A stretch of 64,000 bases of DNA, taken from assembly GCA_009691105.1 (NCBI GenBank), contig SHVU01000008.1, forward strand, positions 1 through 64,000. Direction: 5' to 3'. The notes under the pieces are model-generated. The model had not been told where the DNA came from and did no database searches. It saw only the letters and a program-made list of their open reading frames with translations. This document shows, in pieces, positions 1-64,000 of this stretch; the first letter of the stretch is position 1; each line of letters begins with the position of its first letter. This stretch comes from Rhodospirillales bacterium. GTDB lineage: Bacteria; Pseudomonadota; Alphaproteobacteria; Rhodospirillales; SHVU01. Both the position numbers and the translations under genes were made by a program.

Positions 1-93
1 GCGATGCGCCAGTATCTGACCTGGGAAGTAGGCCTGATGGAACAGCTCCGCCGGGAAGGCGATCCTGGCTTCCGGGCGTTTCCGAAACTATAG
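1..93 (+). CDS. 3' end of an unidentified gene
   Basis: The first bases read as an open frame of 30 codons ending in TAG at 91-93, with sense codons typical of this genome. The tail reads AMRQYLTWEVGLMEQL and ends in FRAFPKL. The gene begins left of the window and converges on the dioxygenase gene, whose stop lies a few bases further on. Too little is visible to name a family. Confidence 0.5.
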   Translation, partial: AMRQYLTWEVGLMEQLRREGDPGFRAFPKL

Positions 94-96
94 TTT

Positions 97-945
97 TCAG
101 AACGGGACGCTGCCGGTCAGCGTCGTCCGGAACATCACCCGCCGATAGCGTTCTTCGTCGAAGGACGTCGCGCAGTGCATCGTGCAGCGATTGTCCCAAA
201 GAATGCCGTCGCCCTCGCGCCAATGGTGGCGATAGATGAAGGGGTCGGACGTCGCGTAATCGCGAAGCTCTTTGATCAAGGCCCGACCTTCATCGTGTGG
301 CATGCCGACGATCTCCCAGGATACGTCGCCGCCGACGTAGAGGGCTTTGCGCCCCGTCGCCGGATTGGTTCGCACCAAGGGATGGATGACGTCGGGAACG
401 CGGGCCTTTTCTTCGGCGGTCAGGGGCGGCCGCGTCGGATAGCTGGTCGGATAGGCTTTGATGCGGCTGATGACGACCTTGAGCTGTTCGATCTCTTTGC
501 GCCGCGCCGGGGACAGCGCTTCGTAGGCCGCGTACATATTAGCGAACATCGTGTCGCCTTCCTCGGGCGGCACTTCCTTGGCGACAAGGAACGAACCGTC
601 GTTGGGCCTCTTCAAATATTGCCCGTCGCTGTGCCAGTTCCGGCCACTGCGTGGCGCGCCGATATTCTTGCCGGCCTTTTTGACGTTCGAGACGATGAAG
701 ATCTCGGGATGATCGGGGTGCGAATACTGGGGCAGCGTGTGGGTCTCGAGCGTTCCAAGCCGGCGCGTAAACTCGATCTGGTGGCCGGGCGCGAGGCGCG
801 TCTGGTCGCGAAACAACAGAATGTTGTGGTCAAACCAGATCTGCTGGATCTCGCGGAACGTCGCGTCGCTCATCGGCTGGCTGATATCGACGTCGAGGAT
901 CTCGGCACCGATCGCGTCCGAGACTTTGCGGAATCGTACCGGCAT
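97..945 (-). CDS. TauD/TfdA-family Fe(II)/2-oxoglutarate dioxygenase
   Basis: A 282-residue protein of the taurine dioxygenase family, which uses Fe(II), O2 and 2-oxoglutarate to hydroxylate small acids such as sulfonates, aryloxyacetates or carnitine-like compounds. The iron-binding HxD is His105-Ser-Asp107 in NWHSDGQY. The distal His is His257 in CTMHCATSF, and the Arg that binds 2-oxoglutarate is probably among Arg268-Arg273 in ERYRRVMFRTTL. Length is normal for the family. It is divergent from the dipeptide epimerase gene, with about 100 bp between them. The substrate cannot be read from the sequence. Confidence 0.9.
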   Translation of the reverse strand: MPVRFRKVSDAIGAEILDVDISQPMSDATFREIQQIWFDHNILLFRDQTRLAPGHQIEFTRRLGTLETHTLPQYSHPDHPEIFIVSNVKKAGKNIGAPRSGRNWHSDGQYLKRPNDGSFLVAKEVPPEEGDTMFANMYAAYEALSPARRKEIEQLKVVISRIKAYPTSYPTRPPLTAEEKARVPDVIHPLVRTNPATGRKALYVGGDVSWEIVGMPHDEGRALIKELRDYATSDPFIYRHHWREGDGILWDNRCTMHCATSFDEERYRRVMFRTTLTGSVPF

Positions 946-1048
946 GGCATGTGTCCTATGGTTCCCTTAAAGGCTAGCACCGTCCAAACGGCTGCGCCAC
1001 GCCCCGCCTCGACAGCCGCAGTGGCCGGCCCCTAGAGAGAGTCCTGTC

Positions 1049-2032
1049 ATGCCCCGCCGCCTGACCGTTCGAACCGAGACCTGGCCGCTGCGCGAACCCT
1101 TCGCGATCTCGCGGGGCGTCAAGACCGCGGCCGAGGTCGTGGTTGCCGAAATCGCCGACGGCGCTGTCGTCGGCCGGGGGGAGGGCGTTCCCTATCCCCG
1201 CTACGGGGAAACCGTCGCCGGGGTTGGCGATGAGGTGCGGTCTCAAGAAGCGGCCATTGCTCAAGGTCTCGACCGTGTGGATCTGGCTCAGGCGATGCCA
1301 GCTGGCGCGGCCCGCAATGCTCTGGATTGCGCGCTGTGGGATCTGGAGGCGAAGCGGGCCGGCAAGCCGGTGTGGATGTTGGCCGGCCTTCCCCGGCCGA
1401 CGTCGGTGCCGACCTTCGATACGATCGGCCTCGATACGCCCGAGGCCATGGCGGCGATGGCGACGCGCAAATCCGCCTGGCCGCTTCTGAAAATCAAATT
1501 GGGTCGCGACCAGATCCTTGATCGGGTTCGCGCCGTCAAATCAGCGGCGCCGCGGGCCCGTTTGATCGTCGATCCCAACGAGGCCTGGACGATCGACGAC
1601 TTGAAGACGATCGCTCCGGACTTGGCGCGGCTCGGCGTCGAGATGATCGAGCAGCCTGTGTCGGCAAAGGATGACGCCGGGCTCGCCGGCTATGCATCGC
1701 CGGTCGCGCTTTGCGCTGACGAAGCCTGTCACACGGTTGACGATGTGGCGCGCCTGAAAGGTCGCTACAGCGTGGTCAACATCAAGCTCGACAAGACCGG
1801 CGGGTTGACCGGGGCTCTCGATCTTGCCGTCGTCGCGAAGGCCGCCGGATTCCGACTCATGGTCGGGTGCATGGTCTCGACGTCGCTGTCGATCGCGCCG
1901 GCGCTCTTGGTGGCCGGCGACGCCGCGTTCGTCGATCTGGATGGGCCGCGGTGGTTGACGAAGGATCGCGAGGCGGGCCTACGGTTTGCCGATGGCGCCG
2001 TGGCGCCGGCCGAGGCCGCCCTCTGGGGCTGA
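1049..2032 (+). CDS. Dipeptide epimerase (enolase superfamily, L-Ala-D/L-Glu epimerase type)
   Basis: A 327-residue enolase-superfamily protein. The second acid/base pair of the muconate-lactonizing group is visible as Lys148-Ile-Lys150 and Lys246 (NIKLDK). Metal ligands fit Asp175 (DPNEAW), Glu201 (EQPV) and Asp224 (CADEAC). The DxD at Asp296/Asp298 (VDLDGP) is typical of dipeptide epimerases, where it binds the substrate amino group. This supports epimerisation of L-Ala-D/L-Glu or a similar dipeptide, probably from murein peptide recycling. It lies 3 bp from the convergent oxidoreductase gene. Confidence 0.88.
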   Translation: MPRRLTVRTETWPLREPFAISRGVKTAAEVVVAEIADGAVVGRGEGVPYPRYGETVAGVGDEVRSQEAAIAQGLDRVDLAQAMPAGAARNALDCALWDLEAKRAGKPVWMLAGLPRPTSVPTFDTIGLDTPEAMAAMATRKSAWPLLKIKLGRDQILDRVRAVKSAAPRARLIVDPNEAWTIDDLKTIAPDLARLGVEMIEQPVSAKDDAGLAGYASPVALCADEACHTVDDVARLKGRYSVVNIKLDKTGGLTGALDLAVVAKAAGFRLMVGCMVSTSLSIAPALLVAGDAAFVDLDGPRWLTKDREAGLRFADGAVAPAEAALWG

Positions 2033-2035
2033 TCC

Positions 2036-2944
2036 CTAGCGGGTCTTTCCGCCGAGTTTGCCGAGAAGATTGATCAAGGCGACGGCTTCGTTGCCGCCTT
2101 GGCCGCGGGCCTGAAGCTCGGTCCAGAACTGGGCGATGACGGCGGTGATCGGCAGGCTGGCGCCGACGCGACGAGCTTCGCTCAGGACCAAGCCCATGTC
2201 TTTGGAAATCAGATCGACGCCGCCGATGTTGGTGTCGAAGTCGCGCGTCCGGACTTTCTCGGCGCGATTTTCCATCCACCAGGAGGCCGCCGTACCGTCG
2301 GCGATCGCTTCGATGACGCGCTTGGTGTCGAGGCCGGTCTGCTCGGCGAAGAAAATGCCTTCGGCCAGCGCCTGCATGTGCGAGGCGATCATGATCTGGT
2401 TGGTGAGCTTGGTCAGCTGGCCGTGACCGGCCGGACCCATGTGCGTGATCTTGCGGGCGTAGCTGCGCAAAAACGGCTCGGCTTTGGTGACGGCCGCAGC
2501 ATCGCCGCCGGCCATGATCGCCAGGGTCCCGCTGCGCGCGCCATCGACGGCGCCGGCGAACGGCGCGTCGACGTAATGGAAGCCGCCCTTGGTGCCGAGG
2601 TCGAACAACTCGCGCGCCAAGGCCGGAGAAATCGTCGTGTGATCGACGAAGACCGCGCCTTTGGCGATTTTGGAAAAGGCTCCGCCGGGGCCCGTGGTCG
2701 CGGCGCGCACGGCATCGTCATCGACCAGACAGGCGGCGATAAACGTCGCGCCGGAAACGGCTTCGGCCGGCGTCGCCGCTGCCTTGCCGCCGTTGGCTTT
2801 CGCCCAGGCTTGAGCTTCGGTGGGCGTGCGGTGGAAGACCGTGACGTTATGGCCGGCTTTGGCGAGAGCCGTCGCCATCAATCCGGCGACTTCGCCGTAC
2901 CAGCCAGTCTCACCCAATCCAATGAAAGCAACCGTTTCGCCCAT
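2036..2944 (-). CDS. NAD(P)-dependent 3-hydroxyisobutyrate dehydrogenase-family oxidoreductase
   Basis: A 302-residue beta-hydroxyacid dehydrogenase. The N-terminal Rossmann motif is GLGETG with a long loop (WYGEVAGLMATALAKAGH). The substrate motif is DAPFAGAVDGARSGTL, the 3-hydroxyisobutyrate dehydrogenase signature, followed by GGD. The probable catalytic Lys is in KLTNQIMI. Members oxidise small hydroxyacids or reduce the corresponding semialdehydes, and the actual substrate is unknown. The normal DxxPVSGG Pro-Val is replaced by Pro-Phe. Convergent with the epimerase gene. Confidence 0.85.
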   Translation of the reverse strand: MGETVAFIGLGETGWYGEVAGLMATALAKAGHNVTVFHRTPTEAQAWAKANGGKAAATPAEAVSGATFIAACLVDDDAVRAATTGPGGAFSKIAKGAVFVDHTTISPALARELFDLGTKGGFHYVDAPFAGAVDGARSGTLAIMAGGDAAAVTKAEPFLRSYARKITHMGPAGHGQLTKLTNQIMIASHMQALAEGIFFAEQTGLDTKRVIEAIADGTAASWWMENRAEKVRTRDFDTNIGGVDLISKDMGLVLSEARRVGASLPITAVIAQFWTELQARGQGGNEAVALINLLGKLGGKTR

Positions 2945-3049
2945 CGAGCTTCCCTGTCCGCGACCGCCGCACTATGCGGAGCAGGTCCGGCCGAGGCAAG
3001 CTCAAAGGGCGAACGGTTAGCAGGAGAAACGGGCTTCTATTTCACGGTC

Positions 3050-3580
3050 TCAAGCAGGGGCACTTGGCGAGTTGGGCAACCTTTTGCGAAACGCTGCCTT
3101 TTGCGAAACGCTGCCCATGAGCATGCCTTTCAGACGACCGAAGCCGCGGCTGCCCATGACGATCAGGTTGGCACGGTCGGCTTTGGCGCGCGCCAGAAGA
3201 CGCGTAGCCGGATCGCCAGTCTCGAGTTTGGTCGTGACGGACTTCACGCCTTTACGACGCGCTACCGCTTGCGCGCCTTTCAGGATCTGCTGACCGATGC
3301 CATGAAGGACTTCGCGCGGGATAGGGATCTGGACGTCGCCAGCACCCATGGCCGACAGCGTCGCCGGCATGCGTTCGATCCGGGTCAATTCGGTCCGCAG
3401 CGCTTTCGAGATACCTTTCGCTTCAGGAATACGCCGAAGTTCCTCCGGCGCTTGGTCGCTCAAAAGGGCGTGAACGAGCACCAACTTGGCTTTGAACTTG
3501 GCGGCGATGTCGCTGGCGACCTCCAAAGCCTTGCGGCCGTGGCTGGAACCATCGACGGCAACGAGAACGGTCTTAAACAT
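3050..3580 (-). CDS. Universal stress protein (UspA family) with a shifted C-terminus
   Basis: Single-domain UspA-fold protein, about 176 residues from the ATG at 3580, which has a clear AGGAGGT ribosome site. It begins MFKTVLVAVDGSSHGRKALE and carries the nucleotide-binding loop GSRGFGRLKGMLMGSVS. These proteins bind ATP and help cells survive starvation, oxygen limitation or oxidative stress. The last 15 residues are aberrant: a perfect 17-bp tandem duplication just after GSVSQK changes frame. Removing one copy restores MGSVSQKVAQLAKCP, the usual final strand. The N-terminal fold is unaffected, so a product may still form. A possible FNR-type site lies upstream. Confidence 0.85.
   Translation of the reverse strand: MFKTVLVAVDGSSHGRKALEVASDIAAKFKAKLVLVHALLSDQAPEELRRIPEAKGISKALRTELTRIERMPATLSAMGAGDVQIPIPREVLHGIGQQILKGAQAVARRKGVKSVTTKLETGDPATRLLARAKADRANLIVMGSRGFGRLKGMLMGSVSQKAAFRKRLPNSPSAPA
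3081..3114. repeat. Perfect 17-bp tandem duplication inside the universal stress gene
   Basis: The unit CTTTTGCGAAACGCTGC occurs at 3081-3097 and again at 3098-3114 without a mismatch. Seventeen is not a multiple of three, so the second copy changes the reading frame of the universal stress protein near its end. Confidence 0.95.
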
Positions 3581-3696
3581 GCTCAACCTCCTGTTACAGT
3601 GAGAACGAGCCCAAATAAGCGCTTTCTGGCGTCGCCCGACCTTTTCGATGCCCGGGCCGTGCCTGCAGCGATTATTCCTTTCTCCTGCCCCTTGCA

Positions 3697-3710
3697 TTGA
3701 TATGGGTCAG
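3697..3710. promoter_or_regulatory. Possible FNR/FixK-type site between usp and nifU genes
   Basis: The sequence TTGATATGGGTCAG matches the FNR/CRP-family pattern TTGA-N6-TCAA at seven of eight defined bases. It lies about 117 bp upstream of the stress protein start and 47-60 bp upstream of the NifU start, in the divergent promoter region. Universal stress genes are often under FNR/Anr/FixK control. No -10/-35 elements were assigned, so this is suggestive only. Confidence 0.35.
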
Positions 3711-3756
3711 CGCGCATCTTTTGCCAGTCTGGCCGGTCGGTGACTGGCGGCAATTA

Positions 3757-4602
3757 ATGGTGATTAAAATGTTTATCCAATCCGAGACGACCCCGGACCC
3801 TTTGGTGTTGCGATTCGTTCCCGGCCGCCCGGTCTTGGGAACGGGCACAGCCGAGTTCCGGACCGTCGATGAAACGTCCCGCTCGCCGCTGGCGCGCCGC
3901 CTCTTCGAGATCGATGGGGTGACGGCCGTGCGGTTGGAGGAGGACGCCGTCGTCGTTGCCAAGCGTCCCGATAAGGAATGGTACGTGATGAAGCCGGCGG
4001 TTCTTGGCGCCATCATGGAGCAACTGACCAGCGGCACGCCGATCCTGTTGGACGGCGACGCGGCCGTGGCCAATGGCGGTCGGACCGACGAAGCGGTGAT
4101 CGCGGAAATTCGCGACCTGCTCGCCACGCGGATCGCTCCGGTCGTCGCCCAGGAAGGCGGAACGTTGGCGTTCCACAGCTTCAAGAACGGGATCGTCTAT
4201 CTCGATGCCGACGGCCCGGTTCGCACCCTGATGGCTGGCGTCGCTAACATGCTTCGCCATTACGTTCCGGAAGTGACCGGCGTCGAGGACTCCCGTGACG
4301 CTCGTCCGAAGCCCGGGCTTACGACGCCTGACGGCAAGGCGATCCAGTTGTTGCTCGAAGAAAAGGTCAATCCGGCTGTGGCGTCGCATGGCGGCCACAT
4401 CAGCCTGATCGACGTTCTGGACGACACCGCCTACATCCGCCTTGAAGGCGGCTGCCAAGGCTGCGGCATGGCCGACGTGACGCTCAAGCAAGGCGTCATC
4501 AAAGAAATTCTCCAGATCGCGCCGACGATCAAGCATGTGTTCGACGTGACCGATCACGCTGGCGGCCAGAATCCGTACTATCAGGCGCGGGGCGCGAGCT
4601 AG
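3757..4602 (+). CDS. NifU-family Fe-S scaffold protein with an extra cysteine-free NifU-like domain
   Basis: About 281 residues. The N-terminal Nfu_N domain begins MFIQSETTPDPLVLRFVPG. A first NifU-like domain (FKNGIVYLDADG...LRHYVPEVTGVE) lacks the usual CxxC: where CSGC is expected there is a Pro-Val-Arg stretch. A second NifU domain follows with GGCQGCGMADVTLKQGV, the cysteine pair that holds an Fe-S cluster. Typical alphaproteobacterial Nfu proteins of this type are about 185 residues, so this one is longer by roughly one domain. It should carry clusters to apo-proteins. Start choice: ATG at 3757 has a weak GGCGG upstream, while ATG at 3769 matches the family N-terminus. Confidence 0.88.
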   Translation: MVIKMFIQSETTPDPLVLRFVPGRPVLGTGTAEFRTVDETSRSPLARRLFEIDGVTAVRLEEDAVVVAKRPDKEWYVMKPAVLGAIMEQLTSGTPILLDGDAAVANGGRTDEAVIAEIRDLLATRIAPVVAQEGGTLAFHSFKNGIVYLDADGPVRTLMAGVANMLRHYVPEVTGVEDSRDARPKPGLTTPDGKAIQLLLEEKVNPAVASHGGHISLIDVLDDTAYIRLEGGCQGCGMADVTLKQGVIKEILQIAPTIKHVFDVTDHAGGQNPYYQARGAS

Positions 4603-4619
4603 ACGGCTCGCGTCTTCCC

Positions 4620-4638
4620 CCGACCCTGTCGGGGTCGG
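4620..4638 (+). terminator. Hairpin after the NifU-family gene
   Basis: CCGACCC (4620-4626) pairs with GGGTCGG (4632-4638) around a 5-nt loop, 18 bp after the NifU stop. There is no T-run, so it may only be a weak or Rho-assisted terminator. Confidence 0.3.
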
Positions 4639-4687
4639 CATACCAACGGTATAGTGACGGCTCCTCCATCGGCGGGGAGTTCGTCGC

Positions 4688-5404
4688 ATGATTCTCGGCA
4701 TTCTGATTGCGATCGTCACGACGTTTGGGATCGTCGTTCCGCCCGCCGTTGCCGCCGACGGCTCCGGCTCGATCGACGACGACGAGTTGCGGCTGCAGCG
4801 CCAGGGCTACGCCCAAGCCATCACTCATCCGCGTATTCTCGCCGCCATCCTCTCCGGCTATCGCCAGGCGATCGTCGTCGCCTACATCGAGTGGGGCGGA
4901 CCGACGTCGCAACACACGATCGTCCCGTCGACGCTGATCCGCGACGAAGCGACGGCGCGAGCCTTTGCCGAGCGTCTCGTTGCCGAGCCGCGCCGGGCCC
5001 AAGGCTACAACTCGATCTCCTGTGCCATCGACTACGCGATGGGCGTCATTCGCTACAATGCCTTCGACGGCCAGCGCAAAGTCATCGATGTGTCCGGCGA
5101 TGGCCCGCACATCGGCGGGCGTCCCGTCTTGCTGGCTCGCAACGACGCGGTTGCGGCCGGCGCCACGATCAATGGACTAGTCATCGATACGCGTGGCGGC
5201 GGCTTTCGCGGTTTCGCCGGTCAGCCCTTGTCCGTGCATTACGAGCTTGAAGTGATCGGCGGCCCCGGCGCCTTCGTCGAAGTGGCGCGAGACCGCAGCG
5301 ACTTTCCGGACGTCGTGCTGCGTAAAATGATTCGAGAGATTGCCGGGGATACCGGCACCGTCGCGGCGACAGAGGCCACGCCCGAGGGCGTCGAACGGCG
5401 TTAG
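4688..5404 (+). CDS. DUF1194 family protein (von Willebrand A-like), exported
   Basis: A 238-residue protein starting at an ATG preceded by GGGGAG, with an in-frame stop upstream at 4655. The first 22 residues (MILGILIAIVTTFGIVVPPA...) are a signal-like hydrophobic stretch. The metal-site motif DGSGSID follows at once, then the DUF1194 landmarks IEWGGP, YNSISCAIDYA, VIDVSGDGP and VIGGPGAFVEVA. In relatives a short linker and the first beta strand stand between signal peptide and DxSxS; here they seem absent or merged with the signal. The family's function is unknown. Its end overlaps the end of the TolC pseudogene on the other strand. Confidence 0.8.
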   Translation: MILGILIAIVTTFGIVVPPAVAADGSGSIDDDELRLQRQGYAQAITHPRILAAILSGYRQAIVVAYIEWGGPTSQHTIVPSTLIRDEATARAFAERLVAEPRRAQGYNSISCAIDYAMGVIRYNAFDGQRKVIDVSGDGPHIGGRPVLLARNDAVAAGATINGLVIDTRGGGFRGFAGQPLSVHYELEVIGGPGAFVEVARDRSDFPDVVLRKMIREIAGDTGTVAATEATPEGVERR

Positions 5405-6679
5405 CCGTCGCTTCCGAAGCCCAGGTTCTGGCCGTTCAGGCGGCCCATCGCCAGCAACAACTCATAGACGGCGATCCTCTCGTCGTAGGACGCCGCGGTG
5501 AAGTTGATCCGGGCGTTGAAGATTTCGCTCTCGGCGTCGAGGACGTTGATGACCGTCTCTTTGCTGGCCTCGCGCAGTTTCTTGCGCGATTCGAAGACTT
5601 CGGCGGCGATGTTGATGGCGTTTTAGAGAAGCTACATCCGCTCGCGGACCGTGAGCAGGGCTTGCCATGCCAGCTTGACCTGTTCGGTCACCTTACGGCT
5701 GGCGAACGCCAAGTTGTCTTTGCTGGCGCCGTAATCGTAAGCGGCCTGGGCGACGCTGGCCTGCGTTGAGAAGCCCGTGAACAGGTCCCACGTCGCTTGC
5801 AAGATCACCGAATAATCGCGCCGCGTGCCGAGAACGGCATTGCGGTTCTTTTCGTAGTTGGCTTTGCCGACGACATCGAGCTTCGGATAGTACTCGGCCA
5901 TTGCCGTGCGGCGCTTTTCGCTCTGCACTTCGATGGTCGTGTCGCCATTGTTGATGGCGGGATTCTCGTCGAGGGCGATGTCGATGGCTTCCTCGACCTG
6001 GCTCGGCAGAAGCTCGACCGGCGGGACTGGGTCCTGCATCTCTTCGAGCTCAGGCGCGTGGTTGTAACCCTGTGCATAAGTCGAAACCGAATCTTGCAGC
6101 GCGCCTTCGAAGTTGACGCGACGCTCTTTCGAAATCTGCAGTCGCGATTTGGCCTGAAGGACGTCGACGGCGATGCCGGAGCCGCGCTGAACGCGCTCGT
6201 CTTCGAGATTGAGCTGGATTTGAATGGTTTCTTCGTTCGACCGAGCGAGATCGACCAGCCGTCGCTGGCGAAGCACGTTGACGTATGCGCGCACGCCTTC
6301 GAATGGCGGTCGCCTGGAGGGTGCCTTCGGCGGTCACCGCGGCGATTTCCGCGTTCAGCCGTGCCGCCCGCGTCGCCGCGGTAGAGGCATAGCCGTTGAA
6401 CAAATTTTGCGTGACGGTCAGGGTCTCGACGTTGCGGGTCCTGGGATCGATGCCGAGTTCTTGGCGGCGATCGCGCTCGACAGGGCTATCGACCAATTCC
6501 GGACCGGCGTCGGTCAGTGCCTGGACTCGCGGATAGAAACTCGCAAAGGCCTTGTCGATTTCCTGGCGCGACGACTGCGCCGTCCGGCGATACCTTTGAC
6601 GTAGAGGACGAGGTCGGGACGCCGCCGGGGGTGATCGATGTCACGCCGGCAAAGCCGGCGGAAACCGCCACCTGGGCTG
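5401..6679 (-). pseudogene. TolC-family outer-membrane efflux protein, disrupted
   Basis: The lower strand encodes most of a TolC-type protein of more than 400 residues in pieces. From the 5' side: SSRQEIDKAFASFYPRVQAL and TVTQNLFNGYAST in one frame (to about 6303), then FEGVRAYVNVLRQRRLVDLA to LAWQALLTVRERM in another, then NAINIAAEVFESRKKLREAS and YELLLAMGRLNGQNLGF to the stop at 5401. Breaks visible: TAG at 5632-5634 and TAA at 5623-5625, both in frame; an extra base near 6303; and a likely missing base near 6600. The signal peptide region is too degraded to place a start. TolC proteins form the outer channel of efflux and type I secretion systems; this copy cannot make one. Confidence 0.85.
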
Positions 6680-6742
6680 GCCAGAGCCGCCGCCGATGAG
6701 GTTATATAAGTCCGCACCCACTCCAACGGATTTGGAAACGCC

Positions 6743-7696
6743 ATGTCGCTTCCCGGCCTGTACCCCGAAGTCTCGCCCTACCGGGTTCATCGCTTGAAAG
6801 TGTCTCCGGTCCACGAGATCTACGTGGAGGAAGCCGGAAACCCGAAGGGCAAACCCGTCATCTTTGTTCACGGCGGACCCGGCGGCGGGATCAAGGCCGA
6901 ATACCGGCGGCTGTTCGATCCCAACGCCTATCGGATCGTGCTGTTCGATCAGCGCGGCTGCGGCAAGTCGACGCCGCATGCGTCGCTCGAAGCCAACACG
7001 ACCTGGGATTTGGTCGCGGACATGGAGACCATCCGAACCACGCTCGGGATCGAGAAATGGATGGTCTTCGGCGGTTCGTGGGGTTCGACGCTGGGTATAG
7101 CCTACGCCGAGACTCATCCCGAGCGAGTCACCGAGATGGTCTTGCGCGGAATTTTCCTGCTGCGCCGGCGGGAGCTTCTCTGGTTCTACCAAGAAGGCGC
7201 GAGTTGGCTCTTTCCGGATGCGTATGAAAAGTATCTGGAACCGATCCCCGAAGCCGAACGTGGCGACATGATGGCGGCGTACTACAAGCGCTTGACCGGA
7301 TCCGACCCCGAGGTTCGCCGCCGCGCCGCCAAAGCCTGGAGCATCTGGGAAGCCGCGACCTCGTCGCTGCTTTCGGACCCCGATCGCGTCTCGCAAGCTG
7401 GTGGCGACGCCTTCGCCGACGCCTTCGCCCGTATCGAGTGCCACTACTTCGTGAACCACGGCTTCTTGAAGAGCGACAGTCAGTTGCTCGATGACGTCGG
7501 ACGCATCCGCCATATCCCGGGTGTCATAGTCCAAGGCCGTTACGACGTAGTCTGCCCGGTGCGGAGCGCCTGGGAGCTGCACAAAGCCTGGCCGGAGTCC
7601 GACTTGCGCATCGTCGCCGACGCCGGGCACGCCTATTCCGAAGTCGGCACGCTCAAGGAACTGGTTGGCGCGACCGATCGCTTTCGGAGCCGATAA
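6743..7696 (+). CDS. pip: Proline iminopeptidase (alpha/beta hydrolase, S33)
   Basis: A 317-residue prolyl aminopeptidase that removes N-terminal proline from peptides in the cytoplasm. It shows the oxyanion motif HGGPGGG (residues 43-49), the nucleophile Ser112 in GGSWGS, the acid Asp268 in GRYDVVCP and the catalytic His296 in AGHAYSE. DQRGCGKSTPH is the usual family motif. Length is normal. There is no leader, as expected for a cytoplasmic enzyme. It is divergent from the decayed TolC-type gene and followed by a DUF3750 lipoprotein gene on the same strand. Confidence 0.93.
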   Translation: MSLPGLYPEVSPYRVHRLKVSPVHEIYVEEAGNPKGKPVIFVHGGPGGGIKAEYRRLFDPNAYRIVLFDQRGCGKSTPHASLEANTTWDLVADMETIRTTLGIEKWMVFGGSWGSTLGIAYAETHPERVTEMVLRGIFLLRRRELLWFYQEGASWLFPDAYEKYLEPIPEAERGDMMAAYYKRLTGSDPEVRRRAAKAWSIWEAATSSLLSDPDRVSQAGGDAFADAFARIECHYFVNHGFLKSDSQLLDDVGRIRHIPGVIVQGRYDVVCPVRSAWELHKAWPESDLRIVADAGHAYSEVGTLKELVGATDRFRSR

Positions 7697-7754
7697 GGCG
7701 AAATATATCGGTCCTGCAGTGGCGGGGACCGATGATTGTTACTATCTTGGCGTC

Positions 7755-8519
7755 ATGAAACAATCACGTCGCGGACTTGCTCTAACACTGGGCAGCTTGG
7801 TCATGGCCAGCGTTGCCCTCGAGGGCTGCGCCCGGCCGGATAGTTGGCAAACGGCGTCGCGAGAGCCGACGGGCGTCGCCCCGGATCCGGCCGTGGTCCG
7901 CGAGGCCGTCGTCCAGGTCTACGCGGCGAGAGCCCGCGGCTGGCGTGGCAACTTCGGTGTCCACACCTGGGTCGCGACGAAGCCTACCAACGCGGCGAAT
8001 TTTACGGTTTACGAAGTCATTGGATGGCGCACGTTGCGCGGCCAACCTGCGATCGCGGTCAGTAATCGCTCGCCGGATTCGCGGTGGTTTGGCGCAGAGC
8101 CTGACATTCTCGCCGACATCCGTGGCGAAGGCGTGGACGACGTCATTCGCCGCATCGAAGCGGCGGTGAAGACCTATCCGTACAACGACGAATATGTCAT
8201 CTGGCCTGGGCCAAACAGCAACACGTTCGTGGCCTATCTGGGCCGTTCCGCGCCTGAGCTGAAGCTCGAGATGCCGCCGACGGCGATCGGCAAGGACTAT
8301 CTTTTGAACGGCGCGCTGTTCGGCAAGACACCGAGCGGCACGGGCTATCAGATGTCGTTGTTCGGACTCTTCGGCGTCATCGTCGGGCGGGAGGAAGGAT
8401 TCGAGCTCAATCTTCTCGGACTGACCTTTGGTGTCGACGTGTTCGATCCGGCGGTGAAGTTGCCGTTGGTTGGCCGCTTGGGCCGCACCAATACCGGCAA
8501 CGTCCTGAAAGAATCTTAG
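7755..8519 (+). CDS. DUF3750 domain lipoprotein
   Basis: About 254 residues from the ATG at 7755, chosen because it directly begins a signal peptide (MKQSRRGLALTLGSLVMAS) ending in a lipobox-like ALEGC. The DUF3750 core is clear: VYAARARGWRGNFGVHTW, TVYEVIGWR, VIWPGPNSNTFVAYLGR and PPTAIGKDYL. The last part contains small, hydrophobic glycine-rich segments. The family has no established function; the GVHTW and PGPNSNTF residues look like a conserved catalytic site. It lies 58 bp after pip and may be cotranscribed. Confidence 0.85.
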   Translation: MKQSRRGLALTLGSLVMASVALEGCARPDSWQTASREPTGVAPDPAVVREAVVQVYAARARGWRGNFGVHTWVATKPTNAANFTVYEVIGWRTLRGQPAIAVSNRSPDSRWFGAEPDILADIRGEGVDDVIRRIEAAVKTYPYNDEYVIWPGPNSNTFVAYLGRSAPELKLEMPPTAIGKDYLLNGALFGKTPSGTGYQMSLFGLFGVIVGREEGFELNLLGLTFGVDVFDPAVKLPLVGRLGRTNTGNVLKES

Positions 8520-8529
8520 TCGCGCGAAA

Positions 8530-8721
8530 CTAGGCGGCCAACGGTACAAAGCCGGCAGTACGCTCGATTCCTGAACTCGGGCCGATGCCAACATTCGGCA
8601 GCAAGCGCACCCACTCGCCACGCTTATCGTCCGGAAGCTACTAGGGCGAAACCGGAAGATCGATTCACGCTCGGAACCGATTAAAGAACTCAGTTTGGGC
8701 CGCAAGCGTAAGCTCGCCCAT
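8530..8721 (-). pseudogene. Possible gene remnant with three internal stops
   Basis: One lower-strand frame has protein-like content: MGELTLAAQTEFFNRFRA, TGA (8665-8667), IDLPVSP, two TAG codons (8638-8643), then a stretch beginning LPDDKRGEWVRLLPNVGIGP that ends VPLAA before TAG at 8530. The run after the TAG codons resembles coding sequence, but I do not recognise a family. The first codons overlap the end of the upstream lipoprotein gene, so that part may be chance. Confidence 0.3.
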
Positions 8722-9016
8722 GAACCGCTGTTGAACCATAGGTGACGTTCTGCTGCGAAAAGAGAGCGTGGGTAGCGTTTAGCCTTACCGCTTCCTTCAG
8801 TGATTCATCGCGAGCCTGTCGTAGGCCGGTTTGGGCGAACATCCCGTACCACGAAGACACGCCGCTCACGTCGCCTAGGAATCGACAATTCTGAATCATC
8901 TTCTCATCGGCGATGGCAATGCCGTGGCTTGGCTGAGTTGCGCCAACGCCTCCCATGCATCCCGTAACCAACAAAAGCGCTGCGCTTATTGTTAGACATA
9001 GCCTAGCGTTGCCCAT
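8690..9016 (-). CDS. Small DUF4156-like lipoprotein
   Basis: A 108-residue protein with a signal peptide ending in the lipobox LVTGC (Cys20), preceded by a GGAG ribosome site. The body has CRFLGDVSGVSSW, then an ARDESLKEAVRLNATHALF segment. This is the pattern of small DUF4156-type lipoproteins (a Cys near FLG, then a helix ending in ATH). Function unknown; probably an inner or outer membrane lipoprotein. The stretch around it is poorer in GC than its neighbours, which hints at a different origin. Confidence 0.65.
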   Translation of the reverse strand: MGNARLCLTISAALLLVTGCMGGVGATQPSHGIAIADEKMIQNCRFLGDVSGVSSWYGMFAQTGLRQARDESLKEAVRLNATHALFSQQNVTYGSTAVHGRAYACGPN

Positions 9017-9252
9017 TCTTCGCTCCCTAAGCGACCCAAAGCTTCGGCTGTATATACTAAACGTCCCCCTAACGGCCGCGAGCCGCCATTGTCATTTCTG
9101 GAATTAATTTTGGGGGTCGCCGGATGGACGATCAATGTCATGTGCCTAGATCGCTGGACGGGGACGGTAACGCCGTGCAGCGCTGCCACAGGCGAATGCT
9201 TATCTCTAACTTTTCGTCTAGGTGAGTTTTCTACCTAGTACGGACAATCCGC
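9017..9252. other. Intergenic stretch without a recognisable gene
   Basis: It has AT-rich patches (GGAATTAATTTTGGGGG near 9100) and a 6-bp inverted repeat CTAGGT/ACCTAG around 9220-9240, just beyond the end of the EAL gene. No convincing coding frame or RNA gene was seen. Confidence 0.4.
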
Positions 9253-11280
9253 TCAGGCGGCTAATGCCCGCTGCTGGCGGGCCAAGGCCATGAAGTCGTC
9301 CGGCGCCAGCGGCTTGCCGAACAAATAACCCTGAATCTTGTCGCAGCCATTGGCTTTCAAGAAGTCGAACTGAGCGCGTGTCTCGACGCCCTCGGCGACG
9401 ACTTTCAGTTTGAGCGCCTTGGCCATGTCGAGGATCGCGGTGACGATGGCGGCGTCGTCGCCGTCGCCAGGTAGTCCCTTCACGAATGACCGGTCGATCT
9501 TGAGCTTGTCGATCGGCATCCGATTGAGGTGACTCAAGCTCGAATAGCCGGTCCCGAAATCGTCGACCGAGAGACCAAGGCCCATGGCCTTGAACTCGCG
9601 GAGCATGCCGATGGTTTCCTCGCCGCGCTCCATCGCACCCGATTCGGTGATCTCCAGGTGTCCCGCATTGGGGGCACACTTGCCGTCGCGAAGACTGCGC
9701 GCCCCGCCGTTGATGAAGGTGCGGTCGCGGAGCTGCGCCGGCGAGACGTTCACGGCGATTGGGATATTCGGGAGGCCGGCCTTACGCCAGGCCTGGCCTT
9801 GGCGGCAGGCTTCGTTGAACGCCCACTCACCGATCGGCCCGATCAGGCCGCGAGCTTCGGCAAGCGGAATGAAATCCATCGGCGAAACAAAGCCGCGCTC
9901 GGGGTGTTGCCAGCGGATTAATGCCTCGGCCCCGACGATGCGCTCGCTGAGCGCGTCGTAGAGGGGTTGGTAGTGCAAGCGGAACTCGTGTCGCTGCAGC
10001 GCTTGGCGAAGATCGCGATCGAGGGCGACCGCTTTGACCGCTTGTGCCGTCATCTCGGGGGTATAGAAGCGATAGGTCGCGCCTCCCGCCGCTTTGGCGA
10101 ATGACAACGCCGCGTCGGCTTTTTTCAAAAGCATGTCGACATCGGATCCGTCGGCGGGATGGACGCTGATGCCCACGCTTGTCGTTGCGTTGAACTCGTG
10201 CCCGAGAATACTTTAGCCCGGCTGGACCACCTCGGCGTTGAGCTTGGCGGCGACCTCGGCGGCGTGTTCGATCCTGGCGAGATCGAACAGGATCACCATG
10301 AACTCATCGCCGCTGAGGCGGGCGACGGTGTCGGTCTCACGCAAGCATGCCTTCAGCCGTTCGCCCACCGTCCGTAACAAGTGGTCGCCAGTCGCCGGGC
10401 CAAAGGAGTCGTTGACGTCCTTGAAGCGATCGAGATCCGTCGACATGACGGCAAGCGGTTTGCCCGAACGGCGGGCCAACTTGATCGCGTCGTCGAGGCG
10501 CGCTGCGAAATTGGCGCGGTTCGGTAGGCCGGTCAGTTCGTCGTGATTGGCGTGATAGCGGAGCGCCGCTTCGTGACGGCGACGGGCTGCGTTTTCGCGC
10601 CGGCGCACGATGTGATCGGCGCGGTGGCCGACGAGGACCAGAAATCCGAAGAGCGCGGTCAGAAAGGCGATGACGCCGCCGACGATGCGCCATTGGGTGG
10701 CGTGGATCTCAGCCATCAGTGGCGTGACGTCGGAATAAATTTAGAACACGGCATCGACGGGGCCGAGCTCGCCGCCGCGGATCAGCACGTACGAGGACAC
10801 GAGATCACGATCGGCGATGTCGCCGTCCATGACGTCGGCGCGATTGCTGGACGTGTAAGAACTCGACACCGACCCGGCGAGCGCGCTGCGGACGCCGTGG
10901 TTACGGCTGGCATCTTCACCGATCTGCTCTGGGTCCGTCGAGAACGCAGTCAGGCCGTCGGGCGTGTAGATCTTGACCTTGACGACGTCGAGTTCGCTGA
11001 AGATCCCCAGGACCTGGGCGCGCAGGGGGGCGACATCGGGATGCGATCGGAGCTCTGGCCGCGCAAGAGACGGGGCCTTCGCCAAGAACGACGCCACGTC
11101 CGGCCAAATACCGCTGGCGAAGACTTTGGTCAGTGCGGCGTTGGCTCGCGCCTCATGATCGATGGCGCTGCGCAGCGCGAGCTCGCTATAGAAAAAGGAT
11201 AGCGCGGCAACGACGGCGACGATGCCGAGAAAACTTGCGGTTGCGAAGTAGCGGCTCAGCTTGAACACGCGTGGCCCCAC
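9253..11280 (-). pseudogene. GGDEF-EAL sensor protein interrupted by two in-frame stops
   Basis: A single lower-strand frame of about 675 codons. Order: GTG start region near 11280 or 11268 (VFKLSRYFATASFLGIVAVV, first membrane helix), periplasmic sensor region, second membrane helix (VGGVIAFLTALFGFLVLVG), GGDEF domain with SGDEF, and EAL domain with EAL in GAEALIRW, VNVSPAQL, LEITES, VDDFGTGYSSL, KIDRSFV and AEGVET. Stops: TAA at 10741-10743 within DAVF*IYSDVTP, where Glu is usual, and TAA at 10213-10215 within the GGDEF domain (VQPG*SILGHEF). No frameshift is needed, so inactivation looks recent. Intact relatives make or break cyclic-di-GMP. An internal start could still give the EAL part. 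Confidence 0.88.
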
Positions 11281-11448
11281 TGGTCTTCGCTCGAAACCCG
11301 CCCCGACGCTTATGCCGCGTCTTGGGCTCCATAAAGCGAACACCGCCCGGAGGCATCTATTCCGTCGAGTCAGCGATCTTGCCACGGCCGCGCCGGGCTC
11401 TATCCTTGGGGTGGGCCTGCCTAGCCAGTCCCGATGTCTGGGGTATCC

Positions 11449-12186
11449 ATGAGTATCTGGGGAAAGATTATCGGCGGAGTCGCCGGCTTCGCGGCCGGTG
11501 GGCCTTTGGGCGCCACGCTCGGGGCCGCGGCCGGGCATGCCTACGATCGGATGCGGGCCGACGAAGTGTCGAAAGGTGCCGACCAAAACCTGACGCGACA
11601 GGTTGCGTTCACCATAGCCGTAATCGTCCTGTCCGCGAAAATGGCGAAGGCCGACGGTCGTGTGACGCGGGCCGAGATCGACGCCTTCAAACGTGTCTTC
11701 AACATTCCTAGGCATGAGATGGCCGCGGTCGGACGCATTTTCGATGAAGCCCGCGAAGAGGCGAGCGGGTTCGAACCTTACGCTCATCAAATTGCGGAAA
11801 TGTTTCATCACGATCGACCGGTGCTGGAGGAATTGCTGGGCGGCCTGGTCGCCATCGCCCGTTCCGATGGCCCCTTTCATCCGGCCGAGCTCGATTTCTT
11901 GCGCCGGGTCTCGGCGATTTTCGGCTTCGACGCGGCGACATTCGAACGCGTGCAGGCCAGCGTGAATGGAAGCGGCGAGGACGATCCTTACAAAATCCTC
12001 GGCCTGACGCGGAAAGCCGCCAACGACGACGTGAAGCGCGCCTGGCGTCGCCTGGTGCGCGAAAACCATCCCGACTCGTTGATGGCGAAAGGCATGCCGA
12101 AGGAATTCGTCGATCTCGCCAACAAGAAGCTCGCCGCCATCAATGCGGCCTACGATCGGGTCTCTAGCGAGCGTGGGCTCAAATGA
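11449..12186 (+). CDS. djlA: DjlA-like co-chaperone (TerB domain plus J domain)
   Basis: About 245 residues. The N-terminus is a short glycine/alanine-rich hydrophobic segment (IIGGVAGFAAGGPLGATLGA), likely a membrane anchor. A TerB-type helical domain follows (AKMAKADGRVTRAEIDAFKR), then a C-terminal J domain with DPYKILGLTRKA and the HPD motif in ENHPDSL. J domains stimulate DnaK ATPase. ATG at 11449 is chosen over the upstream 11434 because it directly starts MSIWGKIIGG. The stop overlaps the amidase start (ATGA), so the two are translationally coupled. Confidence 0.88.
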   Translation: MSIWGKIIGGVAGFAAGGPLGATLGAAAGHAYDRMRADEVSKGADQNLTRQVAFTIAVIVLSAKMAKADGRVTRAEIDAFKRVFNIPRHEMAAVGRIFDEAREEASGFEPYAHQIAEMFHHDRPVLEELLGGLVAIARSDGPFHPAELDFLRRVSAIFGFDAATFERVQASVNGSGEDDPYKILGLTRKAANDDVKRAWRRLVRENHPDSLMAKGMPKEFVDLANKKLAAINAAYDRVSSERGLK

Positions 12187-12899
12187 CGCTGGCGCCATCG
12201 GTGGCTGGCGGACGTGACGCCGTTACCGAACGGCTTTCCCCCAACTTCGACGCGCGACCCGCTGGAACGCCGATCGATATTCTTGTCGTGCACTACACCG
12301 GCATGCGAAGCGCCGACGAAGCGCTTGATCGTCTCGTCGATCCGGCAGCGAAAGTCAGCGCGCACTATTTGATCGACGAAGACGGACACATCGTGCGGCT
12401 GGTCGCAGACACACATCGCGCGTGGCATGCCGGCGTCGCGTCGTGGCGCGGTGCGACCGACGTCAACGCGCGTTCGATCGGAATCGAGCTGGTGAATCCC
12501 GGACACGAGTTCGGCTATCGCCCGTTTCCGGCCACGCAGATGACATCCTTGATCGGTCTCGCGAAAGATCTCGTGACGCGTCATGCGATTCCGGCGCGCA
12601 ACGTCGTCGCTCATTCCGACGTCGCACCGCGGCGCAAGATCGATCCTGGCGAATTGTTCGACTGGGCTGGGCTTGCCGCGGTGGGTGTCGGGCTCTGGCC
12701 TCAAGCGACATCACCCGTCGTGTTGACGACGGAGGCGGCGCAGAAACTTCTCGCCGAGATCGGGTACGAGACGGTCGACCTCACCGCGACCATCACGGCG
12801 TTTCAGCGCCGGTTTCGTCCGGCGCGTCTCGATGGGGCGCTCGATGCCGAGACCGGTGGACGGATCAATGCCGTCTCCACTTTGTGCCACCGTGCTTGA
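12183..12899 (+). CDS. AmpD-like N-acetylmuramoyl-L-alanine amidase
   Basis: A 238-residue zinc amidase of the Amidase_2 family that cuts the bond between N-acetylmuramic acid and the peptide stem. The first zinc His is in VVHYTG, and the second pair region is VVAHSDVAPRRKIDPG. HLIxxxG-like YLIDEDGHIVRLV and SIGIELVNPG are also present. A C-terminal peptidoglycan-binding-like segment follows (ITAFQRRFRPARLDGALD). No signal peptide is seen, so it probably acts in the cytoplasm on recycled anhydro-muropeptides, like AmpD. Coupled to djlA by a 4-nt overlap. Confidence 0.9.
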   Translation: MTLAPSVAGGRDAVTERLSPNFDARPAGTPIDILVVHYTGMRSADEALDRLVDPAAKVSAHYLIDEDGHIVRLVADTHRAWHAGVASWRGATDVNARSIGIELVNPGHEFGYRPFPATQMTSLIGLAKDLVTRHAIPARNVVAHSDVAPRRKIDPGELFDWAGLAAVGVGLWPQATSPVVLTTEAAQKLLAEIGYETVDLTATITAFQRRFRPARLDGALDAETGGRINAVSTLCHRA

Positions 12900-12927
12900 C
12901 GGGGCGGGGCCGAGGTCTACGTTGGGC

Positions 12928-13346
12928 TCGGGCCAGACGGCCGGATAGCTGCCTTTCGTCCGAATTGTCGGACGGGGGGAGGAAAGTCCGGGCTCCACGG
13001 AGACACGGTGCCGGGTAACGCCCGGCGGGGGCGACCCCAGGGACAGTGCCACAGAAAACAGACCGCCGGCCGGGGCGGGGTCCGTAAGGACCCAGCCTGC
13101 CGGCAAGGGTGAAAAGGTGCGGTAAGAGCGCACCGCGTTCCCGGTAACGGGGACGGCACGGCAAACCCCACCGGGAGCAAGACCAAATAGGGACGGCGCG
13201 CCGCGGCGAAAGTTGCGGCAGGCATGTTTCCGAGCTGCCGTCCGGGTCGGTCGCGCGAGGCGTCCGGTAACGGACGTCCCAGATGAATGGCTATCCCCTG
13301 CCAAAAGCAGGGACAGAACCCGGCTTACAGGCCGTCTGGCCCACTC
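12928..13346 (+). ncRNA. rnpB: RNase P RNA (bacterial type A)
   Basis: The ends pair perfectly as helix P1: GGGCCAGACGGCC (12930-12942) with GGCCGTCTGGCCC (13330-13342). Universally conserved core pieces are in the right order: GAGGAAAGTCCGGGCT near 12979, CACAGAAAACAGACCG near 13050, GGTAAGAGCGCACC near 13120, AGATGAATGGCTATC near 13281 and ACAGAACCCGGCTTAC near 13313. RNase P RNA is the catalytic part of the enzyme that trims tRNA 5' ends. Exact transcript ends are estimated. Confidence 0.97.
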
Positions 13347-13431
13347 GTTAAATTCCGCTAAAATCCCAGAAAGCCGCCGGTTTTCGCCACCCCCGGAACC
13401 GACAGAAAGCCAACATATTTCCGCCGGAAAG

Positions 13432-13450
13432 CCGGGCCCTAATGGCCCGG
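13432..13450 (+). terminator. Hairpin between rnpB and the mraZ control region
   Basis: CCGGGCC (13432-13438) and GGCCCGG (13444-13450) form a 7-bp stem with a 5-nt loop. No T-run follows, so it may end the RNase P transcript only with Rho or may simply be structured RNA. The rest of 13347-13500 shows nothing coding. Confidence 0.35.
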
Positions 13451-13504
13451 AAGGGATACCGCGACCGTTTTGCCGCAGCCCGCCGCGGTTAGAAACACTT
13501 TGTT

Positions 13505-13562
13505 AACCATTGATAGCCATCTTATCCCATTGACTACCATGATTTCCCATGATACCCCAATA
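13505..13562. promoter_or_regulatory. Six-repeat MraZ operator upstream of mraZ
   Basis: CCAT occurs at 13507, 13517, 13527, 13537 and 13547, and CCAA at 13557, an exact 10-bp period. Read on the lower strand this is TTGGGG, ATGGGA, ATGGTA, ATGGGA, ATGGCT, ATGGTT, each followed by 4 nt. MraZ is known to bind tandem TGGG-type repeats with this spacing upstream of its own operon. The array ends about 80 bp before the mraZ ATG, so autoregulation of the dcw operon is expected. Confidence 0.8.
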
Positions 13563-13643
13563 GGTTGCGGGTGGACTCCACGGGAAATCAAGGGCTTTGG
13601 GCCTTTGTGGCTCTCGTGGACGGCGCGAGAAGGGCGGGGGGCC

Positions 13644-14111
13644 ATGGCCCTGTTGGTTGGGCGACATCTCAACCGGATCGACAGGAAGGGGAGAGTTTCG
13701 GTGCCGAAACTCTTCCGCGATGCCTTTGCGGGCCAAGAGTTCGCAGGGCTTTACGCCTATCCCCTGTTCAAGTTTTCCGCGGTCGAAGCCTGTGATCACA
13801 CGTTCATGACGCGCCTGTCCGCGAGCCTGGACGGGTTGGACATGTTCTCCGACGAACAGGACGACTTGGCCGCTGTCATTCTCGAAGGCAGTCACGCGCT
13901 GTCGTTCGATCCCGAAGGACGGATCACGTTGCCAGCCGAACTCATCCAGCACGCCACGCTGAAAGACGAAGTGTTGTTCGTCGGTCGCGGTGGCCGCATG
14001 CAGATGTGGCATCCCGAGCATTACGAACAACATCGCCGCGACGCCTTGACGCGCGCCAAAACGCGCGGCGCGACGCTGCGTCTGAATCCCGACGGCGGAG
14101 GAACACCGTGA
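13644..14111 (+). CDS. mraZ: MraZ, transcriptional regulator of the dcw cluster
   Basis: A 155-residue protein with two SpoVT/AbrB-like halves: VGRHLNRIDRKGRVSVPKLF near the N-terminus and LSFDPEGRITLPAELIQHA in the second half, each with the DxxGR motif used for DNA contact. ATG at 13644 is chosen because it directly starts MALLVGRHLNRID and follows AGGGCGGGGGG; a longer upstream frame has no family match. It is the first gene of the cluster and overlaps rsmH by 4 nt (GTGA). Confidence 0.95.
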   Translation: MALLVGRHLNRIDRKGRVSVPKLFRDAFAGQEFAGLYAYPLFKFSAVEACDHTFMTRLSASLDGLDMFSDEQDDLAAVILEGSHALSFDPEGRITLPAELIQHATLKDEVLFVGRGGRMQMWHPEHYEQHRRDALTRAKTRGATLRLNPDGGGTP

Positions 14112-15067
14112 CGGTCGTCGAGCCTAACGTCTCGGCGTCCCACGTCGCGGTCATGACCGCGGAAATTGTGTCGGCTCTCGCGCCCCGCGACGGTGGTTGC
14201 TACGTCGACGGCACCTTCGGCGCCGGCGGACATACCCAAGCCTTGCTGGCGGCGGCCGATTGCCGCGTTTTCGGAATCGATCGCGATCCGCATGCCGTTG
14301 CGCGCGGCGCCGAAATCGCCCGGCGCTTCGACGGCCGACTGACGGTGTTGCAAGGGCTCTACGGCGACATGGATCGCTTGGTCGGCGCGCAAGGCGTCGA
14401 TCTGGTCGATGGTGTGGCTCTCGACGTCGGTGTGTCGTCGATGCAGATCGACGACTTTGAACGTGGCTTTTCGTTCCGCGGTCGCGGCCGGCTCGACATG
14501 CGCATGGGCGATGATGGCCGGACCGCCGCCGACATCGTCAACGAATTTCCCGAAGCCGAACTCGCCCGCATCATCCGCACCTTCGGCGAGGAGCCGGCGG
14601 CCCGCCGCATCGCCTCGGCCATCGTCAAGGCGCGCCCGATCGAAACCACCGATGTGCTCGCCGACATCGTCCGTCGCGCTGTCGGCTATCACGGCGCCGG
14701 TATCGATCCAGCGACCCGAACCTTTCAAGCCATCCGCATCGTCGTGAACGACGAACTCGTCGAACTCGATCGCGGTCTTGTCGCCGCCGAAGCCTTGCTC
14801 GCGCCCGGCGGCCGCTTCGCCGTCATCGCCTTTCATTCCCTCGAAGATAGGCGCGTGAAGGATTTTCTGCGTCGCCGCAGTGGCGGCGAGCCCGGACCGT
14901 CGCGCCATGCGCTGCCGGCCGCGACGACTCGCGACCCCAGCTTCCGTCTGTTGTGGAAAGGCGCGGCTAAGCCGACGGCTGAGGAAATCGCCGTCAACAC
15001 GCGTTCCCGTTCGGCCCGCCTGCGTGGCGCCGAGCGCACGACGGCTCCGGCGTGGGGGCCGCAATGA
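14108..15067 (+). CDS. rsmH: 16S rRNA (cytosine-1402-N4)-methyltransferase
   Basis: A 319-residue SAM-dependent enzyme that N4-methylates C1402 in the ribosomal P site. The SAM-binding motif is DGTFGAGGHTQALL, followed by GIDRDPHAV. Family motifs LDVGVSSMQIDDFERGFSF, RLDMRMG, TRTFQAIRIVVNDEL and FHSLEDRRVKDF are all present. GTG at 14108 is chosen: it has GGAGGAACACC upstream and overlaps the mraZ stop. The longer frame reaching back into mraZ is not supported. Confidence 0.96.
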   Translation: MTVVEPNVSASHVAVMTAEIVSALAPRDGGCYVDGTFGAGGHTQALLAAADCRVFGIDRDPHAVARGAEIARRFDGRLTVLQGLYGDMDRLVGAQGVDLVDGVALDVGVSSMQIDDFERGFSFRGRGRLDMRMGDDGRTAADIVNEFPEAELARIIRTFGEEPAARRIASAIVKARPIETTDVLADIVRRAVGYHGAGIDPATRTFQAIRIVVNDELVELDRGLVAAEALLAPGGRFAVIAFHSLEDRRVKDFLRRRSGGEPGPSRHALPAATTRDPSFRLLWKGAAKPTAEEIAVNTRSRSARLRGAERTTAPAWGPQ

Positions 15068-15417
15068 ACCGCGCCACGCTGTTCTCCTTCGTGATCGCCG
15101 GCGCGCTCAGCGTCGGATTGTTCTTTCTGAAATACGAGGTCCACGGCCTCGAAGCCGAGATCATCGATCTGCGCCGGACCATGGCGGCGGATCGCCAGGC
15201 ACTTCACGTGCTCAAGGCCGAATGGGCGCATCTGAACGACCCGCAACGTCTGAAGGGTCTGGTTCAGCGCCATCTCGATCTCGTTCCCATTCAGCCTCGT
15301 CAGATCAGTTCTCTCGATCTGCTGCCGGCCATCGGCAGCACGCCCGTCGCCTCCGATCCGGTTCCGCAGCCTCTCCCGGGTCGCGTTGCACAAGCTCCGG
15401 GAGTATCCCGTCGATGA
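15064..15417 (+). CDS. ftsL: Cell division protein FtsL
   Basis: A 117-residue single-pass membrane protein. A transmembrane helix (LFSFVIAGALSVGLFFL) is followed by a coiled-coil-like stretch (LEAEIIDLRRTMAADRQALH) and the FtsL-type motif LNDPQRLKGLVQRHLDL. FtsL joins FtsQ and FtsB in activating septal wall synthesis by FtsW-FtsI. ATG at 15064 overlaps the rsmH stop by 4 nt, and the ftsL stop overlaps the ftsI start. Confidence 0.9.
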   Translation: MNRATLFSFVIAGALSVGLFFLKYEVHGLEAEIIDLRRTMAADRQALHVLKAEWAHLNDPQRLKGLVQRHLDLVPIQPRQISSLDLLPAIGSTPVASDPVPQPLPGRVAQAPGVSRR

Positions 15418-17135
15418 CTCGCACGCTCGCCACCGCCCGTCGGCTCATTCGGCTCGTCGGGGCCCGTCATGAGGCCCTCGAGATTGGACGCAATCGCTTG
15501 GTGGCGATGGCCGCGGTGTTCGTGCTGGGCTTTCTTCTGATCGGTGGACGTCTCGTCAGCCTGACGCTCGACGTTGGCGAAACCGAACCGACGGTCGCCC
15601 GGTCGGGCCGCGCCGCGCCGTCGACCGAGCGCGCCGACATCGTCGATCGCAACGGCGTGGTGTTGGCCAGCAGCTTGCCGACGGCGGCGCTCTACGCTAA
15701 TCCGCGCGACGTTCTGGATCCGGTGGAAACGGCGCGAGCGATTTCGACTTTGTTCCCCGACGTCGCGTACGACTCGCTGCTGGCGCGTCTGCGCTCGGAA
15801 ACGACCTTCGTCTGGATCAAGCGCAGCCTGACGCCGCGCCAGAAGTACGAAGTCAATCGTCTCGGCCTTCCCGGCGTTTACTTTCAGCGCGGTGAGCGGC
15901 GGGTTTATCCCCACGGTAACGCCGCCTCGCACGTCATTGGATTGACCGACGTCGACGGTCGCGGCTTAACCGGCGCCGAGCAGTATTTCGATGCCCGTCT
16001 CAAAGACGGCTCCGGACCCTTGCAATTGTCCCTCGATATCCGCGCCCAGACGGTGCTGCGCGATACGCTCGCCGAGTCGGTCGCCCGGTTCGGCGCGCTC
16101 GGCGGTTCCGCGATCATGCTCGACGTGCGCAACGGCGAGATCGTGGCTCTGGTCTCGCTGCCCGATTTCGATCCGAACCAGCCGAGCCAGGCGGTCGGCG
16201 AAGCGGCGTTCAATCGCACGACCAAGGGCGTCTACGAGATGGGCTCGACCTTTAAGGTCCTGACCACCGCTATCGCTCTCGAAACCGGCACCGTCAATCT
16301 GCAGGACGGCTACGACGCCAGCACTCCGATCCGTGTCGGCAGGTTCACGATCTCGGATTTCCACGGCAAGAAGCGCTGGCTGTCGGTGCCCGAGATCCTG
16401 GTCTATTCGTCGAACATCGGCGCGGCCAAGATGGCCGTCGATATCGGCGCCAAGAATTTCCGCAGCTATCTCGATCGCCTTGGTCTGCTGACGCCGGCCC
16501 ACCTAGAATTGCCCGAAGTCGGCGATCCGCTGTCGCCGCAGCGCTGGCGCGACATCAACACCATGACCATCGGCTTCGGCCACGGCATCGCCGTTAGCCC
16601 GGTGCAGATGGCGGCCGCGGTGGCGGCGACGGTGAACGGCGGCACGATCCGTCCGGCCTCGATCCTGATGCAAAACGGGCAGCCGCACGGGACGCGCGTC
16701 TTCTCCGACGAAACGTCGCGTCGCGTCCGCGAGCTTCTCCGTCTTGTCGTCACCAACGGCACCGGCCGCAAAGCCGACGTTCCAGGCTATCAGGTCGGCG
16801 GCAAAACCGGCACGGCCGAAAAGCTCGGCGGCCGCGGGTATCGCGCCGACTCGCTGGTGTCGTCGTTCATCGGAATCTTCCCGGGCGACGATCCGGCTTA
16901 TGTCGTTCTGGCTCTTCTCGACGAGCCCAAGGGGATTGCAGAAACCCAAGGTAACGCGACCGGGTCGTGGACCGCGGCGCCCATGGTCGGGCAGCTCGTC
17001 CAGCGTCTCGGTCCGCTGCTGGGCGTGGCGCCGGGGGTTGTGACCGCCCAAGGCCAAATCGCCAGCGAAGCCCAATTGATCTTTACCCGCGCCACCGGCG
17101 CGAGGAGCGGAGAACGCCGACTTGCGACTAACTGA
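15414..17135 (+). CDS. ftsI: Septal peptidoglycan transpeptidase FtsI (PBP3)
   Basis: 573 residues from the ATG at 15414, which overlaps ftsL. One N-terminal membrane helix (AMAAVFVLGFLLIGGRLVSL) is followed by the dimerisation domain and the transpeptidase domain. Active-site motifs: Ser278-Thr-Phe-Lys281 (nucleophile), Ser332-Ser-Asn334 and Lys464-Thr-Gly466. The enzyme cross-links septal murein with FtsW. The tail overlaps the murE start by 14 nt. Confidence 0.96.
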   Translation: MTRTLATARRLIRLVGARHEALEIGRNRLVAMAAVFVLGFLLIGGRLVSLTLDVGETEPTVARSGRAAPSTERADIVDRNGVVLASSLPTAALYANPRDVLDPVETARAISTLFPDVAYDSLLARLRSETTFVWIKRSLTPRQKYEVNRLGLPGVYFQRGERRVYPHGNAASHVIGLTDVDGRGLTGAEQYFDARLKDGSGPLQLSLDIRAQTVLRDTLAESVARFGALGGSAIMLDVRNGEIVALVSLPDFDPNQPSQAVGEAAFNRTTKGVYEMGSTFKVLTTAIALETGTVNLQDGYDASTPIRVGRFTISDFHGKKRWLSVPEILVYSSNIGAAKMAVDIGAKNFRSYLDRLGLLTPAHLELPEVGDPLSPQRWRDINTMTIGFGHGIAVSPVQMAAAVAATVNGGTIRPASILMQNGQPHGTRVFSDETSRRVRELLRLVVTNGTGRKADVPGYQVGGKTGTAEKLGGRGYRADSLVSSFIGIFPGDDPAYVVLALLDEPKGIAETQGNATGSWTAAPMVGQLVQRLGPLLGVAPGVVTAQGQIASEAQLIFTRATGARSGERRLATN

Positions 17136-18588
17136 TCTTTTGCGCGGCTTCGAATCGGCGCCTGTGCCAGCCGGCACAGGCGGTATCGAGATCACGGGCT
17201 TGACGTCGGACTCGCGCCGCGTCGAGCCCGGATTTTTATTTGCCGCGCTTCCGGGAAATCGTGCTGACGGGTGGAGCTTCGTCGACGACGCCGTGCGTCG
17301 CGGCGCGGCCGCCGTGCTGGCTCTGCCGGGGACGCATCTCGACGCCGATCCGACTTCCGTTGCGCTGATTACGGATCCGACGCCGCGCCGGTTGTTCGCC
17401 TTGCTCGCCGCACGGTTCTACGGTCGCCAACCCCGAACCATCGCCGCGGTGACGGGGACGAACGGCAAGACCTCGACGGCATCGTTCTTGGCGCAGATCT
17501 GGCGCCGTCTCGGCCGCTCGGCGGCGAGTCTCGGCACACTCGGCGTCAAAGGTCCCGGCATCGAACGCTCGGCCAATCTGACGACGCCAGATCCCGTCGA
17601 ACTGCATTCGACCTTGGCGCGCCTCGCCGACGGTGGCGTGCAGTGCGTCGCCATGGAAGCGTCGAGCCATGGCTTGATCCAGCATCGCCTCGACGGTGTG
17701 CGGATCGCTGCCGCGGCCTTCACCAATTTGACCCGCGACCATCTCGAATATCACGGCTCGATGGACGCGTATTTCGACGCCAAGCGCCGCCTCTTTTCGG
17801 ACGTCATGGCGCCGGGCGGCGGAGCCGTCCTTAACGCCGACACGCCGTATTTCGAGGCCCTCGATGCCACCTGTCGGCAACGCGGCCATCGCGTCATCGC
17901 CTTCGGAAAGGCCGGTCGCGATATCCGCCTTCACGGCGTCGAGCCGGTCACGGACGGCCAAGTCCTTCGCCTGACGGTTATGGGCAAGGACCGGACCATG
18001 CAGCTTCCGTTGATCGGCACGTTCCAAGCCGCCAATGCGCTGGCAGCGTTCGGCCTCGCTATTGCCTGCGGCGAGGACGCCGACGAAACCCAAGCTGCCA
18101 TCGAGCAACTCGAAGGTGTGCAAGGCCGGATGCAATTGGTCGGCCGGCACCCGAGCGGCGCTCCGATCTTCGTCGACTACGCCCATACGCCTGATGCCCT
18201 GACCAGCGCGCTGGCGGCGTTGCGGCCTCATGCCTCCGGTCGTCTCGTCGTCGTCTTTGGATGCGGCGGCGACCGCGATCCCGGCAAGCGGCCGGAGATG
18301 GGCCATATCGCCGCGCAGCTCGCCGATCGCGTTTTCGTCACCGACGACAATCCGCGCAGCGAAGATCCCGCCGACATCCGTCGCGAAATTCTTGCCGGCT
18401 GTCAGGGCGCGCGCGAAATCGGCGACCGGCGCCAAGCGATCGCTGCGGCTGTGTCCGAACTTCGTCAGGGTGATGTTCTCGTCGTCGCCGGCAAAGGCCA
18501 CGAGCGCGGCCAGATCGTCGGCCCGACCATCATTCCCTTCGACGATGCTGAAGCTGTCGGTGCGGCCCTCGGCGAGGCGCGGCCATGA
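17122..18588 (+). CDS. murE: UDP-MurNAc-L-Ala-D-Glu:meso-diaminopimelate ligase
   Basis: A 488-residue cytoplasmic Mur ligase that adds the third amino acid of the stem peptide. The ATP-binding loop is TGTNGKTSTASF; the Lys and nucleotide region is EASSHGLIQHRLDGV. The substrate-selecting motif is Asp409-Asn-Pro-Arg412 (DNPR), which marks meso-diaminopimelate rather than lysine. The start is a TTG at 17122 inside the end of ftsI, with GGAG upstream, and the start of the protein (RLTDLLRG) fits the family. Confidence 0.95.
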   Translation: MRLTDLLRGFESAPVPAGTGGIEITGLTSDSRRVEPGFLFAALPGNRADGWSFVDDAVRRGAAAVLALPGTHLDADPTSVALITDPTPRRLFALLAARFYGRQPRTIAAVTGTNGKTSTASFLAQIWRRLGRSAASLGTLGVKGPGIERSANLTTPDPVELHSTLARLADGGVQCVAMEASSHGLIQHRLDGVRIAAAAFTNLTRDHLEYHGSMDAYFDAKRRLFSDVMAPGGGAVLNADTPYFEALDATCRQRGHRVIAFGKAGRDIRLHGVEPVTDGQVLRLTVMGKDRTMQLPLIGTFQAANALAAFGLAIACGEDADETQAAIEQLEGVQGRMQLVGRHPSGAPIFVDYAHTPDALTSALAALRPHASGRLVVVFGCGGDRDPGKRPEMGHIAAQLADRVFVTDDNPRSEDPADIRREILAGCQGAREIGDRRQAIAAAVSELRQGDVLVVAGKGHERGQIVGPTIIPFDDAEAVGAALGEARP

Positions 18589-20009
18589 ACGGCGTCGCGT
18601 CCTTCACTCCGACCGCCGTGCTCTGGACTTCGGCCGATGCGGTCGAAGCGACTGGCGGACGGGCGACGCGTCCTTTCGAGACGACCGGAGTCGCCATCGA
18701 CAATCGCGCGGTTCGCCCGGGTGATCTGTTCGTTGCGCTGGTCGGTCCGAATCACGACGGCCACAACTTTGTCGCGAAAGCTTTGGACGCCGGCGCTGCC
18801 GCCGCGGTCGTCCATCGCATTCCCGACGGCGTTGGCGCGGACAGTCCGCTGCTCGTTGTTGGCGATAGCTTCGCCGCGCTCGGTAACCTTGCCCGCCAAG
18901 CCCGCAACCGCTGCCCGGGGCGCATCGTCGCCGTCACCGGCAGCGTCGGCAAAACCGGCGTGAAAGAAGCGCTTCGCTATGTGCTTGGCGGCCAAGGTCC
19001 GACGGCGGCCAGCGAGGGCAACCTCAACAATCATTGGGGTCTGCCGTTGTCGTTGGCACGTCTTGCTCCGGACTCGGCGTTTGGCGTGTTCGAGGTCGGC
19101 ATGAATCACGGCGGAGAGATCACGCCGCTGTCGCAATTGCTGCGTCCTCTCGTCGCGGTCATCACCACGGTCGAGGCGGTCCACGCCGGACATTTCGAGT
19201 CGGTAGAAGCGATCGCCGCCGCCAAGGCCGAAATCTTTGCCGGTCTCGATCGCAACGGTGCCGCCGTTCTGCCTCGTGACAATCCGCATTTCGAGCGTCT
19301 GGCCGCCGCGGCGCGTGCCGCCGGCTGTGCCCGCTTGGTTGGGTTCGGCCGTCACGCCGAGGCCCAAGCCCGAGTCCTTGATGCCACGCTCGGTCCAGAT
19401 CATTCCGATGTCACGGCCGAAGTCTTCGGACGGCGCCTCGAATACCGCCTGTCGATTCCGGGACCGCATTGGGTTGTGAACAGCGTCGCCGTTTTGGCCG
19501 CTGTCGCCGCGATTGGCGCCGACGTTCTCGATGCCGCCGAACGCTTGCCGCGGCTCGAAGCCATGGCCGGACGGGGACGACGTCAAACCGTCGATCTCGC
19601 CAGCGGATCGTTCGCGCTCATCGACGAAAGCTACAACGCAAGCCAGGTCTCTATCGAAGCCGCCTTGGCCGTCCTCGGCCGTGCCGCGGTTGGGAACGGC
19701 GGGCGACGGATCGCCGTGCTCGGCGACATGCTTGAGCTCGGCGCGGACTCCGGACGCTTGCACGAAGGCTTGGCTGCGGCGATCGAAGCCAATCGCATCG
19801 ATCTCGTCTTTGCATCGGGTCACGAAATGGCGCGCCTGGCGGCGCGACTTCCGAAGTCCCGTTTGGGCGCGCATGCCGCGACGTCGGCGGCGCTCGCGCC
19901 CATCGTCGCCGCCGCGATCCGCTCTGGCGACGTCGTGACGGTCAAAGGATCGGCCGGAAGCAAAATGGGCGCCGTCGTTCAAGCGCTCGTCGCGCGGGCG
20001 CGGGGGTAG
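18585..20009 (+). CDS. murF: UDP-MurNAc-tripeptide:D-alanyl-D-alanine ligase
   Basis: A 474-residue Mur ligase that attaches D-Ala-D-Ala to complete the UDP-pentapeptide. Seen: N-terminal domain with [20 protein letters not shown] loop [14 protein letters not shown], central [13 protein letters not shown], and the C-terminal domain with IDESYNAS and [10 protein letters not shown], the usual MurF signature. Overlaps murE by 4 nt and ends 8 bp before mraY. Confidence 0.95.
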
Positions 20010-20017
20010 GGCGAGCC

Positions 20018-21106
20018 ATGCTGTATCACCTCCTGTTCCCGCTCGCCGATCAGATCTCGGCGTTCAACGTTTTTCGGTATTTGACGTTCCGCACCGGCGG
20101 CGCCGTTATCACCGCGCTCATCCTGAGCTTCATCATCGGGCCGCGACTCATCGTGGCCCTGGTTCGCCATCAAAAAGGCGGCCAGCCGATCCGCACCGAC
20201 GGACCGGAAAGCCATCTACAGAGCAAACAGGGCACGCCGACGATGGGCGGGTTGATGGTCCTGATCGCGCTCGCGGTATCGACGCTGCTCTGGGCCGATC
20301 TCACCAATTCGTATGTGTGGGTCGCGCTCTGCACGACGATCGGTTTCGGCGCTATCGGCTTTGCCGACGACTATCTGAAAGTGACCCGGCGGAAGAGCGT
20401 CGGGCTCCCGGCCAAACTGAAGTTGCTGTTGGAAATCGCGGTCGGCTTGGTGGTTGCGGTCTGGTTGATTCGCAGTCTGCCGGCGCCGTTCGCGACGACT
20501 CTGGCCGTGCCGTTCTTCAAGAGCGTGCTCGTCGATCTCGGCTGGATGTTCGCCGCCGTCGTCGTCTTCGTGGTGGTCGGATCCTCCAACGCCGTCAATC
20601 TGACGGACGGCCTCGACGGCCTCGCCATCGTTCCAGTGATGATCGCGGGTGTCGTCTTCGCCCTGGTCGCGTATCTCGTCGGCAACTCGATCTTCGCGAA
20701 CTATCTGCAGCTCCATTATGTGGCGGGTTCGGGTGAGCTTGCCGTCTTCTGTGGCGCTCTGGTCGGCGGCGGCCTCGGCTTTCTCTGGTTCAACGCTCCA
20801 CCGGCCCGCATCTTCATGGGCGACACCGGCTCGCTCGCGCTCGGCGCAGCGCTGGGTTCCGTCGCCGTCATCACCAAGCACGAATTGGTGCTCGCCATCG
20901 TCGGCGGCTTGTTCGTCCTCGAGACCGTCTCGGTGATCGTGCAGGTCGCATCGTTCAAGCTGACCGGCAAACGGATTTTCCGGATGGCGCCTTTGCACCA
21001 TCACTTCGAAAAGAAGGGGTGGGCCGAGGCCACCATCGTCATTCGCTTTTGGATCATCGCCGTCATCCTCGGGCTCGCCGGGTTGGCGACGCTGAAACTC
21101 CGGTGA
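20018..21106 (+). CDS. mraY: Phospho-MurNAc-pentapeptide transferase (lipid I synthase)
   Basis: A 362-residue polytopic membrane enzyme that transfers phospho-MurNAc-pentapeptide to undecaprenyl phosphate, giving lipid I. Conserved motifs: KQGTPTMGG near residue 70, the aspartate cluster [33 protein letters not shown] and the histidine motif [12 protein letters not shown]. About ten hydrophobic segments are visible. The small gap and a GGGG-rich ribosome site after murF fit translation as part of the same operon. Confidence 0.97.
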
Positions 21107-21113
21107 GGGCGAG

Positions 21114-22541
21114 ATGATCCGTATCTCCGCCTATGCCAATCGGACCGTCGCCGTGCTCGGACTCGGCCGTACCGGCGTTGCCGCGGCCAAAGCCCTGGCT
21201 GCGGGCGGGGCTCGCGTCGAGGCTTGGGACGATTACGCGCCGGCCAGTGCCGCCGCCGAAGCGCAAGGCTTGGCCTGCCGCGATCTCGCCGGCATCGAGT
21301 GGCGCAGCGTCGCGGCCTTGGTTCTGAGCCCGGGCATTCCGCACTTGCATCCCAAACCTCATCCGCTCGTCGTGATCGCGCGCGCCGTGGGCTGTCCGAT
21401 CATTTCGGATTTCGATCTTCTGGCCGGAGCGCAGCCAGACGCGACCTACGTTGGCATCACCGGTACCAACGGCAAGTCGACGACGACGGCCTTGATCGGT
21501 CACATCGTCGCGGCGGCCCGGCGTCCGGTCCAAGTCGGCGGCAACCTCGGCACCTCGGCTCTGGCTTTGGAGCCTCTTGGCCAAGACGGCGCCTATGTGC
21601 TCGAAGCCTCGTCGTACCAGCTCGACATCACCCGGGCGCTGGCCTTCGATGTCGCCGTTCTTTTGAACATCACGCCCGACCATCTCGGCCGTCACGGCGG
21701 GATGGATGGCTATATCGCCGCCAAGGCACGAATCTTCGCGCGCCAGGACGCGGCATCGACCGCCGTCATCGGCATCGACGACGATCATTGCCGCCGGCTC
21801 GCCGAAACTCTGCGCACGTCCGACGGCCCAACGGTCGTGGAAATCTCGACGACTCGTCAGACACAGCACGGCGTCCATGTCCTCGATGGCATCCTGTTCG
21901 ACGCCACCGGCGATCAAGCGGTATCCGTTATCGATCTGCGGACGGTCGCGACGCTCCCCGGCGCCCACAATTGGCAGAACGCGGCGGCGGCGTATGCGGC
22001 GACCAAGGCACTCGGCCTGGCTCCGGCGCGCATTGCTGACGCCATTCGCAGCTTCCCTGGTCTCGCGCATCGTCAGGAGCGCATCGCCGTCATCGACGGT
22101 GTCGCCTACGTCAACGACAGCAAGGCGACGAACCCCGATGCGGCGGCCAAAGCGCTCGCCTCATATCAAACGATTTATTGGATCGCCGGTGGCCGTCCGA
22201 AAGAGGGCGGCCTCGAGCTGGTCATGCCGCATCTTGGCCCGGTCCGCCGGGCGTTCCTGATCGGCGAAGCCGCCGATGCGTTTGCCAAAGAGCTCGAAGG
22301 TCACGTCGCGGTTCGTAAATGCGGCACGCTCGCTATCGCTCTTGCCGAAGCCCGCGCCGCGGCGCTTGCCGATGGGATCGCCGACGCCGTCGTCCTGTTG
22401 TCGCCGGCCTGTGCGTCCTTCGATCAATTCCGTGACTTCGAAGAGCGCGGACAAATCTTTGTCGACTTGGTTCGGGCTCTGCCCCGTGCCCAAGGCGGGG
22501 CCGTGGCCCGGTCCGGCGAACGTACCCGGGAGCTGGTCTGA
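21114..22541 (+). CDS. murD: UDP-MurNAc-L-alanine:D-glutamate ligase
   Basis: A 475-residue Mur ligase adding D-Glu to UDP-MurNAc-L-Ala. The N-terminal nucleotide fold is VLGLGRTGVAAAKAL, the ATP loop ITGTNGKSTTTALI, the central motif LEASSYQLDIT and LNITPDHLGRHG, and the C-terminal motif YVNDSKATNPDAAAKAL. SPACASFDQFRDFEERG near the end is typical of MurD. Its stop overlaps the ftsW ATG by one base. Confidence 0.96.
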   Translation: MIRISAYANRTVAVLGLGRTGVAAAKALAAGGARVEAWDDYAPASAAAEAQGLACRDLAGIEWRSVAALVLSPGIPHLHPKPHPLVVIARAVGCPIISDFDLLAGAQPDATYVGITGTNGKSTTTALIGHIVAAARRPVQVGGNLGTSALALEPLGQDGAYVLEASSYQLDITRALAFDVAVLLNITPDHLGRHGGMDGYIAAKARIFARQDAASTAVIGIDDDHCRRLAETLRTSDGPTVVEISTTRQTQHGVHVLDGILFDATGDQAVSVIDLRTVATLPGAHNWQNAAAAYAATKALGLAPARIADAIRSFPGLAHRQERIAVIDGVAYVNDSKATNPDAAAKALASYQTIYWIAGGRPKEGGLELVMPHLGPVRRAFLIGEAADAFAKELEGHVAVRKCGTLAIALAEARAAALADGIADAVVLLSPACASFDQFRDFEERGQIFVDLVRALPRAQGGAVARSGERTRELV

Positions 22542-23665
22542 TGTTGGTCGTAGACCGTACCGACCAGAGCCTCGTCGCCCGTTGGTGGTGGACGGTCGAT
22601 CGTTGGGCCTTGGCGGCGATCCTGCTGCTCATCGTCGTCGGCTGCGTGCTCGCCTTGGCGGCGACGCCGGCGGTCGCCGAGCGGATGGGGCTCGATCGCT
22701 TCTACTTCGCCCGCCGTCAATTCGGATTCCTGAGCCTCGCCGTCGTCATCATGATGCTGACCTCGCTTCTCGCGCCGCGCGGCGTGTTGCGGGTCGCTGT
22801 GGCCGGATTCCTGGTGGCGCTCGCCGCGACCGCGTTGACGCCATTCATCGGCTTCGAGGTCAAAGGCGCGACCCGCTGGCTGTCGCTGGGCGGCCTTTCG
22901 GTTCAACCATCCGAATTCGTGAAGCCCTGTTTCATCGTGGTCACGGCGTGGTTGCTCGCCAAACGCCGCGACGAAGAAACATTTCCGGGCCGCGCCATCG
23001 CCGCTGGATTGTTGGCGATGGTGGGTCTCACGCTCCTGACGCAGCCAGACGTCGGGATGACCATGGTCGTCGCCTTGGTGTGGGGCGCGCAGTTGTTCCT
23101 CGCCGGCTTGCCAATGGCCTGGGTGGTGTTCCTGGGTATCGGCATCGGGGGCGCGGCGGTGACGTTCTATTACGCCTTTCCCCACGTCCGCAGCCGCTTC
23201 GACAGATTTTTCGACTCCAGCGTCGGCGACAACTTCCAGGTCTCGCAATCCCTCGAAGCATTCCGCAGCGGCGGCTTCTTCGGGCGCGGACCCGGCGAGG
23301 GTCAGGTCAAAGCCCATCTTCCCGACGCTCATGCGGACTTCGTGTTCGCGGTGGCTGGCGAGGAATTCGGCATTGTGGTCTGTCTCGCGTTGGTGGCGCT
23401 GTTCGCCTTCGTGATGTTGCGCGGTTTCGCGCGCTTGCTGCGCGGCGACGACCTTTTCGGGCTTCTCGCCGGCTGCGGTTTATTGGCGCAGTTCGGAATC
23501 CAGACCTTCGTCAACATCGCGTCGAGCATCCGCTTGATTCCGCCGAAAGGCATGACGCTGCCGTTCATTTCCTATGGCGGCTCGTCGGCCCTCGCCCTGG
23601 CTCTCGGCATGGGCATGTTCTTGGCGCTGACCCGCGAGCGACCGGGTGAGGGGCACGTCCGATGA
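22541..23665 (+). CDS. ftsW: Septal peptidoglycan polymerase FtsW (SEDS family)
   Basis: A 374-residue membrane protein with about ten transmembrane segments. SEDS landmarks are present: KGATRWLSLGGLSVQPSEF, the large extracellular loop with QVSQSLEAFRSGGFFGRG and LPDAHADFVFAVAGEEFG (with the catalytic Asp), and IPPKGMTLPFISYGGSSAL. FtsW polymerises lipid II and works with FtsI. Overlaps murD by one base and murG by 4. Confidence 0.96.
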   Translation: MLVVDRTDQSLVARWWWTVDRWALAAILLLIVVGCVLALAATPAVAERMGLDRFYFARRQFGFLSLAVVIMMLTSLLAPRGVLRVAVAGFLVALAATALTPFIGFEVKGATRWLSLGGLSVQPSEFVKPCFIVVTAWLLAKRRDEETFPGRAIAAGLLAMVGLTLLTQPDVGMTMVVALVWGAQLFLAGLPMAWVVFLGIGIGGAAVTFYYAFPHVRSRFDRFFDSSVGDNFQVSQSLEAFRSGGFFGRGPGEGQVKAHLPDAHADFVFAVAGEEFGIVVCLALVALFAFVMLRGFARLLRGDDLFGLLAGCGLLAQFGIQTFVNIASSIRLIPPKGMTLPFISYGGSSALALALGMGMFLALTRERPGEGHVR

Positions 23666-24798
23666 GTCCACGTCCGGCTCTGGTCGCGCTCGCCGCCGGC
23701 GGAACCGGCGGTCATGTCTTTCCGGCTCAGGCCTTGGCGGTCGAGCTTGCCGGTCGCGGCCACAAGCTCGCGGTCATCACCGACAAGCGCGGCGACGCGC
23801 TGGTCTCCGGCCTCACCAACGTCGACACCTATCGTATTCGGGCCAGCGGCTTCGTTGGTCGGCGGTTTGCGGAACGTGTCATGAGCGCGTCGGCGCTTGC
23901 CTTCGGAACCCTTCAAGCCCGGTCGGTCCTCAAGCGGATCAGGCCCGATGCTGTCGTCGGTTTCGGCGGCTATGCCTCGGTGCCGACGATGCTGGCGGCG
24001 AGCTTCTCAGGTTTTCCGACGGCCTTGCATGAGCAGAACGCGGTCCTCGGCCGCGCCAATCGCTTGCTGGCGTCGCGGGTCGATCGGATCGCGACGTCCT
24101 TCGAAAAGTCGCGTGGCATTTCTGACGAGGTTGCTGGCAAAGTCATTCGCACCGGCATGCCGATCCGCAGTGTCGTCGCCCAAGCCCGGACCGCGCCCTA
24201 TCAGCCGGTGATGGCAAGCCAGCCGATTCAGATTCTCGTCCTCGGCGGCAGCCAAGGCGCCCAGGTGTTCGGCGACGTTGTGCCGCAGGCCCTGGCGCTG
24301 CTTCCCGATGCGTTGCGCCAGCGCATCGTGATCGTCCAGCAATGCCGGCCAGAAAGCATCGACGCCGTGCGCGCCGCCTATCGTGCCATTCCTCTCGACG
24401 CAACCCTGGCGACGTTCTTCTCCGACGTCACCGAGCGCTTGGCTACGGCGCAGCTCGTGATCACCAGGTCAGGAGCTTCGACCGTGGCCGAACTGACGAC
24501 CGTCGGCCGGCCGGCGATCCTCGTTCCCTATCCGCACGCCATCGACGGCCACCAAGCCGCCAACGCCGATGCACTTAGCGAAGCCGGCGCCGGGTGGACG
24601 ATCCCGCAGGATTCGTTCACGCCCGAAGCGCTCGCCGCCCGCATTGAATCCCTCGTCGGCTTGCCGATCATGTTGGAACGCGCTGCGGCTTGCGCCCGCG
24701 CCGTGGGCCGCCCGGATGCGGCGATCCGTCTCGCCGACGTCGTCTGCGAACTGCTGCCCAATGGCAAGTCGACCAATCTCGGACGGGAGGCCGCATGA
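23662..24798 (+). CDS. murG: Lipid II synthase MurG (GlcNAc transferase)
   Basis: A 378-residue GT28 glycosyltransferase on the inner face of the membrane that adds GlcNAc to lipid I. The N-terminal glycine loop is [16 protein letters not shown], followed by [14 protein letters not shown] and [14 protein letters not shown]. The UDP-GlcNAc site includes [33 protein letters not shown] and [11 protein letters not shown] (with the conserved HQ). Overlaps ftsW and murC by 4 nt each. Confidence 0.96.
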
Positions 24799-26231
24799 AA
24801 GCGCTTCCGCTCGAAATCGGCACGATCCATTTCGTCGGCATCGGCGGCATCGGCATGAGCGGCATCGCCGAAGTGCTGCGCACGCTCGGCTATACGGTCC
24901 AGGGCAGCGATCTGTCCGAGACCACGATGGTCAAACAGTTGCGGGCCCGCGGCATTCCAGTCGCCATCGGTCATCGCGAAGAAAACGTCGGCGACGCTCA
25001 AGTCGTCGTCGTGTCGTCGGCGGTCGCGGCGGACAATCCCGAAGTCGTAGCGGCGCGTCGCAAGCTTGTTCCGGTGGTCCGTCGCGCCGAGATGCTCGGC
25101 GAGCTGATGCGCCTGAAATGGTCGATCGCTGTTGCCGGCACTCATGGCAAGACGACGACGACCTCGTTGCTGGCGCAATTGCTCGACACGGCCGGCATGG
25201 ATCCGACGGTCATCAACGGCGGCATCATCAATGCCTGGGGCTCGAACGCGCGCCTCGGCAATGGCGATTGGGTCGTCGCAGAGGCCGACGAGTCGGACGG
25301 AAGCTTCCTGCGCCTGCCGGCGACCATCGCCGTGGTCACCAACATCGACCGCGAGCATATGGCGCATTACGGCGACTTCGACGCGTTGCGCGCCGCCTTC
25401 GCGGCCTTCGTCGAGAACATTCCCTTTTATGGCTTCGCCGTCCTTTGCGTCGATCATCCCGAAGTCCAGGCGATGATCCCGAAGCTCGCCGACCGTCGCA
25501 TCGTGACCTACGGGTTCAGCCCACAGGCCGACGTGCGCTGTGCCAATCTTGAAATGGGCCAGGACGGCATGACCTTCGATGCCGTAATCGCCGACCGCAA
25601 GACCGACACGACGCGGACGATTTCCAAATTGATGCTACCGATGTTCGGCGCTCACAACGCGCAGAACGCCTTGGTGGCGGTCGCGATCGCTCACGAGATG
25701 AACGTTCCGGAAGAGGCTCTCAAGCGCGCGCTTGCGACCTTCACCGGGGTCAAGCGTCGCTTCACCAAGACCGGAGAGCCGCTCGGGATCTCGGTCATCG
25801 ACGACTATGGTCATCACCCGGTCGAGATCGCCGCCGTCCTGAAAGCGGCGCGCTTGATCTGTTCGGGCCGCGTCATCGCCGTGGTCCAGCCGCATCGCTA
25901 CAGCCGGTTGAAGGATCTCTTCGAGGATTTCTGTACCTGCTTCAACGATGCCGATGTCGTCGTCGTCGCCGACGTCTATGCGGCGGGCGAAGAGCCGATC
26001 GCCGGCGCAGATCGCGATGCTTTGGTCGAAGGGCTTCGGGCCCGCGGCCACCGCCAGGTCGTGGCGCTCGAATCTCCCGAAGCGCTCGCGCCGCTTGTGT
26101 TCCACGAAGCGCGCTCGGGCGACTACGTCGTGTGCTTGGGCGCGGGCTCGATCACGGGTTGGGCGCATGCCCTGCCGGGCGAGGTCGAACGCTTGGCCGG
26201 GACCGATCGGGCGCAGGCGGGAAGGACCTGA
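24795..26231 (+). CDS. murC: UDP-N-acetylmuramate:L-alanine ligase
   Basis: 478 residues from the ATG at 24795, chosen because it overlaps the murG stop and begins [20 protein letters not shown]. MurC adds the first stem residue, L-Ala. The ATP loop is [14 protein letters not shown], followed by [24 protein letters not shown], the motif [13 protein letters not shown], and [14 protein letters not shown] in the C-terminal domain. The gene ends 3 bp before murB. Confidence 0.97.
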
Positions 26232-26234
26232 GCC

Positions 26235-27170
26235 ATGATGGCGAAACAACGCACACTTCCGCATCTCATCGATCGTCTGCCTCCGACGCGGGGCGGGCTC
26301 ACCGCCAATGCGCCGCTCGCCAAGATGACGTGGTTCCGGGTCGGTGGTCCGGCCGAAGTCTTGTTCCGTCCCGCCGATCGCAAGGACCTCGCCGACTTCC
26401 TGAACGAATTGCCGGCCGACGTGCCGCTGACGGTGCTCGGCCTCGGCGCCAATCTTCTGATCCGCGACGGCGGGGTTCCTGGTGTGGTCGTTCGCTTAGG
26501 CCCGGGCTTTGATGAGATCCGGGTCGAGGGCAACGATCTCGTCGTCGGTGCTGCGGCGGTTGGTCTGCATGTGGCCGTCGCCGCTCGAGACGCCGGCTTC
26601 GCCGGGTTAGAATTTCTCTCGGGCATTCCGGGCACGATCGGCGGCGCGCTCCGCATGAACGCCGGAGCCTTTGGCGCCGAAATCAAAGACATGGCGACCG
26701 AGGCGCAAGCCATCGACCGCAACGGCATTCGTCACGGCATCGACGCAAACGGCCTCGGCTTCAGCTATCGCCATTCGGGCGTCCCGAACAGCTGGATCTT
26801 CGTCGCGGCGCGTCTTCGCGGCCGACACGGCGACAAGGCGGCGATCGGTCGCCGCATGGCCGAGATTCAAAGCACCCGCCAAGACACCCAGCCGGTCCGA
26901 ACCGCGACCGGTGGATCGACCTTCGTCAATCCGCCGAACGCCAAGGCCTGGGAACTGATCGACCAGGCCGGTTGCCGCGGCATTAAGCGCGGCGGCGCCC
27001 AAGTCTCCGACAAGCACTGCAATTTCCTGGTCAATCTCGGATCGGCGACGGCGGCGGATCTCGAAGGGCTGGGCGACGAAGTGCGACGTCGCGTCCTCGA
27101 GGCGAGCGGTATCGCGCTGGAATGGGAAATTCGCCGCATCGGCGTTCCCGCCGCGGGAGGCCCGCAATGA
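26235..27170 (+). CDS. murB: UDP-N-acetylenolpyruvoylglucosamine reductase
   Basis: A 311-residue flavoenzyme that reduces enolpyruvyl-UDP-GlcNAc to UDP-MurNAc with NADPH. FAD-binding motifs: TWFRVGGPAEVLFRPAD, LGLGANLLIRDGG and LSGIPGTIGGALRMNAGAFG. The catalytic Ser lies in GGSTFVNPPNAKAWELID and the final domain has SDKHCNFLVN. It is of the short type I/II alphaproteobacterial length. Its stop overlaps the ddl start. Confidence 0.95.
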   Translation: MMAKQRTLPHLIDRLPPTRGGLTANAPLAKMTWFRVGGPAEVLFRPADRKDLADFLNELPADVPLTVLGLGANLLIRDGGVPGVVVRLGPGFDEIRVEGNDLVVGAAAVGLHVAVAARDAGFAGLEFLSGIPGTIGGALRMNAGAFGAEIKDMATEAQAIDRNGIRHGIDANGLGFSYRHSGVPNSWIFVAARLRGRHGDKAAIGRRMAEIQSTRQDTQPVRTATGGSTFVNPPNAKAWELIDQAGCRGIKRGGAQVSDKHCNFLVNLGSATAADLEGLGDEVRRRVLEASGIALEWEIRRIGVPAAGGPQ

Positions 27171-28072
27171 CGCGTCATGTTTCGGTCTTGATGGGCGGCT
27201 GGTCGTCCGAACGCGAAGTGTCGCTGGTCAGCGGCGGCGCGGTGGCGCGCGCCCTCGGCGACGCTGGTTACCAAGTCACGGCGATCGACGTGCAACGGGA
27301 CGTCGGAACGCTGCTCGCCCGCCTCTTCCCGCGTCCCGACGTCGTTTTCAACGCGCTGCATGGACGTTACGGCGAAGACGGCTGCATCCAGGGGCTGCTC
27401 AATATTCTGGAGATCCCGTACACGCATTCCGGTCTCCTGGCTTCGGCCTTGGCCATGGACAAGCCGACCGCCAAAACGATGTTCCGCGAGGCCGGCATCC
27501 AGGTCGTCGAGCACAAGATCGTCGGCCGGCCCGACATGCTGGCGGGCGATCCGTTGCCGCGCCCTTATGTCGTGAAGCCGCGCAACGAAGGCTCGAGCGT
27601 CGGCGTCCACATCGTCAATACCGGCGAAAACGCCGCGCCGGTCGACGTGTCGACCTGGGCTCATGGTCTGACCTTGATGGCTGAGCCGTTCATTCCGGGT
27701 CGCGAGCTGACCGTCGGCGTCATGGGCGATCGGGCCCTCGCCGTCACCGAGATTTCGTCCGAACGGAGCTTCTACGACTACGAAGCCAAGTATGCGCCGG
27801 GCGGATCGACCCACAAGATTCCGGCGCCGCTCGCCGAGTCGGTCGCTGCCGAGGCCAAAGACATCGCCGTCCGCGCCCATCGGGCGCTGGGCTGTCGCGG
27901 CGTCTCACGCGCCGATTTTCGCTACGACGGCCGCAATCTATATCTGCTCGAAATCAACACCCAACCCGGCATGACGCCGACGTCGCTCGTTCCCGAACAG
28001 GCGGCCTACGCCAAGATTTCGTTCGAGGACCTGTGCGTCTGGATGGTCGAGAACGCGGAGTACGACACATGA
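27167..28072 (+). CDS. ddl: D-alanine:D-alanine ligase
   Basis: A 301-residue ATP-grasp enzyme that makes D-Ala-D-Ala for MurF. Motifs: VLMGGWSSEREVSLVSG at the N-terminus, ALHGRYGEDGCIQGLLNIL, PYVVKPRNEGSSVGVHIV in the ATP-grasp domain and LLEINTQPGMTPTSLVP in the metal/phosphate site. The start at 27167 overlaps murB by 4 nt; a longer frame inside murB is not supported. Confidence 0.96.
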   Translation: MTRHVSVLMGGWSSEREVSLVSGGAVARALGDAGYQVTAIDVQRDVGTLLARLFPRPDVVFNALHGRYGEDGCIQGLLNILEIPYTHSGLLASALAMDKPTAKTMFREAGIQVVEHKIVGRPDMLAGDPLPRPYVVKPRNEGSSVGVHIVNTGENAAPVDVSTWAHGLTLMAEPFIPGRELTVGVMGDRALAVTEISSERSFYDYEAKYAPGGSTHKIPAPLAESVAAEAKDIAVRAHRALGCRGVSRADFRYDGRNLYLLEINTQPGMTPTSLVPEQAAYAKISFEDLCVWMVENAEYDT

Positions 28073-28887
28073 GCGCGCAAGACGGCGCCTATCGGCGCCG
28101 CAAACGGCGCTTCCCGATGATCACCGTCGGGCTCGTTGCCGCCGCCGTGATCGGCGTTGGTGGAGCCGGCTGGTGGATCTGGGAATCGAGTGCGGGCGAG
28201 CGCGCAATCCTTACCGTCAAATGGTGGGCCATCGCCGCTACGACCCATGCCGGTTTCGCCGTCGACGAAGTATTGGTGCGCGGCCGGCGCGAGACCTCCA
28301 CGGCCCAACTTCTCGATGCCGTGCAGCTGGCGCGCGGCGATCCGATTTTCGCCTTCGATCCCGACGAAGTTCGTACGCGGATCGAGGCCTTGCCCTGGAT
28401 CCAGTCGGTGACGGTGTCGCGTCAACTGCCTTCGACCGTAACCGTCAGTCTGGTCGAGCGCACGCCGTTGGCGATCTGGCAACGCCGCGGTCGCTTCGCC
28501 ATGATCGACCATGGCGGACACGTCATCGAGACGCCACAGATCGAGCGCTTCAACGATTTGCTGGTTGTCGTCGGCGATGACGCCCCGTCGCATACCGCCG
28601 AACTTCTCCGCACCTTGGCTGCCGAGCCGCAACTCATGATGCGGGTCAAGGCGGCGGTGCGGATCGGGGCGCGGCGTTGGAATTTGCGCCTCGACAACGG
28701 CGTCGACGTGCAACTGCCCGAAGACAACGCCGAAGTCGCCTGGGCGCGGCTGGCCGTCTACGAGCGTGACAACGGCATTTTGGAACGCAACGTCCAGATG
28801 CTCGACCTCCGTCTTCCCGATCGCGTCATCGTGCGGAAGGGCCGTGAGGCCGAGCCCGACGCACCGGTGGCGGGACGAAAGACTTAG
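28069..28887 (+). CDS. ftsQ: Cell division protein FtsQ
   Basis: 272 residues from the ATG that overlaps the ddl stop. A short basic cytoplasmic tail (YRRRKRRF) precedes one membrane helix ([22 protein letters not shown]). The periplasmic POTRA domain follows (GFAVDEVLVRGRRETSTAQL), then the FtsQ domain with IQSVTVSRQLPSTVTVSLVE, ERTPLAIWQRRGRFAMID and LRLDNGVDVQLPE. It anchors FtsL/FtsB at the septum. Confidence 0.93.
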   Translation: MSAQDGAYRRRKRRFPMITVGLVAAAVIGVGGAGWWIWESSAGERAILTVKWWAIAATTHAGFAVDEVLVRGRRETSTAQLLDAVQLARGDPIFAFDPDEVRTRIEALPWIQSVTVSRQLPSTVTVSLVERTPLAIWQRRGRFAMIDHGGHVIETPQIERFNDLLVVVGDDAPSHTAELLRTLAAEPQLMMRVKAAVRIGARRWNLRLDNGVDVQLPEDNAEVAWARLAVYERDNGILERNVQMLDLRLPDRVIVRKGREAEPDAPVAGRKT

Positions 28888-28924
28888 GACGAGGCGAGTG
28901 TCGGATTATGGAGAACGTATTGTG

Positions 28925-30190
28925 ATGAAACGGAACGGACACCACAGAAAGAACCGCAGCGGCCTCGTCTGCGCGCTCGATGTCGGCTCGGCCAAGCTTG
29001 CCTGCTTTGTCGCGACCATCGGTGACGAGAAGGGCCCCGAAATCATCGGTATTGGCCATCACGCCTCGCGCGGCGTGCGCTCTGGCGCGATCGCCGACAT
29101 GGAAGCCGCGGAAACCGCCATTCGTTCGACGGTCGAAGCCGCCGAAAAGATGGCTGGAGAAACGGTCCGCGAGGTCATCGTCAATATTTCCGCCGGCGCG
29201 CCGCAGTCGAAGCTCATCTCCTACGAGATCGCGATTGCCGGCCATCTGGTCGGAGACACCGACCTGCGCCGCATTCTCGAGCCTGCGGCCGGACCGGACG
29301 GTGTTCCTGCCGATCACGAAGTGATTCACGCGATCCCGGTCGGCTACGCTATCGACGGCGTGCGCGGCGTGCGCGATCCGCGCGGCATGTCCGGGGAACG
29401 CCTCGGTGTCAACCTGCACATGGTCAGCGCCGCCGCCGGCGCGATCCGCAACTTGCGGACCTGTATCGGCCGCTGCCACCTCGAAGTTGAAACCGAAGTC
29501 GTGTCGTCCTACGCCTCGGCGCTGGCCTGCCTCGTGGAAGACGAGCGTCAGCTCGGCGTGACGCTAATCGACATGGGCGGCGGGACGACCTCGATCGCGG
29601 TCTTCTTCGATGGCGAGCTCGTCCACACCGATAGCGTTCCGGTCGGCGGAGTCCACGTCACCAACGACATCGCCCGTGGCCTTTCGACTCCGATCACCCA
29701 TGCCGAGCGCATGAAGACGCTGTACGGCAGCGCCGTCCCGGCCGCCCACGACGATCGAGAGATGCTCAAGGTTCCGCAGATCGGCGAATTGGAATCGGGC
29801 GAGACCAGCCAGGTGCCGCGCTCGATGCTCGTCGGGATTATCCGGCCGCGCATCGAAGAGATCTTCGAAATGGCCCGGGCTCGTCTTGAGACTGCCGGCT
29901 TTGACAAAGTCGCCGGCCGACGGGTCGTGCTGACGGGCGGCGCAAGCCAGCTCGCCGGAGTCCGCGATCTCGCCGCCATGGCTCTCGACAAGCAGGTCCG
30001 CCTCGGCCGGCCGCGCCACTTCACTGGGCTCGCCGAAGCCGTTTCTGGTCCCGCCTTTGCAACCTGCGCCGGACTTGTCCACTCGGCCGCGATGACCGTG
30101 GCAGTGGATCCTCCCGGCGCCTATCGACCGGCGGCCGAACAGGTCGGCCGGTGGAGCCGATTCGGCCAATGGATTCGAGACAACTTTTAA
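28925..30190 (+). CDS. ftsA: Cell division protein FtsA (actin fold)
   Basis: About 421 residues. FtsA tethers FtsZ to the membrane and has an actin-like ATP site: VCALDVGSAKLACFVATI, LIDMGGGTTSIAVF and VLTGGASQLAGVRDLA. The 1C domain lies around residues 90-170. The C-terminal amphipathic anchor is probably the SRFGQWIRDNF end. Start: ATG at 28925 or GTG at 28922, the latter having better spacing from GGAG. The longer frame within ftsQ is not supported. Confidence 0.95.
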   Translation: MKRNGHHRKNRSGLVCALDVGSAKLACFVATIGDEKGPEIIGIGHHASRGVRSGAIADMEAAETAIRSTVEAAEKMAGETVREVIVNISAGAPQSKLISYEIAIAGHLVGDTDLRRILEPAAGPDGVPADHEVIHAIPVGYAIDGVRGVRDPRGMSGERLGVNLHMVSAAAGAIRNLRTCIGRCHLEVETEVVSSYASALACLVEDERQLGVTLIDMGGGTTSIAVFFDGELVHTDSVPVGGVHVTNDIARGLSTPITHAERMKTLYGSAVPAAHDDREMLKVPQIGELESGETSQVPRSMLVGIIRPRIEEIFEMARARLETAGFDKVAGRRVVLTGGASQLAGVRDLAAMALDKQVRLGRPRHFTGLAEAVSGPAFATCAGLVHSAAMTVAVDPPGAYRPAAEQVGRWSRFGQWIRDNF

Positions 30191-30320
30191 TGTCGCGCTT
30201 TCTAACCCAGGGCGAGGCTGTCCGCGGGCCCATCCGGGCTTTCGGAATCGACCGACCGTATAACCGGGACATCAATGTTCTCGGAACGGTCCGCAATTTC
30301 CATACAACCAGGAGACGACG

Positions 30321-32030
30321 ATGACCCTCAACCTGACCGTTCCTCAAGCCAACGATGTGGTCCAAATGAAACCGAAGATTACTGTAATCGGAGTCGGCGG
30401 CGCTGGCTGCAACGCCGTCAACAACATGATCGAGGCCGACTTGAAGGGAGTCGACTTCGTCGTCGCTAACACCGACGCTCAGGCGCTTGCTTCGTCGCGC
30501 ACCGAGCGTCGCATCCAGCTTGGCGTCAATGTTACCCGCGGTCTCGGCGCCGGGTCGCGTCCCGACGTCGGCCAAGCCGCGGCCGATGAGTCGCTCGAAC
30601 AGATCCTGGCTCAGCTCCAGGACAGCAACATGCTGTTCATTGCCGCCGGCATGGGCGGTGGTACCGGCACGGGCGCTGCTCCAGTGATTGCCCGGGCCGC
30701 TCGCGAGCAAGGCATCTTGACCGTCGGCGTCGTGACCAAGCCCTTCCAGTTCGAAGGCGTTCACCGGATGCGAGTCGCCGAGGCTGGAATCTCTGAGCTT
30801 GAGCAGTATGTCGATACGCTCATCATCATCCCGAACCAGAACCTGTTCCGAGTCGCCAACGAGAAGACGACCTTCGCGGACGCCTTCAAGATGGCCGACG
30901 ACGTTCTCTATTCGGGCGTGCGTGGCATTACCGACCTGATGGTCATGCCGGGCCTCATCAACCTCGACTTCGCGGACGTCCGCGCTGTCATGAGCGAGAT
31001 GGGTAAAGCGATGATGGGAACCGGCGAAGCCTCCGGCGAACGTCGCGCCTTGGATGCCGCCGAAGCGGCGATCGCTAATCCGCTCCTCGACGACGTGTCG
31101 ATGAGCGGGGCGACCGGCGTGCTGATCAACATCACTGGCGGGCCCGATCTCACCCTGTTCGAAGTCGACGAAGCGGCCAATCGCATCCGCGCCGAAGTCG
31201 ACCAAGAAGCCCAGATCATCTTCGGCTCCAGCTTCGAAGCTGACCTCGAAGGGCGGATCCGGGTGTCGATCGTGTCGACTGGCATGAAGCTCGGCCAGCA
31301 GCGTGCGACGCCTCCGGTGACCGATTCCATCGTCCGTCCGGAATGGAAGCGGAAGTCCTTGCCGACCATGGAAGCCAGTCCGGAGCCTCTGCCGAAAATC
31401 GTTCCGATTCGCGCGGCCGAGGGCGACCAACCGATCGCTGAAGCCATCGCGGCCGCCGATAAGGCGATCGCGGCGTCTCCGGCTGCCTCGGTTCCGGCCG
31501 AGCTCGTTCGCCCGGCGCCTGCGCCGATGCCGGCTCCTGCTCCTCTCGTCGCCGAACCGTTGCCGCAGCCGGTTGCTCCGGCGGCGGTCGTTGCTCCCAA
31601 GGCAGCGCCCGCTCCGAAGGAAGCCTTTATTGCCCCTCCGCCGGTCGAAGTCGGTGGCGGGATGGGCATGACGGCCGACCCCTTCAACGAGGCGGCGATC
31701 ACCAACGCGCAGCCCCAGCCGCAAGTCGATCTGGTGGCTTTTGGGAAGCGTCCGACCATCCGGGTCAGCGGTCCTAGTTTGTTCACCCGGGTGACGGGGA
31801 TCGGACGGGCTACCCCGCAAGCGCAGCAGCTCCAAGCTTCGGCTCCGGCCCCGACCAGGGCCCCAGAGCGTCGGCCGGTTGTTGCCGAATCGGCTCCGGC
31901 CGTCGAAATCCAGCGTCCCAAGGCCGAACCTCGGCTCGGGGCGATCGAACCGGCGGAACGGGTGGTCTCTACCCGGAACGAGGACGATCTCCTCGATATT
32001 CCGGCCTTTCTACGCCGTCAGGCCAACTGA
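30321..32030 (+). CDS. ftsZ: Cell division GTPase FtsZ
   Basis: A 569-residue tubulin homologue that forms the Z ring. The start has a strong AGGAGACGACG site. The nucleotide loop is Gly112-Gly-Gly-Thr-Gly-Thr-Gly118, the T7 loop NLDFADV is at 214-220, and the C-terminal peptide [12 protein letters not shown] binds FtsA and other partners. Between the globular domain and that peptide lies a Pro/Ala-rich linker of about 230 residues, much longer than in E. coli and typical of alphaproteobacteria. A 130-bp gap after ftsA probably holds an own promoter. Confidence 0.97.
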
Positions 32031-32080
32031 ACCGGTGGCCGAAATCGGCTAACAATCTGTAACAATGATTGATTTGAGTG

Positions 32081-32112
32081 CTTCGGGGGTTGCCGGTACA
32101 AAACCCCCGAAG
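32081..32112 (+). terminator. Strong hairpin between ftsZ and lpxC
   Basis: CTTCGGGGGTT (32081-32091) pairs perfectly with AACCCCCGAAG (32102-32112) around a 10-nt loop. No T-run follows. It lies 50 bp after the ftsZ stop and about 90 bp before the lpxC start, so it may partly end the dcw transcript or shield mRNA ends. Confidence 0.55.
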
Positions 32113-32204
32113 CGACGCGGGACCGGAAGATGCTTGGAATCCCGCTGAAAACATCCATGTCCCAGGGACTCGATGACGGCGTTAAGGGACGGGGGACTAA
32201 CGTG

Positions 32205-33188
32205 ATGAAGACTTTCATCGGAAGCGCCAAAACGCGACCGACTCGCAGCTCCGGATTTGCCTCGCAAGTGACGCTGAAGGCGGCGGTTCGTTGCTCCGGC
32301 ATTGGACTGCATGGTGGCCGGCCCGCGTCTTTGACGCTGAAGCCTGCCGCTCCGAATACCGGAATCATTTTCCACCGCACCGATATTTCTGGCAGCGCCC
32401 CGATCCCGGCGCGCTTCGAATACGTGCGCGACACGCGGCTCTGCACGACGCTCGGCGTCGATGCGGGCGTGACGATTGGTACCGTCGAACACCTGATGGC
32501 GGCATTGGCCGGCTGTCATGTCGACAACGTCATCATCGAAGTCGATGGGCCGGAAGTTCCGATCCTCGACGGTAGCTCCGAACCCTTCGTCTCTTTGATC
32601 GAGAGCGTCGGCACGATCGAACAAGCCGCGCCCAAGCATGCCATTCGGATCGAGAAGTCGGTCACCGTCGAAGACGGCGACGGCCGCGCTACGCTCCGTT
32701 CGGGGCAGGGGTTCTCGGTCAATATCGAAGTCGAATATCGCAAGGCCGCCGTGAAACCGCAGCGCGTCTCGCTCGGTCTCGTCAACGGCACCTTCAAGCG
32801 CGAGTTGGCCCGGGCCCGAACTTTCGGGTTCCTCGACGATATTGAAAAACTGCGCGCCGCGGGGTTCGCCCTGGGTGGTTCGCTCGATAACGCCGTCGTG
32901 ATGAGCGGCGACCGCGTCCTCAATGAAGGCGGGTTGCGCTTTGCCGACGAGTTCGTGCGCCACAAGGCGCTCGACGCGGTTGGCGATCTCTATCTCGCCG
33001 GAGCCACGATCTTGGGATCATTCGATGGGGTCCGCTCGGGTCACGGCCTTAACAATCGCCTGCTGCATGCGTTGTTCGAGCAGCGAGACGCGTGGTCGAT
33101 GGACTTTGTACCCGCCGAATCGTCCATGGGCTTTGCTCACGACGATCTGGCCCTTGAGGCGCCGGCCCTCGCTGCCATCGGCCGTTAG
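32205..33188 (+). CDS. lpxC: UDP-3-O-acyl-N-acetylglucosamine deacetylase (lipid A synthesis)
   Basis: 327 residues from ATG 32205. LpxC is the zinc enzyme that commits to lipid A synthesis. Zinc ligands are His96 (TVEHLMAAL), His253 and Asp257 (RHKALDAVGDL), and the catalytic His is His280 (SGHGLNN). CSGIGLHGG and GFALGGSLDNAVVM are further family motifs. ATG 32157 is an alternative start but gives a longer leader without family match. It follows ftsZ, as in many alphaproteobacteria. Confidence 0.96.
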   Translation: MKTFIGSAKTRPTRSSGFASQVTLKAAVRCSGIGLHGGRPASLTLKPAAPNTGIIFHRTDISGSAPIPARFEYVRDTRLCTTLGVDAGVTIGTVEHLMAALAGCHVDNVIIEVDGPEVPILDGSSEPFVSLIESVGTIEQAAPKHAIRIEKSVTVEDGDGRATLRSGQGFSVNIEVEYRKAAVKPQRVSLGLVNGTFKRELARARTFGFLDDIEKLRAAGFALGGSLDNAVVMSGDRVLNEGGLRFADEFVRHKALDAVGDLYLAGATILGSFDGVRSGHGLNNRLLHALFEQRDAWSMDFVPAESSMGFAHDDLALEAPALAAIGR

Positions 33189-33298
33189 CCCGATTTTCCT
33201 ATCGTTCGACTGACCCCGGAGCGTCGCGGCCGGGGTTGGTTTGCGTTCGATTTCGCGTACTATCCGCTCCCGCGGGGGCGAGATACCCTAGAACCATA

Positions 33299-34096
33299 AT
33301 GAGTGCACGAGGCATGTCCGGACGTCTTGCGGCGATCGCCATCGCTCTGTTGCTTGCGGCTTGCGCGGGGGAAGAAAAAGACCCCTACGTCGAGAAGCCG
33401 GTCGAGACCCTCTACAACTCGGCGATGAATGCGCTCGAGAAGCGCGAGTTCGCGGTGGCCGCGAAGCTTTTTGATGAGGTCGAGCGCCAGCATCCGTATT
33501 CGGCTTGGGCGACACGGGCCCAGCTTATGGCGGCCTTCTCGCAGTACGAGCGAAACGCCTATGACGACGCCATCGTCGCGCTCGATCGGTTCATCCAGCT
33601 CCATCCGTCGAATCGCGACACGCCCTACGCCTACTATCTGAAGGCGCTCTGCTACTACGAGCAGATCTCGGACGTGTCCCGCGATCAGAAGATGACCCAG
33701 CAGGCGGTGGCGACGCTCGGCGAACTGGTCCGACGCTTCCCGACCTCGACCTATGCCCGGGACGCCAAGATCAAGCTCGACCTGACCAACGATCACCTCG
33801 CCGGCAAGGAAATGAACATCGGCCGGTGGTATCAGCAGCAGGGCCAATATCTGGCGGCCATCAACCGTTTCAAGGCCTTGATCGACGGCTATCAGACGAC
33901 GACCCACGTCCCGGAAGCCCTGATGCGCCTGATCGAATCCTATATGGCGCTCGGCCTTAAAGACGACGCCCGGCGGACGGCCGCCATTCTGGGCCATAAC
34001 TTCCCTGGAAACGTCTGGTACGAGGATGCCTTCGCGCTGGTCGAAGGCGGCCAGCCGGCTCGCAAGACAGCTGAGCCTTGGTACAAGATTTGGTAG
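33299..34096 (+). CDS. bamD: Outer membrane assembly lipoprotein BamD
   Basis: About 265 residues. A signal peptide ends in the lipobox LLLAACAGEE, after which come TPR repeats (VETLYNSAMNALEKREFAVA, RAQLMAAFSQYERNAYDDAI, MNIGRWYQQQGQYLAAINRF). BamD is an essential partner of BamA in folding outer-membrane barrels. ATG 33299 or 33314 can be the start; both precede the signal peptide. It is followed by recN 13 bp later on the same strand. Confidence 0.95.
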   Translation: MSARGMSGRLAAIAIALLLAACAGEEKDPYVEKPVETLYNSAMNALEKREFAVAAKLFDEVERQHPYSAWATRAQLMAAFSQYERNAYDDAIVALDRFIQLHPSNRDTPYAYYLKALCYYEQISDVSRDQKMTQQAVATLGELVRRFPTSTYARDAKIKLDLTNDHLAGKEMNIGRWYQQQGQYLAAINRFKALIDGYQTTTHVPEALMRLIESYMALGLKDDARRTAAILGHNFPGNVWYEDAFALVEGGQPARKTAEPWYKIW

Positions 34097-34109
34097 AGTT
34101 GCGGGCGTC

Positions 34110-37855
<3,746 letters not shown>

Positions 37856-37867
37856 GTGCCGGCCGGG

Positions 37868-38395
37868 CTACGACGCCAGCTTCTTCGGAAGCTCTTTGAT
37901 GGCGGCGTCGACGAGAGCATCGGCCTTGGCGCCGGTGACGCGCTCGGTCAGAACGCGACGCGAGGCTTCGAGGGCGACGTCGATGGCCCGGGCTTTGACC
38001 TCGTCGATGGCTTTGGCTTCGGCCTGCTCGATACGCTCGTGGGCAAGACGTTCCCGCCGCTTCAGCGACCGTTCCAGCTCTTCGACGGCGCGGGCCGACA
38101 TCCGCTCGGCTTCCTCGCGAGCCAGGCCGACGATGGCCTGAGCCTCGGCGACGGCGGCGCGGTGCTTGCGCTCGTAATCGGACAGGAGAGCCTGAGCCTC
38201 GTCGCGAAGCTTGGTGGCTTCCTCGATCCGATCGCGGATCGCCTGGGCCCGTTCGTCGAGCATCCCGGTAATACGTCGCCACAAGGGCGGGCCAGCTGCC
38301 GCGATGAAGATAATGAAGGCAACGAGAACCCAGAATTCCGGGGTCAAGTAGAACGGCGCGGCATGAGTGCCGGCTTCGGCGGCGTAAGCGCTCAT
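37868..38395 (-). CDS. atpF: F0 ATP synthase subunit b
   Basis: A 175-residue peripheral stalk subunit: N-terminal membrane helix (YLTPEFWVLVAFIIFIAAAG) and a long charged coiled coil (DRIEEATKLRDEAQALLSDYERKH region). It links the membrane F0 to F1. It is the last gene of the F0 operon, which runs atpI-atpB-atpE-atpF'-atpF leftward, and its start overlaps the atpF' stop by 4 nt. Confidence 0.93.
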   Translation of the reverse strand: MSAYAAEAGTHAAPFYLTPEFWVLVAFIIFIAAAGPPLWRRITGMLDERAQAIRDRIEEATKLRDEAQALLSDYERKHRAAVAEAQAIVGLAREEAERMSARAVEELERSLKRRERLAHERIEQAEAKAIDEVKARAIDVALEASRRVLTERVTGAKADALVDAAIKELPKKLAS

Positions 38396-38967
38396 GCGCG
38401 GCGTTCCTTGAGAGTGGCGTCGATAGCCGGCGCCAGGGCTTGGGCGTCGATCTTCTCGCCGGCCAAGCGTTCGATCACGGCCAGGGCGATATCGGTCGCC
38501 GCCGGAGCGATGGTGGCCAGCGCCTTGTTTTTGGTGTCGTTGACCCGGGCCTCGGCAGCCTTGATCTCATCGCCCAACCGCGTGCCGAGTTCGGTATGGC
38601 GATCGGCGGCCGTCTTCGCGGCGCTGTCGGAGGTCTTGCGGACCACGTCTTGCGCTTCGGTCCGGGCCTTGGCGATAGCCTTGTCGTAGGCCATCAGCAC
38701 GGCTTCGGCTTCCGCCTTGAGACCTTCGGCCCGCTTGAGCAGGCTGTCGATCTTGGCCTGACGTTCGGCCAGGACTTCGCCGATCCGCGGCAGGGCGATC
38801 TTGGACATCGCCAGGTACAGAGCCACGAACGCGATGACCAGCCAAACGACCTGCGGCGTAAAGGTTCGGCTGTCGAGCTGGGGCAGTCCTTGGGCGAACG
38901 CCGGCTCGGCTATGACGATCAACGCCACAGCCAAGGCCAAAGCCCACTGTCCTTTGCTCGACCGCAT
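38392..38967 (-). CDS. F0 ATP synthase subunit b'
   Basis: About 191 residues from the ATG at 38967, which has GGAGAGG just upstream; the ATG at 38988 contains that site and is unlikely. A signal-like segment (WALALAVALIVIAEPAFAQ) and a second hydrophobic helix (VVWLVIAFVALYLAMSKIAL) precede a long coiled coil (IDSLLKRAEGLKAEAEAVLM). A separate b' subunit is typical of photosynthetic and many other alphaproteobacteria. Commonly called atpG or atpF'. Confidence 0.92.
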   Translation of the reverse strand: MRSSKGQWALALAVALIVIAEPAFAQGLPQLDSRTFTPQVVWLVIAFVALYLAMSKIALPRIGEVLAERQAKIDSLLKRAEGLKAEAEAVLMAYDKAIAKARTEAQDVVRKTSDSAAKTAADRHTELGTRLGDEIKAAEARVNDTKNKALATIAPAATDIALAVIERLAGEKIDAQALAPAIDATLKERRA

Positions 38968-38990
38968 GGACCTCTCCGCCCTCTTCACGT

Positions 38991-39215
38991 TTAGGTGAAG
39001 AGGATGAGGAACGCGATCAAGAGCGCGTAGAGCGCGACCGCTTCGACGAGCGCGAAGCCGAGCATCGCGAGGCCGAACACTTGGCCGCGGGACGCGGGGT
39101 TACGCGCGATCGAGCTGATGAGGGACGAGAAGATGCTGCCGATACCGGCACCGACTCCGCCCAAGCCGATCACGGCGAGTCCGGCGCCAACCATCTTTGC
39201 GGCGGCTAGTTCCAT
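38991..39215 (-). CDS. atpE: F0 ATP synthase subunit c
   Basis: A 74-residue proteolipid with two membrane helices. The proton-carrying acid is Glu58 in [13 protein letters not shown]. The polar loop ARNPASRGQ is normal. There is no sodium-type Gln-Glu pair near the first helix, so it probably carries protons. It forms the rotor ring against subunit a. Confidence 0.96.
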
Positions 39216-39275
39216 GGCGATTAATTCCTCATGACAGTGGTTGAACCGACGAAATAACGATTGGCCTGCGCCCGC

Positions 39276-40001
39276 TTAGTGGAGATGGATGGCGTCGCTC
39301 AAGTAAAGGCACGTCAGAACGGTGAAGACATAGGCCTGCAGAAACGCGACCATAAACTCGAAGCCGGTCAGCGCCACGTTGACGGCCAGCGGCGCCCAGC
39401 CGGCGAGCAGACCGAGCGGCACGATGAAGCCAGCGAACACCTTTAGCATGGTGTGGCCCGACATCATGTTCGCAAACAGCCGGATCGACAGACTGACCGG
39501 ACGCGACAAATAGGACACGACCTCGATCGGGACCAGCAGCGGCGTCATGACGGCCGGCACGCCCGGCGGCACGAAGAACGAAAAGAAGTGCAGGCCGTGC
39601 CGCGCGATGCCGATCAGCGTCACGCCGATGAAGACGATAATCGCCATCGTGAAGGTGACGATGATGTGGCTCGTGAAGGTGAAGCCGTAGGGAATCAGGC
39701 CGAGCAGGTTCCCGAACAGGATGAACATGAACAGCGTGAAGATGAACGGAAAATACTTCCGGCCTTCGGGCCCGACGTTGTCGCGGACCATGTCGACAAT
39801 AAATTCGTAGCCGATCTCCGCCATCGACTGCCAGCGCGTCGGCACCAGGGCCCGGCCGCGCATGCTGGCCGTGAAGAACACCGTCGCCGCGATCACGGCG
39901 AGCACCATGAACAGAGCCGAGTTCGTGAAATGCGCGTCGATTCCGGCGACCGGAATCTCGACCAGCGGGTTGACGGCAAATTGTTCGAGCGGATTAGCCA
40001 C
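39276..40001 (-). CDS. atpB: F0 ATP synthase subunit a
   Basis: A 241-residue membrane stator subunit. The essential Arg is in SIRLFANMMSGH and the last helix has FMVAFLQAYVFTVLTCLYL. The N-terminus NPLEQFAVNPLVEIPVAGID is the usual alphaproteobacterial form. It contacts the c ring and provides the half-channels for protons. Sits between atpI and atpE. Confidence 0.96.
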   Translation of the reverse strand: MANPLEQFAVNPLVEIPVAGIDAHFTNSALFMVLAVIAATVFFTASMRGRALVPTRWQSMAEIGYEFIVDMVRDNVGPEGRKYFPFIFTLFMFILFGNLLGLIPYGFTFTSHIIVTFTMAIIVFIGVTLIGIARHGLHFFSFFVPPGVPAVMTPLLVPIEVVSYLSRPVSLSIRLFANMMSGHTMLKVFAGFIVPLGLLAGWAPLAVNVALTGFEFMVAFLQAYVFTVLTCLYLSDAIHLH

Positions 40002-40029
40002 TGCGATGCCCCGTTAGTGTTGGCGAGTC

Positions 40030-40365
40030 TTAGGACTTGGAGTCCGGTCGACGATAACCGACGCCAAGGCCCAAACCGCGCGCGGCGCGATAGACATTGA
40101 GGATGCCCGCACCCGAGCCCAAGAAGAAAAAGACAATGAGAAACCAGGGGCCAGTGCCGAGCCAATAGTCGAGGAGAAGGCCGAGGCCGACCCCAACCGC
40201 GAGCGCCGAAACCAGCTCGACGCCGACGCGGAACGCGATCCCGAGACCGCTCGGCGCCGGCTTGATGGACGGACGATTGACGTCAGCGGCGGTTTCGCGG
40301 TCACGCGCCTGCTGCAAACGTCGATCAAGGTCGGAGAGCTCCGGCTCATGCGGATTATCGGTCAT
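40030..40365 (-). CDS. atpI: F0F1 ATP synthase assembly protein AtpI
   Basis: 111 residues from the ATG at 40365. A polar N-terminus (MTDNPHEPELSDLDRRLQQA) is followed by two membrane helices (VGVELVSALAVGVGLGLLLD and FLIVFFFLGSGAGILNVYRA). AtpI-type proteins help assemble the c ring. A longer reading frame exists upstream, but the region before 40365 shows no family match. First gene of the F0 operon. Confidence 0.88.
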   Translation of the reverse strand: MTDNPHEPELSDLDRRLQQARDRETAADVNRPSIKPAPSGLGIAFRVGVELVSALAVGVGLGLLLDYWLGTGPWFLIVFFFLGSGAGILNVYRAARGLGLGVGYRRPDSKS

Positions 40366-40514
40366 TTTTTGAATGGCACGGCCCACCCGACGATGGGTGG
40401 CCGGCGAATTGGGTGCGGCGCACCATAGGAGCCGCTCGCGCGACGTGTCAAGACTGAAAACCCGGCCGCCAACCGGCCCGAATCGCCGCAGTGGCGCTCG
40501 ATTTTCGGGGCCAT
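40366..40514. other. Intergenic region between smc and atpI
   Basis: About 150 bp holding the presumed F0 promoter. CCACCC (40383-40388) and GGGTGG (40395-40400) form a 6-bp stem. No coding frame or RNA gene was recognised. Confidence 0.4.
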
Positions 40515-43500
40515 TTAGGCGGTGGCGCGGAGGGCTTCGGCCTGACGCAAATCGACCGAGACGAGTTGCGAAACGCCGCGCTCGACCATGGTCACGCCAA
40601 ACAGCCGATCCATCCGCGACATGGTGATCCGGTTGTGGGTGATGGTCAGGAAGCGGGTGGCGCCGGAATGGGCGATTTCCTCGAGCAGTGAGCAATAGCG
40701 ATCGACGTTCGACTCGTCCAAAGGCGCGTCGACTTCGTCCAGGACGCAGATCGGCGCCGGATTGGTCAGGAAGACCGCGAACAGGAGCGCGATGGCGGTC
40801 ATGGCCTGTTCGCCGCCAGAGAGCAGCGACAGCACCTGGAGCCGTTTGCCCGGCGGGCTCGCCATGATCTCAAGCCCGGCTTCGAGCGGATCGTCGGATT
40901 CGGTCAGCGCGAGGTGCGCCCGGCCGCCGCCGAACAAGCGGACGAACAAGTCCCGGAAGTGCTTGTCGACGTTCTTGAACGACGAGAGAAGCCGCTCGCG
41001 GCCTTCGCTGTTCAGCTCGTTAATGCCTTGACGGAGCTTCTCGATCGCTTGGACGAGATCGTTACGCTCGGTTCCCAGCGTCGTGATCTGCTCGGTAAGT
41101 TCCGATGCTTCCTGCTCGGCGCGCAGATTGACCGGGCCCATGGTGTCGCGCTCGCGCAGCAGGCGCTCGAGCTTGGTTTCCACCGCTTCGGATTCCGGTG
41201 CGTCGCCCTCGCTATCGAGGCGGGCGAGTTCGGCCAGGCCGTCGGGCTCGATGGAGAGCCGGTCCTTGATCCGCTCCTGGAGCGCGGTCAGGGCGAGGTC
41301 AGCTTGCTCGACCTGGGCCTGACCGCGGATGTTGGCTTCGCGGGCTTCGATGACCCGAGCCTCGGCGGCGCGTAGGTCCTTATCGATTTCGGCGAGCCGG
41401 TTTTCGGCGTCGGCCAGACGGTCGCCGGCGGACTTGCGTTCGGCTTCCTTGATTTCGATGTCGACCAGCAGGCGTTGACGCTCGGCCGCGATGGCATCGG
41501 GCTGGGCGGCCAGGCGGTCGAGTTCGGCCTGGATCGTCTGCCGGCGCTCTTCAAGCTGAGTGGCTTGGCGGCGCGAACCTTCGCCACGCGTGTGCCAGCC
41601 TTCGATATCCCGATCGATTTCGATGATGCGAAGGTCGCGAGCTTCGGCTTCGCGATTCAGCCGCTCGGCGAAGCTGCGGCGTTCGGCTTCCTCGGCGCGG
41701 AGGCGCAGAACGTCGGCGCGGAGAAGGGCGTGGTCGTTGCGGGCGGCGTCGAGATCGGGAAGCTCGGCCAGCGCCGCATTCGCCTCGGCGAGGCTGGCCT
41801 CGACGGCTTCGAGATCGGTGGTCGCGGCTTGGCGGGTCGTCGCCAGGGCCTCGCTGCGGGCTCTGGCCCGTGCCGTGGTCTCGCGCAAGCGCGCCAGGCT
41901 ATCCCGGCTCTGGGCGTGGACTTGATCTTGTTGGCGCCAGGCGTCGCGCGCGGCGCGGGCGGCTTGGGCGCGGGTTTCGGTTTCGGTTCGCGCCGCCGCG
42001 GCGGAGGCTTCGGCAGCGCGAGCCCGTTCTTGAGCCTCGGAGAGCGTGCCGCGAACTTCGTCGAGGCGAGCCCGTTGAGAAAGCCGTTGGGCGGCCGAGG
42101 TTTCAGCCCGTGCGGTGGCCGTGAAGCCGTCCCAGCGCCAGAGCGCACCGTTGCGGCTGACCAATCGTTGGCCGGGCCCGAGGAGGGCCGACAGGCGTTT
42201 GCCTTCGATCTCATCGGCGACGACGCCGACCTGCGAGAGGCGGCGGGTCAGGGCTGAGGGACCGGTCACGAACTGGCCGAGCGGAAGGGCGCCTTCGGGA
42301 AGCGGCGGCGCCACATCGAGCGGCGGCAAGGTTTGCCAATGGATCGGCGCGGCTTCGTCGGTCGAGGCGGCCAGATCGTCGCCCAACGCAGCGGCCAACG
42401 CCGGCTCATATCCAGCCTCGACCTTCACAGCGTCGATGAGCGGCGGCCAAAGATCTGATTCGCTGGAGCCGAGGATTTTGGACAGCGCCGCTTCCTCGGC
42501 TTCGAGGCGGGCGAGGGCGGCCACGGCTTCCTTCAAACGATCGGCGGCGGCTTGGGCGGCAAGTTCGGCCTCGGCGCGGGCGATCTCGGCGATATCGGCG
42601 GCGCCTTCGGCTTCACCGAGCGCCGTCTGGGACGTCGCGAGGTCGGCTTCCGCCGTCGCAATGGTTTCCGGATCGATGGACGACGCGACGATGGCGGCGA
42701 GTTCGGTCTCGGCTTCGGCCAACCGCGCCGCCAGCTGATTGCGGCGGCCGGCAAACTCGGCCAAGCGACGTGTCAGGCTGTCCTTGCGGGCTTCGTCGCC
42801 GGCGAGCCGCTCGGTCTGGTTCGCGAACCGCGCCTCGATGTCGGAGGAGGCGGCTTCGGCGGCGGTCAGGCGGGCTTGGGCCTCGGCAACCAGCGTCGAG
42901 TCCTCGGACTTGGCTTTGAAGACGCCGTCGCGTTCGAGGGCCAATTTGACGATCGCGTCTTCAGCGTCGGTCACAAGCGCCGCTTCGCGGGCGTGATCGG
43001 CTTGGGTCTCGGTCAGGCGTGCCGTCGCGACGGCCATGGCCTGCGCAACCCGCGCCGCTTCGGCTTCGTTGATCTCGCGCGCCGTCACAGCGCGTTGCAA
43101 CTCGGCGGCGGCGTCGGCTTCGGTGCGGCGCAGATCGGGAAGCCCCGCTGCAGCTTCGGCGCGTTGCGTCGCGAAGTTCGTGGCGACGCCGGTGTGTTCG
43201 CCAACCTGACGTTCGGTGTCGCGTTGATGTTCGGCGGCCGAGGCTTGCGCCACGCCCGCGTCGCGCCAGCGGACCAGGAAGAGGGTCGCTTCGGCACGGC
43301 GAATGTGATCGTTCAGGTTCCGATAGCGGGTGGCTTGGCGGGCTTGCTTCTTGAGGCCTTGGAGCTGCGCGTCGAGAGTGACGAGCACGTCGTCCAGGCG
43401 CGCCAAGTTGGCTTCGGCGGCGCGCAGGCGAAGCTCGGCTTCGTGACGGCGCGAATGGAGACCAGTGATGCCGGCCGCTTCCTCGAGCAGCATGCGCCGC

Positions 43501-43979
43501 TCGGTCGGCTTGGCATTAATCACCGCGCCGATGCGGCCTTGGCTCACCAGGGCGGTGGAGCGGGCACCGGTCGCCGAATCGGCAAACAGCACGTGCACAT
43601 CGCGGGCCCGGACTTCCTTGCCGTTGACGCGATAGGTCGAGCCCATCTCGCGCTCGATGCGGCGGCTGATGTCGAGGCCTTCGAATTCGTTGAACCGGGC
43701 CGGTGCGGCGCGGGACCGGTTGTCGAGACTGAGGACGACTTCGGCGACATTGCGGGCCGGTCGCTCTGTCGTGCCGCCGAAGATGACGTCGTCCATTTCC
43801 CGGCCGCGGATCTGCTTGGGCGAGGTTTCGCCCATCGCCCAGCGAATCGCTTCGACCAGGTTCGACTTGCCGCAGCCGTTGGGGCCGACGATCCCCGTCA
43901 AGCCGGGCTCGATCGGAAGATCGGCGCCCTCGACGAAGGACTTGAAGCCGGAAATCTGGAGGCGTGTGAACTGAAGCAA
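40515..43979 (-). CDS. smc: Chromosome condensation protein Smc
   Basis: A 1154-residue SMC ATPase. The Walker A motif GPNGCGKS is at residues 32-39. Two long Ala/Glu-rich coiled coils flank a hinge near the middle (around residues 500-620). The C-terminal head has LLSGGEQAMTAIALLFAVF and Walker B CVLDEVDAPLDESNVDRY. With ScpA/ScpB it organises chromosome arms. It ends a leftward group that begins with the DsbA-like gene, 10 bp upstream. Confidence 0.96.
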   Translation of the reverse strand: MLQFTRLQISGFKSFVEGADLPIEPGLTGIVGPNGCGKSNLVEAIRWAMGETSPKQIRGREMDDVIFGGTTERPARNVAEVVLSLDNRSRAAPARFNEFEGLDISRRIEREMGSTYRVNGKEVRARDVHVLFADSATGARSTALVSQGRIGAVINAKPTERRMLLEEAAGITGLHSRRHEAELRLRAAEANLARLDDVLVTLDAQLQGLKKQARQATRYRNLNDHIRRAEATLFLVRWRDAGVAQASAAEHQRDTERQVGEHTGVATNFATQRAEAAAGLPDLRRTEADAAAELQRAVTAREINEAEAARVAQAMAVATARLTETQADHAREAALVTDAEDAIVKLALERDGVFKAKSEDSTLVAEAQARLTAAEAASSDIEARFANQTERLAGDEARKDSLTRRLAEFAGRRNQLAARLAEAETELAAIVASSIDPETIATAEADLATSQTALGEAEGAADIAEIARAEAELAAQAAADRLKEAVAALARLEAEEAALSKILGSSESDLWPPLIDAVKVEAGYEPALAAALGDDLAASTDEAAPIHWQTLPPLDVAPPLPEGALPLGQFVTGPSALTRRLSQVGVVADEIEGKRLSALLGPGQRLVSRNGALWRWDGFTATARAETSAAQRLSQRARLDEVRGTLSEAQERARAAEASAAAARTETETRAQAARAARDAWRQQDQVHAQSRDSLARLRETTARARARSEALATTRQAATTDLEAVEASLAEANAALAELPDLDAARNDHALLRADVLRLRAEEAERRSFAERLNREAEARDLRIIEIDRDIEGWHTRGEGSRRQATQLEERRQTIQAELDRLAAQPDAIAAERQRLLVDIEIKEAERKSAGDRLADAENRLAEIDKDLRAAEARVIEAREANIRGQAQVEQADLALTALQERIKDRLSIEPDGLAELARLDSEGDAPESEAVETKLERLLRERDTMGPVNLRAEQEASELTEQITTLGTERNDLVQAIEKLRQGINELNSEGRERLLSSFKNVDKHFRDLFVRLFGGGRAHLALTESDDPLEAGLEIMASPPGKRLQVLSLLSGGEQAMTAIALLFAVFLTNPAPICVLDEVDAPLDESNVDRYCSLLEEIAHSGATRFLTITHNRITMSRMDRLFGVTMVERGVSQLVSVDLRQAEALRATA

Positions 43980-43989
43980 GCGAACGACC

Positions 43990-44589
43990 CTAACGCTTGG
44001 CGGCGATAATTTTGTCGATGGCCTCGCCGAGACCGAGAGCGGTCATGGGACCGGTGTACTTCTTGCCGTCCACGACCACCGTCGGGGTCGCATCCACGTT
44101 GAAGGCGGCGCGACCTTGCTCGGCGTTGCTTTGAATGCCCTTCACCAAAGCCTGGTTGTCCAGACAGGCGTCGAAATCGGCCTTCGATAGCCCGCCGAGG
44201 CGCGCGATGCGCTCAAGCTCGGTGCGGGGATTGGCCGACTGAGCCCAACTGGTTTGGCTGCGATAGAAGACATCGAGGAAACCGAAATAGCGTTCCTTCG
44301 GGGCGCAGCGCGCAATCATGGCCGCGGCCAGCGCCAGGGAATCGAGCGGATAGTCCCGATAGACCAGCTTCGCCTTGCCGGTATCGATGTAGTCCTTCTT
44401 GAAGTCGGGCAGGACGTCGCGCTGGAACTCGGCGCAATGCTGGCAGGTCAGTGACGCGAACTCGATGACCGTCACCGGCGCGTCGGCCTTGCCCATGACC
44501 CGATCGGCCAAGGATTCGTCCGTCGGCAGAGGGGCAGCCCCGACCGGCAGGGCGGCCATCAACAGCAAACCTACAAGGAATTGGCGCAA
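43990..44589 (-). CDS. Periplasmic DsbA-family thiol oxidoreductase
   Basis: A 199-residue thioredoxin-fold protein with a signal peptide (MRQFLVGLLLMAALPVGAAP) and the active-site pair Cys49-Gln-His-Cys52 (SLTCQHCAEF). The cis-Pro loop is VDATPTVVVDGKKY. The CQHC pair resembles the DsbA-like proteins next to smc in other alphaproteobacteria. Expected role: forming or rearranging disulfides of exported proteins. Probably cotranscribed with smc. Confidence 0.9.
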   Translation of the reverse strand: MRQFLVGLLLMAALPVGAAPLPTDESLADRVMGKADAPVTVIEFASLTCQHCAEFQRDVLPDFKKDYIDTGKAKLVYRDYPLDSLALAAAMIARCAPKERYFGFLDVFYRSQTSWAQSANPRTELERIARLGGLSKADFDACLDNQALVKGIQSNAEQGRAAFNVDATPTVVVDGKKYTGPMTALGLGEAIDKIIAAKR

Positions 44590-44669
44590 GGTCTCTCCTG
44601 ACCCACAAGGGGTTGCGAATATAAAATGGCCAGCCGCTCCTCACAAGCTCTCGTGTGAGGAGTAGACGC

Positions 44670-45185
44670 CTAACGCGGCTTTATGGCGTTGCCGCGGCGG
44701 GCGATCAGGGCGCGACCGAGTCCGGACAACGTCTGACGAAGGTCTAGATCGGTAACCGTCTCGAGCATCGCGGTCAAAGCGTCTTCTTCGGCGGGATTGA
44801 GCGGGCGATCGACCCGCTTGGCGCGCTGCGGGCGGCGCGGCACCGGGCCCTGAACCAAGCGAACCCGCGCCACCGCGGGATATCCGAAGTAGCCGTTGAC
44901 CCGCTCGATCAGGATTGGTGAGAGATGCTGGAGTTCGACCGCCGCCGACCCGCCGTCGACGCGAATCTGCAAAGTGCCGGCCTGGCGTTGCCCCGGCGGG
45001 AAGGCGATTCCCTCCGGCACGCAGTTCCGCGCGACGTCGGTGCCGACAATGTCCGCCCAACGGGCAATGATCGATCCTTCCGCCAGGCCGCGCTTGCCGA
45101 ACAGCGGGCGGGTGATGGCGGAAATGCTGCGCGCCAGCGATTCGGGGCCTTTACGGCGACGCGGCGATTCGTGGCGAGGCGTCAT
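44670..45185 (-). CDS. DciA-like protein (DUF721)
   Basis: A 171-residue protein. The DUF721 region runs through LFGKRGLAEGSIIARWADIV, GTLQIRVDGG and ELQHLSPILIERVNGYFGY, near the N-terminal half. A basic linker (PRRPQRAKR) and a short helical C-terminus follow. DciA proteins load the replicative helicase in bacteria without DnaC. The gene is divergent from mutY. Confidence 0.82.
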   Translation of the reverse strand: MTPRHESPRRRKGPESLARSISAITRPLFGKRGLAEGSIIARWADIVGTDVARNCVPEGIAFPPGQRQAGTLQIRVDGGSAAVELQHLSPILIERVNGYFGYPAVARVRLVQGPVPRRPQRAKRVDRPLNPAEEDALTAMLETVTDLDLRQTLSGLGRALIARRGNAIKPR

Positions 45186-45257
45186 GGCATAGAGCCTAGG
45201 TCATGACCACGGTGGCGACAATCGCCTCGGGCTTTCGGCAAGAGTAAAGTCGGGATC

Positions 45258-45977
45258 ATGACACCTGCATCCGCTGCACGCCTGCGCCGCCGGTTGCTGG
45301 CCTGGTACGACGGCAACGGACGGGACTTGCCCTGGCGGGTCTCCACCGATGCCACGCCCGATCCGTACCGGATCTGGATCAGCGAAATCATGCAGCAGCA
45401 GACCACGGTCGCCGCCGTGACCCCGTACTTCGAGCGATTCGTCGGGCGCTGGCCGACGGTCCAGGCTCTTGCCGCGGCCCAGCTCGACGACGTTCTCGTC
45501 GCCTGGCAGGGGCTGGGCTACTACGCCCGGGCGCGCAATTTTCACAAGACGGCGCGAATCGTCGCGACCGAACGGGACGGCCGCTTCCCCGATACGGTCG
45601 AAGGCTTGCGCGAGCTTCCCGGGGTCGGTGCCTATACCGCTGCGGCGATCGGAGCGATCGCTTTCGAGCGGCCGGCCGTCGCCATCGACGCCAATGTCCG
45701 GCTGGTTCTAGCCCGCATGTTCGCTCTCTACGGTCCCTTGGCGGCGACCGATTCTCGCTTAGTCGAAATCGCCGAGCGCTTTGCCGCTCCGGATCGGCCG
45801 GGAGATTTTATTCAAGCACTGATGGAGCTTGGCGAAACCCTCTGCTCGCGGCGCGCACCGAACTGCGAAGCCTGCCCATGGAGAGCGGCCTGCGAGGCGC
45901 GCCGATTGGGCCGGCAGGAATCCTATCGGGAGCGCGCCGACGGCGCGATCTTCTTTCGGCGCCGGCCTGAATCGTGA
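45258..45977 (+). CDS. mutY: MutY adenine glycosylase, catalytic domain only (prematurely ended)
   Basis: A 239-residue product containing the whole helix-hairpin-helix glycosylase domain. The catalytic Glu43 is in SEIMQQQTT, the hairpin is ELPGVGAYTAAAI and Asp144 is in IDANVRLVLARM. The four Fe-S cysteines are Cys196, 203, 206 and 212. MutY removes adenine mispaired with 8-oxoguanine and so prevents G:C to T:A mutations. The frame stops with TGA at 45975-45977, just where the C-terminal 8-oxoguanine recognition domain should start; that domain follows, in the same frame, with two more stops. A product made here would lack it. Confidence 0.92.
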   Translation: MTPASAARLRRRLLAWYDGNGRDLPWRVSTDATPDPYRIWISEIMQQQTTVAAVTPYFERFVGRWPTVQALAAAQLDDVLVAWQGLGYYARARNFHKTARIVATERDGRFPDTVEGLRELPGVGAYTAAAIGAIAFERPAVAIDANVRLVLARMFALYGPLAATDSRLVEIAERFAAPDRPGDFIQALMELGETLCSRRAPNCEACPWRAACEARRLGRQESYRERADGAIFFRRRPES

Positions 45978-46331
45978 CTGCTCGGCGGCCTCATGTAGGT
46001 GCACTCGACGGCGTGGAATGAAACGCGGTGGCGGCTCGATTCGGCTCGCAAGGCCGCGCCGCTGGCGATCGACTGGACGCCGTTACCCTGAACCGTCCGT
46101 CACGGCTTCAGTCATTTCGATCTCGAGCTTGTCGTCGTCGCTGGGCGAACCAAAGACGGCCGTGACCTTCCCGGCCGATGGTGTCGGCCGGGGCGATTCG
46201 GTGACTTGGCGTTACCGACCTTGGTGAAAAAGATCGTGCGTCACGCCGCGGCAAGCGCCAGCGACGGATCGCCTACTCGTCGTAAGCGATCAGCGACGAA
46301 AACGGCACGTCGAGTTTCGACCGGCCGTTGA
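45978..46331 (+). pseudogene. mutY: Cut-off C-terminal 8-oxoguanine recognition domain of mutY
   Basis: Reading on in the mutY frame gives LLGGLM, TAG (45996-45998), VHSTAWNETRWRLDSARKAA, TGA (46089-46091), TVRHGFSHFDLELVVVAGRT and finally ALPTLVKKIVRHAAA before TGA at 46329. This is the NUDIX-like C-terminal domain (family patterns GLLGGMMEVP and LPGTVRHGFTHF) without any frameshift. The residues expected at the three stops are Gly, Glu and Gly: GGA, GAG and GGA each changed at the first base from G to T. The end overlaps apt by about 60 bp. Confidence 0.88.
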
Positions 46332-46788
46332 GGAACGTCAGCTCGATCATGCAAGCGGCGCCGACCACGGCCGCGCCGACTTTGCGGAAGAGGGTGATTG
46401 CGGCGTTCAACGTGCCGCCTGTCGCCAACAGATCGTCGAGGACGACGACGCGCTGACCGGGTTTGACGGCATCGGACTGAATCTCGATCACGTCGTTGCC
46501 GTACTCGAGCGTGTATTGGTGCGGAACGGTTTTGCCGGGCAGCTTGCCCTTTTTGCGGACCATGACGAAGCCGAGACCGAGCTTGAGGGCGAGTGGTGCC
46601 GCGACCAGGAAGCCTCGCGATTCGATGCCGGCGAGCACGTCCGGTTGATGGCGGCTGATCTGCTTTGCCATCCGGCCCATGGCCACCTGCCAGGCGTCAG
46701 GATTAGCCAGCAACGTCGAGATGTCGTAGAAAAGAATCCCGGGCTTTGGAAAGTCCGGAACGCTGCGGATGTGCTCTTTCAGGTCCAT
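46273..46788 (-). CDS. apt: Adenine phosphoribosyltransferase
   Basis: A 171-residue purine salvage enzyme that makes AMP from adenine and PRPP. The PRPP-binding motif is [32 protein letters not shown] and [13 protein letters not shown] are typical Apt N-terminal motifs. Convergent with mutY. Cytoplasmic; normal length. Confidence 0.96.
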
Positions 46789-46861
46789 GGGGTGCTCTGG
46801 GCGGGAGGGCAGGGACGGGCGCTCATCATATCGCTCCCGAGGCCGGGCTTCAATTTGGCGC

Positions 46862-47269
46862 TTACTTTTGCGTCTTCAGGTACGCGATGACGTCGGCGCG
46901 ATCTTTCTCCTTCTTCACGTTGAAGGTCATCTTGGTTTGGCCTTTCGGATCGTCCGAGGCCTTGCGGATGAACTTCAGCGGATCGTCGAGATACTCATCG
47001 AGCGCCACGTCGTTCCAGACTGCGCCTTTGTCGGCGGCCAGCGGATAGCTCTTGGAATAGCGATAGCCCTCGAAATGCGCCGGCTTCTGGCCGTAGACGT
47101 CGAACAGATTGGGTCCGGTCTTGGGGCGCTCGCCCTTGCCGATGGTGTGGCAGGTGATGCACTGGGACTTGAAGATTTTCTCGCCGGCCGCGATGTCGCC
47201 ATCGGCGTGTGCCAGCGGCGTCCCAACAACGAAGGCCGCGACGAGAACAAGATGCGCCATCCGACTCAT
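46862..47269 (-). CDS. Periplasmic c-type cytochrome (class I)
   Basis: 135 residues from the ATG at 47269, which is preceded by GGAGAGCGTT. A signal peptide ([19 protein letters not shown]) precedes the mature protein. The heme site is Cys37-Ile-Thr-Cys40-His41 and the probable axial Met is in TKMTF near the C-terminus. GPNLFDVYG and [12 protein letters not shown] place it near the cytochrome c2/c550 group. It should shuttle electrons between membrane complexes. Confidence 0.92.
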
Positions 47270-47337
47270 AACGCTCTCCACGACTCCGAGAGGCCGGACC
47301 TTACCCGCATCTCCGCTTTGCGGTCCAAGGCGTTTGC

Positions 47338-48498
47338 CTAGGGCTGACTGAGCTCGCGCCAGACCGTGTAGTTCTCGCGGAAAGCCACCAAGGAATCCCA
47401 AACCTTCTTAAAATCGGGATCGGCCGCTGCTTCGTCGGCGGCGACTTTGGTCCAGGTGGTTTCCAAAGAGCTCAGGATGCGCGACGGCCAGCGTTGGACC
47501 TGAACGCCGCGCTGCGTGAGTTCCTTGAGCACCGGATACTGAAGCGCTTCGCCTTCGGCGAGACCGTAGCTGATGTTGTCGCCGCAGGCCGATTCGAGCT
47601 GCGCCTGACGGAGAGGGCTCAAGGCCTCCCAGCGCGGCCGGTGAATGATCAAGCTCAGGATCGTGACCGGCTGGTGCCAGCCGGGAAGGTAATAGAAATA
47701 GCGGCCGGTCTTGCCGAGGCCGAGATTCGCGTCGACCGCGGGCTGCGAGAACTCGGCGGCATCGAGAGCGCCGGCTTCCAGCGCCGCAAAAATATCGCCG
47801 CCCGTGAACGGCAAATTGATGACGCCGAATTTGGCGAGAAGTTTCCCCGACAGTCCGCTGGCCCGCATGCGCAGGCCCTTCAAATCGTCGACGGAGCGGA
47901 TGTCCTTACGGAACCATCCTGACGCCGAGGCCGCGGCCACGCCGCAGATCATGCCGTAGACGCTTTGGCGTTCGAACAGTTCCTGGGCGATGTCGCGGCC
48001 GCCGCCGAAATAGAGCCACGCCACGTGCTCCACCGCTCCCGGGCCGAACTGGATGGCCCCGAGCAATTCCAGCGCCGGAGCGCGATCGGCGAAGGCATCG
48101 GCGGTAAGAAACGCCGAATCGAGGACGCCGCCGCGAACGGCGTCGACGAGTTCTCCGACCGGTACCGGTCCACCCGGCCCGCGCATCCGGATCTCAAAGC
48201 TTCCGCCCGTAGTTCGGTTGAGTTCGTCTTCGAGGCGCTTCGGCAACGTTCAGAGCTGCGGGACCTTGGCGGCAAACGCACCGCCCATGGTCCAGGTGAC
48301 TTTCGCTTACACATCGCCAGGGCGTCCGACGAACAGCGATCGTAACGTATCGGTTTGACTGCGCGGCTCCGCGGCCGGCGCGGGCTGCACCGGGTTGGCA
48401 CGCTGAAGATTCGGAGCGACCACAGTCGTTCCGAACGCGACGCCGAGGACCAGCCCGATGACGACACCGACAATGGCGTGGCGCATGTATACAATCAT
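47338..48498 (-). pseudogene. TRAP-type substrate-binding protein, interrupted by two in-frame stops
   Basis: One lower-strand frame of about 386 codons. It begins near 48498 with a membrane or signal segment (MRHAIVGVVIGLVLGVAFGT). After GRPGDV comes TAA (48307-48309), then AKVTWTMGGAFAAKVPQL, TGA (48250-48252), and TLPKRLEDELNRTTGGSFEI onward to a normal end. The DctP-like body is intact: GVAAASASGWFRKDIRSVDD, LKGLRMRASG and FAALEAGALDAAEFSQP. In relatives Gly is usual at the second stop (PQLGTL), so GGA changed to TGA is plausible. No membrane subunits are nearby, so it is an orphan receptor. Confidence 0.85.
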
Positions 48499-48625
48499 GA
48501 TTGGCAGGGATCGCGCGACGCCCCAACCCGAACAACAGTAAACCTCGTCGGCGCGCCACGGCTTGCTTTGATGTCTATGCCCTTCTAGCTTCGCCGCTGG
48601 CTCGCGGGCGACGAGGGGAAACGGC

Positions 48626-49828
48626 GTGAACAACGAAACACGGGCTCGATGGACCGACATCCTGGTGGTGGTCGGTGGCGGCGTTCTGGGCGGCCTTCAC
48701 TTCGGCAAGACCGGGCCGGTACTCCCGGCGTTGCGCGCCGAATACGACCTCGACTTGGTGGCAGCCGGTTGGGCGGTGTCGCTCTTCGCCGGGGTCGCCG
48801 TGCTGTTCGGCATGGTGGCGGGCGCCGTCGGCGATCGAATCGGACATCGTCGCCTGGCCTTGGCCGGGCTCGGCGCCTTCGCGCTGGGCAGCTTGATCGG
48901 TGGCTTCGCGCCAACCCGTTCCATCTTCTTTGCGAGCCGCTTGGTCGAAGGCTTCGGCTATCTCCTGTTCATGGTCACCGGTCCGTCGTTGATCGTCCCC
49001 AACGCGTTCGGCAACGATCGGCGTCTGGCTCTGGGACTATGGGCGGGCAGCGTTCCCACCGGCATCGCCTTCGTGGCCCTTGTCGCGCCCAGCGTCGCAG
49101 CAGCGGTCGGTTGGCAGGTCGTGTGGCATGCCGCGACGCTCGCGACCGTGGCGTGGCTCGTGTGGGTTGCTTCGCGGCCGGCGCTACGTATTCCGACCGC
49201 CTCCGGAGCGGCAGCAGAGCCAATGACGCGTGGCCTGATCGCAACCGTTTCATCGCTCGGACCGTGGTTGGTCGCGGGCGCGTTCTTCTTGAATCTCGTC
49301 ATCTGGATTCCGCTGGCGTCGTGGCTGCCGAGCATCCTGATCGAAGTCCACGCCGTCGACGCTGCCTGGGCGGCGATTCTGACCGCGATCGTTGTGTTCG
49401 TGAACGCGCCGGGCAACGTTCTCGGCGGCTGGTTGATGTATCGCGGCATGGCGCCGTCGCGAGTCATCATGCTTGCCGGCATTGTCATGGGCGTGACCGG
49501 CGTCGGCATGTGCCTGCCGGAGCTTCCCGGCACGGTCCGTTACGCGCTCTGCGTCGTTTTCTCGTTCATGGGCGGAGCTCTGCCGGCGGCGGTCTTCGCC
49601 TTGGCGCCGGTGGTGGCGCCCAGCCCGCGCGATCTCGGTTCGACGACGGGCTTCCTCATCCAAGGCGCGAATCTCGGCCTGTTCGTCGGCCCGCCATTGA
49701 TCGGATGGATCGCGCTGACGTCGGGGGCCTGGGAAGGCGCGCTATGGCCGATCGTCGTCGTCACCGCCGCGATCGTAGTGCTCGGCTGGCGGGTCGGCGC
49801 CGAAGAACGGCGCGCCCGGCCAGCGTGA
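48626..49828 (+). CDS. MFS transporter (CynX/NimT-like group)
   Basis: A 400-residue permease with about twelve membrane segments. The loop 2-3 motif is GAVGDRIGHRRLALAGL. GTG start at 48626 with GAGGGGAA upstream. The closest visible relative in the window is the second MFS protein at 53978-55195, with matching VTGPSLIV/VAAPSLIV and GHRRL/GHRRI segments. Substrate unknown; the position next to the decarboxylases suggests an amino acid, amine or cyanate-like compound. Confidence 0.87.
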   Translation: MNNETRARWTDILVVVGGGVLGGLHFGKTGPVLPALRAEYDLDLVAAGWAVSLFAGVAVLFGMVAGAVGDRIGHRRLALAGLGAFALGSLIGGFAPTRSIFFASRLVEGFGYLLFMVTGPSLIVPNAFGNDRRLALGLWAGSVPTGIAFVALVAPSVAAAVGWQVVWHAATLATVAWLVWVASRPALRIPTASGAAAEPMTRGLIATVSSLGPWLVAGAFFLNLVIWIPLASWLPSILIEVHAVDAAWAAILTAIVVFVNAPGNVLGGWLMYRGMAPSRVIMLAGIVMGVTGVGMCLPELPGTVRYALCVVFSFMGGALPAAVFALAPVVAPSPRDLGSTTGFLIQGANLGLFVGPPLIGWIALTSGAWEGALWPIVVVTAAIVVLGWRVGAEERRARPA

Positions 49829-49854
49829 CCGGGAGGCCGTAATCGACGGATCGT

Positions 49855-51309
49855 TTAGTAGCGCGAGCTGACCTTCGACTTGATGGCTTGAGACTTGGCG
49901 AGAAGGCGGGGCGGAACGCGGAAGCGCCGCATCACGTCGCCTACCGTCTCGCGCTCGGACACGACCTCGGCGTTCTTGCCTGAGACCAAGATCGCCGCCG
50001 GCATGCATTGTGCGTTGAAGCGGCCGGCCACCGATTCCTGATAGCCACCGGCATCCAGGAAGGCTAGTAAGTCGTCGCGGTTAAGCTTCGGCAGCTTGCG
50101 CTTCACGCCGAGTTCGTCGGACGAGCACAACGGCCCGACCACGTCGACGACATCGGTGCCCTTTGCCGTCGCCCGGTTGGCGACGACGATGGGGAAGTAC
50201 CAATGGGCGAAATTGACGTGGGGCAGGAAGTTCGAGCTCATGTCGACGTTGACCCAGGTCTTCGTCGGATGGCGCTTGATCGAGCCGACGCGGCCGAGCG
50301 CAATACCCATGTTGCCCGACAGCGAACGGCCCGGCTCCATTTTCAGCGTCGGCAAGGTGAGCTTGCGCTTGGCGCATTCTTCCTTGATGGCGCGACATAC
50401 GGCCTTGGCATATTCCTCGAACGTCGCGGCGCTCTCGTCGTCGGCGCCGGCCGGCCCGGTGCCGCCCTTACGGCCGAACGTCCAGCCGCCGCCGATGTCG
50501 ATCGCTTCCGGCGTGAAGCCGGTGCGGTCGCGAACCTTCGCCGTCCATTCGATCATCTCGCGAGCCATGATCGCGAAGTCGCGGGCCTCGTTGCCCATGC
50601 GGCTCAGGTGATAGTGCAGCTCGGTCAGGCGCAGGCCATTCATCTTGGCGATGCGTTTGACGAGGATGCAAGTCTCATCGATCGTCATGCCCCACTTATG
50701 GGACAAGGCCTGCTCCTGCATGCTGCCGTCGCCGTGCATCGCAGCCCCGAAGCGCTTTTTCAGCGGGTTCAGGATGAGTTTCACGCGAATGCCGAGTTCG
50801 ACGTCGGTCGCGCCCATGCGCTTGGCGACCCGATCGATGCGATCGAGTTCGTCCATGGCGTCGATGTTGATGCAGACGCCGTTGGCAATGGCGAGTTCGA
50901 GTTCCTCGTCGCCCTTGTTCGAGCCGTTGAGCACCGTCTTCTTCGGATCGGCCCCGGCCAGAAGCGCGAAGTAGAGTTCGTTGTAGCCGAAGGCATCGCC
51001 GCCGGCGCCTTCCTGATTCATGATGTGGCGGATGGCGAGGCCGTTGTTGCTCTTATTCGCGAAGAGCACTTCGACCTTCGGGTATTCGGCTTCCCAGGCG
51101 TCGCGGAAACGCCGAAAGTTGTGGCGAAGTTGGTTTTCGCTCCACACGTAGAGCGGCGTGCCAAATTTCTTGGCCAGTTCGACGGTGTCGACGCCGTCGA
51201 CCCAGAGATGTCCGTTCGCCCCGATGCCAATGAACTCGGAAAAGTGAGTCTTGAACTTGGGGTAGGCGAGCGGCTCGTCGTTCCGCACGCTTCGTTTGGC
51301 GGCGTTCAT
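49855..51309 (-). CDS. PLP-dependent fold-III decarboxylase (LysA-like), copy 2
   Basis: A 484-residue protein of the ornithine/diaminopimelate decarboxylase family. The PLP Lys is Lys86 in FANKSNNGLAI. HYHLSRMGNEA, IDIGGGWTFGRKGG (phosphate site), MEPGRSLSG and the interface Cys in LCSSDELG are family sites. About two thirds of residues match the neighbouring copy. A good AGGAG site precedes the ATG. The group decarboxylates basic or diamino acids; HYHLSR replaces HFHIGS of true LysA, so the substrate may differ. Confidence 0.88.
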   Translation of the reverse strand: MNAAKRSVRNDEPLAYPKFKTHFSEFIGIGANGHLWVDGVDTVELAKKFGTPLYVWSENQLRHNFRRFRDAWEAEYPKVEVLFANKSNNGLAIRHIMNQEGAGGDAFGYNELYFALLAGADPKKTVLNGSNKGDEELELAIANGVCINIDAMDELDRIDRVAKRMGATDVELGIRVKLILNPLKKRFGAAMHGDGSMQEQALSHKWGMTIDETCILVKRIAKMNGLRLTELHYHLSRMGNEARDFAIMAREMIEWTAKVRDRTGFTPEAIDIGGGWTFGRKGGTGPAGADDESAATFEEYAKAVCRAIKEECAKRKLTLPTLKMEPGRSLSGNMGIALGRVGSIKRHPTKTWVNVDMSSNFLPHVNFAHWYFPIVVANRATAKGTDVVDVVGPLCSSDELGVKRKLPKLNRDDLLAFLDAGGYQESVAGRFNAQCMPAAILVSGKNAEVVSERETVGDVMRRFRVPPRLLAKSQAIKSKVSSRY

Positions 51310-51337
51310 GGGCGTTCTCCTGATGGGCGTTAAAGGG

Positions 51338-51368
51338 CCGGGGCCGGCCCATTGCTGGCCGGCCCCGG
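51338..51368 (-). terminator. GC-rich hairpin between the two decarboxylase genes
   Basis: CCGGGGCCGGCC (51338-51349) pairs with GGCCGGCCCCGG (51357-51368), 12 bp with a 7-nt loop. It lies after the stop of the upstream decarboxylase and before the start of the downstream one. It has no T-run, so it may stabilise the upstream message or partly end transcription. Confidence 0.55.
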
Positions 51369-51383
51369 AATATTTCGTCGGAC

Positions 51384-52823
51384 TTAGAAGTAACCTTTAA
51401 CCCGCATGTCCTGCGATTCCGCCAGAAGCCGCGGCGGAACGCGGAAGCGGCGCATGACGTCGAGCGTCGTCTCGCGCTCGCTGACGATGTCGGCACGGTC
51501 GCCGCTCACCAAGACAGCGGCCGGCAGGCATTGCGCGTTGTAGCGCGAGGCGCTGCTCTCCTGATATCCGCCGACGTCGAGGAAGGCGATCAGATCGCCG
51601 CGCTTGACCTTCGGCAGCTTGCGGTGCGGGCCGAGTTCGTCGGAATTGCAGAGCGGCCCGACGACGTCGACTAGATCGGTCCCTTTGCCGTCGGCGTTGC
51701 CGGCGACGACGCAGGGGAAGTACCAACTCGCGAATGCCGTCCACGGCAGGTGGTTGGAGCTCATGTCGAGGTTGACCCAGGTCTTGGTCGGGTGACGCTT
51801 GATCGCGCCGACCCGGCCGACCGCGACGCCAATCGAACCCGAGATCGAACGGCCTGGTTCCATCTTGAGCGTCGGGAGCTTCAGTTTTTGGTTCCGGGCT
51901 TCGTCTTTAACGGCCTTGCAGACCTCGCGGGCATAGTCCTCGTACGTCGCCGCGCTCTCGTCGTCGACGCCGGCCGGGCCGGTGCCGCCCTTACGGCCGA
52001 AGCTCCAGCCGCCGCCGATGTCGATGGCTTCTGGCGTGAAGCCGGTCTTGTCGCGAACCTTCGCCGTCCACAGCACCATTTCGCGGGCCATGATCGCAAA
52101 GTCGGAGGCTTTGTTGTCCATCCGGCTCAGATGATAGTGAAGCTCGCGCAGCTTCATGTTCTTCATCTTGGCGATGCGTTTGACGAGTTCGCAAGTCTCG
52201 TTGAGGGTCATGCCCCACTTGTGGGACGCGGCCTGTTCCTGAAGGCTTCCCGGACCGTGCATCGAGACGCCGAAGCGCTTCTTGAGCGGATCGAGCGCCA
52301 GTTTGACGCGGATGCCGAGGTCGACTTCCTCGACGCGAAGGCGCTTGGCGATCTTGTCGATCAGGTCGATCTCGTCCATGGCATCGATGTTGATGCAGAC
52401 GCCGTTGGCGATGGCGAGCTCGAGTTCTTCTTCGCCCTTGTTCGAACCGTTGAGCACCGTCTTCTTTGGATCGGCGCCGGCCAGAAGCGCGAAATACAAT
52501 TCATTGTAACCGAAGGCATCGCCGCCGGCGCCTTCCTGATTCATGATGTGGCGGATGGCGAGGCCGTTATTGCTCTTGTTGGCGAAGAGCACATGCACGT
52601 CATCGTAATGGCGTTGCCACGCGTCGCGGAAGCGACGGTAGTTGTGCCGCAGTTGGCCTTCGCTCCAGATATAGAGCGGCGTCCCGAACTGGTTGGCGAG
52701 ATCAACGGTGTCGCAGCCGTCGACCCAGAGATGCCCGTTCGAGCCGATGCCGATGAATTCGGAGAAGCTCTTCTTGAATTTCGGATAGCGAAGCTTGGTC
52801 TCCGGGCGTCGTGAGGCGTTCAT
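51384..52823 (-). CDS. PLP-dependent fold-III decarboxylase (LysA-like), copy 1
   Basis: A 479-residue paralogue of the adjacent gene. PLP Lys83 is in FANKSNN, the phosphate site is IDIGGGWSFGRKGG, and MEPGRSISG, LCNSDELG and GGYQES are present. The ATG at 52823 follows AGGAGAACTTTC. In this family the active site is built at a dimer interface, with the Cys and Tyr coming from the partner subunit. Two paralogues in one operon could therefore form a mixed dimer, which is an inference. It follows the DapA-family gene. Confidence 0.88.
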   Translation of the reverse strand: MNASRRPETKLRYPKFKKSFSEFIGIGSNGHLWVDGCDTVDLANQFGTPLYIWSEGQLRHNYRRFRDAWQRHYDDVHVLFANKSNNGLAIRHIMNQEGAGGDAFGYNELYFALLAGADPKKTVLNGSNKGEEELELAIANGVCINIDAMDEIDLIDKIAKRLRVEEVDLGIRVKLALDPLKKRFGVSMHGPGSLQEQAASHKWGMTLNETCELVKRIAKMKNMKLRELHYHLSRMDNKASDFAIMAREMVLWTAKVRDKTGFTPEAIDIGGGWSFGRKGGTGPAGVDDESAATYEDYAREVCKAVKDEARNQKLKLPTLKMEPGRSISGSIGVAVGRVGAIKRHPTKTWVNLDMSSNHLPWTAFASWYFPCVVAGNADGKGTDLVDVVGPLCNSDELGPHRKLPKVKRGDLIAFLDVGGYQESSASRYNAQCLPAAVLVSGDRADIVSERETTLDVMRRFRVPPRLLAESQDMRVKGYF

Positions 52824-52863
52824 GAAAGTTCTCCTGTTGAGGGTCTGAGGGGTAAAGCGGAAC

Positions 52864-52888
52864 CGCCGACCGCGTAGCGCGGTCGGCG
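52864..52888 (-). terminator. GC-rich hairpin after the DapA-family gene
   Basis: CGCCGACCGCG (52864-52874) pairs perfectly with CGCGGTCGGCG (52878-52888) across a 3-nt loop. It lies between the DapA-family stop and the decarboxylase start. It may limit readthrough or protect the upstream message. Confidence 0.55.
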
Positions 52889-52900
52889 TGGGTCCGAAGA

Positions 52901-53827
52901 TTATTCGGCGGCGGCGGCGACTTTGCGAACGCCGAGCTCGGCCAGGCCTTGCTTGATTTGGGACACGTGTGGCTCGCCGAGAAGCGTCAACGGCCGCCGC
53001 GGGAATCCGCCGGGCAGGCCGAGGATGTTCATGGCCGTCTTCACCGACGTGTAATAGTTGCGGCCGTTCGTGCTCATCAACTCGCTCAGTTGCAGCGCCC
53101 GCTTCTGAACGCGCTGAACCGTCGCTTGATCGCCGCTTTTGACGATTTCGCAGAATTGATGGGCTTCGGCTTCGGGCCAGAAGTTCGGGAAGGCTTCGAC
53201 GTAGCCGGGGCTTCCGACTTCGATCGCCGCCATGCCGAAGAGCCCGGCCGGGCCGCAGAAGACCCGCAGGCGATCGCCGGCGACCAAGATGGTCTTGTAG
53301 AAGATGTTGAAGTCCATCGAGCTTTCTTTGATGGCGACGACGCACTCGATATTGGCGAGGCGGTCGACCAGCTCGGGCGTCAGCGGCGTCTGGTTATAGG
53401 ACGGGATGTTGTAGAGCATGATCGGGAACTTCACCGCGTCCGAGATCGTCTCGTAGTGCGCGATGATGTCGGCGGTTGAGGGCTTCACGAAATACGGCGG
53501 CATGATCATGGCGCCGGCGCAGCCCGAGTCCTTGGCCGAGGTCGTCAGCTCGATCACGTCTTGCGTGCGAATCGTCCCGGTGCCGGCGATCACATTGATG
53601 CGGCCGCGGGAGACCTCGACGGCGACTTTGAAGAGGCGCTTGCGCTCTTCCATCGACAGCGCCCAGAACTCGCCGGTGCAACCCGAAACGACAACGCCGG
53701 TCGCACCAAGGCCGATCTGATTTTCGATGTGCGTGCGGAACTTGGCTTCGTCGATGTTGCCTTTGGCGTCGAAGGGGGTCACGATGGCCGGCATCGAGCC
53801 CCGCCAATCGACTGAATTCTTATCCAT
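52901..53827 (-). CDS. DapA-family aldolase/lyase
   Basis: 308 residues from the ATG at 53827. It is a (beta/alpha)8 enzyme of the dihydrodipicolinate synthase/N-acetylneuraminate lyase family. The Schiff-base Lys is Lys167 (VVAIKESS), the proton-relay Tyr is Tyr139 (MLYNIPSY) and the pyruvate-binding GTTGE is here GCTGE. These enzymes join or split pyruvate from aldehydes, so the reaction is not fixed by sequence. It is the first gene of a leftward set with the two decarboxylases; an MFS gene diverges from it. Confidence 0.87.
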   Translation of the reverse strand: MDKNSVDWRGSMPAIVTPFDAKGNIDEAKFRTHIENQIGLGATGVVVSGCTGEFWALSMEERKRLFKVAVEVSRGRINVIAGTGTIRTQDVIELTTSAKDSGCAGAMIMPPYFVKPSTADIIAHYETISDAVKFPIMLYNIPSYNQTPLTPELVDRLANIECVVAIKESSMDFNIFYKTILVAGDRLRVFCGPAGLFGMAAIEVGSPGYVEAFPNFWPEAEAHQFCEIVKSGDQATVQRVQKRALQLSELMSTNGRNYYTSVKTAMNILGLPGGFPRRPLTLLGEPHVSQIKQGLAELGVRKVAAAAE

Positions 53828-53977
53828 GTGCGAACGTTCCTTCCTGCAAAAACTTTTGGCTGGTCGCCAGATTTCGGCGCGGGCGATCTCTGCGATTAGT
53901 ATGCCGTCGGCCCCTGGGCGGTGCAACCGCCTTCCGGGTCATGCCTCCTTGATTCCGCGACGATTCCGCGGCGTTTC

Positions 53978-55195
53978 GTGAAAACACCGACAGCGGACGA
54001 CGGCCAGCCAACGCGCTGGAGCCAGGTGCTGATCGCGATCGGCGCCGGCATGGTGACGGCCTTTCACGTCGGCAAGTTGCCGCCGGCTTTGCCCCTCGTT
54101 CGCGACGAGCTCGATATCAGTCTAGTCGTCGGCGGCTGGGTGGTGTCGATCTTCGCGGCCACCGGCATGTGCCTCGGATTGGTCGCCGGTTCCTTCGCCG
54201 ATCGCGTCGGCCATCGGCGCATTGTCGTCACCGGCTTGATCGCGCTGGCGATCGGTAGTTTCGCCGGCAGCTTTGCTCCGGATGGCGTGACGCTTCTGAT
54301 CACCCGCTTCATCGAAGGCATCGGCTTTCTCGCCGTCGGCGTCGCGGCGCCGTCGCTGATCGTGGCCGCGGCGCGCGGTCCGAACCGCGGCTTAGCGCTC
54401 GGGATGTGGAGTTGCTACATGCCGGCGAGCATGGCGCTGATGCTCATCGTCTCGCCGCCGATTCTCGCCGCCTACGATTGGCGCGTCCTGTGGCAAGGCG
54501 CCGCCGTCGTGTCGTTGATCTGGTGTGTCGTCGTGGCTTTCGCTCCGATGGCGCCGCGGCCGACCGGACCGGGAACCCAAACGTCGTTCGGCGAGAACGT
54601 CCGTATGACTTTGTCACGCCCAGGTCCCTGGCTTCTGGCCCTGACGTTCCCGCTCTACACGTCGCAATGGATGGCGTTGATGGTGTGGCTGCCGACGTTC
54701 CTGGTCGAGGAGCGTTCGGCCGGTATCGGTTCGGCGGCCGGGCTTACGGCCTTGGTGGTCGCGGTCAATATCATCGGCAATCTGACGTCGGGTTGGTTGA
54801 TGCGGTCCGGCGCGCGCCATTGGGCGCTGATCGCGACCGCGTCTACGGTCATGGGGCTTTCGGCCGCAGGAATCTTCTCCTCGGGCGTTCCCGACGAATT
54901 ACGTTTCATTCTCTGCCTGATCTTTTCTGGCGTCGGTGGAATGTTGCCGGCGGCGGTCCTCGGCGGTGCTCCGGTCATGGCGCCCACCCAAGCTCAGGTC
55001 GGCACCGTCAACGGCCTGATCATGCAGGGCTCGAACCTCGGCCAGTTTCTCGGGCCCCCCGTCGCCGCCCTGGCGGTGGCCACGACCGGCTCCTGGGGCG
55101 CGGCTGGTGTCGTCATGGTCGGATGCTTTGCGGTCGCCATCGGCTTGGCCTTGGCCATCCGTCACATCGAGACGCGCCTGTCAACCCGGCATTAA
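53978..55195 (+). CDS. MFS transporter, paralogue of the 48.6-kb carrier
   Basis: About 405 residues from the GTG at 53978 (an in-frame GTG at 53921 is the alternative), chosen by alignment with the other MFS gene. About twelve membrane segments; SFADRVGHRRIVVTGL is the loop 2-3 motif. The protein is recognisably related to the first MFS carrier along its length. The two carriers flank the decarboxylase and DapA-family genes, which suggests uptake and export, or two substrates, of one pathway. Confidence 0.83.
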   Translation: MKTPTADDGQPTRWSQVLIAIGAGMVTAFHVGKLPPALPLVRDELDISLVVGGWVVSIFAATGMCLGLVAGSFADRVGHRRIVVTGLIALAIGSFAGSFAPDGVTLLITRFIEGIGFLAVGVAAPSLIVAAARGPNRGLALGMWSCYMPASMALMLIVSPPILAAYDWRVLWQGAAVVSLIWCVVVAFAPMAPRPTGPGTQTSFGENVRMTLSRPGPWLLALTFPLYTSQWMALMVWLPTFLVEERSAGIGSAAGLTALVVAVNIIGNLTSGWLMRSGARHWALIATASTVMGLSAAGIFSSGVPDELRFILCLIFSGVGGMLPAAVLGGAPVMAPTQAQVGTVNGLIMQGSNLGQFLGPPVAALAVATTGSWGAAGVVMVGCFAVAIGLALAIRHIETRLSTRH

Positions 55196-55212
55196 CGGTT
55201 GGCGCGTACTGT

Positions 55213-55227
55213 CCCCTTCCCAAGGGG
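55213..55227 (+). promoter_or_regulatory. Hairpin covering the ribosome site of a small gene
   Basis: CCCCTT (55213-55218) pairs with AAGGGG (55222-55227) through a 3-nt loop. The right arm is the core of the AAGGGGAG ribosome site in front of the ATG at 55237, so folding would hide it. Small but exact. Confidence 0.4.
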
Positions 55228-55236
55228 AGATGGACT

Positions 55237-55440
55237 ATGCAGATCGACAGCGAGGTTTACCGCGTCGCCGGCCGCGTCATGGACGACGAGCGCGACAACG
55301 CGCTCAGCTTCACCCTCGCCAAGATCGAATCCCTGTATCGCGATGGCGATCGTAAGGGCTGTCTGTTCTGGCTCAAGGTCGCGCAGGTTCTCGGCGAATT
55401 TTTGAGCGACGAACCGCCGGCCCGTTCGACCGCGCACTAA
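55237..55440 (+). CDS. Small hypothetical protein of 67 residues
   Basis: Begins MQIDSEVYRVAGRVMDDERD and contains DNALSFTLAKIESLYRDGD followed by CLFWLKVAQVLGEFL; there is no signal peptide. The charged helix near the middle and the clear AAGGGGAG ribosome site, 7 bp before the ATG, support it as a real gene. I do not recognise the family. It follows the MFS gene on the same strand and converges on the dienelactone hydrolase. Confidence 0.65.
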   Translation: MQIDSEVYRVAGRVMDDERDNALSFTLAKIESLYRDGDRKGCLFWLKVAQVLGEFLSDEPPARSTAH

Positions 55441-55454
55441 CGCCGCGCGACGTC

Positions 55455-56150
55455 TCAGCCCAGGTGCTGACCTAGAAACTCGAGCGATCGCCGGTGGGCG
55501 AGTTCGGCGGCGGCCTTGTCGTAGTGCTTGCCGCCGACGCGGGCGAAAGCGTGATCGGTTCCGGGATAGTCATGGATCGTCACGGTCTTGTTGCCGTCGA
55601 GAACGGCATGGATTTCCCTCTGCTCGTCCTTCGGCACGAATTGATCGTCGGCCGCGACGTGCAGCAATAATGGTGCGGCGATCTTTTCCTTGAGATGGCT
55701 TTTGAGCGCGACACCGTAGTACCCGACCGCGGCATCGGTCTTGGTCCGCGCTGCCGTCAGAAACGCTAAACGTCCGCCGAGACAAAAGCCGATCGTTCCG
55801 ATTTTGCCGGTCGAGCCCTTGAAGGCGCGGAGCGAGTCGATGGACCGGCCGAGATCGGCGACGCCCTTGTCGACGTCGAAGCCGCCGAATAGCTCGAACG
55901 CCCGGGCCCATTCCTTGTCGGTCCGGTCGGTCAGTTGAATGCCGGGCTGCTGACGCCAGAACAAATCTGGGCACAGCGCCATGTATCCTTCCGACGCGAT
56001 CCAATCGGTGACGTCGCGCATCACCTGATTGACCCCGAAGATTTCCTGGATGACGACCACGCCTGGACCGCGGCCGGCGCGGGGCATGGAGAGATAGGCC
56101 ATGAATTCCTTGCCGCCTTCTGCCTTGATGCGAATTTCGGTGCCGGGCAT
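55455..56150 (-). CDS. Dienelactone hydrolase family protein
   Basis: 231 residues from the ATG at 56150, which follows GGAG. Alpha/beta hydrolase with a cysteine nucleophile: Cys123 in IGFCLGGRLA, the acid in AADDQFVP and His in GTDHAFAR. VVVIQEIFGVNQ and PDLFWRQQPG are typical. Members open lactones from chloroaromatic or furan breakdown or cleave esters. Substrate not determinable here. Normal length. Confidence 0.9.
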   Translation of the reverse strand: MPGTEIRIKAEGGKEFMAYLSMPRAGRGPGVVVIQEIFGVNQVMRDVTDWIASEGYMALCPDLFWRQQPGIQLTDRTDKEWARAFELFGGFDVDKGVADLGRSIDSLRAFKGSTGKIGTIGFCLGGRLAFLTAARTKTDAAVGYYGVALKSHLKEKIAAPLLLHVAADDQFVPKDEQREIHAVLDGNKTVTIHDYPGTDHAFARVGGKHYDKAAAELAHRRSLEFLGQHLG

Positions 56151-56202
56151 CGCGGGTCTCCTGTGATCGGCGGCCGGATGGCGGTCGCCATCCGCGATCG
56201 TA

Positions 56203-57106
56203 TCACAGGCGCGCTGGAGCTCGCGGCAGGAAGAGGACGAGGCCGAGCGCGGCGCTGACGCCGAGCATGGCCGTGGCTTGGCGCCAGCCGAAGGGTTCGT
56301 CGAGGAAGATCGTCGCACCGGCGACGCTGATCATCGGCAGCATCAGCGTGCCGATCGACGACACCGACACCGGCAATAACGAGACTAGCGTGAACCAGCC
56401 GTAGTTGCCGAAGGCCAGAACGACGAACACGTTGCAGGCGATGCCGATCATCATGGGGATCGACTGCCACTGAAGGTCGGCCATATCGACGAAGGGTGCG
56501 ACCAGCGTCATCGGCAGGCAGCCGATCAGGAGTTGCCATCCGGCCAGCGCCAACGTCGACGTCTTCCAGATGACGCGTTTGAAAAGAAGCGTGCCGATGG
56601 CCCAAGCGACAGCGGCGCCCAAGATGAAGGCGATGCCGATGGGCGCGTTGCCGAGCGAGCCGAAATCTTCGCTGATCAGGACGACGATGCCGCCGATGCC
56701 GAGCGCCAAGGCCAAGGCGACCCGTTTATCGAACGGTTCCTTGAAGACGACGATGGATAACACCGTCGCCCAGACCGGCATGGTGTAGCCAAGCAAGACG
56801 GTTTTGCCGGCTGGCAGGTACAGAAGGCTGTAGGTTCTGCCGACGTACCAGCAGGTGATGTTGAGGAACGTTGAGGCCGCAAACGCCAGACAGTTCTCGC
56901 GCGGGATGCGCAGAGAATGTCCGGACAGCTTGGCGATCAACCAGTAGCACCGTTGCCTCCAAGGGGCAGGTGAGGCCGCGCAGCGTCAGCGGCGGCATTT
57001 CTTACAGCAGAGCCTTGATGATCGGCCAGTTGCTGCCCCAGGCGAGCGTAACGCCCGCCAACAACAGAAGGCCGAGCCGCGACAGCGGCGCGGGCTGTGC
57101 ATTCAT
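56203..57106 (-). pseudogene. EamA/DMT-family transporter, disrupted
   Basis: The lower strand starts MNAQPAPLSRLGLLLLAGVT at 57106 and continues LAWGSNWPIIKALL to TAA at 57002-57004 (codon 35). It goes on with EMPPLTLRGLTCP, then changes frame near a CCCC run at 56963-56966. The remaining frame (IAKLSGHSLRIPRENCLAF to LGLVLFLPRAPARL, ending 56203) is the rest of a ten-helix drug/metabolite transporter. The residue expected at the TAA is probably Ser (TCA). It follows the TRAP operon on the same strand. Confidence 0.8.
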
Positions 57107-57127
57107 GTCAGCCCGCGCCGTTGCCCA

Positions 57128-58414
57128 TTAGCGAATGAACCCGGCGGCTCGCGGCAGATACAGGCTCAGCTCCGGGATGTAGGTCACGAGGACGAGGACC
57201 ACCACCATGGAGATGAAGGGCCAGAACAGCTTTCGCGAGAGCTGCAAGAGGGTACGTTGGCCGACGACCGAGACCACGAATAGACAGGCTCCGATCGGCG
57301 GTGTGATCAAACCGATCACCAAGTTGAACACCATGACGAGAGAGAAATGGATCGGGTCGATCCCAAAGCTCTGGGCGATGGGAATAAGGACCGGACTGAG
57401 GACGAGGATGTAAACGATGCTCTCGCCGAAGCAGCCCAAAATCAAGAAGACGATGTTGATCAGGAGCATGAACGTCCAGCCCTGAGACACCGTGGCGCGG
57501 ATCCATTCCGACATTAGAGCCGGCACGTCGGCGACTGCCATCAGGTAGCCGAAGATATTGCCAACGCCGACGAGGGCGAGAAGGCCGCAGCTGATACCTC
57601 CGGCCTTCAGGAAGATCCGCGGCAGCTGATGGAACTTCAGATCCTTGTAGATGAAGAGCCCGACCACCAAGCCGTACCACGCGGCGATCGCCGACGCCTC
57701 GGTCGGCGTGACGAAGCCGCCGAGGATGCCGACCAGAATGATGACCGCCATCCCAATCGCCGGAATCGCATTCCAGAAAGTGATCGCCAGTCTCTTGACG
57801 CTGAAGGGAACGGGATCTTGATAGGCCGGCCCGCCACGCTTGGCGTGTAAGTAGGCGACAAGCGAGAGCGCCGGCACGGTCAACATCCCCGGCAGGACGC
57901 CCGCCAGAAACAGCGCCCCGATAGAAAGATCGTTGGCGACGCCGATGATGACCATCATCAGGCTGGGCGGAATGATCTGAGCGTGGCTGCCGGCCGTGGC
58001 AATGACGCCGAGCGCAAAGTCGATGTCGTACTTCCGCTTTTTCAACTCCGGGGTCAGGATCGAGGCAATGGCCGCGGTGTCGGCGGTGCCCGAACCCGAC
58101 ATCGCCGCTAAGCCCGTTGCGGCAAAGATCGCAACCTGCAGCAGGCTGCCCGTCATCCAGCCGATCATCGCGATGCAGAGCTCGACGATGCGCCGCGAGA
58201 TGCCGGCGGCATCCATGATGAAGCCGGCCAGGATGAAGAATGGCACCGCCATGATCGGGAACGAGTTCATTCCCGCGTAGTAGCGGTGCGCGATTAGCGC
58301 GAGCGGCAGATCGGTCGTGAACAGCAGCATGAAGGCTGCCGCAAGCCCGAGCACGAAGATGATCGGGAAGCCGAGCGCGATGGCCGTGAGAAGTGTGACG
58401 ATCGCGACGATCAT
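57128..58414 (-). CDS. dctM: TRAP transporter large permease subunit
   Basis: A 428-residue protein with about twelve membrane segments: VTLLTAIALGFPIIFVLGLA at the start, GMNSFPIMAVPFFILAGFIM, and GFVTPTEASAIAAWYGLVVG, the motif of DctM-type subunits. It couples sodium gradients to uptake of organic acids. It overlaps the small subunit by 4 nt. Confidence 0.94.
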   Translation of the reverse strand: MIVAIVTLLTAIALGFPIIFVLGLAAAFMLLFTTDLPLALIAHRYYAGMNSFPIMAVPFFILAGFIMDAAGISRRIVELCIAMIGWMTGSLLQVAIFAATGLAAMSGSGTADTAAIASILTPELKKRKYDIDFALGVIATAGSHAQIIPPSLMMVIIGVANDLSIGALFLAGVLPGMLTVPALSLVAYLHAKRGGPAYQDPVPFSVKRLAITFWNAIPAIGMAVIILVGILGGFVTPTEASAIAAWYGLVVGLFIYKDLKFHQLPRIFLKAGGISCGLLALVGVGNIFGYLMAVADVPALMSEWIRATVSQGWTFMLLINIVFLILGCFGESIVYILVLSPVLIPIAQSFGIDPIHFSLVMVFNLVIGLITPPIGACLFVVSVVGQRTLLQLSRKLFWPFISMVVVLVLVTYIPELSLYLPRAAGFIR

Positions 58415-58938
58415 GTGCCTTCTCCCAAATCGCCTCCCATGCCTTCATTCCCGAAAGGCGCGTCCCAGTGTTCGATGGCGTGCAAGATGACTTCGAAGGC
58501 GAAATAGACGCTACCAACCGGGATCACCCCGTAGATGATCCACATTGGAATCATCATTGTCGGCGAGGTTTGGAAGAACCCGGCCTCGACCAGAATAGAG
58601 CCGCCGTAAACCATGAGCCCTTGAAACAGCACGCTCAGCGCGGTGATCGCGACCTTTAGAACGCGCGCGTACAGCAGCGGCAACATTGCCGGAAGCGACT
58701 CGATGGCGAAGACGGTTCCGCGACGCATGGCAAGACCGGCGCCAAGAAAGCCCATCCACACCTGCGCGAACGTCGCGAGCTCGGTGAAATCGGCGATATT
58801 GAAGTGCACGATATAGCGGCCGAGAACTTGCAATCCGACCGCGACCAGCATGAACACGAAGCAAACAGTGATCAGTGTGGTCGCCACGCTTCGAATGCCG
58901 TCGACGGTTCGTCGAGCGGCTATGGTTATGGCAGACAT
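58411..58938 (-). CDS. dctQ: TRAP transporter small permease subunit
   Basis: 175 residues with four hydrophobic segments (LITVCFVFMLVAVGLQVLGR is the first) and the family motif FTELATFAQVWMGFLGAGLA. DctQ stabilises the large subunit and joins the complex. ATG at 58938 follows the dctP gene with a strong hairpin between. Confidence 0.92.
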   Translation of the reverse strand: MSAITIAARRTVDGIRSVATTLITVCFVFMLVAVGLQVLGRYIVHFNIADFTELATFAQVWMGFLGAGLAMRRGTVFAIESLPAMLPLLYARVLKVAITALSVLFQGLMVYGGSILVEAGFFQTSPTMMIPMWIIYGVIPVGSVYFAFEVILHAIEHWDAPFGNEGMGGDLGEGT

Positions 58939-58975
58939 TATGTTGGGCTCCCCGGCCTGACTGGATCCCCAGAAA

Positions 58976-59020
58976 CCGCGCCGGCCGGGTGGAGGGAAAA
59001 CTCCAACCCGGCCGGCGCGG
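58976..59020 (-). terminator. Very GC-rich hairpin between dctP and dctQ
   Basis: CCGCGCCGGCCGGGT (58976-58990) pairs perfectly with ACCCGGCCGGCGCGG (59006-59020), 15 bp, with a short inner helix possible. Located just after the binding-protein stop. Such a structure can protect the message and raise the binding protein above the membrane subunits. Confidence 0.6.
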
Positions 59021-59039
59021 CAACCTCAGATATCTGAGC

Positions 59040-60014
59040 CTATTTCGTGTCCTGAATGATCTTCAGCATTTCCTTTTCGGCGTCGGTCTTGAGGAACTGG
59101 TCATAGACCTTCTTTGACGCGTCGATAAAGGGCTGCCGTTCCGGCCGAGTCACTTTCACGTTTTGAGCGACGAGCAATTTGAGCTTCTCGTCGTCCTCGG
59201 TCAGAAAGGCGGTGTTCTGCAATTTGCAAGCGGCATCGCCGGCGACCCCGACGGCCTTTTTCTGAGACGGGGTGAAGCTCTGATAGGTCTTCTCCGACAT
59301 GATCAGAGTGTTGGTGAACACCAGCCACTGGATGATCGCCCAGTTCGGGGCCACTTCGTAGAACTTCTGTTCGTAATAGTTAGAGTTCGCGGCGTCCGCT
59401 CCGTCAACGACTCCGGTCTGCAGCGAGCTGTAGACTTCGGGATAGGCAATGGCGGCGGCGTTGGCGCCCATAGCGTTGAAGGTGGCGACATGGACCGGAT
59501 TTTCGATGGCCCGGATCTTGAGGCCCTTCATGTCGGCGATCGTATTGATCGGCTTTTTCGACATGATGTTTCGGATGCCGGTGGTCATGGCGCAGACGAA
59601 GCGGATGCCTTTCTTTGCGGACGCGGCTTCCATCTTCTCCTTGAGCGGTCCTTGCCAGACCTTCTCGAAGTGCGGCAGATCGCGAAAGACGAACGGCATG
59701 TTGGCGATATTGAGTTCCGGTACCCAGTTCGCAAGCACGGCTGAGGCCGGATGGGCCGCGCCGACCGTTCCGATGAGAATGCCTTCGATTTCGTCGCGCT
59801 CGCCGCCAAGTTGCTTGTTGGGGAAGAGCTTTACCGTAATTTCGCCCTTGGTCTCCGCTTTGAGCGTGTCGGCAAAGAGCAGCGCCAATCGATGGTTGAC
59901 GTGCTGCTCGCTCGATTGGTGCGCGTACTTCAATTCCACCGCCTGGCCGGGTGTGGCGAGGGCGAGGACGAGAGTCCCGGCAAGGCCGAGACAGAGTCCG
60001 TAGCTATGAGTCAT
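59040..60014 (-). CDS. dctP: TRAP transporter solute-binding protein
   Basis: About 324 residues from the ATG at 60014, which has GGAGGAGAC upstream. The signal peptide (LCLGLAGTLVLALATPGQA) is followed by VELKYAHQSSEQHVNHRLAL. It has the DctP landmarks FPNKQLGGERDEIEGILIGT, MKGLKIRAIENPVHVATF and SSLQTGVVDGADA, including the Arg that binds carboxylates. It brings an organic acid to DctQM. The ligand may be a substrate of the neighbouring lyase. Confidence 0.93.
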   Translation of the reverse strand: MTHSYGLCLGLAGTLVLALATPGQAVELKYAHQSSEQHVNHRLALLFADTLKAETKGEITVKLFPNKQLGGERDEIEGILIGTVGAAHPASAVLANWVPELNIANMPFVFRDLPHFEKVWQGPLKEKMEAASAKKGIRFVCAMTTGIRNIMSKKPINTIADMKGLKIRAIENPVHVATFNAMGANAAAIAYPEVYSSLQTGVVDGADAANSNYYEQKFYEVAPNWAIIQWLVFTNTLIMSEKTYQSFTPSQKKAVGVAGDAACKLQNTAFLTEDDEKLKLLVAQNVKVTRPERQPFIDASKKVYDQFLKTDAEKEMLKIIQDTK

Positions 60015-60066
60015 GACGTCTCCTCCATTTACCTTATTGTCGTTGTGACGAATTGGCGCGGCCTGC

Positions 60067-60957
60067 CTAGGCCGCCTTCTTGGCGAGCACACCGAGGTCT
60101 TCAAGAACGCTACGCAGACCGGGAATCTTCGACGCCGGCAACGGCAGGCGCGGCATGCGGGGCGGACCCATCGAACGTCCGATCAAATCCATCGCGGCCT
60201 TCGTGCCCGACACGTACAGATCGCCGTCGATCTGACCCATGATCGGCTGGAGGCGGTTGTAGATTTCCCGGCCGCCTTCTGGATCGTTCTCGGTCACAGT
60301 CTTGCGATACGCCGCGGCCGACAGCGCCGGGGCGACGTTGCCGCACACCGAAACCCAACCCTTGGCGCCGAGACGCCACGCTTCGTAGCGGGCGAAGACG
60401 ATCATCTTGTCGGGACCGACGAGACGATGAATGTCGCGGACGCGTGTTTGATCGCCGCTTGCTTCCTTGATGTAGCGAACGTTGTCGAGCTGCGAGAGCC
60501 GCGCCACGAGAGGCGGCTTGATGTCGACGTTGGCGATCCGGGTGTTGTTGTAGAGCATGATCGGAATCGAGATCGCGTCCGAGATGGCGCGGAAATGCGC
60601 GAACAGTTCGTCGTCGGTCGGCGAACTGTAATAGGGCTGGATGACCATGACGCCATCGGCGCCGAGCTTCTCGGCTTCGCGGCTGTAGCGAACGGCCCGT
60701 TCGGTCCATTCGTGTGCGGTGCCGGCGATCACGGGGACCCGGCCCTTGGCTTGGTCGACGACGGCGTCGATCACTTGGGCGCGCTCTTCGTCGTTGACCG
60801 ACAGCCATTCGCCGGTCGAGCCGAGCGGGATCAAGCCGGGTACGCCTTCTTCGATCTGCCAATCGACGTGGCGACGCAGTGCTTTCTCATCGATCCGCTT
60901 GCCGTCTTCAGTGAACGGCGTGCAGATGACGGTGAATGCTCCTTCGAAATGGGCCAT
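60067..60957 (-). CDS. DapA-family lyase of the TRAP operon
   Basis: 296 residues from the ATG at 60957, 7 nt after GGAGG; the ATG at 60963 is too near that site. Schiff-base Lys164 (RYIKEASG), Tyr136 (MLYNNTRI) and GSTGEW identify the dihydrodipicolinate synthase/N-acetylneuraminate lyase fold. It is a distant relative of the lyase at 52.9-53.8 kb. It sits first in an operon with dctP, dctQ, dctM and an EamA remnant, so it probably acts on the imported acid. Confidence 0.88.
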   Translation of the reverse strand: MAHFEGAFTVICTPFTEDGKRIDEKALRRHVDWQIEEGVPGLIPLGSTGEWLSVNDEERAQVIDAVVDQAKGRVPVIAGTAHEWTERAVRYSREAEKLGADGVMVIQPYYSSPTDDELFAHFRAISDAISIPIMLYNNTRIANVDIKPPLVARLSQLDNVRYIKEASGDQTRVRDIHRLVGPDKMIVFARYEAWRLGAKGWVSVCGNVAPALSAAAYRKTVTENDPEGGREIYNRLQPIMGQIDGDLYVSGTKAAMDLIGRSMGPPRMPRLPLPASKIPGLRSVLEDLGVLAKKAA

Positions 60958-61065
60958 GCCCATACCTCCATATACTGATCGTCTTCGGACTAGGTTGTGC
61001 CGACGATATCCCTGAGTCGCGGACCGCACAACGCCCGTTTCGGCAGGCGTCGTGCGATGTTGCGG

Positions 61066-61563
61066 CTAGTGTCCGTGGCCGCTGCTGGAACCACCGGAGC
61101 CGCCAGAACCCATGGCACCTGCCGCGCGTACGAGGGCTTCGACCTTTACGGTCCCGCCCTTTTCAAAGGTCAGAGTCAGGGGAACTCGTTCGCCTTCTTT
61201 CAGCGTGGCCTTAAGGTCCGTCAGCATGATGTGATGGCCGCCGGGAGCTAAAACGGTAGGCGCCGTCGGATTGACCTCGATCGACGAGACGTGGCGCATC
61301 TTGGCGACGTCGCCGTCCTTGATGGTGGTGTGCATTTCGGCTCGGCCGGCGACCGGCGTCGCGACGGACAGCAGGCGATCAGGATTGCCATCCTTGGCGG
61401 TAATCGTCAGATAGATAGCGCCCGTCTTGCTCATGCCGGCCGTGGCTCGCGCCCAGGGCTCGACGACGTCGACAGTGTGGTTGTTGCCGTCATGAGCCTG
61501 GGCCCTGGCGAACACGGACGCGCAGGCCAGGGCCGCAAGCATCGCTACGGTGAAACGAGTCAT
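61066..61563 (-). CDS. Periplasmic copper chaperone PCu(A)C
   Basis: 165 residues from the ATG at 61563, about 7 nt after GGAG. A signal peptide (MTRFTVAMLAALACASVFAR) ends at AQAHDG. The Cu(I) motif is spread as AEMHTTIKDGDVAKMRHV and GGHHIMLTDL, giving His and Met ligands. The C-terminus ends GSSSGHGH, which may also bind metal. PCu(A)C hands copper to the CuA or CuB site of cytochrome oxidase. Follows the Sco gene by about 11 bp. Confidence 0.9.
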   Translation of the reverse strand: MTRFTVAMLAALACASVFARAQAHDGNNHTVDVVEPWARATAGMSKTGAIYLTITAKDGNPDRLLSVATPVAGRAEMHTTIKDGDVAKMRHVSSIEVNPTAPTVLAPGGHHIMLTDLKATLKEGERVPLTLTFEKGGTVKVEALVRAAGAMGSGGSGGSSSGHGH

Positions 61564-61574
61564 TGAAGTCTCCA

Positions 61575-62186
61575 TTAGGACCGCGACACGAGTTCGCGCA
61601 GCCGTTCGGCTAGGCGTTCCGGTCCACCTTGAGGGTTGATCCGCGTCACGAATTTGGTGTCGGGCCCCATCACGTAGAGAAGCGTGCTGTGGTCCATGGT
61701 GTAGGTGTCGCCCTGGTCGACCCGCCGATAGAACACCCGATACATGTTGGCGGCGGTGGCGACCTGCTCGGCAGTCCCGGTCAGACCCAGAATGCGTGAG
61801 CTGAAAGCACCGGTGTACTGAGCGAGCACTTCGGGCGTGTCGCGTCCCGTATCGACGGACACGAACACCGGCTGGACGCGATCGGCGAGAGGGCCGAGCC
61901 GATTGAGGGCGAGCGCTACGTCGCTGAGGGTTGTCGGACAGACGTCCGGGCAATAGGTGAAGCCGAAGAACACCAGCAACCATTTGCCGCGGAACGTTTC
62001 CTCGGTGACGGCGCGTCCGGTCTGATCGACCAGTTGGAAAGGACCGCCGACTGACGAGATCGCGGGCGTCGCAATGGATTCTCCCTTACGGCCATCGCGA
62101 AGCATCAGGCCGATGATCAACATGCCGGCCAGGGCGATGAAACCGGTCGCGAGTATTAAAAGACCGCGTCGTGCGGCAGGACTCAT
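61575..62186 (-). CDS. Sco1/SenC-family copper metallochaperone
   Basis: 203 residues from the ATG at 62186, placed by GAGGAGT about 8 nt upstream. One membrane helix (GLLILATGFIALAGMLIIGL) anchors a thioredoxin-fold domain in the periplasm. Copper ligands are Cys79 and Cys83 (FTYCPDVCPTTL) and His166 (TMDHSTLLY). Sco proteins assemble the CuA centre of cytochrome c oxidase. Between the DUF2946 and PCu(A)C genes. Confidence 0.93.
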   Translation of the reverse strand: MSPAARRGLLILATGFIALAGMLIIGLMLRDGRKGESIATPAISSVGGPFQLVDQTGRAVTEETFRGKWLLVFFGFTYCPDVCPTTLSDVALALNRLGPLADRVQPVFVSVDTGRDTPEVLAQYTGAFSSRILGLTGTAEQVATAANMYRVFYRRVDQGDTYTMDHSTLLYVMGPDTKFVTRINPQGGPERLAERLRELVSRS

Positions 62187-62280
62187 AGCGGACACTCCTC
62201 AGGCGCGAATCGCTGACAGTGATGCGCGCGCCTCACGACGTCTCGAAAGACGTCGATGACGCACGTTCAGAAAGACGGTG

Positions 62281-62730
62281 TCAGGCGATAACGGGAGGAG
62301 CGCGCGGTGGGTGAGTGGACGACGGGCCAGCGACGATCGGTGTGGCATGGCGGACCGAGAACGACGCGCGTTGGGTGGTCGTGGGCAGCGGCCGCGCTGT
62401 GGTCGGCGGCAACAGTGCCGTGCCCGCCATCTTCGAGCCCAGGCAGATGGGGCAATAATAAGTCGAAACGGGGTCGTTCGCGGGTAACGGGTTATCGCCG
62501 TCGGTTCCGACATCCACGAGGTGCAGGAGTTGGAAACCGGTTGCCGTACACAGAAGGATCGTGTCGTCGGACCGCGACGGATACCCCGCGGCGGCCGCGG
62601 GATGCACGATCGGCAGCGCTGCGTGGAAGAGAATCCCGACGATGGCGAGCGTGACGGCGACGCTCCGCCAAACCCGTCTTGAAAGACGGATCTTTCGCCG
62701 CGCGACGCTAGAGCCGAAGCCGGTTAGCAT
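62281..62730 (-). CDS. DUF2946-family protein
   Basis: 149 residues with one membrane or signal helix (VAVTLAIVGILFHAALPIVH) and the family motif YYCPICLGSKMAG near the middle. Such proteins are often beside copper transport or copper-response genes. Located upstream of sco and PCu(A)C on the same strand. Function unknown, but a role in copper handling is likely from context. Confidence 0.7.
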   Translation of the reverse strand: MLTGFGSSVARRKIRLSRRVWRSVAVTLAIVGILFHAALPIVHPAAAAGYPSRSDDTILLCTATGFQLLHLVDVGTDGDNPLPANDPVSTYYCPICLGSKMAGTALLPPTTARPLPTTTQRASFSVRHATPIVAGPSSTHPPRAPPVIA

Positions 62731-62857
62731 GGCGGTACGCTAGCCCATCGCGGTGCGTCTCGGAAGGCCAAGCCGCGACCGTAAACGAGGTTCGGTGCTA
62801 AACTCGACGCGAGTACTATTCACTCTGACTCGCGATCGGACAGACGAAGGACGCGCC

Positions 62858-63796
62858 ATGATGCCAACGTCGACCACGCCGCCGTTGCCCGGGATGGAAC
62901 TCCTCAAGGGCGCCATCGACAGCCACGTTCATTGTTGCCCGCATATCAATGCGCGGACCGTGACGGTCTTCGACGCCGTGCGCCACGCCGCGGCGGCAGG
63001 GTTGCGCGGTGTCGGACTTCTCGATCTTTTCGCGAATTCGTCCGGTCTGGCGGCCCTTGCCAATCGCGAGCTGGGGCATCTCGGCGTCGATGTCTTCGGC
63101 GGCATCGTCCTCGAGCCCTACGCTGGGGGCGTGTCGGCCCGCGCCGTCGAAGTCGCTCTCGACATGGGATACGGGTCCGGATCCGGGGCGCGGTTCGTAT
63201 CGTTGCCCTGCCACGCGACGCGGATGATGGCGCGCGCCGAGCGCCGCAGCCCAGCCTTCGTCGAAAGTTGTTTGGAGATTCCGCTGAAAGGCGAGTTGCC
63301 CGATCCGCTGCCGGAAATTCTCGATCGGATCGCGGCCCGCGATGTTGTCTTCAACACCGGCCACATTACGGCTGCCGAAGCGGTCCGTGCTGTCGAGGCG
63401 GCAAAGGCCCGGGGTATCCAGCGCATCTTGTGCCCCGCGTCGTACTACACAGCCGACGATGTGCGCGAGTTGGTTCGTCTCGGCGCCTACGTCGAGTTCG
63501 CGTTCTTCGTGATGAGTCACGCGACGCAACTCGGCATGACCATGAGCGATCACGAAAAGCATCGCTACACGCAAGTGCCCCTCGATCAAGTCATTACGAA
63601 TATCCAGGCGGTCGGACCCGACCATGTCGTGTTGTCGAGCGACTCGGGCTCGTTCGTTTTGGCCCCGCCGGTGGAAGCGTTCCGCGAGTGGCTGGTTCTG
63701 GTATCCGGATCGGGAATCGATCGGGCCGCTATCGACCGCATGGCCAACCAAAATCCGGCGTGGCTGTTCAAAGTGGGAGCGGTCGGCGCGGTTTGA
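62858..63796 (+). CDS. DUF6282 family metal-dependent hydrolase-like protein
   Basis: 312 residues from ATG 62858, preceded by AAGGA. An amidohydrolase-like metal site is visible as GAIDSHVHCCPHI near residue 25, later histidines in FNTGHITAAEA and MSHATQLGMTMSDHEKH, and a terminal Asp in VLSSDSG. The group resembles amidohydrolases (TIM barrel) and the reaction is unknown. Divergent from the copper genes. Confidence 0.82.
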   Translation: MMPTSTTPPLPGMELLKGAIDSHVHCCPHINARTVTVFDAVRHAAAAGLRGVGLLDLFANSSGLAALANRELGHLGVDVFGGIVLEPYAGGVSARAVEVALDMGYGSGSGARFVSLPCHATRMMARAERRSPAFVESCLEIPLKGELPDPLPEILDRIAARDVVFNTGHITAAEAVRAVEAAKARGIQRILCPASYYTADDVRELVRLGAYVEFAFFVMSHATQLGMTMSDHEKHRYTQVPLDQVITNIQAVGPDHVVLSSDSGSFVLAPPVEAFREWLVLVSGSGIDRAAIDRMANQNPAWLFKVGAVGAV

Positions 63797-63827
63797 GCCG
63801 TCGTCGAGGCCGCGAACGAGCGACGCC

Positions 63828-64000
63828 ATGACGCCGGCTGGCGCGCCATTCCCCTGGAGGATCGCATCGATCCTCTTTGTCCTCGTTCCTGCGAGCTATG
63901 GCGTCTTGGCGCTCAGCCTCGACATGGACGCCAACTGGGACCTTCGCAACTACCACTACTACAACGCCTATGCGTTTCTCGAAGATCGGCGCGGATTCGA
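63828..64000 (+). CDS. 5' end of a multi-pass membrane protein
   Basis: The frame begins MTPAGAPFPWRIASILFVLV, runs through a first hydrophobic helix, then DMDANWDLRNYHYYNAYAFL and leaves the window. An acidic-aromatic segment after the first helix is the usual start of uncharacterised multi-pass membrane proteins of the glycosyltransferase C/GT39-like kind. Only 57 codons are visible. Confidence 0.6.
   Translation, partial: MTPAGAPFPWRIASILFVLVPASYGVLALSLDMDANWDLRNYHYYNAYAFLEDRRGF

Follow-up and report, generated by a model that had tools for sequence, protein, structure and literature searches.

A Rhodospirillales locus with duplicated LysA-like decarboxylases, a DapA-like lyase, and two carriers: a possible catabolic module

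Genes and features of the locus

There are five genes at positions 48626-55195 of the window, which is the whole stretch of 64,000 nucleotides that was analyzed (contig SHVU01000008.1 of a Rhodospirillales bacterium). Their order is MFS1 (+), DC1 (-), DC2 (-), DapA-like (-), and MFS2 (+). Orn_Arg_deC_N and Orn_DAP_Arg_deC domains were found on both decarboxylases (DC1 and DC2), MFS_1 on both carriers, and DHDPS on the lyase. The open reading frames and these Pfam matches agree with the families and the order given in the original prediction. The features of the locus and its neighborhood are listed here.

48626..49828, + strand: MFS1 carrier (MFS_1, E=1e-32), lying downstream of the DC genes and convergent with them
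49855..51309, - strand: DC1, putative LysA-derived PLP decarboxylase (Orn_Arg_deC_N, 2.8e-32), specificity helix NFLPHVNFAHW
51310..51383, - strand: DC2-DC1 gap, with a strong hairpin (MFE -31.9 kcal/mol, z -2.3) and the Shine-Dalgarno sequence AGGAG of DC1
51384..52823, - strand: DC2, putative LysA-derived PLP decarboxylase (Pfam, 8.1e-31), specificity helix NHLPWTAFASW
52824..52900, - strand: DapA-DC2 gap, with a strong hairpin (folded segment 52824-52903, MFE -29.6 kcal/mol, z -3.6) and the Shine-Dalgarno sequence AGGAG of DC2
52901..53827, - strand: DapA-like lyase of the DHDPS family (DHDPS, E=1.3e-67), GCTGEFWA / PPYF type
53921..55195, + strand: MFS2 carrier (MFS_1, 3.9e-34), transcribed divergently from the DapA-like gene; the start codon is uncertain
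55455..56318, - strand: dienelactone-hydrolase-family protein (DLH, 6e-52), in the same place in L017, conserved neighborhood
57128..60104, - strand: TRAP importer DctM, DctQ, and DctP (DctP, 9e-70), conserved neighborhood
60067..61029, - strand: second DHDPS-family gene, adjoining the TRAP importer (TIGR00674, 191.4 bits, under the cut-off)

The same MFS-DapA-DC-MFS layout is present in two related MAGs, L016 and L017, each with a single DC. An MFS gene occupies the place of MFS1 in both (a match by position), and MFS2 is 56-58% identical to their upstream MFS. L017 also shares the DctP-DctQ-DctM-DLH-MFS order, and the second DHDPS-family gene has its counterpart at L017:865-1764. Next to these five genes, no gene for an aminotransferase, amine oxidase, or aldehyde dehydrogenase was recognized, and the pathway is thus locally incomplete.

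DC1 and DC2 share 76% identity over 479 aa, and the tree places them as sisters (support 100/100). They are the product of a recent tandem duplication that is later than the split from the two one-DC MAGs. The pairwise dN of 0.20 and dS of 0.67 indicate that purifying selection keeps both copies. The carriers had also been taken for duplicates. They are related (40% identity over 371 aa, E = 6e-89), but their divergence is far deeper, and only the decarboxylases are a close pair. Further DC paralogues in the same genome are solitary and on other contigs.

Residues of the decarboxylases and the lyase

LysA and DapA are textbook enzymes, with DapA first and LysA last in lysine synthesis, and genes related to them are routinely given a lysine synthesis annotation. 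LysA (TIGR01048; 1twi) is the top structural and profile match of the decarboxylases, which share its fold, PLP lysine, His, EPGR, and catalytic Cys. The catalytic set (K83, H231, EPGR at E322-R325, C392, and Y420) is kept throughout the DC family, with few exceptions in EPGR. The AlphaFold model of DC2 has a pLDDT of 90, and its best fold match is Methanocaldococcus jannaschii LysA 1twi (TM 0.83/0.92). However, DC1 (267.6 bits) and DC2 (266.5 bits) both fall under the TIGR01048 cut-off of 297.9 bits that defines LysA membership, and they carry an insertion, GRKGGTGPxG, after GGGW. The genome's own true LysA is found elsewhere, with 460.2 bits and the motifs NDLIRPAMY and CETAD.

The substrate specificity of this fold is set by one helix, and in LysA the Arg of that helix binds the distal carboxylate of diaminopimelate (PMC7857480). 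DC1 and DC2 lack both the Arg and the Tyr of RPAMY, the Arg being replaced by His in DC1 and by Trp361 in DC2. The Glu after the catalytic Cys is also gone (CSSDE in DC1 and CNSDE in DC2, against CETAD in the own LysA). From these residues, the decarboxylases appear to be derived from LysA minus the parts with which it recognizes its substrate. Diaminopimelate, ornithine, lysine, and arginine had been proposed as substrates. All four now seem unlikely, diaminopimelate included, because two contacts have been lost: the Arg for the distal carboxylate and, next to the Cys, the acidic residue to which a side-chain amine binds.

The DapA-like lyase has kept the invariant Schiff-base Lys167 and Tyr139, matches the family profile PF00701, and has fold matches with TM 0.88-0.94. 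The equivalents of Arg138 and Tyr107 (Escherichia coli DapA numbering) have been lost, with a non-Arg residue in IPSYNQ/IPGNAV and Phe in PPYF. The own true DapA, beside smpB, scores 344 bits and has IPGRSV and PYYNKP. Judged by these positions, the lyase appears to be altered like the decarboxylases and not to be the lysine-pathway enzyme.

These genes could still be spare copies of LysA and DapA with their old function. The lyase scores 206.4 bits against the NCBIfam dapA profile (TIGR00674), 0.25 bit over the membership cut-off of 206.15, and the nearest solved fold to the decarboxylases is LysA. This is nevertheless very improbable. DC1 and DC2 are under the lysA cut-off, none of the diagnostic residues (Arg and Glu of LysA, Arg138 and Tyr107 of DapA) remains, and a separate true LysA and DapA are present in the genome, so the set does not consist of housekeeping copies.

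The specificity helix varies across the DC family. In the non-canonical DCs, the 11-residue stretch from 359 is the most variable of the protein (entropy 1.99 bits, mean 1.02), and in the canonical clade residues 358-368 are conserved (0.44 vs 0.60). This variable stretch is the specificity helix, and its variability was counted as support for substrate diversification. Between DC1 and DC2, 6/19 positions differ in the helix and 92/431 elsewhere (p = 0.27); an excess of divergence in the helix was thus rejected as not significant.

The original prediction also raised a mixed enzyme, in which DC1 and DC2 would work only as a heterodimer, with two composite active sites that differ from each other. 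In this fold, active sites are situated at the dimer interface (PMC7857480). The two copies are adjacent, intact, and under purifying selection, and both sides of the site differ, one side in the helix (HVNFAH in DC1, WTAFAS in DC2) and the other in the residue that follows Cys392 (CSSDE in DC1, CNSDE in DC2). However, all catalytic residues are present in both copies, and neither of them is degenerate. There is no need for a mixed enzyme, since the closest relatives and the canonical operons carry one DC each; the genome's other paralogues are likewise alone on their contigs. An obligate heterodimer is quite improbable.

Distribution of the decarboxylase and lyase pair

The pair of a DapA-like gene and a DC is a conserved but sparse module that recurs in scattered bacteria. 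The two genes adjoin each other in 27/33 canonical loci, and the DapA-like ortholog was present in all 10 of the DC genomes searched (10/10). The lyase does belong with the decarboxylases, as had been suggested. Separate occurrence in relatives, which had been named as evidence against the set, was seen only in part, in one genome, G415 (L104), where the operon has the DapA-like gene and no DC inside. DC is therefore not indispensable to the operon. A random class sample, with too few carriers to judge co-occurrence by, gave one genome with DC and without that DapA subfamily (the DC contig is only 4.3 kb) and two genomes with the subfamily and without DC. In a plasmid collection, tblastn gave a single distant match (33%).

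The DC family was found in 5/60 related genomes. These are exactly the five richest in DHDPS-family genes, with 22 to at least 32 copies; the median elsewhere is 2. The decarboxylase family has thus expanded together with the DHDPS genes.

The canonical loci can indicate what the pair is used for. Usually the pair is accompanied by an ABC importer of the sugar type, by two SDRs, and by either an aminotransferase or a flavin amine dehydrogenase. The importer has a binding protein, and some operons also include an SSADH-like enzyme and a regulator of the IclR type. This company points to catabolism. An aminotransferase was found in 12 loci and a flavoenzyme in 16, with both in one (p = 6e-5 on plain counts). 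This is only suggestive of mutually exclusive stand-ins, since the swap amounts to three independent changes on the starred tree branches and L104 has both.

Possible function and comparison with known systems

MFS carriers are also capable of export, and by sequence the closest solved structures to MFS2 are efflux pumps, although the matches are weak. The set could be biosynthetic: in parallel to DapA and LysA in lysine synthesis, the DapA-like protein would condense pyruvate with an aldehyde, DC would make the amine, and the MFS proteins would export the product, as in rhizoferrin-type clusters. Fold-III LysA-like enzymes with MFS genes are known to make siderophores (FslC/FigC; PMC7857480). 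The N-citrylornithine decarboxylase FigC/FslC and SbnH are, like DC1 and DC2, LysA-like with an altered specificity helix; FigC has an MFS gene in its cluster, and in SbnH a Trp projects from the helix (PMC7857480). There are weak matches to FslC and FslD. However, DC1 and DC2 reach 60 bits against the FslC cut-off of 500. No IucA/IucC (NIS) siderophore synthetase (PF04183) was found in the genome, which is 85% complete, and the siderophore reading was rejected. The binding-protein importers of the canonical operons, some of them with an SSADH-like enzyme, also argue against biosynthesis, which is unlikely.

A catabolic module is slightly favored, in which duplicated and substrate-diversified amino-acid decarboxylases act with a pyruvate-type lyase and new carriers. 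The imported compound would be an organic acid or an amino acid, carried by MFS1 and MFS2 and probably also by the neighboring TRAP system. DC1 and DC2 would be PLP alpha-amino-acid decarboxylases with a rebuilt pocket for the distal part of the substrate, which suggests an amino acid other than diaminopimelate as substrate and an amine as product. Since their specificity helices differ, each most likely has its own substrate, the two substrates being related. The removal of the amine and the oxidation of the aldehyde would fall here to genes elsewhere; in other genomes, an aminotransferase or flavin amine dehydrogenase and an SSADH-like enzyme are near the DC and DapA-like genes. A 2-oxo acid from the pathway could be bound by the DapA-like protein as a Schiff base and then cleaved, dehydrated, or deaminated, which would yield pyruvate, a semialdehyde, or a similar central metabolite. 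We infer this catabolic direction, the order of the steps, homodimers of each decarboxylase, and their different substrates.

A narrower form of the catabolic module can be drawn for sugar-like amino acids. These would be decarboxylated, deaminated to a sugar-like aldehyde, and oxidized by SDRs, and the DapA-like protein would act on a 2-keto-3-deoxy acid. The sugar-type ABC importer, two SDRs, and SSADH-like enzyme of the canonical operons are consistent with this, as are an HpcH/HpaI-type aldolase near DC in L018/L019, a DC paralogue on contig C42 of the same genome that adjoins split transketolase genes and a xylose-isomerase-like protein, and Trp361 in place of the LysA Arg. The support is from genomic context, however, and the canonical operon has no sugar-acid dehydratase. 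This narrower form is rather unlikely.

In line with the original prediction, no described pathway with this gene set was found; literature searches for such a cluster returned nothing relevant. The D-ornithine/D-lysine decarboxylase DokD (NF052544), which acts on D-amino acids, has the same fold and a similar length. DC1 and DC2 score about 160 bits against its cut-off of 700 and do not have the acidic residue for a side-chain amine beside Cys392.

The 4-hydroxyproline catabolic clusters contain a D-amino-acid-oxidase family enzyme, a DHDPS-family deaminase, and an aldehyde dehydrogenase (PMC4113996). The canonical loci are similar in that a DAO/opine-dehydrogenase-like flavoenzyme or an aminotransferase is found with a lyase of the DHDPS family and a transporter, and some have an aldehyde dehydrogenase as well. 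They differ in adding a LysA-like decarboxylase and two SDRs, and the Rhizobiaceae loci have an aminotransferase instead of the flavoenzyme. Flavin oxidase, DHDPS-family deaminase, and aldehyde dehydrogenase types all occur around canonical loci, but not together in the same fetched loci. Such partners (flavoenzyme, aminotransferase, or aldehyde dehydrogenase) were not identified beside the window set.

The LysA and DapA relatives described here are very probably something else than lysine synthesis genes: they are found as a pair, they have importers as neighbors, and their genomes have the largest DHDPS-family repertoires among the relatives searched. If the substrate were identified, a catabolic pathway would be gained and many annotations could be corrected. 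Cultured members of Mesorhizobium, Martelella, Reyranella, and Sphingomonas carry the operons, so the system can be tested now. More tentatively, a few sparse lineages may possess a paired, modular LysA/DapA toolkit. Each DC would have a rebuilt helix (Trp, His, Arg, or Pro for the LysA Arg) and its own DHDPS-family lyase, and together they would open up amino compounds of natural organic matter that have no known pathway. A similar pattern is seen in the paralogue expansions of SAR202 for marine organic matter (PMC6946804), where a genome holds many divergent copies of few catabolic families; here the families are DHDPS and LysA-like, and the bacteria are Alphaproteobacteria.

The gene set and the lysine pathway

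The five-gene layout of the original prediction was borne out, with all five open reading frames at their expected places.

48626-49828 (+), MFS1, flanking carrier
49855-51309 (-), DC1, LysA-derived PLP decarboxylase
51384-52823 (-), DC2, LysA-derived PLP decarboxylase
52901-53827 (-), DapA-like, DHDPS-family lyase
53921-55195 (+), MFS2, flanking carrier

DC1 and DC2 are 76% identical and the carriers 40%. DapA-like, DC2 and DC1 follow one another in the same orientation, with intergenic gaps of about 75 bases that each hold a good Shine-Dalgarno site and a strong hairpin. The hairpins are dissimilar (51310-51383 (-), z -2.3; 52824-52900 (-), z -3.6) and might give different transcript levels within the run.

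These DC and DapA-like genes do not belong to the lysine pathway. The genome possesses a separate LysA (contig C30, 460 bits against a cut-off of 298) and a separate DapA adjoining smpB (contig C10, 344 bits against 206). DC1 (267.6) and DC2 (266.5) both fall below the LysA cut-off. DapA-like scores 206.4 on the NCBIfam dapA model (cut-off 206.15), which thus admits a non-DapA protein with a margin of 0.25 bit, and database relatives of DapA-like are likely misnamed. DapA-like retains the Schiff-base Lys and catalytic Tyr and has lost the equivalents of E. coli DapA's Arg138 and Tyr107. AlphaFold models are confident (pLDDT 90 for DC2, 94 for DapA-like). DapA-like matches the DHDPS family fold, and the best structural match of DC2 is M. 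jannaschii LysA (TM 0.83/0.92), with a short helix at 360-365 in the specificity-helix position.

In this fold the substrate is set by the specificity helix and the catalytic-Cys loop; a helix Arg holds the distal carboxylate in diaminopimelate decarboxylase, and an acidic residue beside the catalytic Cys binds a side-chain amine (PMC7857480). The motifs NDLIRPAMY and CETAD are kept in the genome's own LysA and are absent from DC1 and DC2. Because DC2 has Trp and DC1 has His in place of the helix Arg, and in both DCs Cys392 is followed by Asn or Ser, meso-diaminopimelate is a poor candidate substrate, as lysine and ornithine probably are. All three had been suggested originally.

Duplication and diversification of the decarboxylase

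Loci L016 (ETNP2_MAG_87) and L017 (Arabian10_MAG_32), from related MAGs, contain MFS, DapA-like, DC and MFS genes with a single DC. Beyond this core, a TRAP importer and a second DHDPS gene are common to L017 and the window, as are a cytochrome c and the genes for a DctP-like and a dienelactone-hydrolase protein. The window's DctP-like binding-protein gene (47338-48490 (-)) has two in-frame stops, and its L017 counterpart at the matching place is intact (385 aa); the window copy looks like a decaying gene or a product of assembly errors. The tree pairs DC1 with DC2 (100/100) and places them next to L016/L017 (100/98), which means that the doubling of the DC took place in this lineage and that a single gene is workable elsewhere. 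Their dN/dS is about 0.29. The mixed enzyme first proposed, a DC1-DC2 heterodimer, is possible but not required.

The genome, a fragmented assembly whose 85% completeness bounds any absence statement, carries the DC family in five copies, and its DHDPS-family genes number more than 20. The contig scan works with exact short patterns and misses distant copies. The neighbours of one DC paralogue (contig C42) are a DAO flavoenzyme, a class-IV aminotransferase (of the D-amino-acid/branched-chain type) and a DapA-like gene, together with split genes for transketolase and a gene for a xylose-isomerase-like protein. Another (contig C50) is divergent from three tandem DapA-like genes.

Of 60 related genomes 5 have the DC family, and these five also have the most DHDPS genes: 22 and 29 in two of them and at least 32 in the other three, 32 being the ceiling of the scoring. 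Genomes lacking the DC family have at most 15 (median 2). The five form three family groups, or about three independent cases. Three genomes of family f11 (G010, G034, G052) show a smaller expansion, with 11-15 DHDPS-family genes and no DC family.

Among 17 non-canonical DCs, the 11-residue stretch of the protein that varies most starts at 359, within the specificity helix; it scores 1.99 bits, where the mean is 1.02. At position 361 these DCs have Trp, His, Arg or Pro, or lack the residue. Residues 358-368 are conserved within the canonical clade. This variability fits the reading that DC copies may act on different substrates. DC1 and DC2 compared alone show no significant excess difference in the helix (p = 0.27).

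The canonical operon and a putative route

Scanning one genome per species gave 46 DC-family loci. Most are in Alphaproteobacteria; others come from Gammaproteobacteria and from further phyla, each of these represented by a single MAG. A DapA-like gene adjoins the DC in 27 of 33 canonical loci, lies farther down the same operon in Sphingomonas baiyangensis, and has an ortholog at 60% or more in all 10 DC genomes searched. The canonical operon encodes a sugar-type binding protein, two permeases, an ATPase, DapA-like, DC and two SDRs, and in Rhizobiaceae also an SSADH-like dehydrogenase; genes in the retrieved loci were called with a simple script, which placed some starts wrongly. In one genome (L104) a canonical-type operon has no DC inside. 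In L021, L024 and L104 the operon is adjoined by genes that by eye resemble those for GcvPA/GcvPB-like PLP decarboxylases and for an ATP-NAD kinase, even where the DC is missing. In sphingomonads (L060:9398-11107, L042:9392-11101) the DC is immediately followed by a 570-aa protein that has no Pfam match and probably carries a signal peptide.

The importer and dehydrogenases of the canonical operon speak for a role in catabolism; its step order and substrate are what we infer. In the window, the MFS carriers would most likely import the substrate, perhaps with the TRAP system. Either DC1 or DC2 would most likely carry out PLP decarboxylation, deamination and oxidation would most likely be provided by enzymes encoded elsewhere, and DapA-like would most likely cleave, dehydrate or deaminate a 2-oxo acid. 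Among the further genes of canonical operons is one for a class-III aminotransferase or for a DAO flavoenzyme, the latter with Fer2/BFD subunits and resembling opine or D-hydroxyproline dehydrogenase (PMC4575208).
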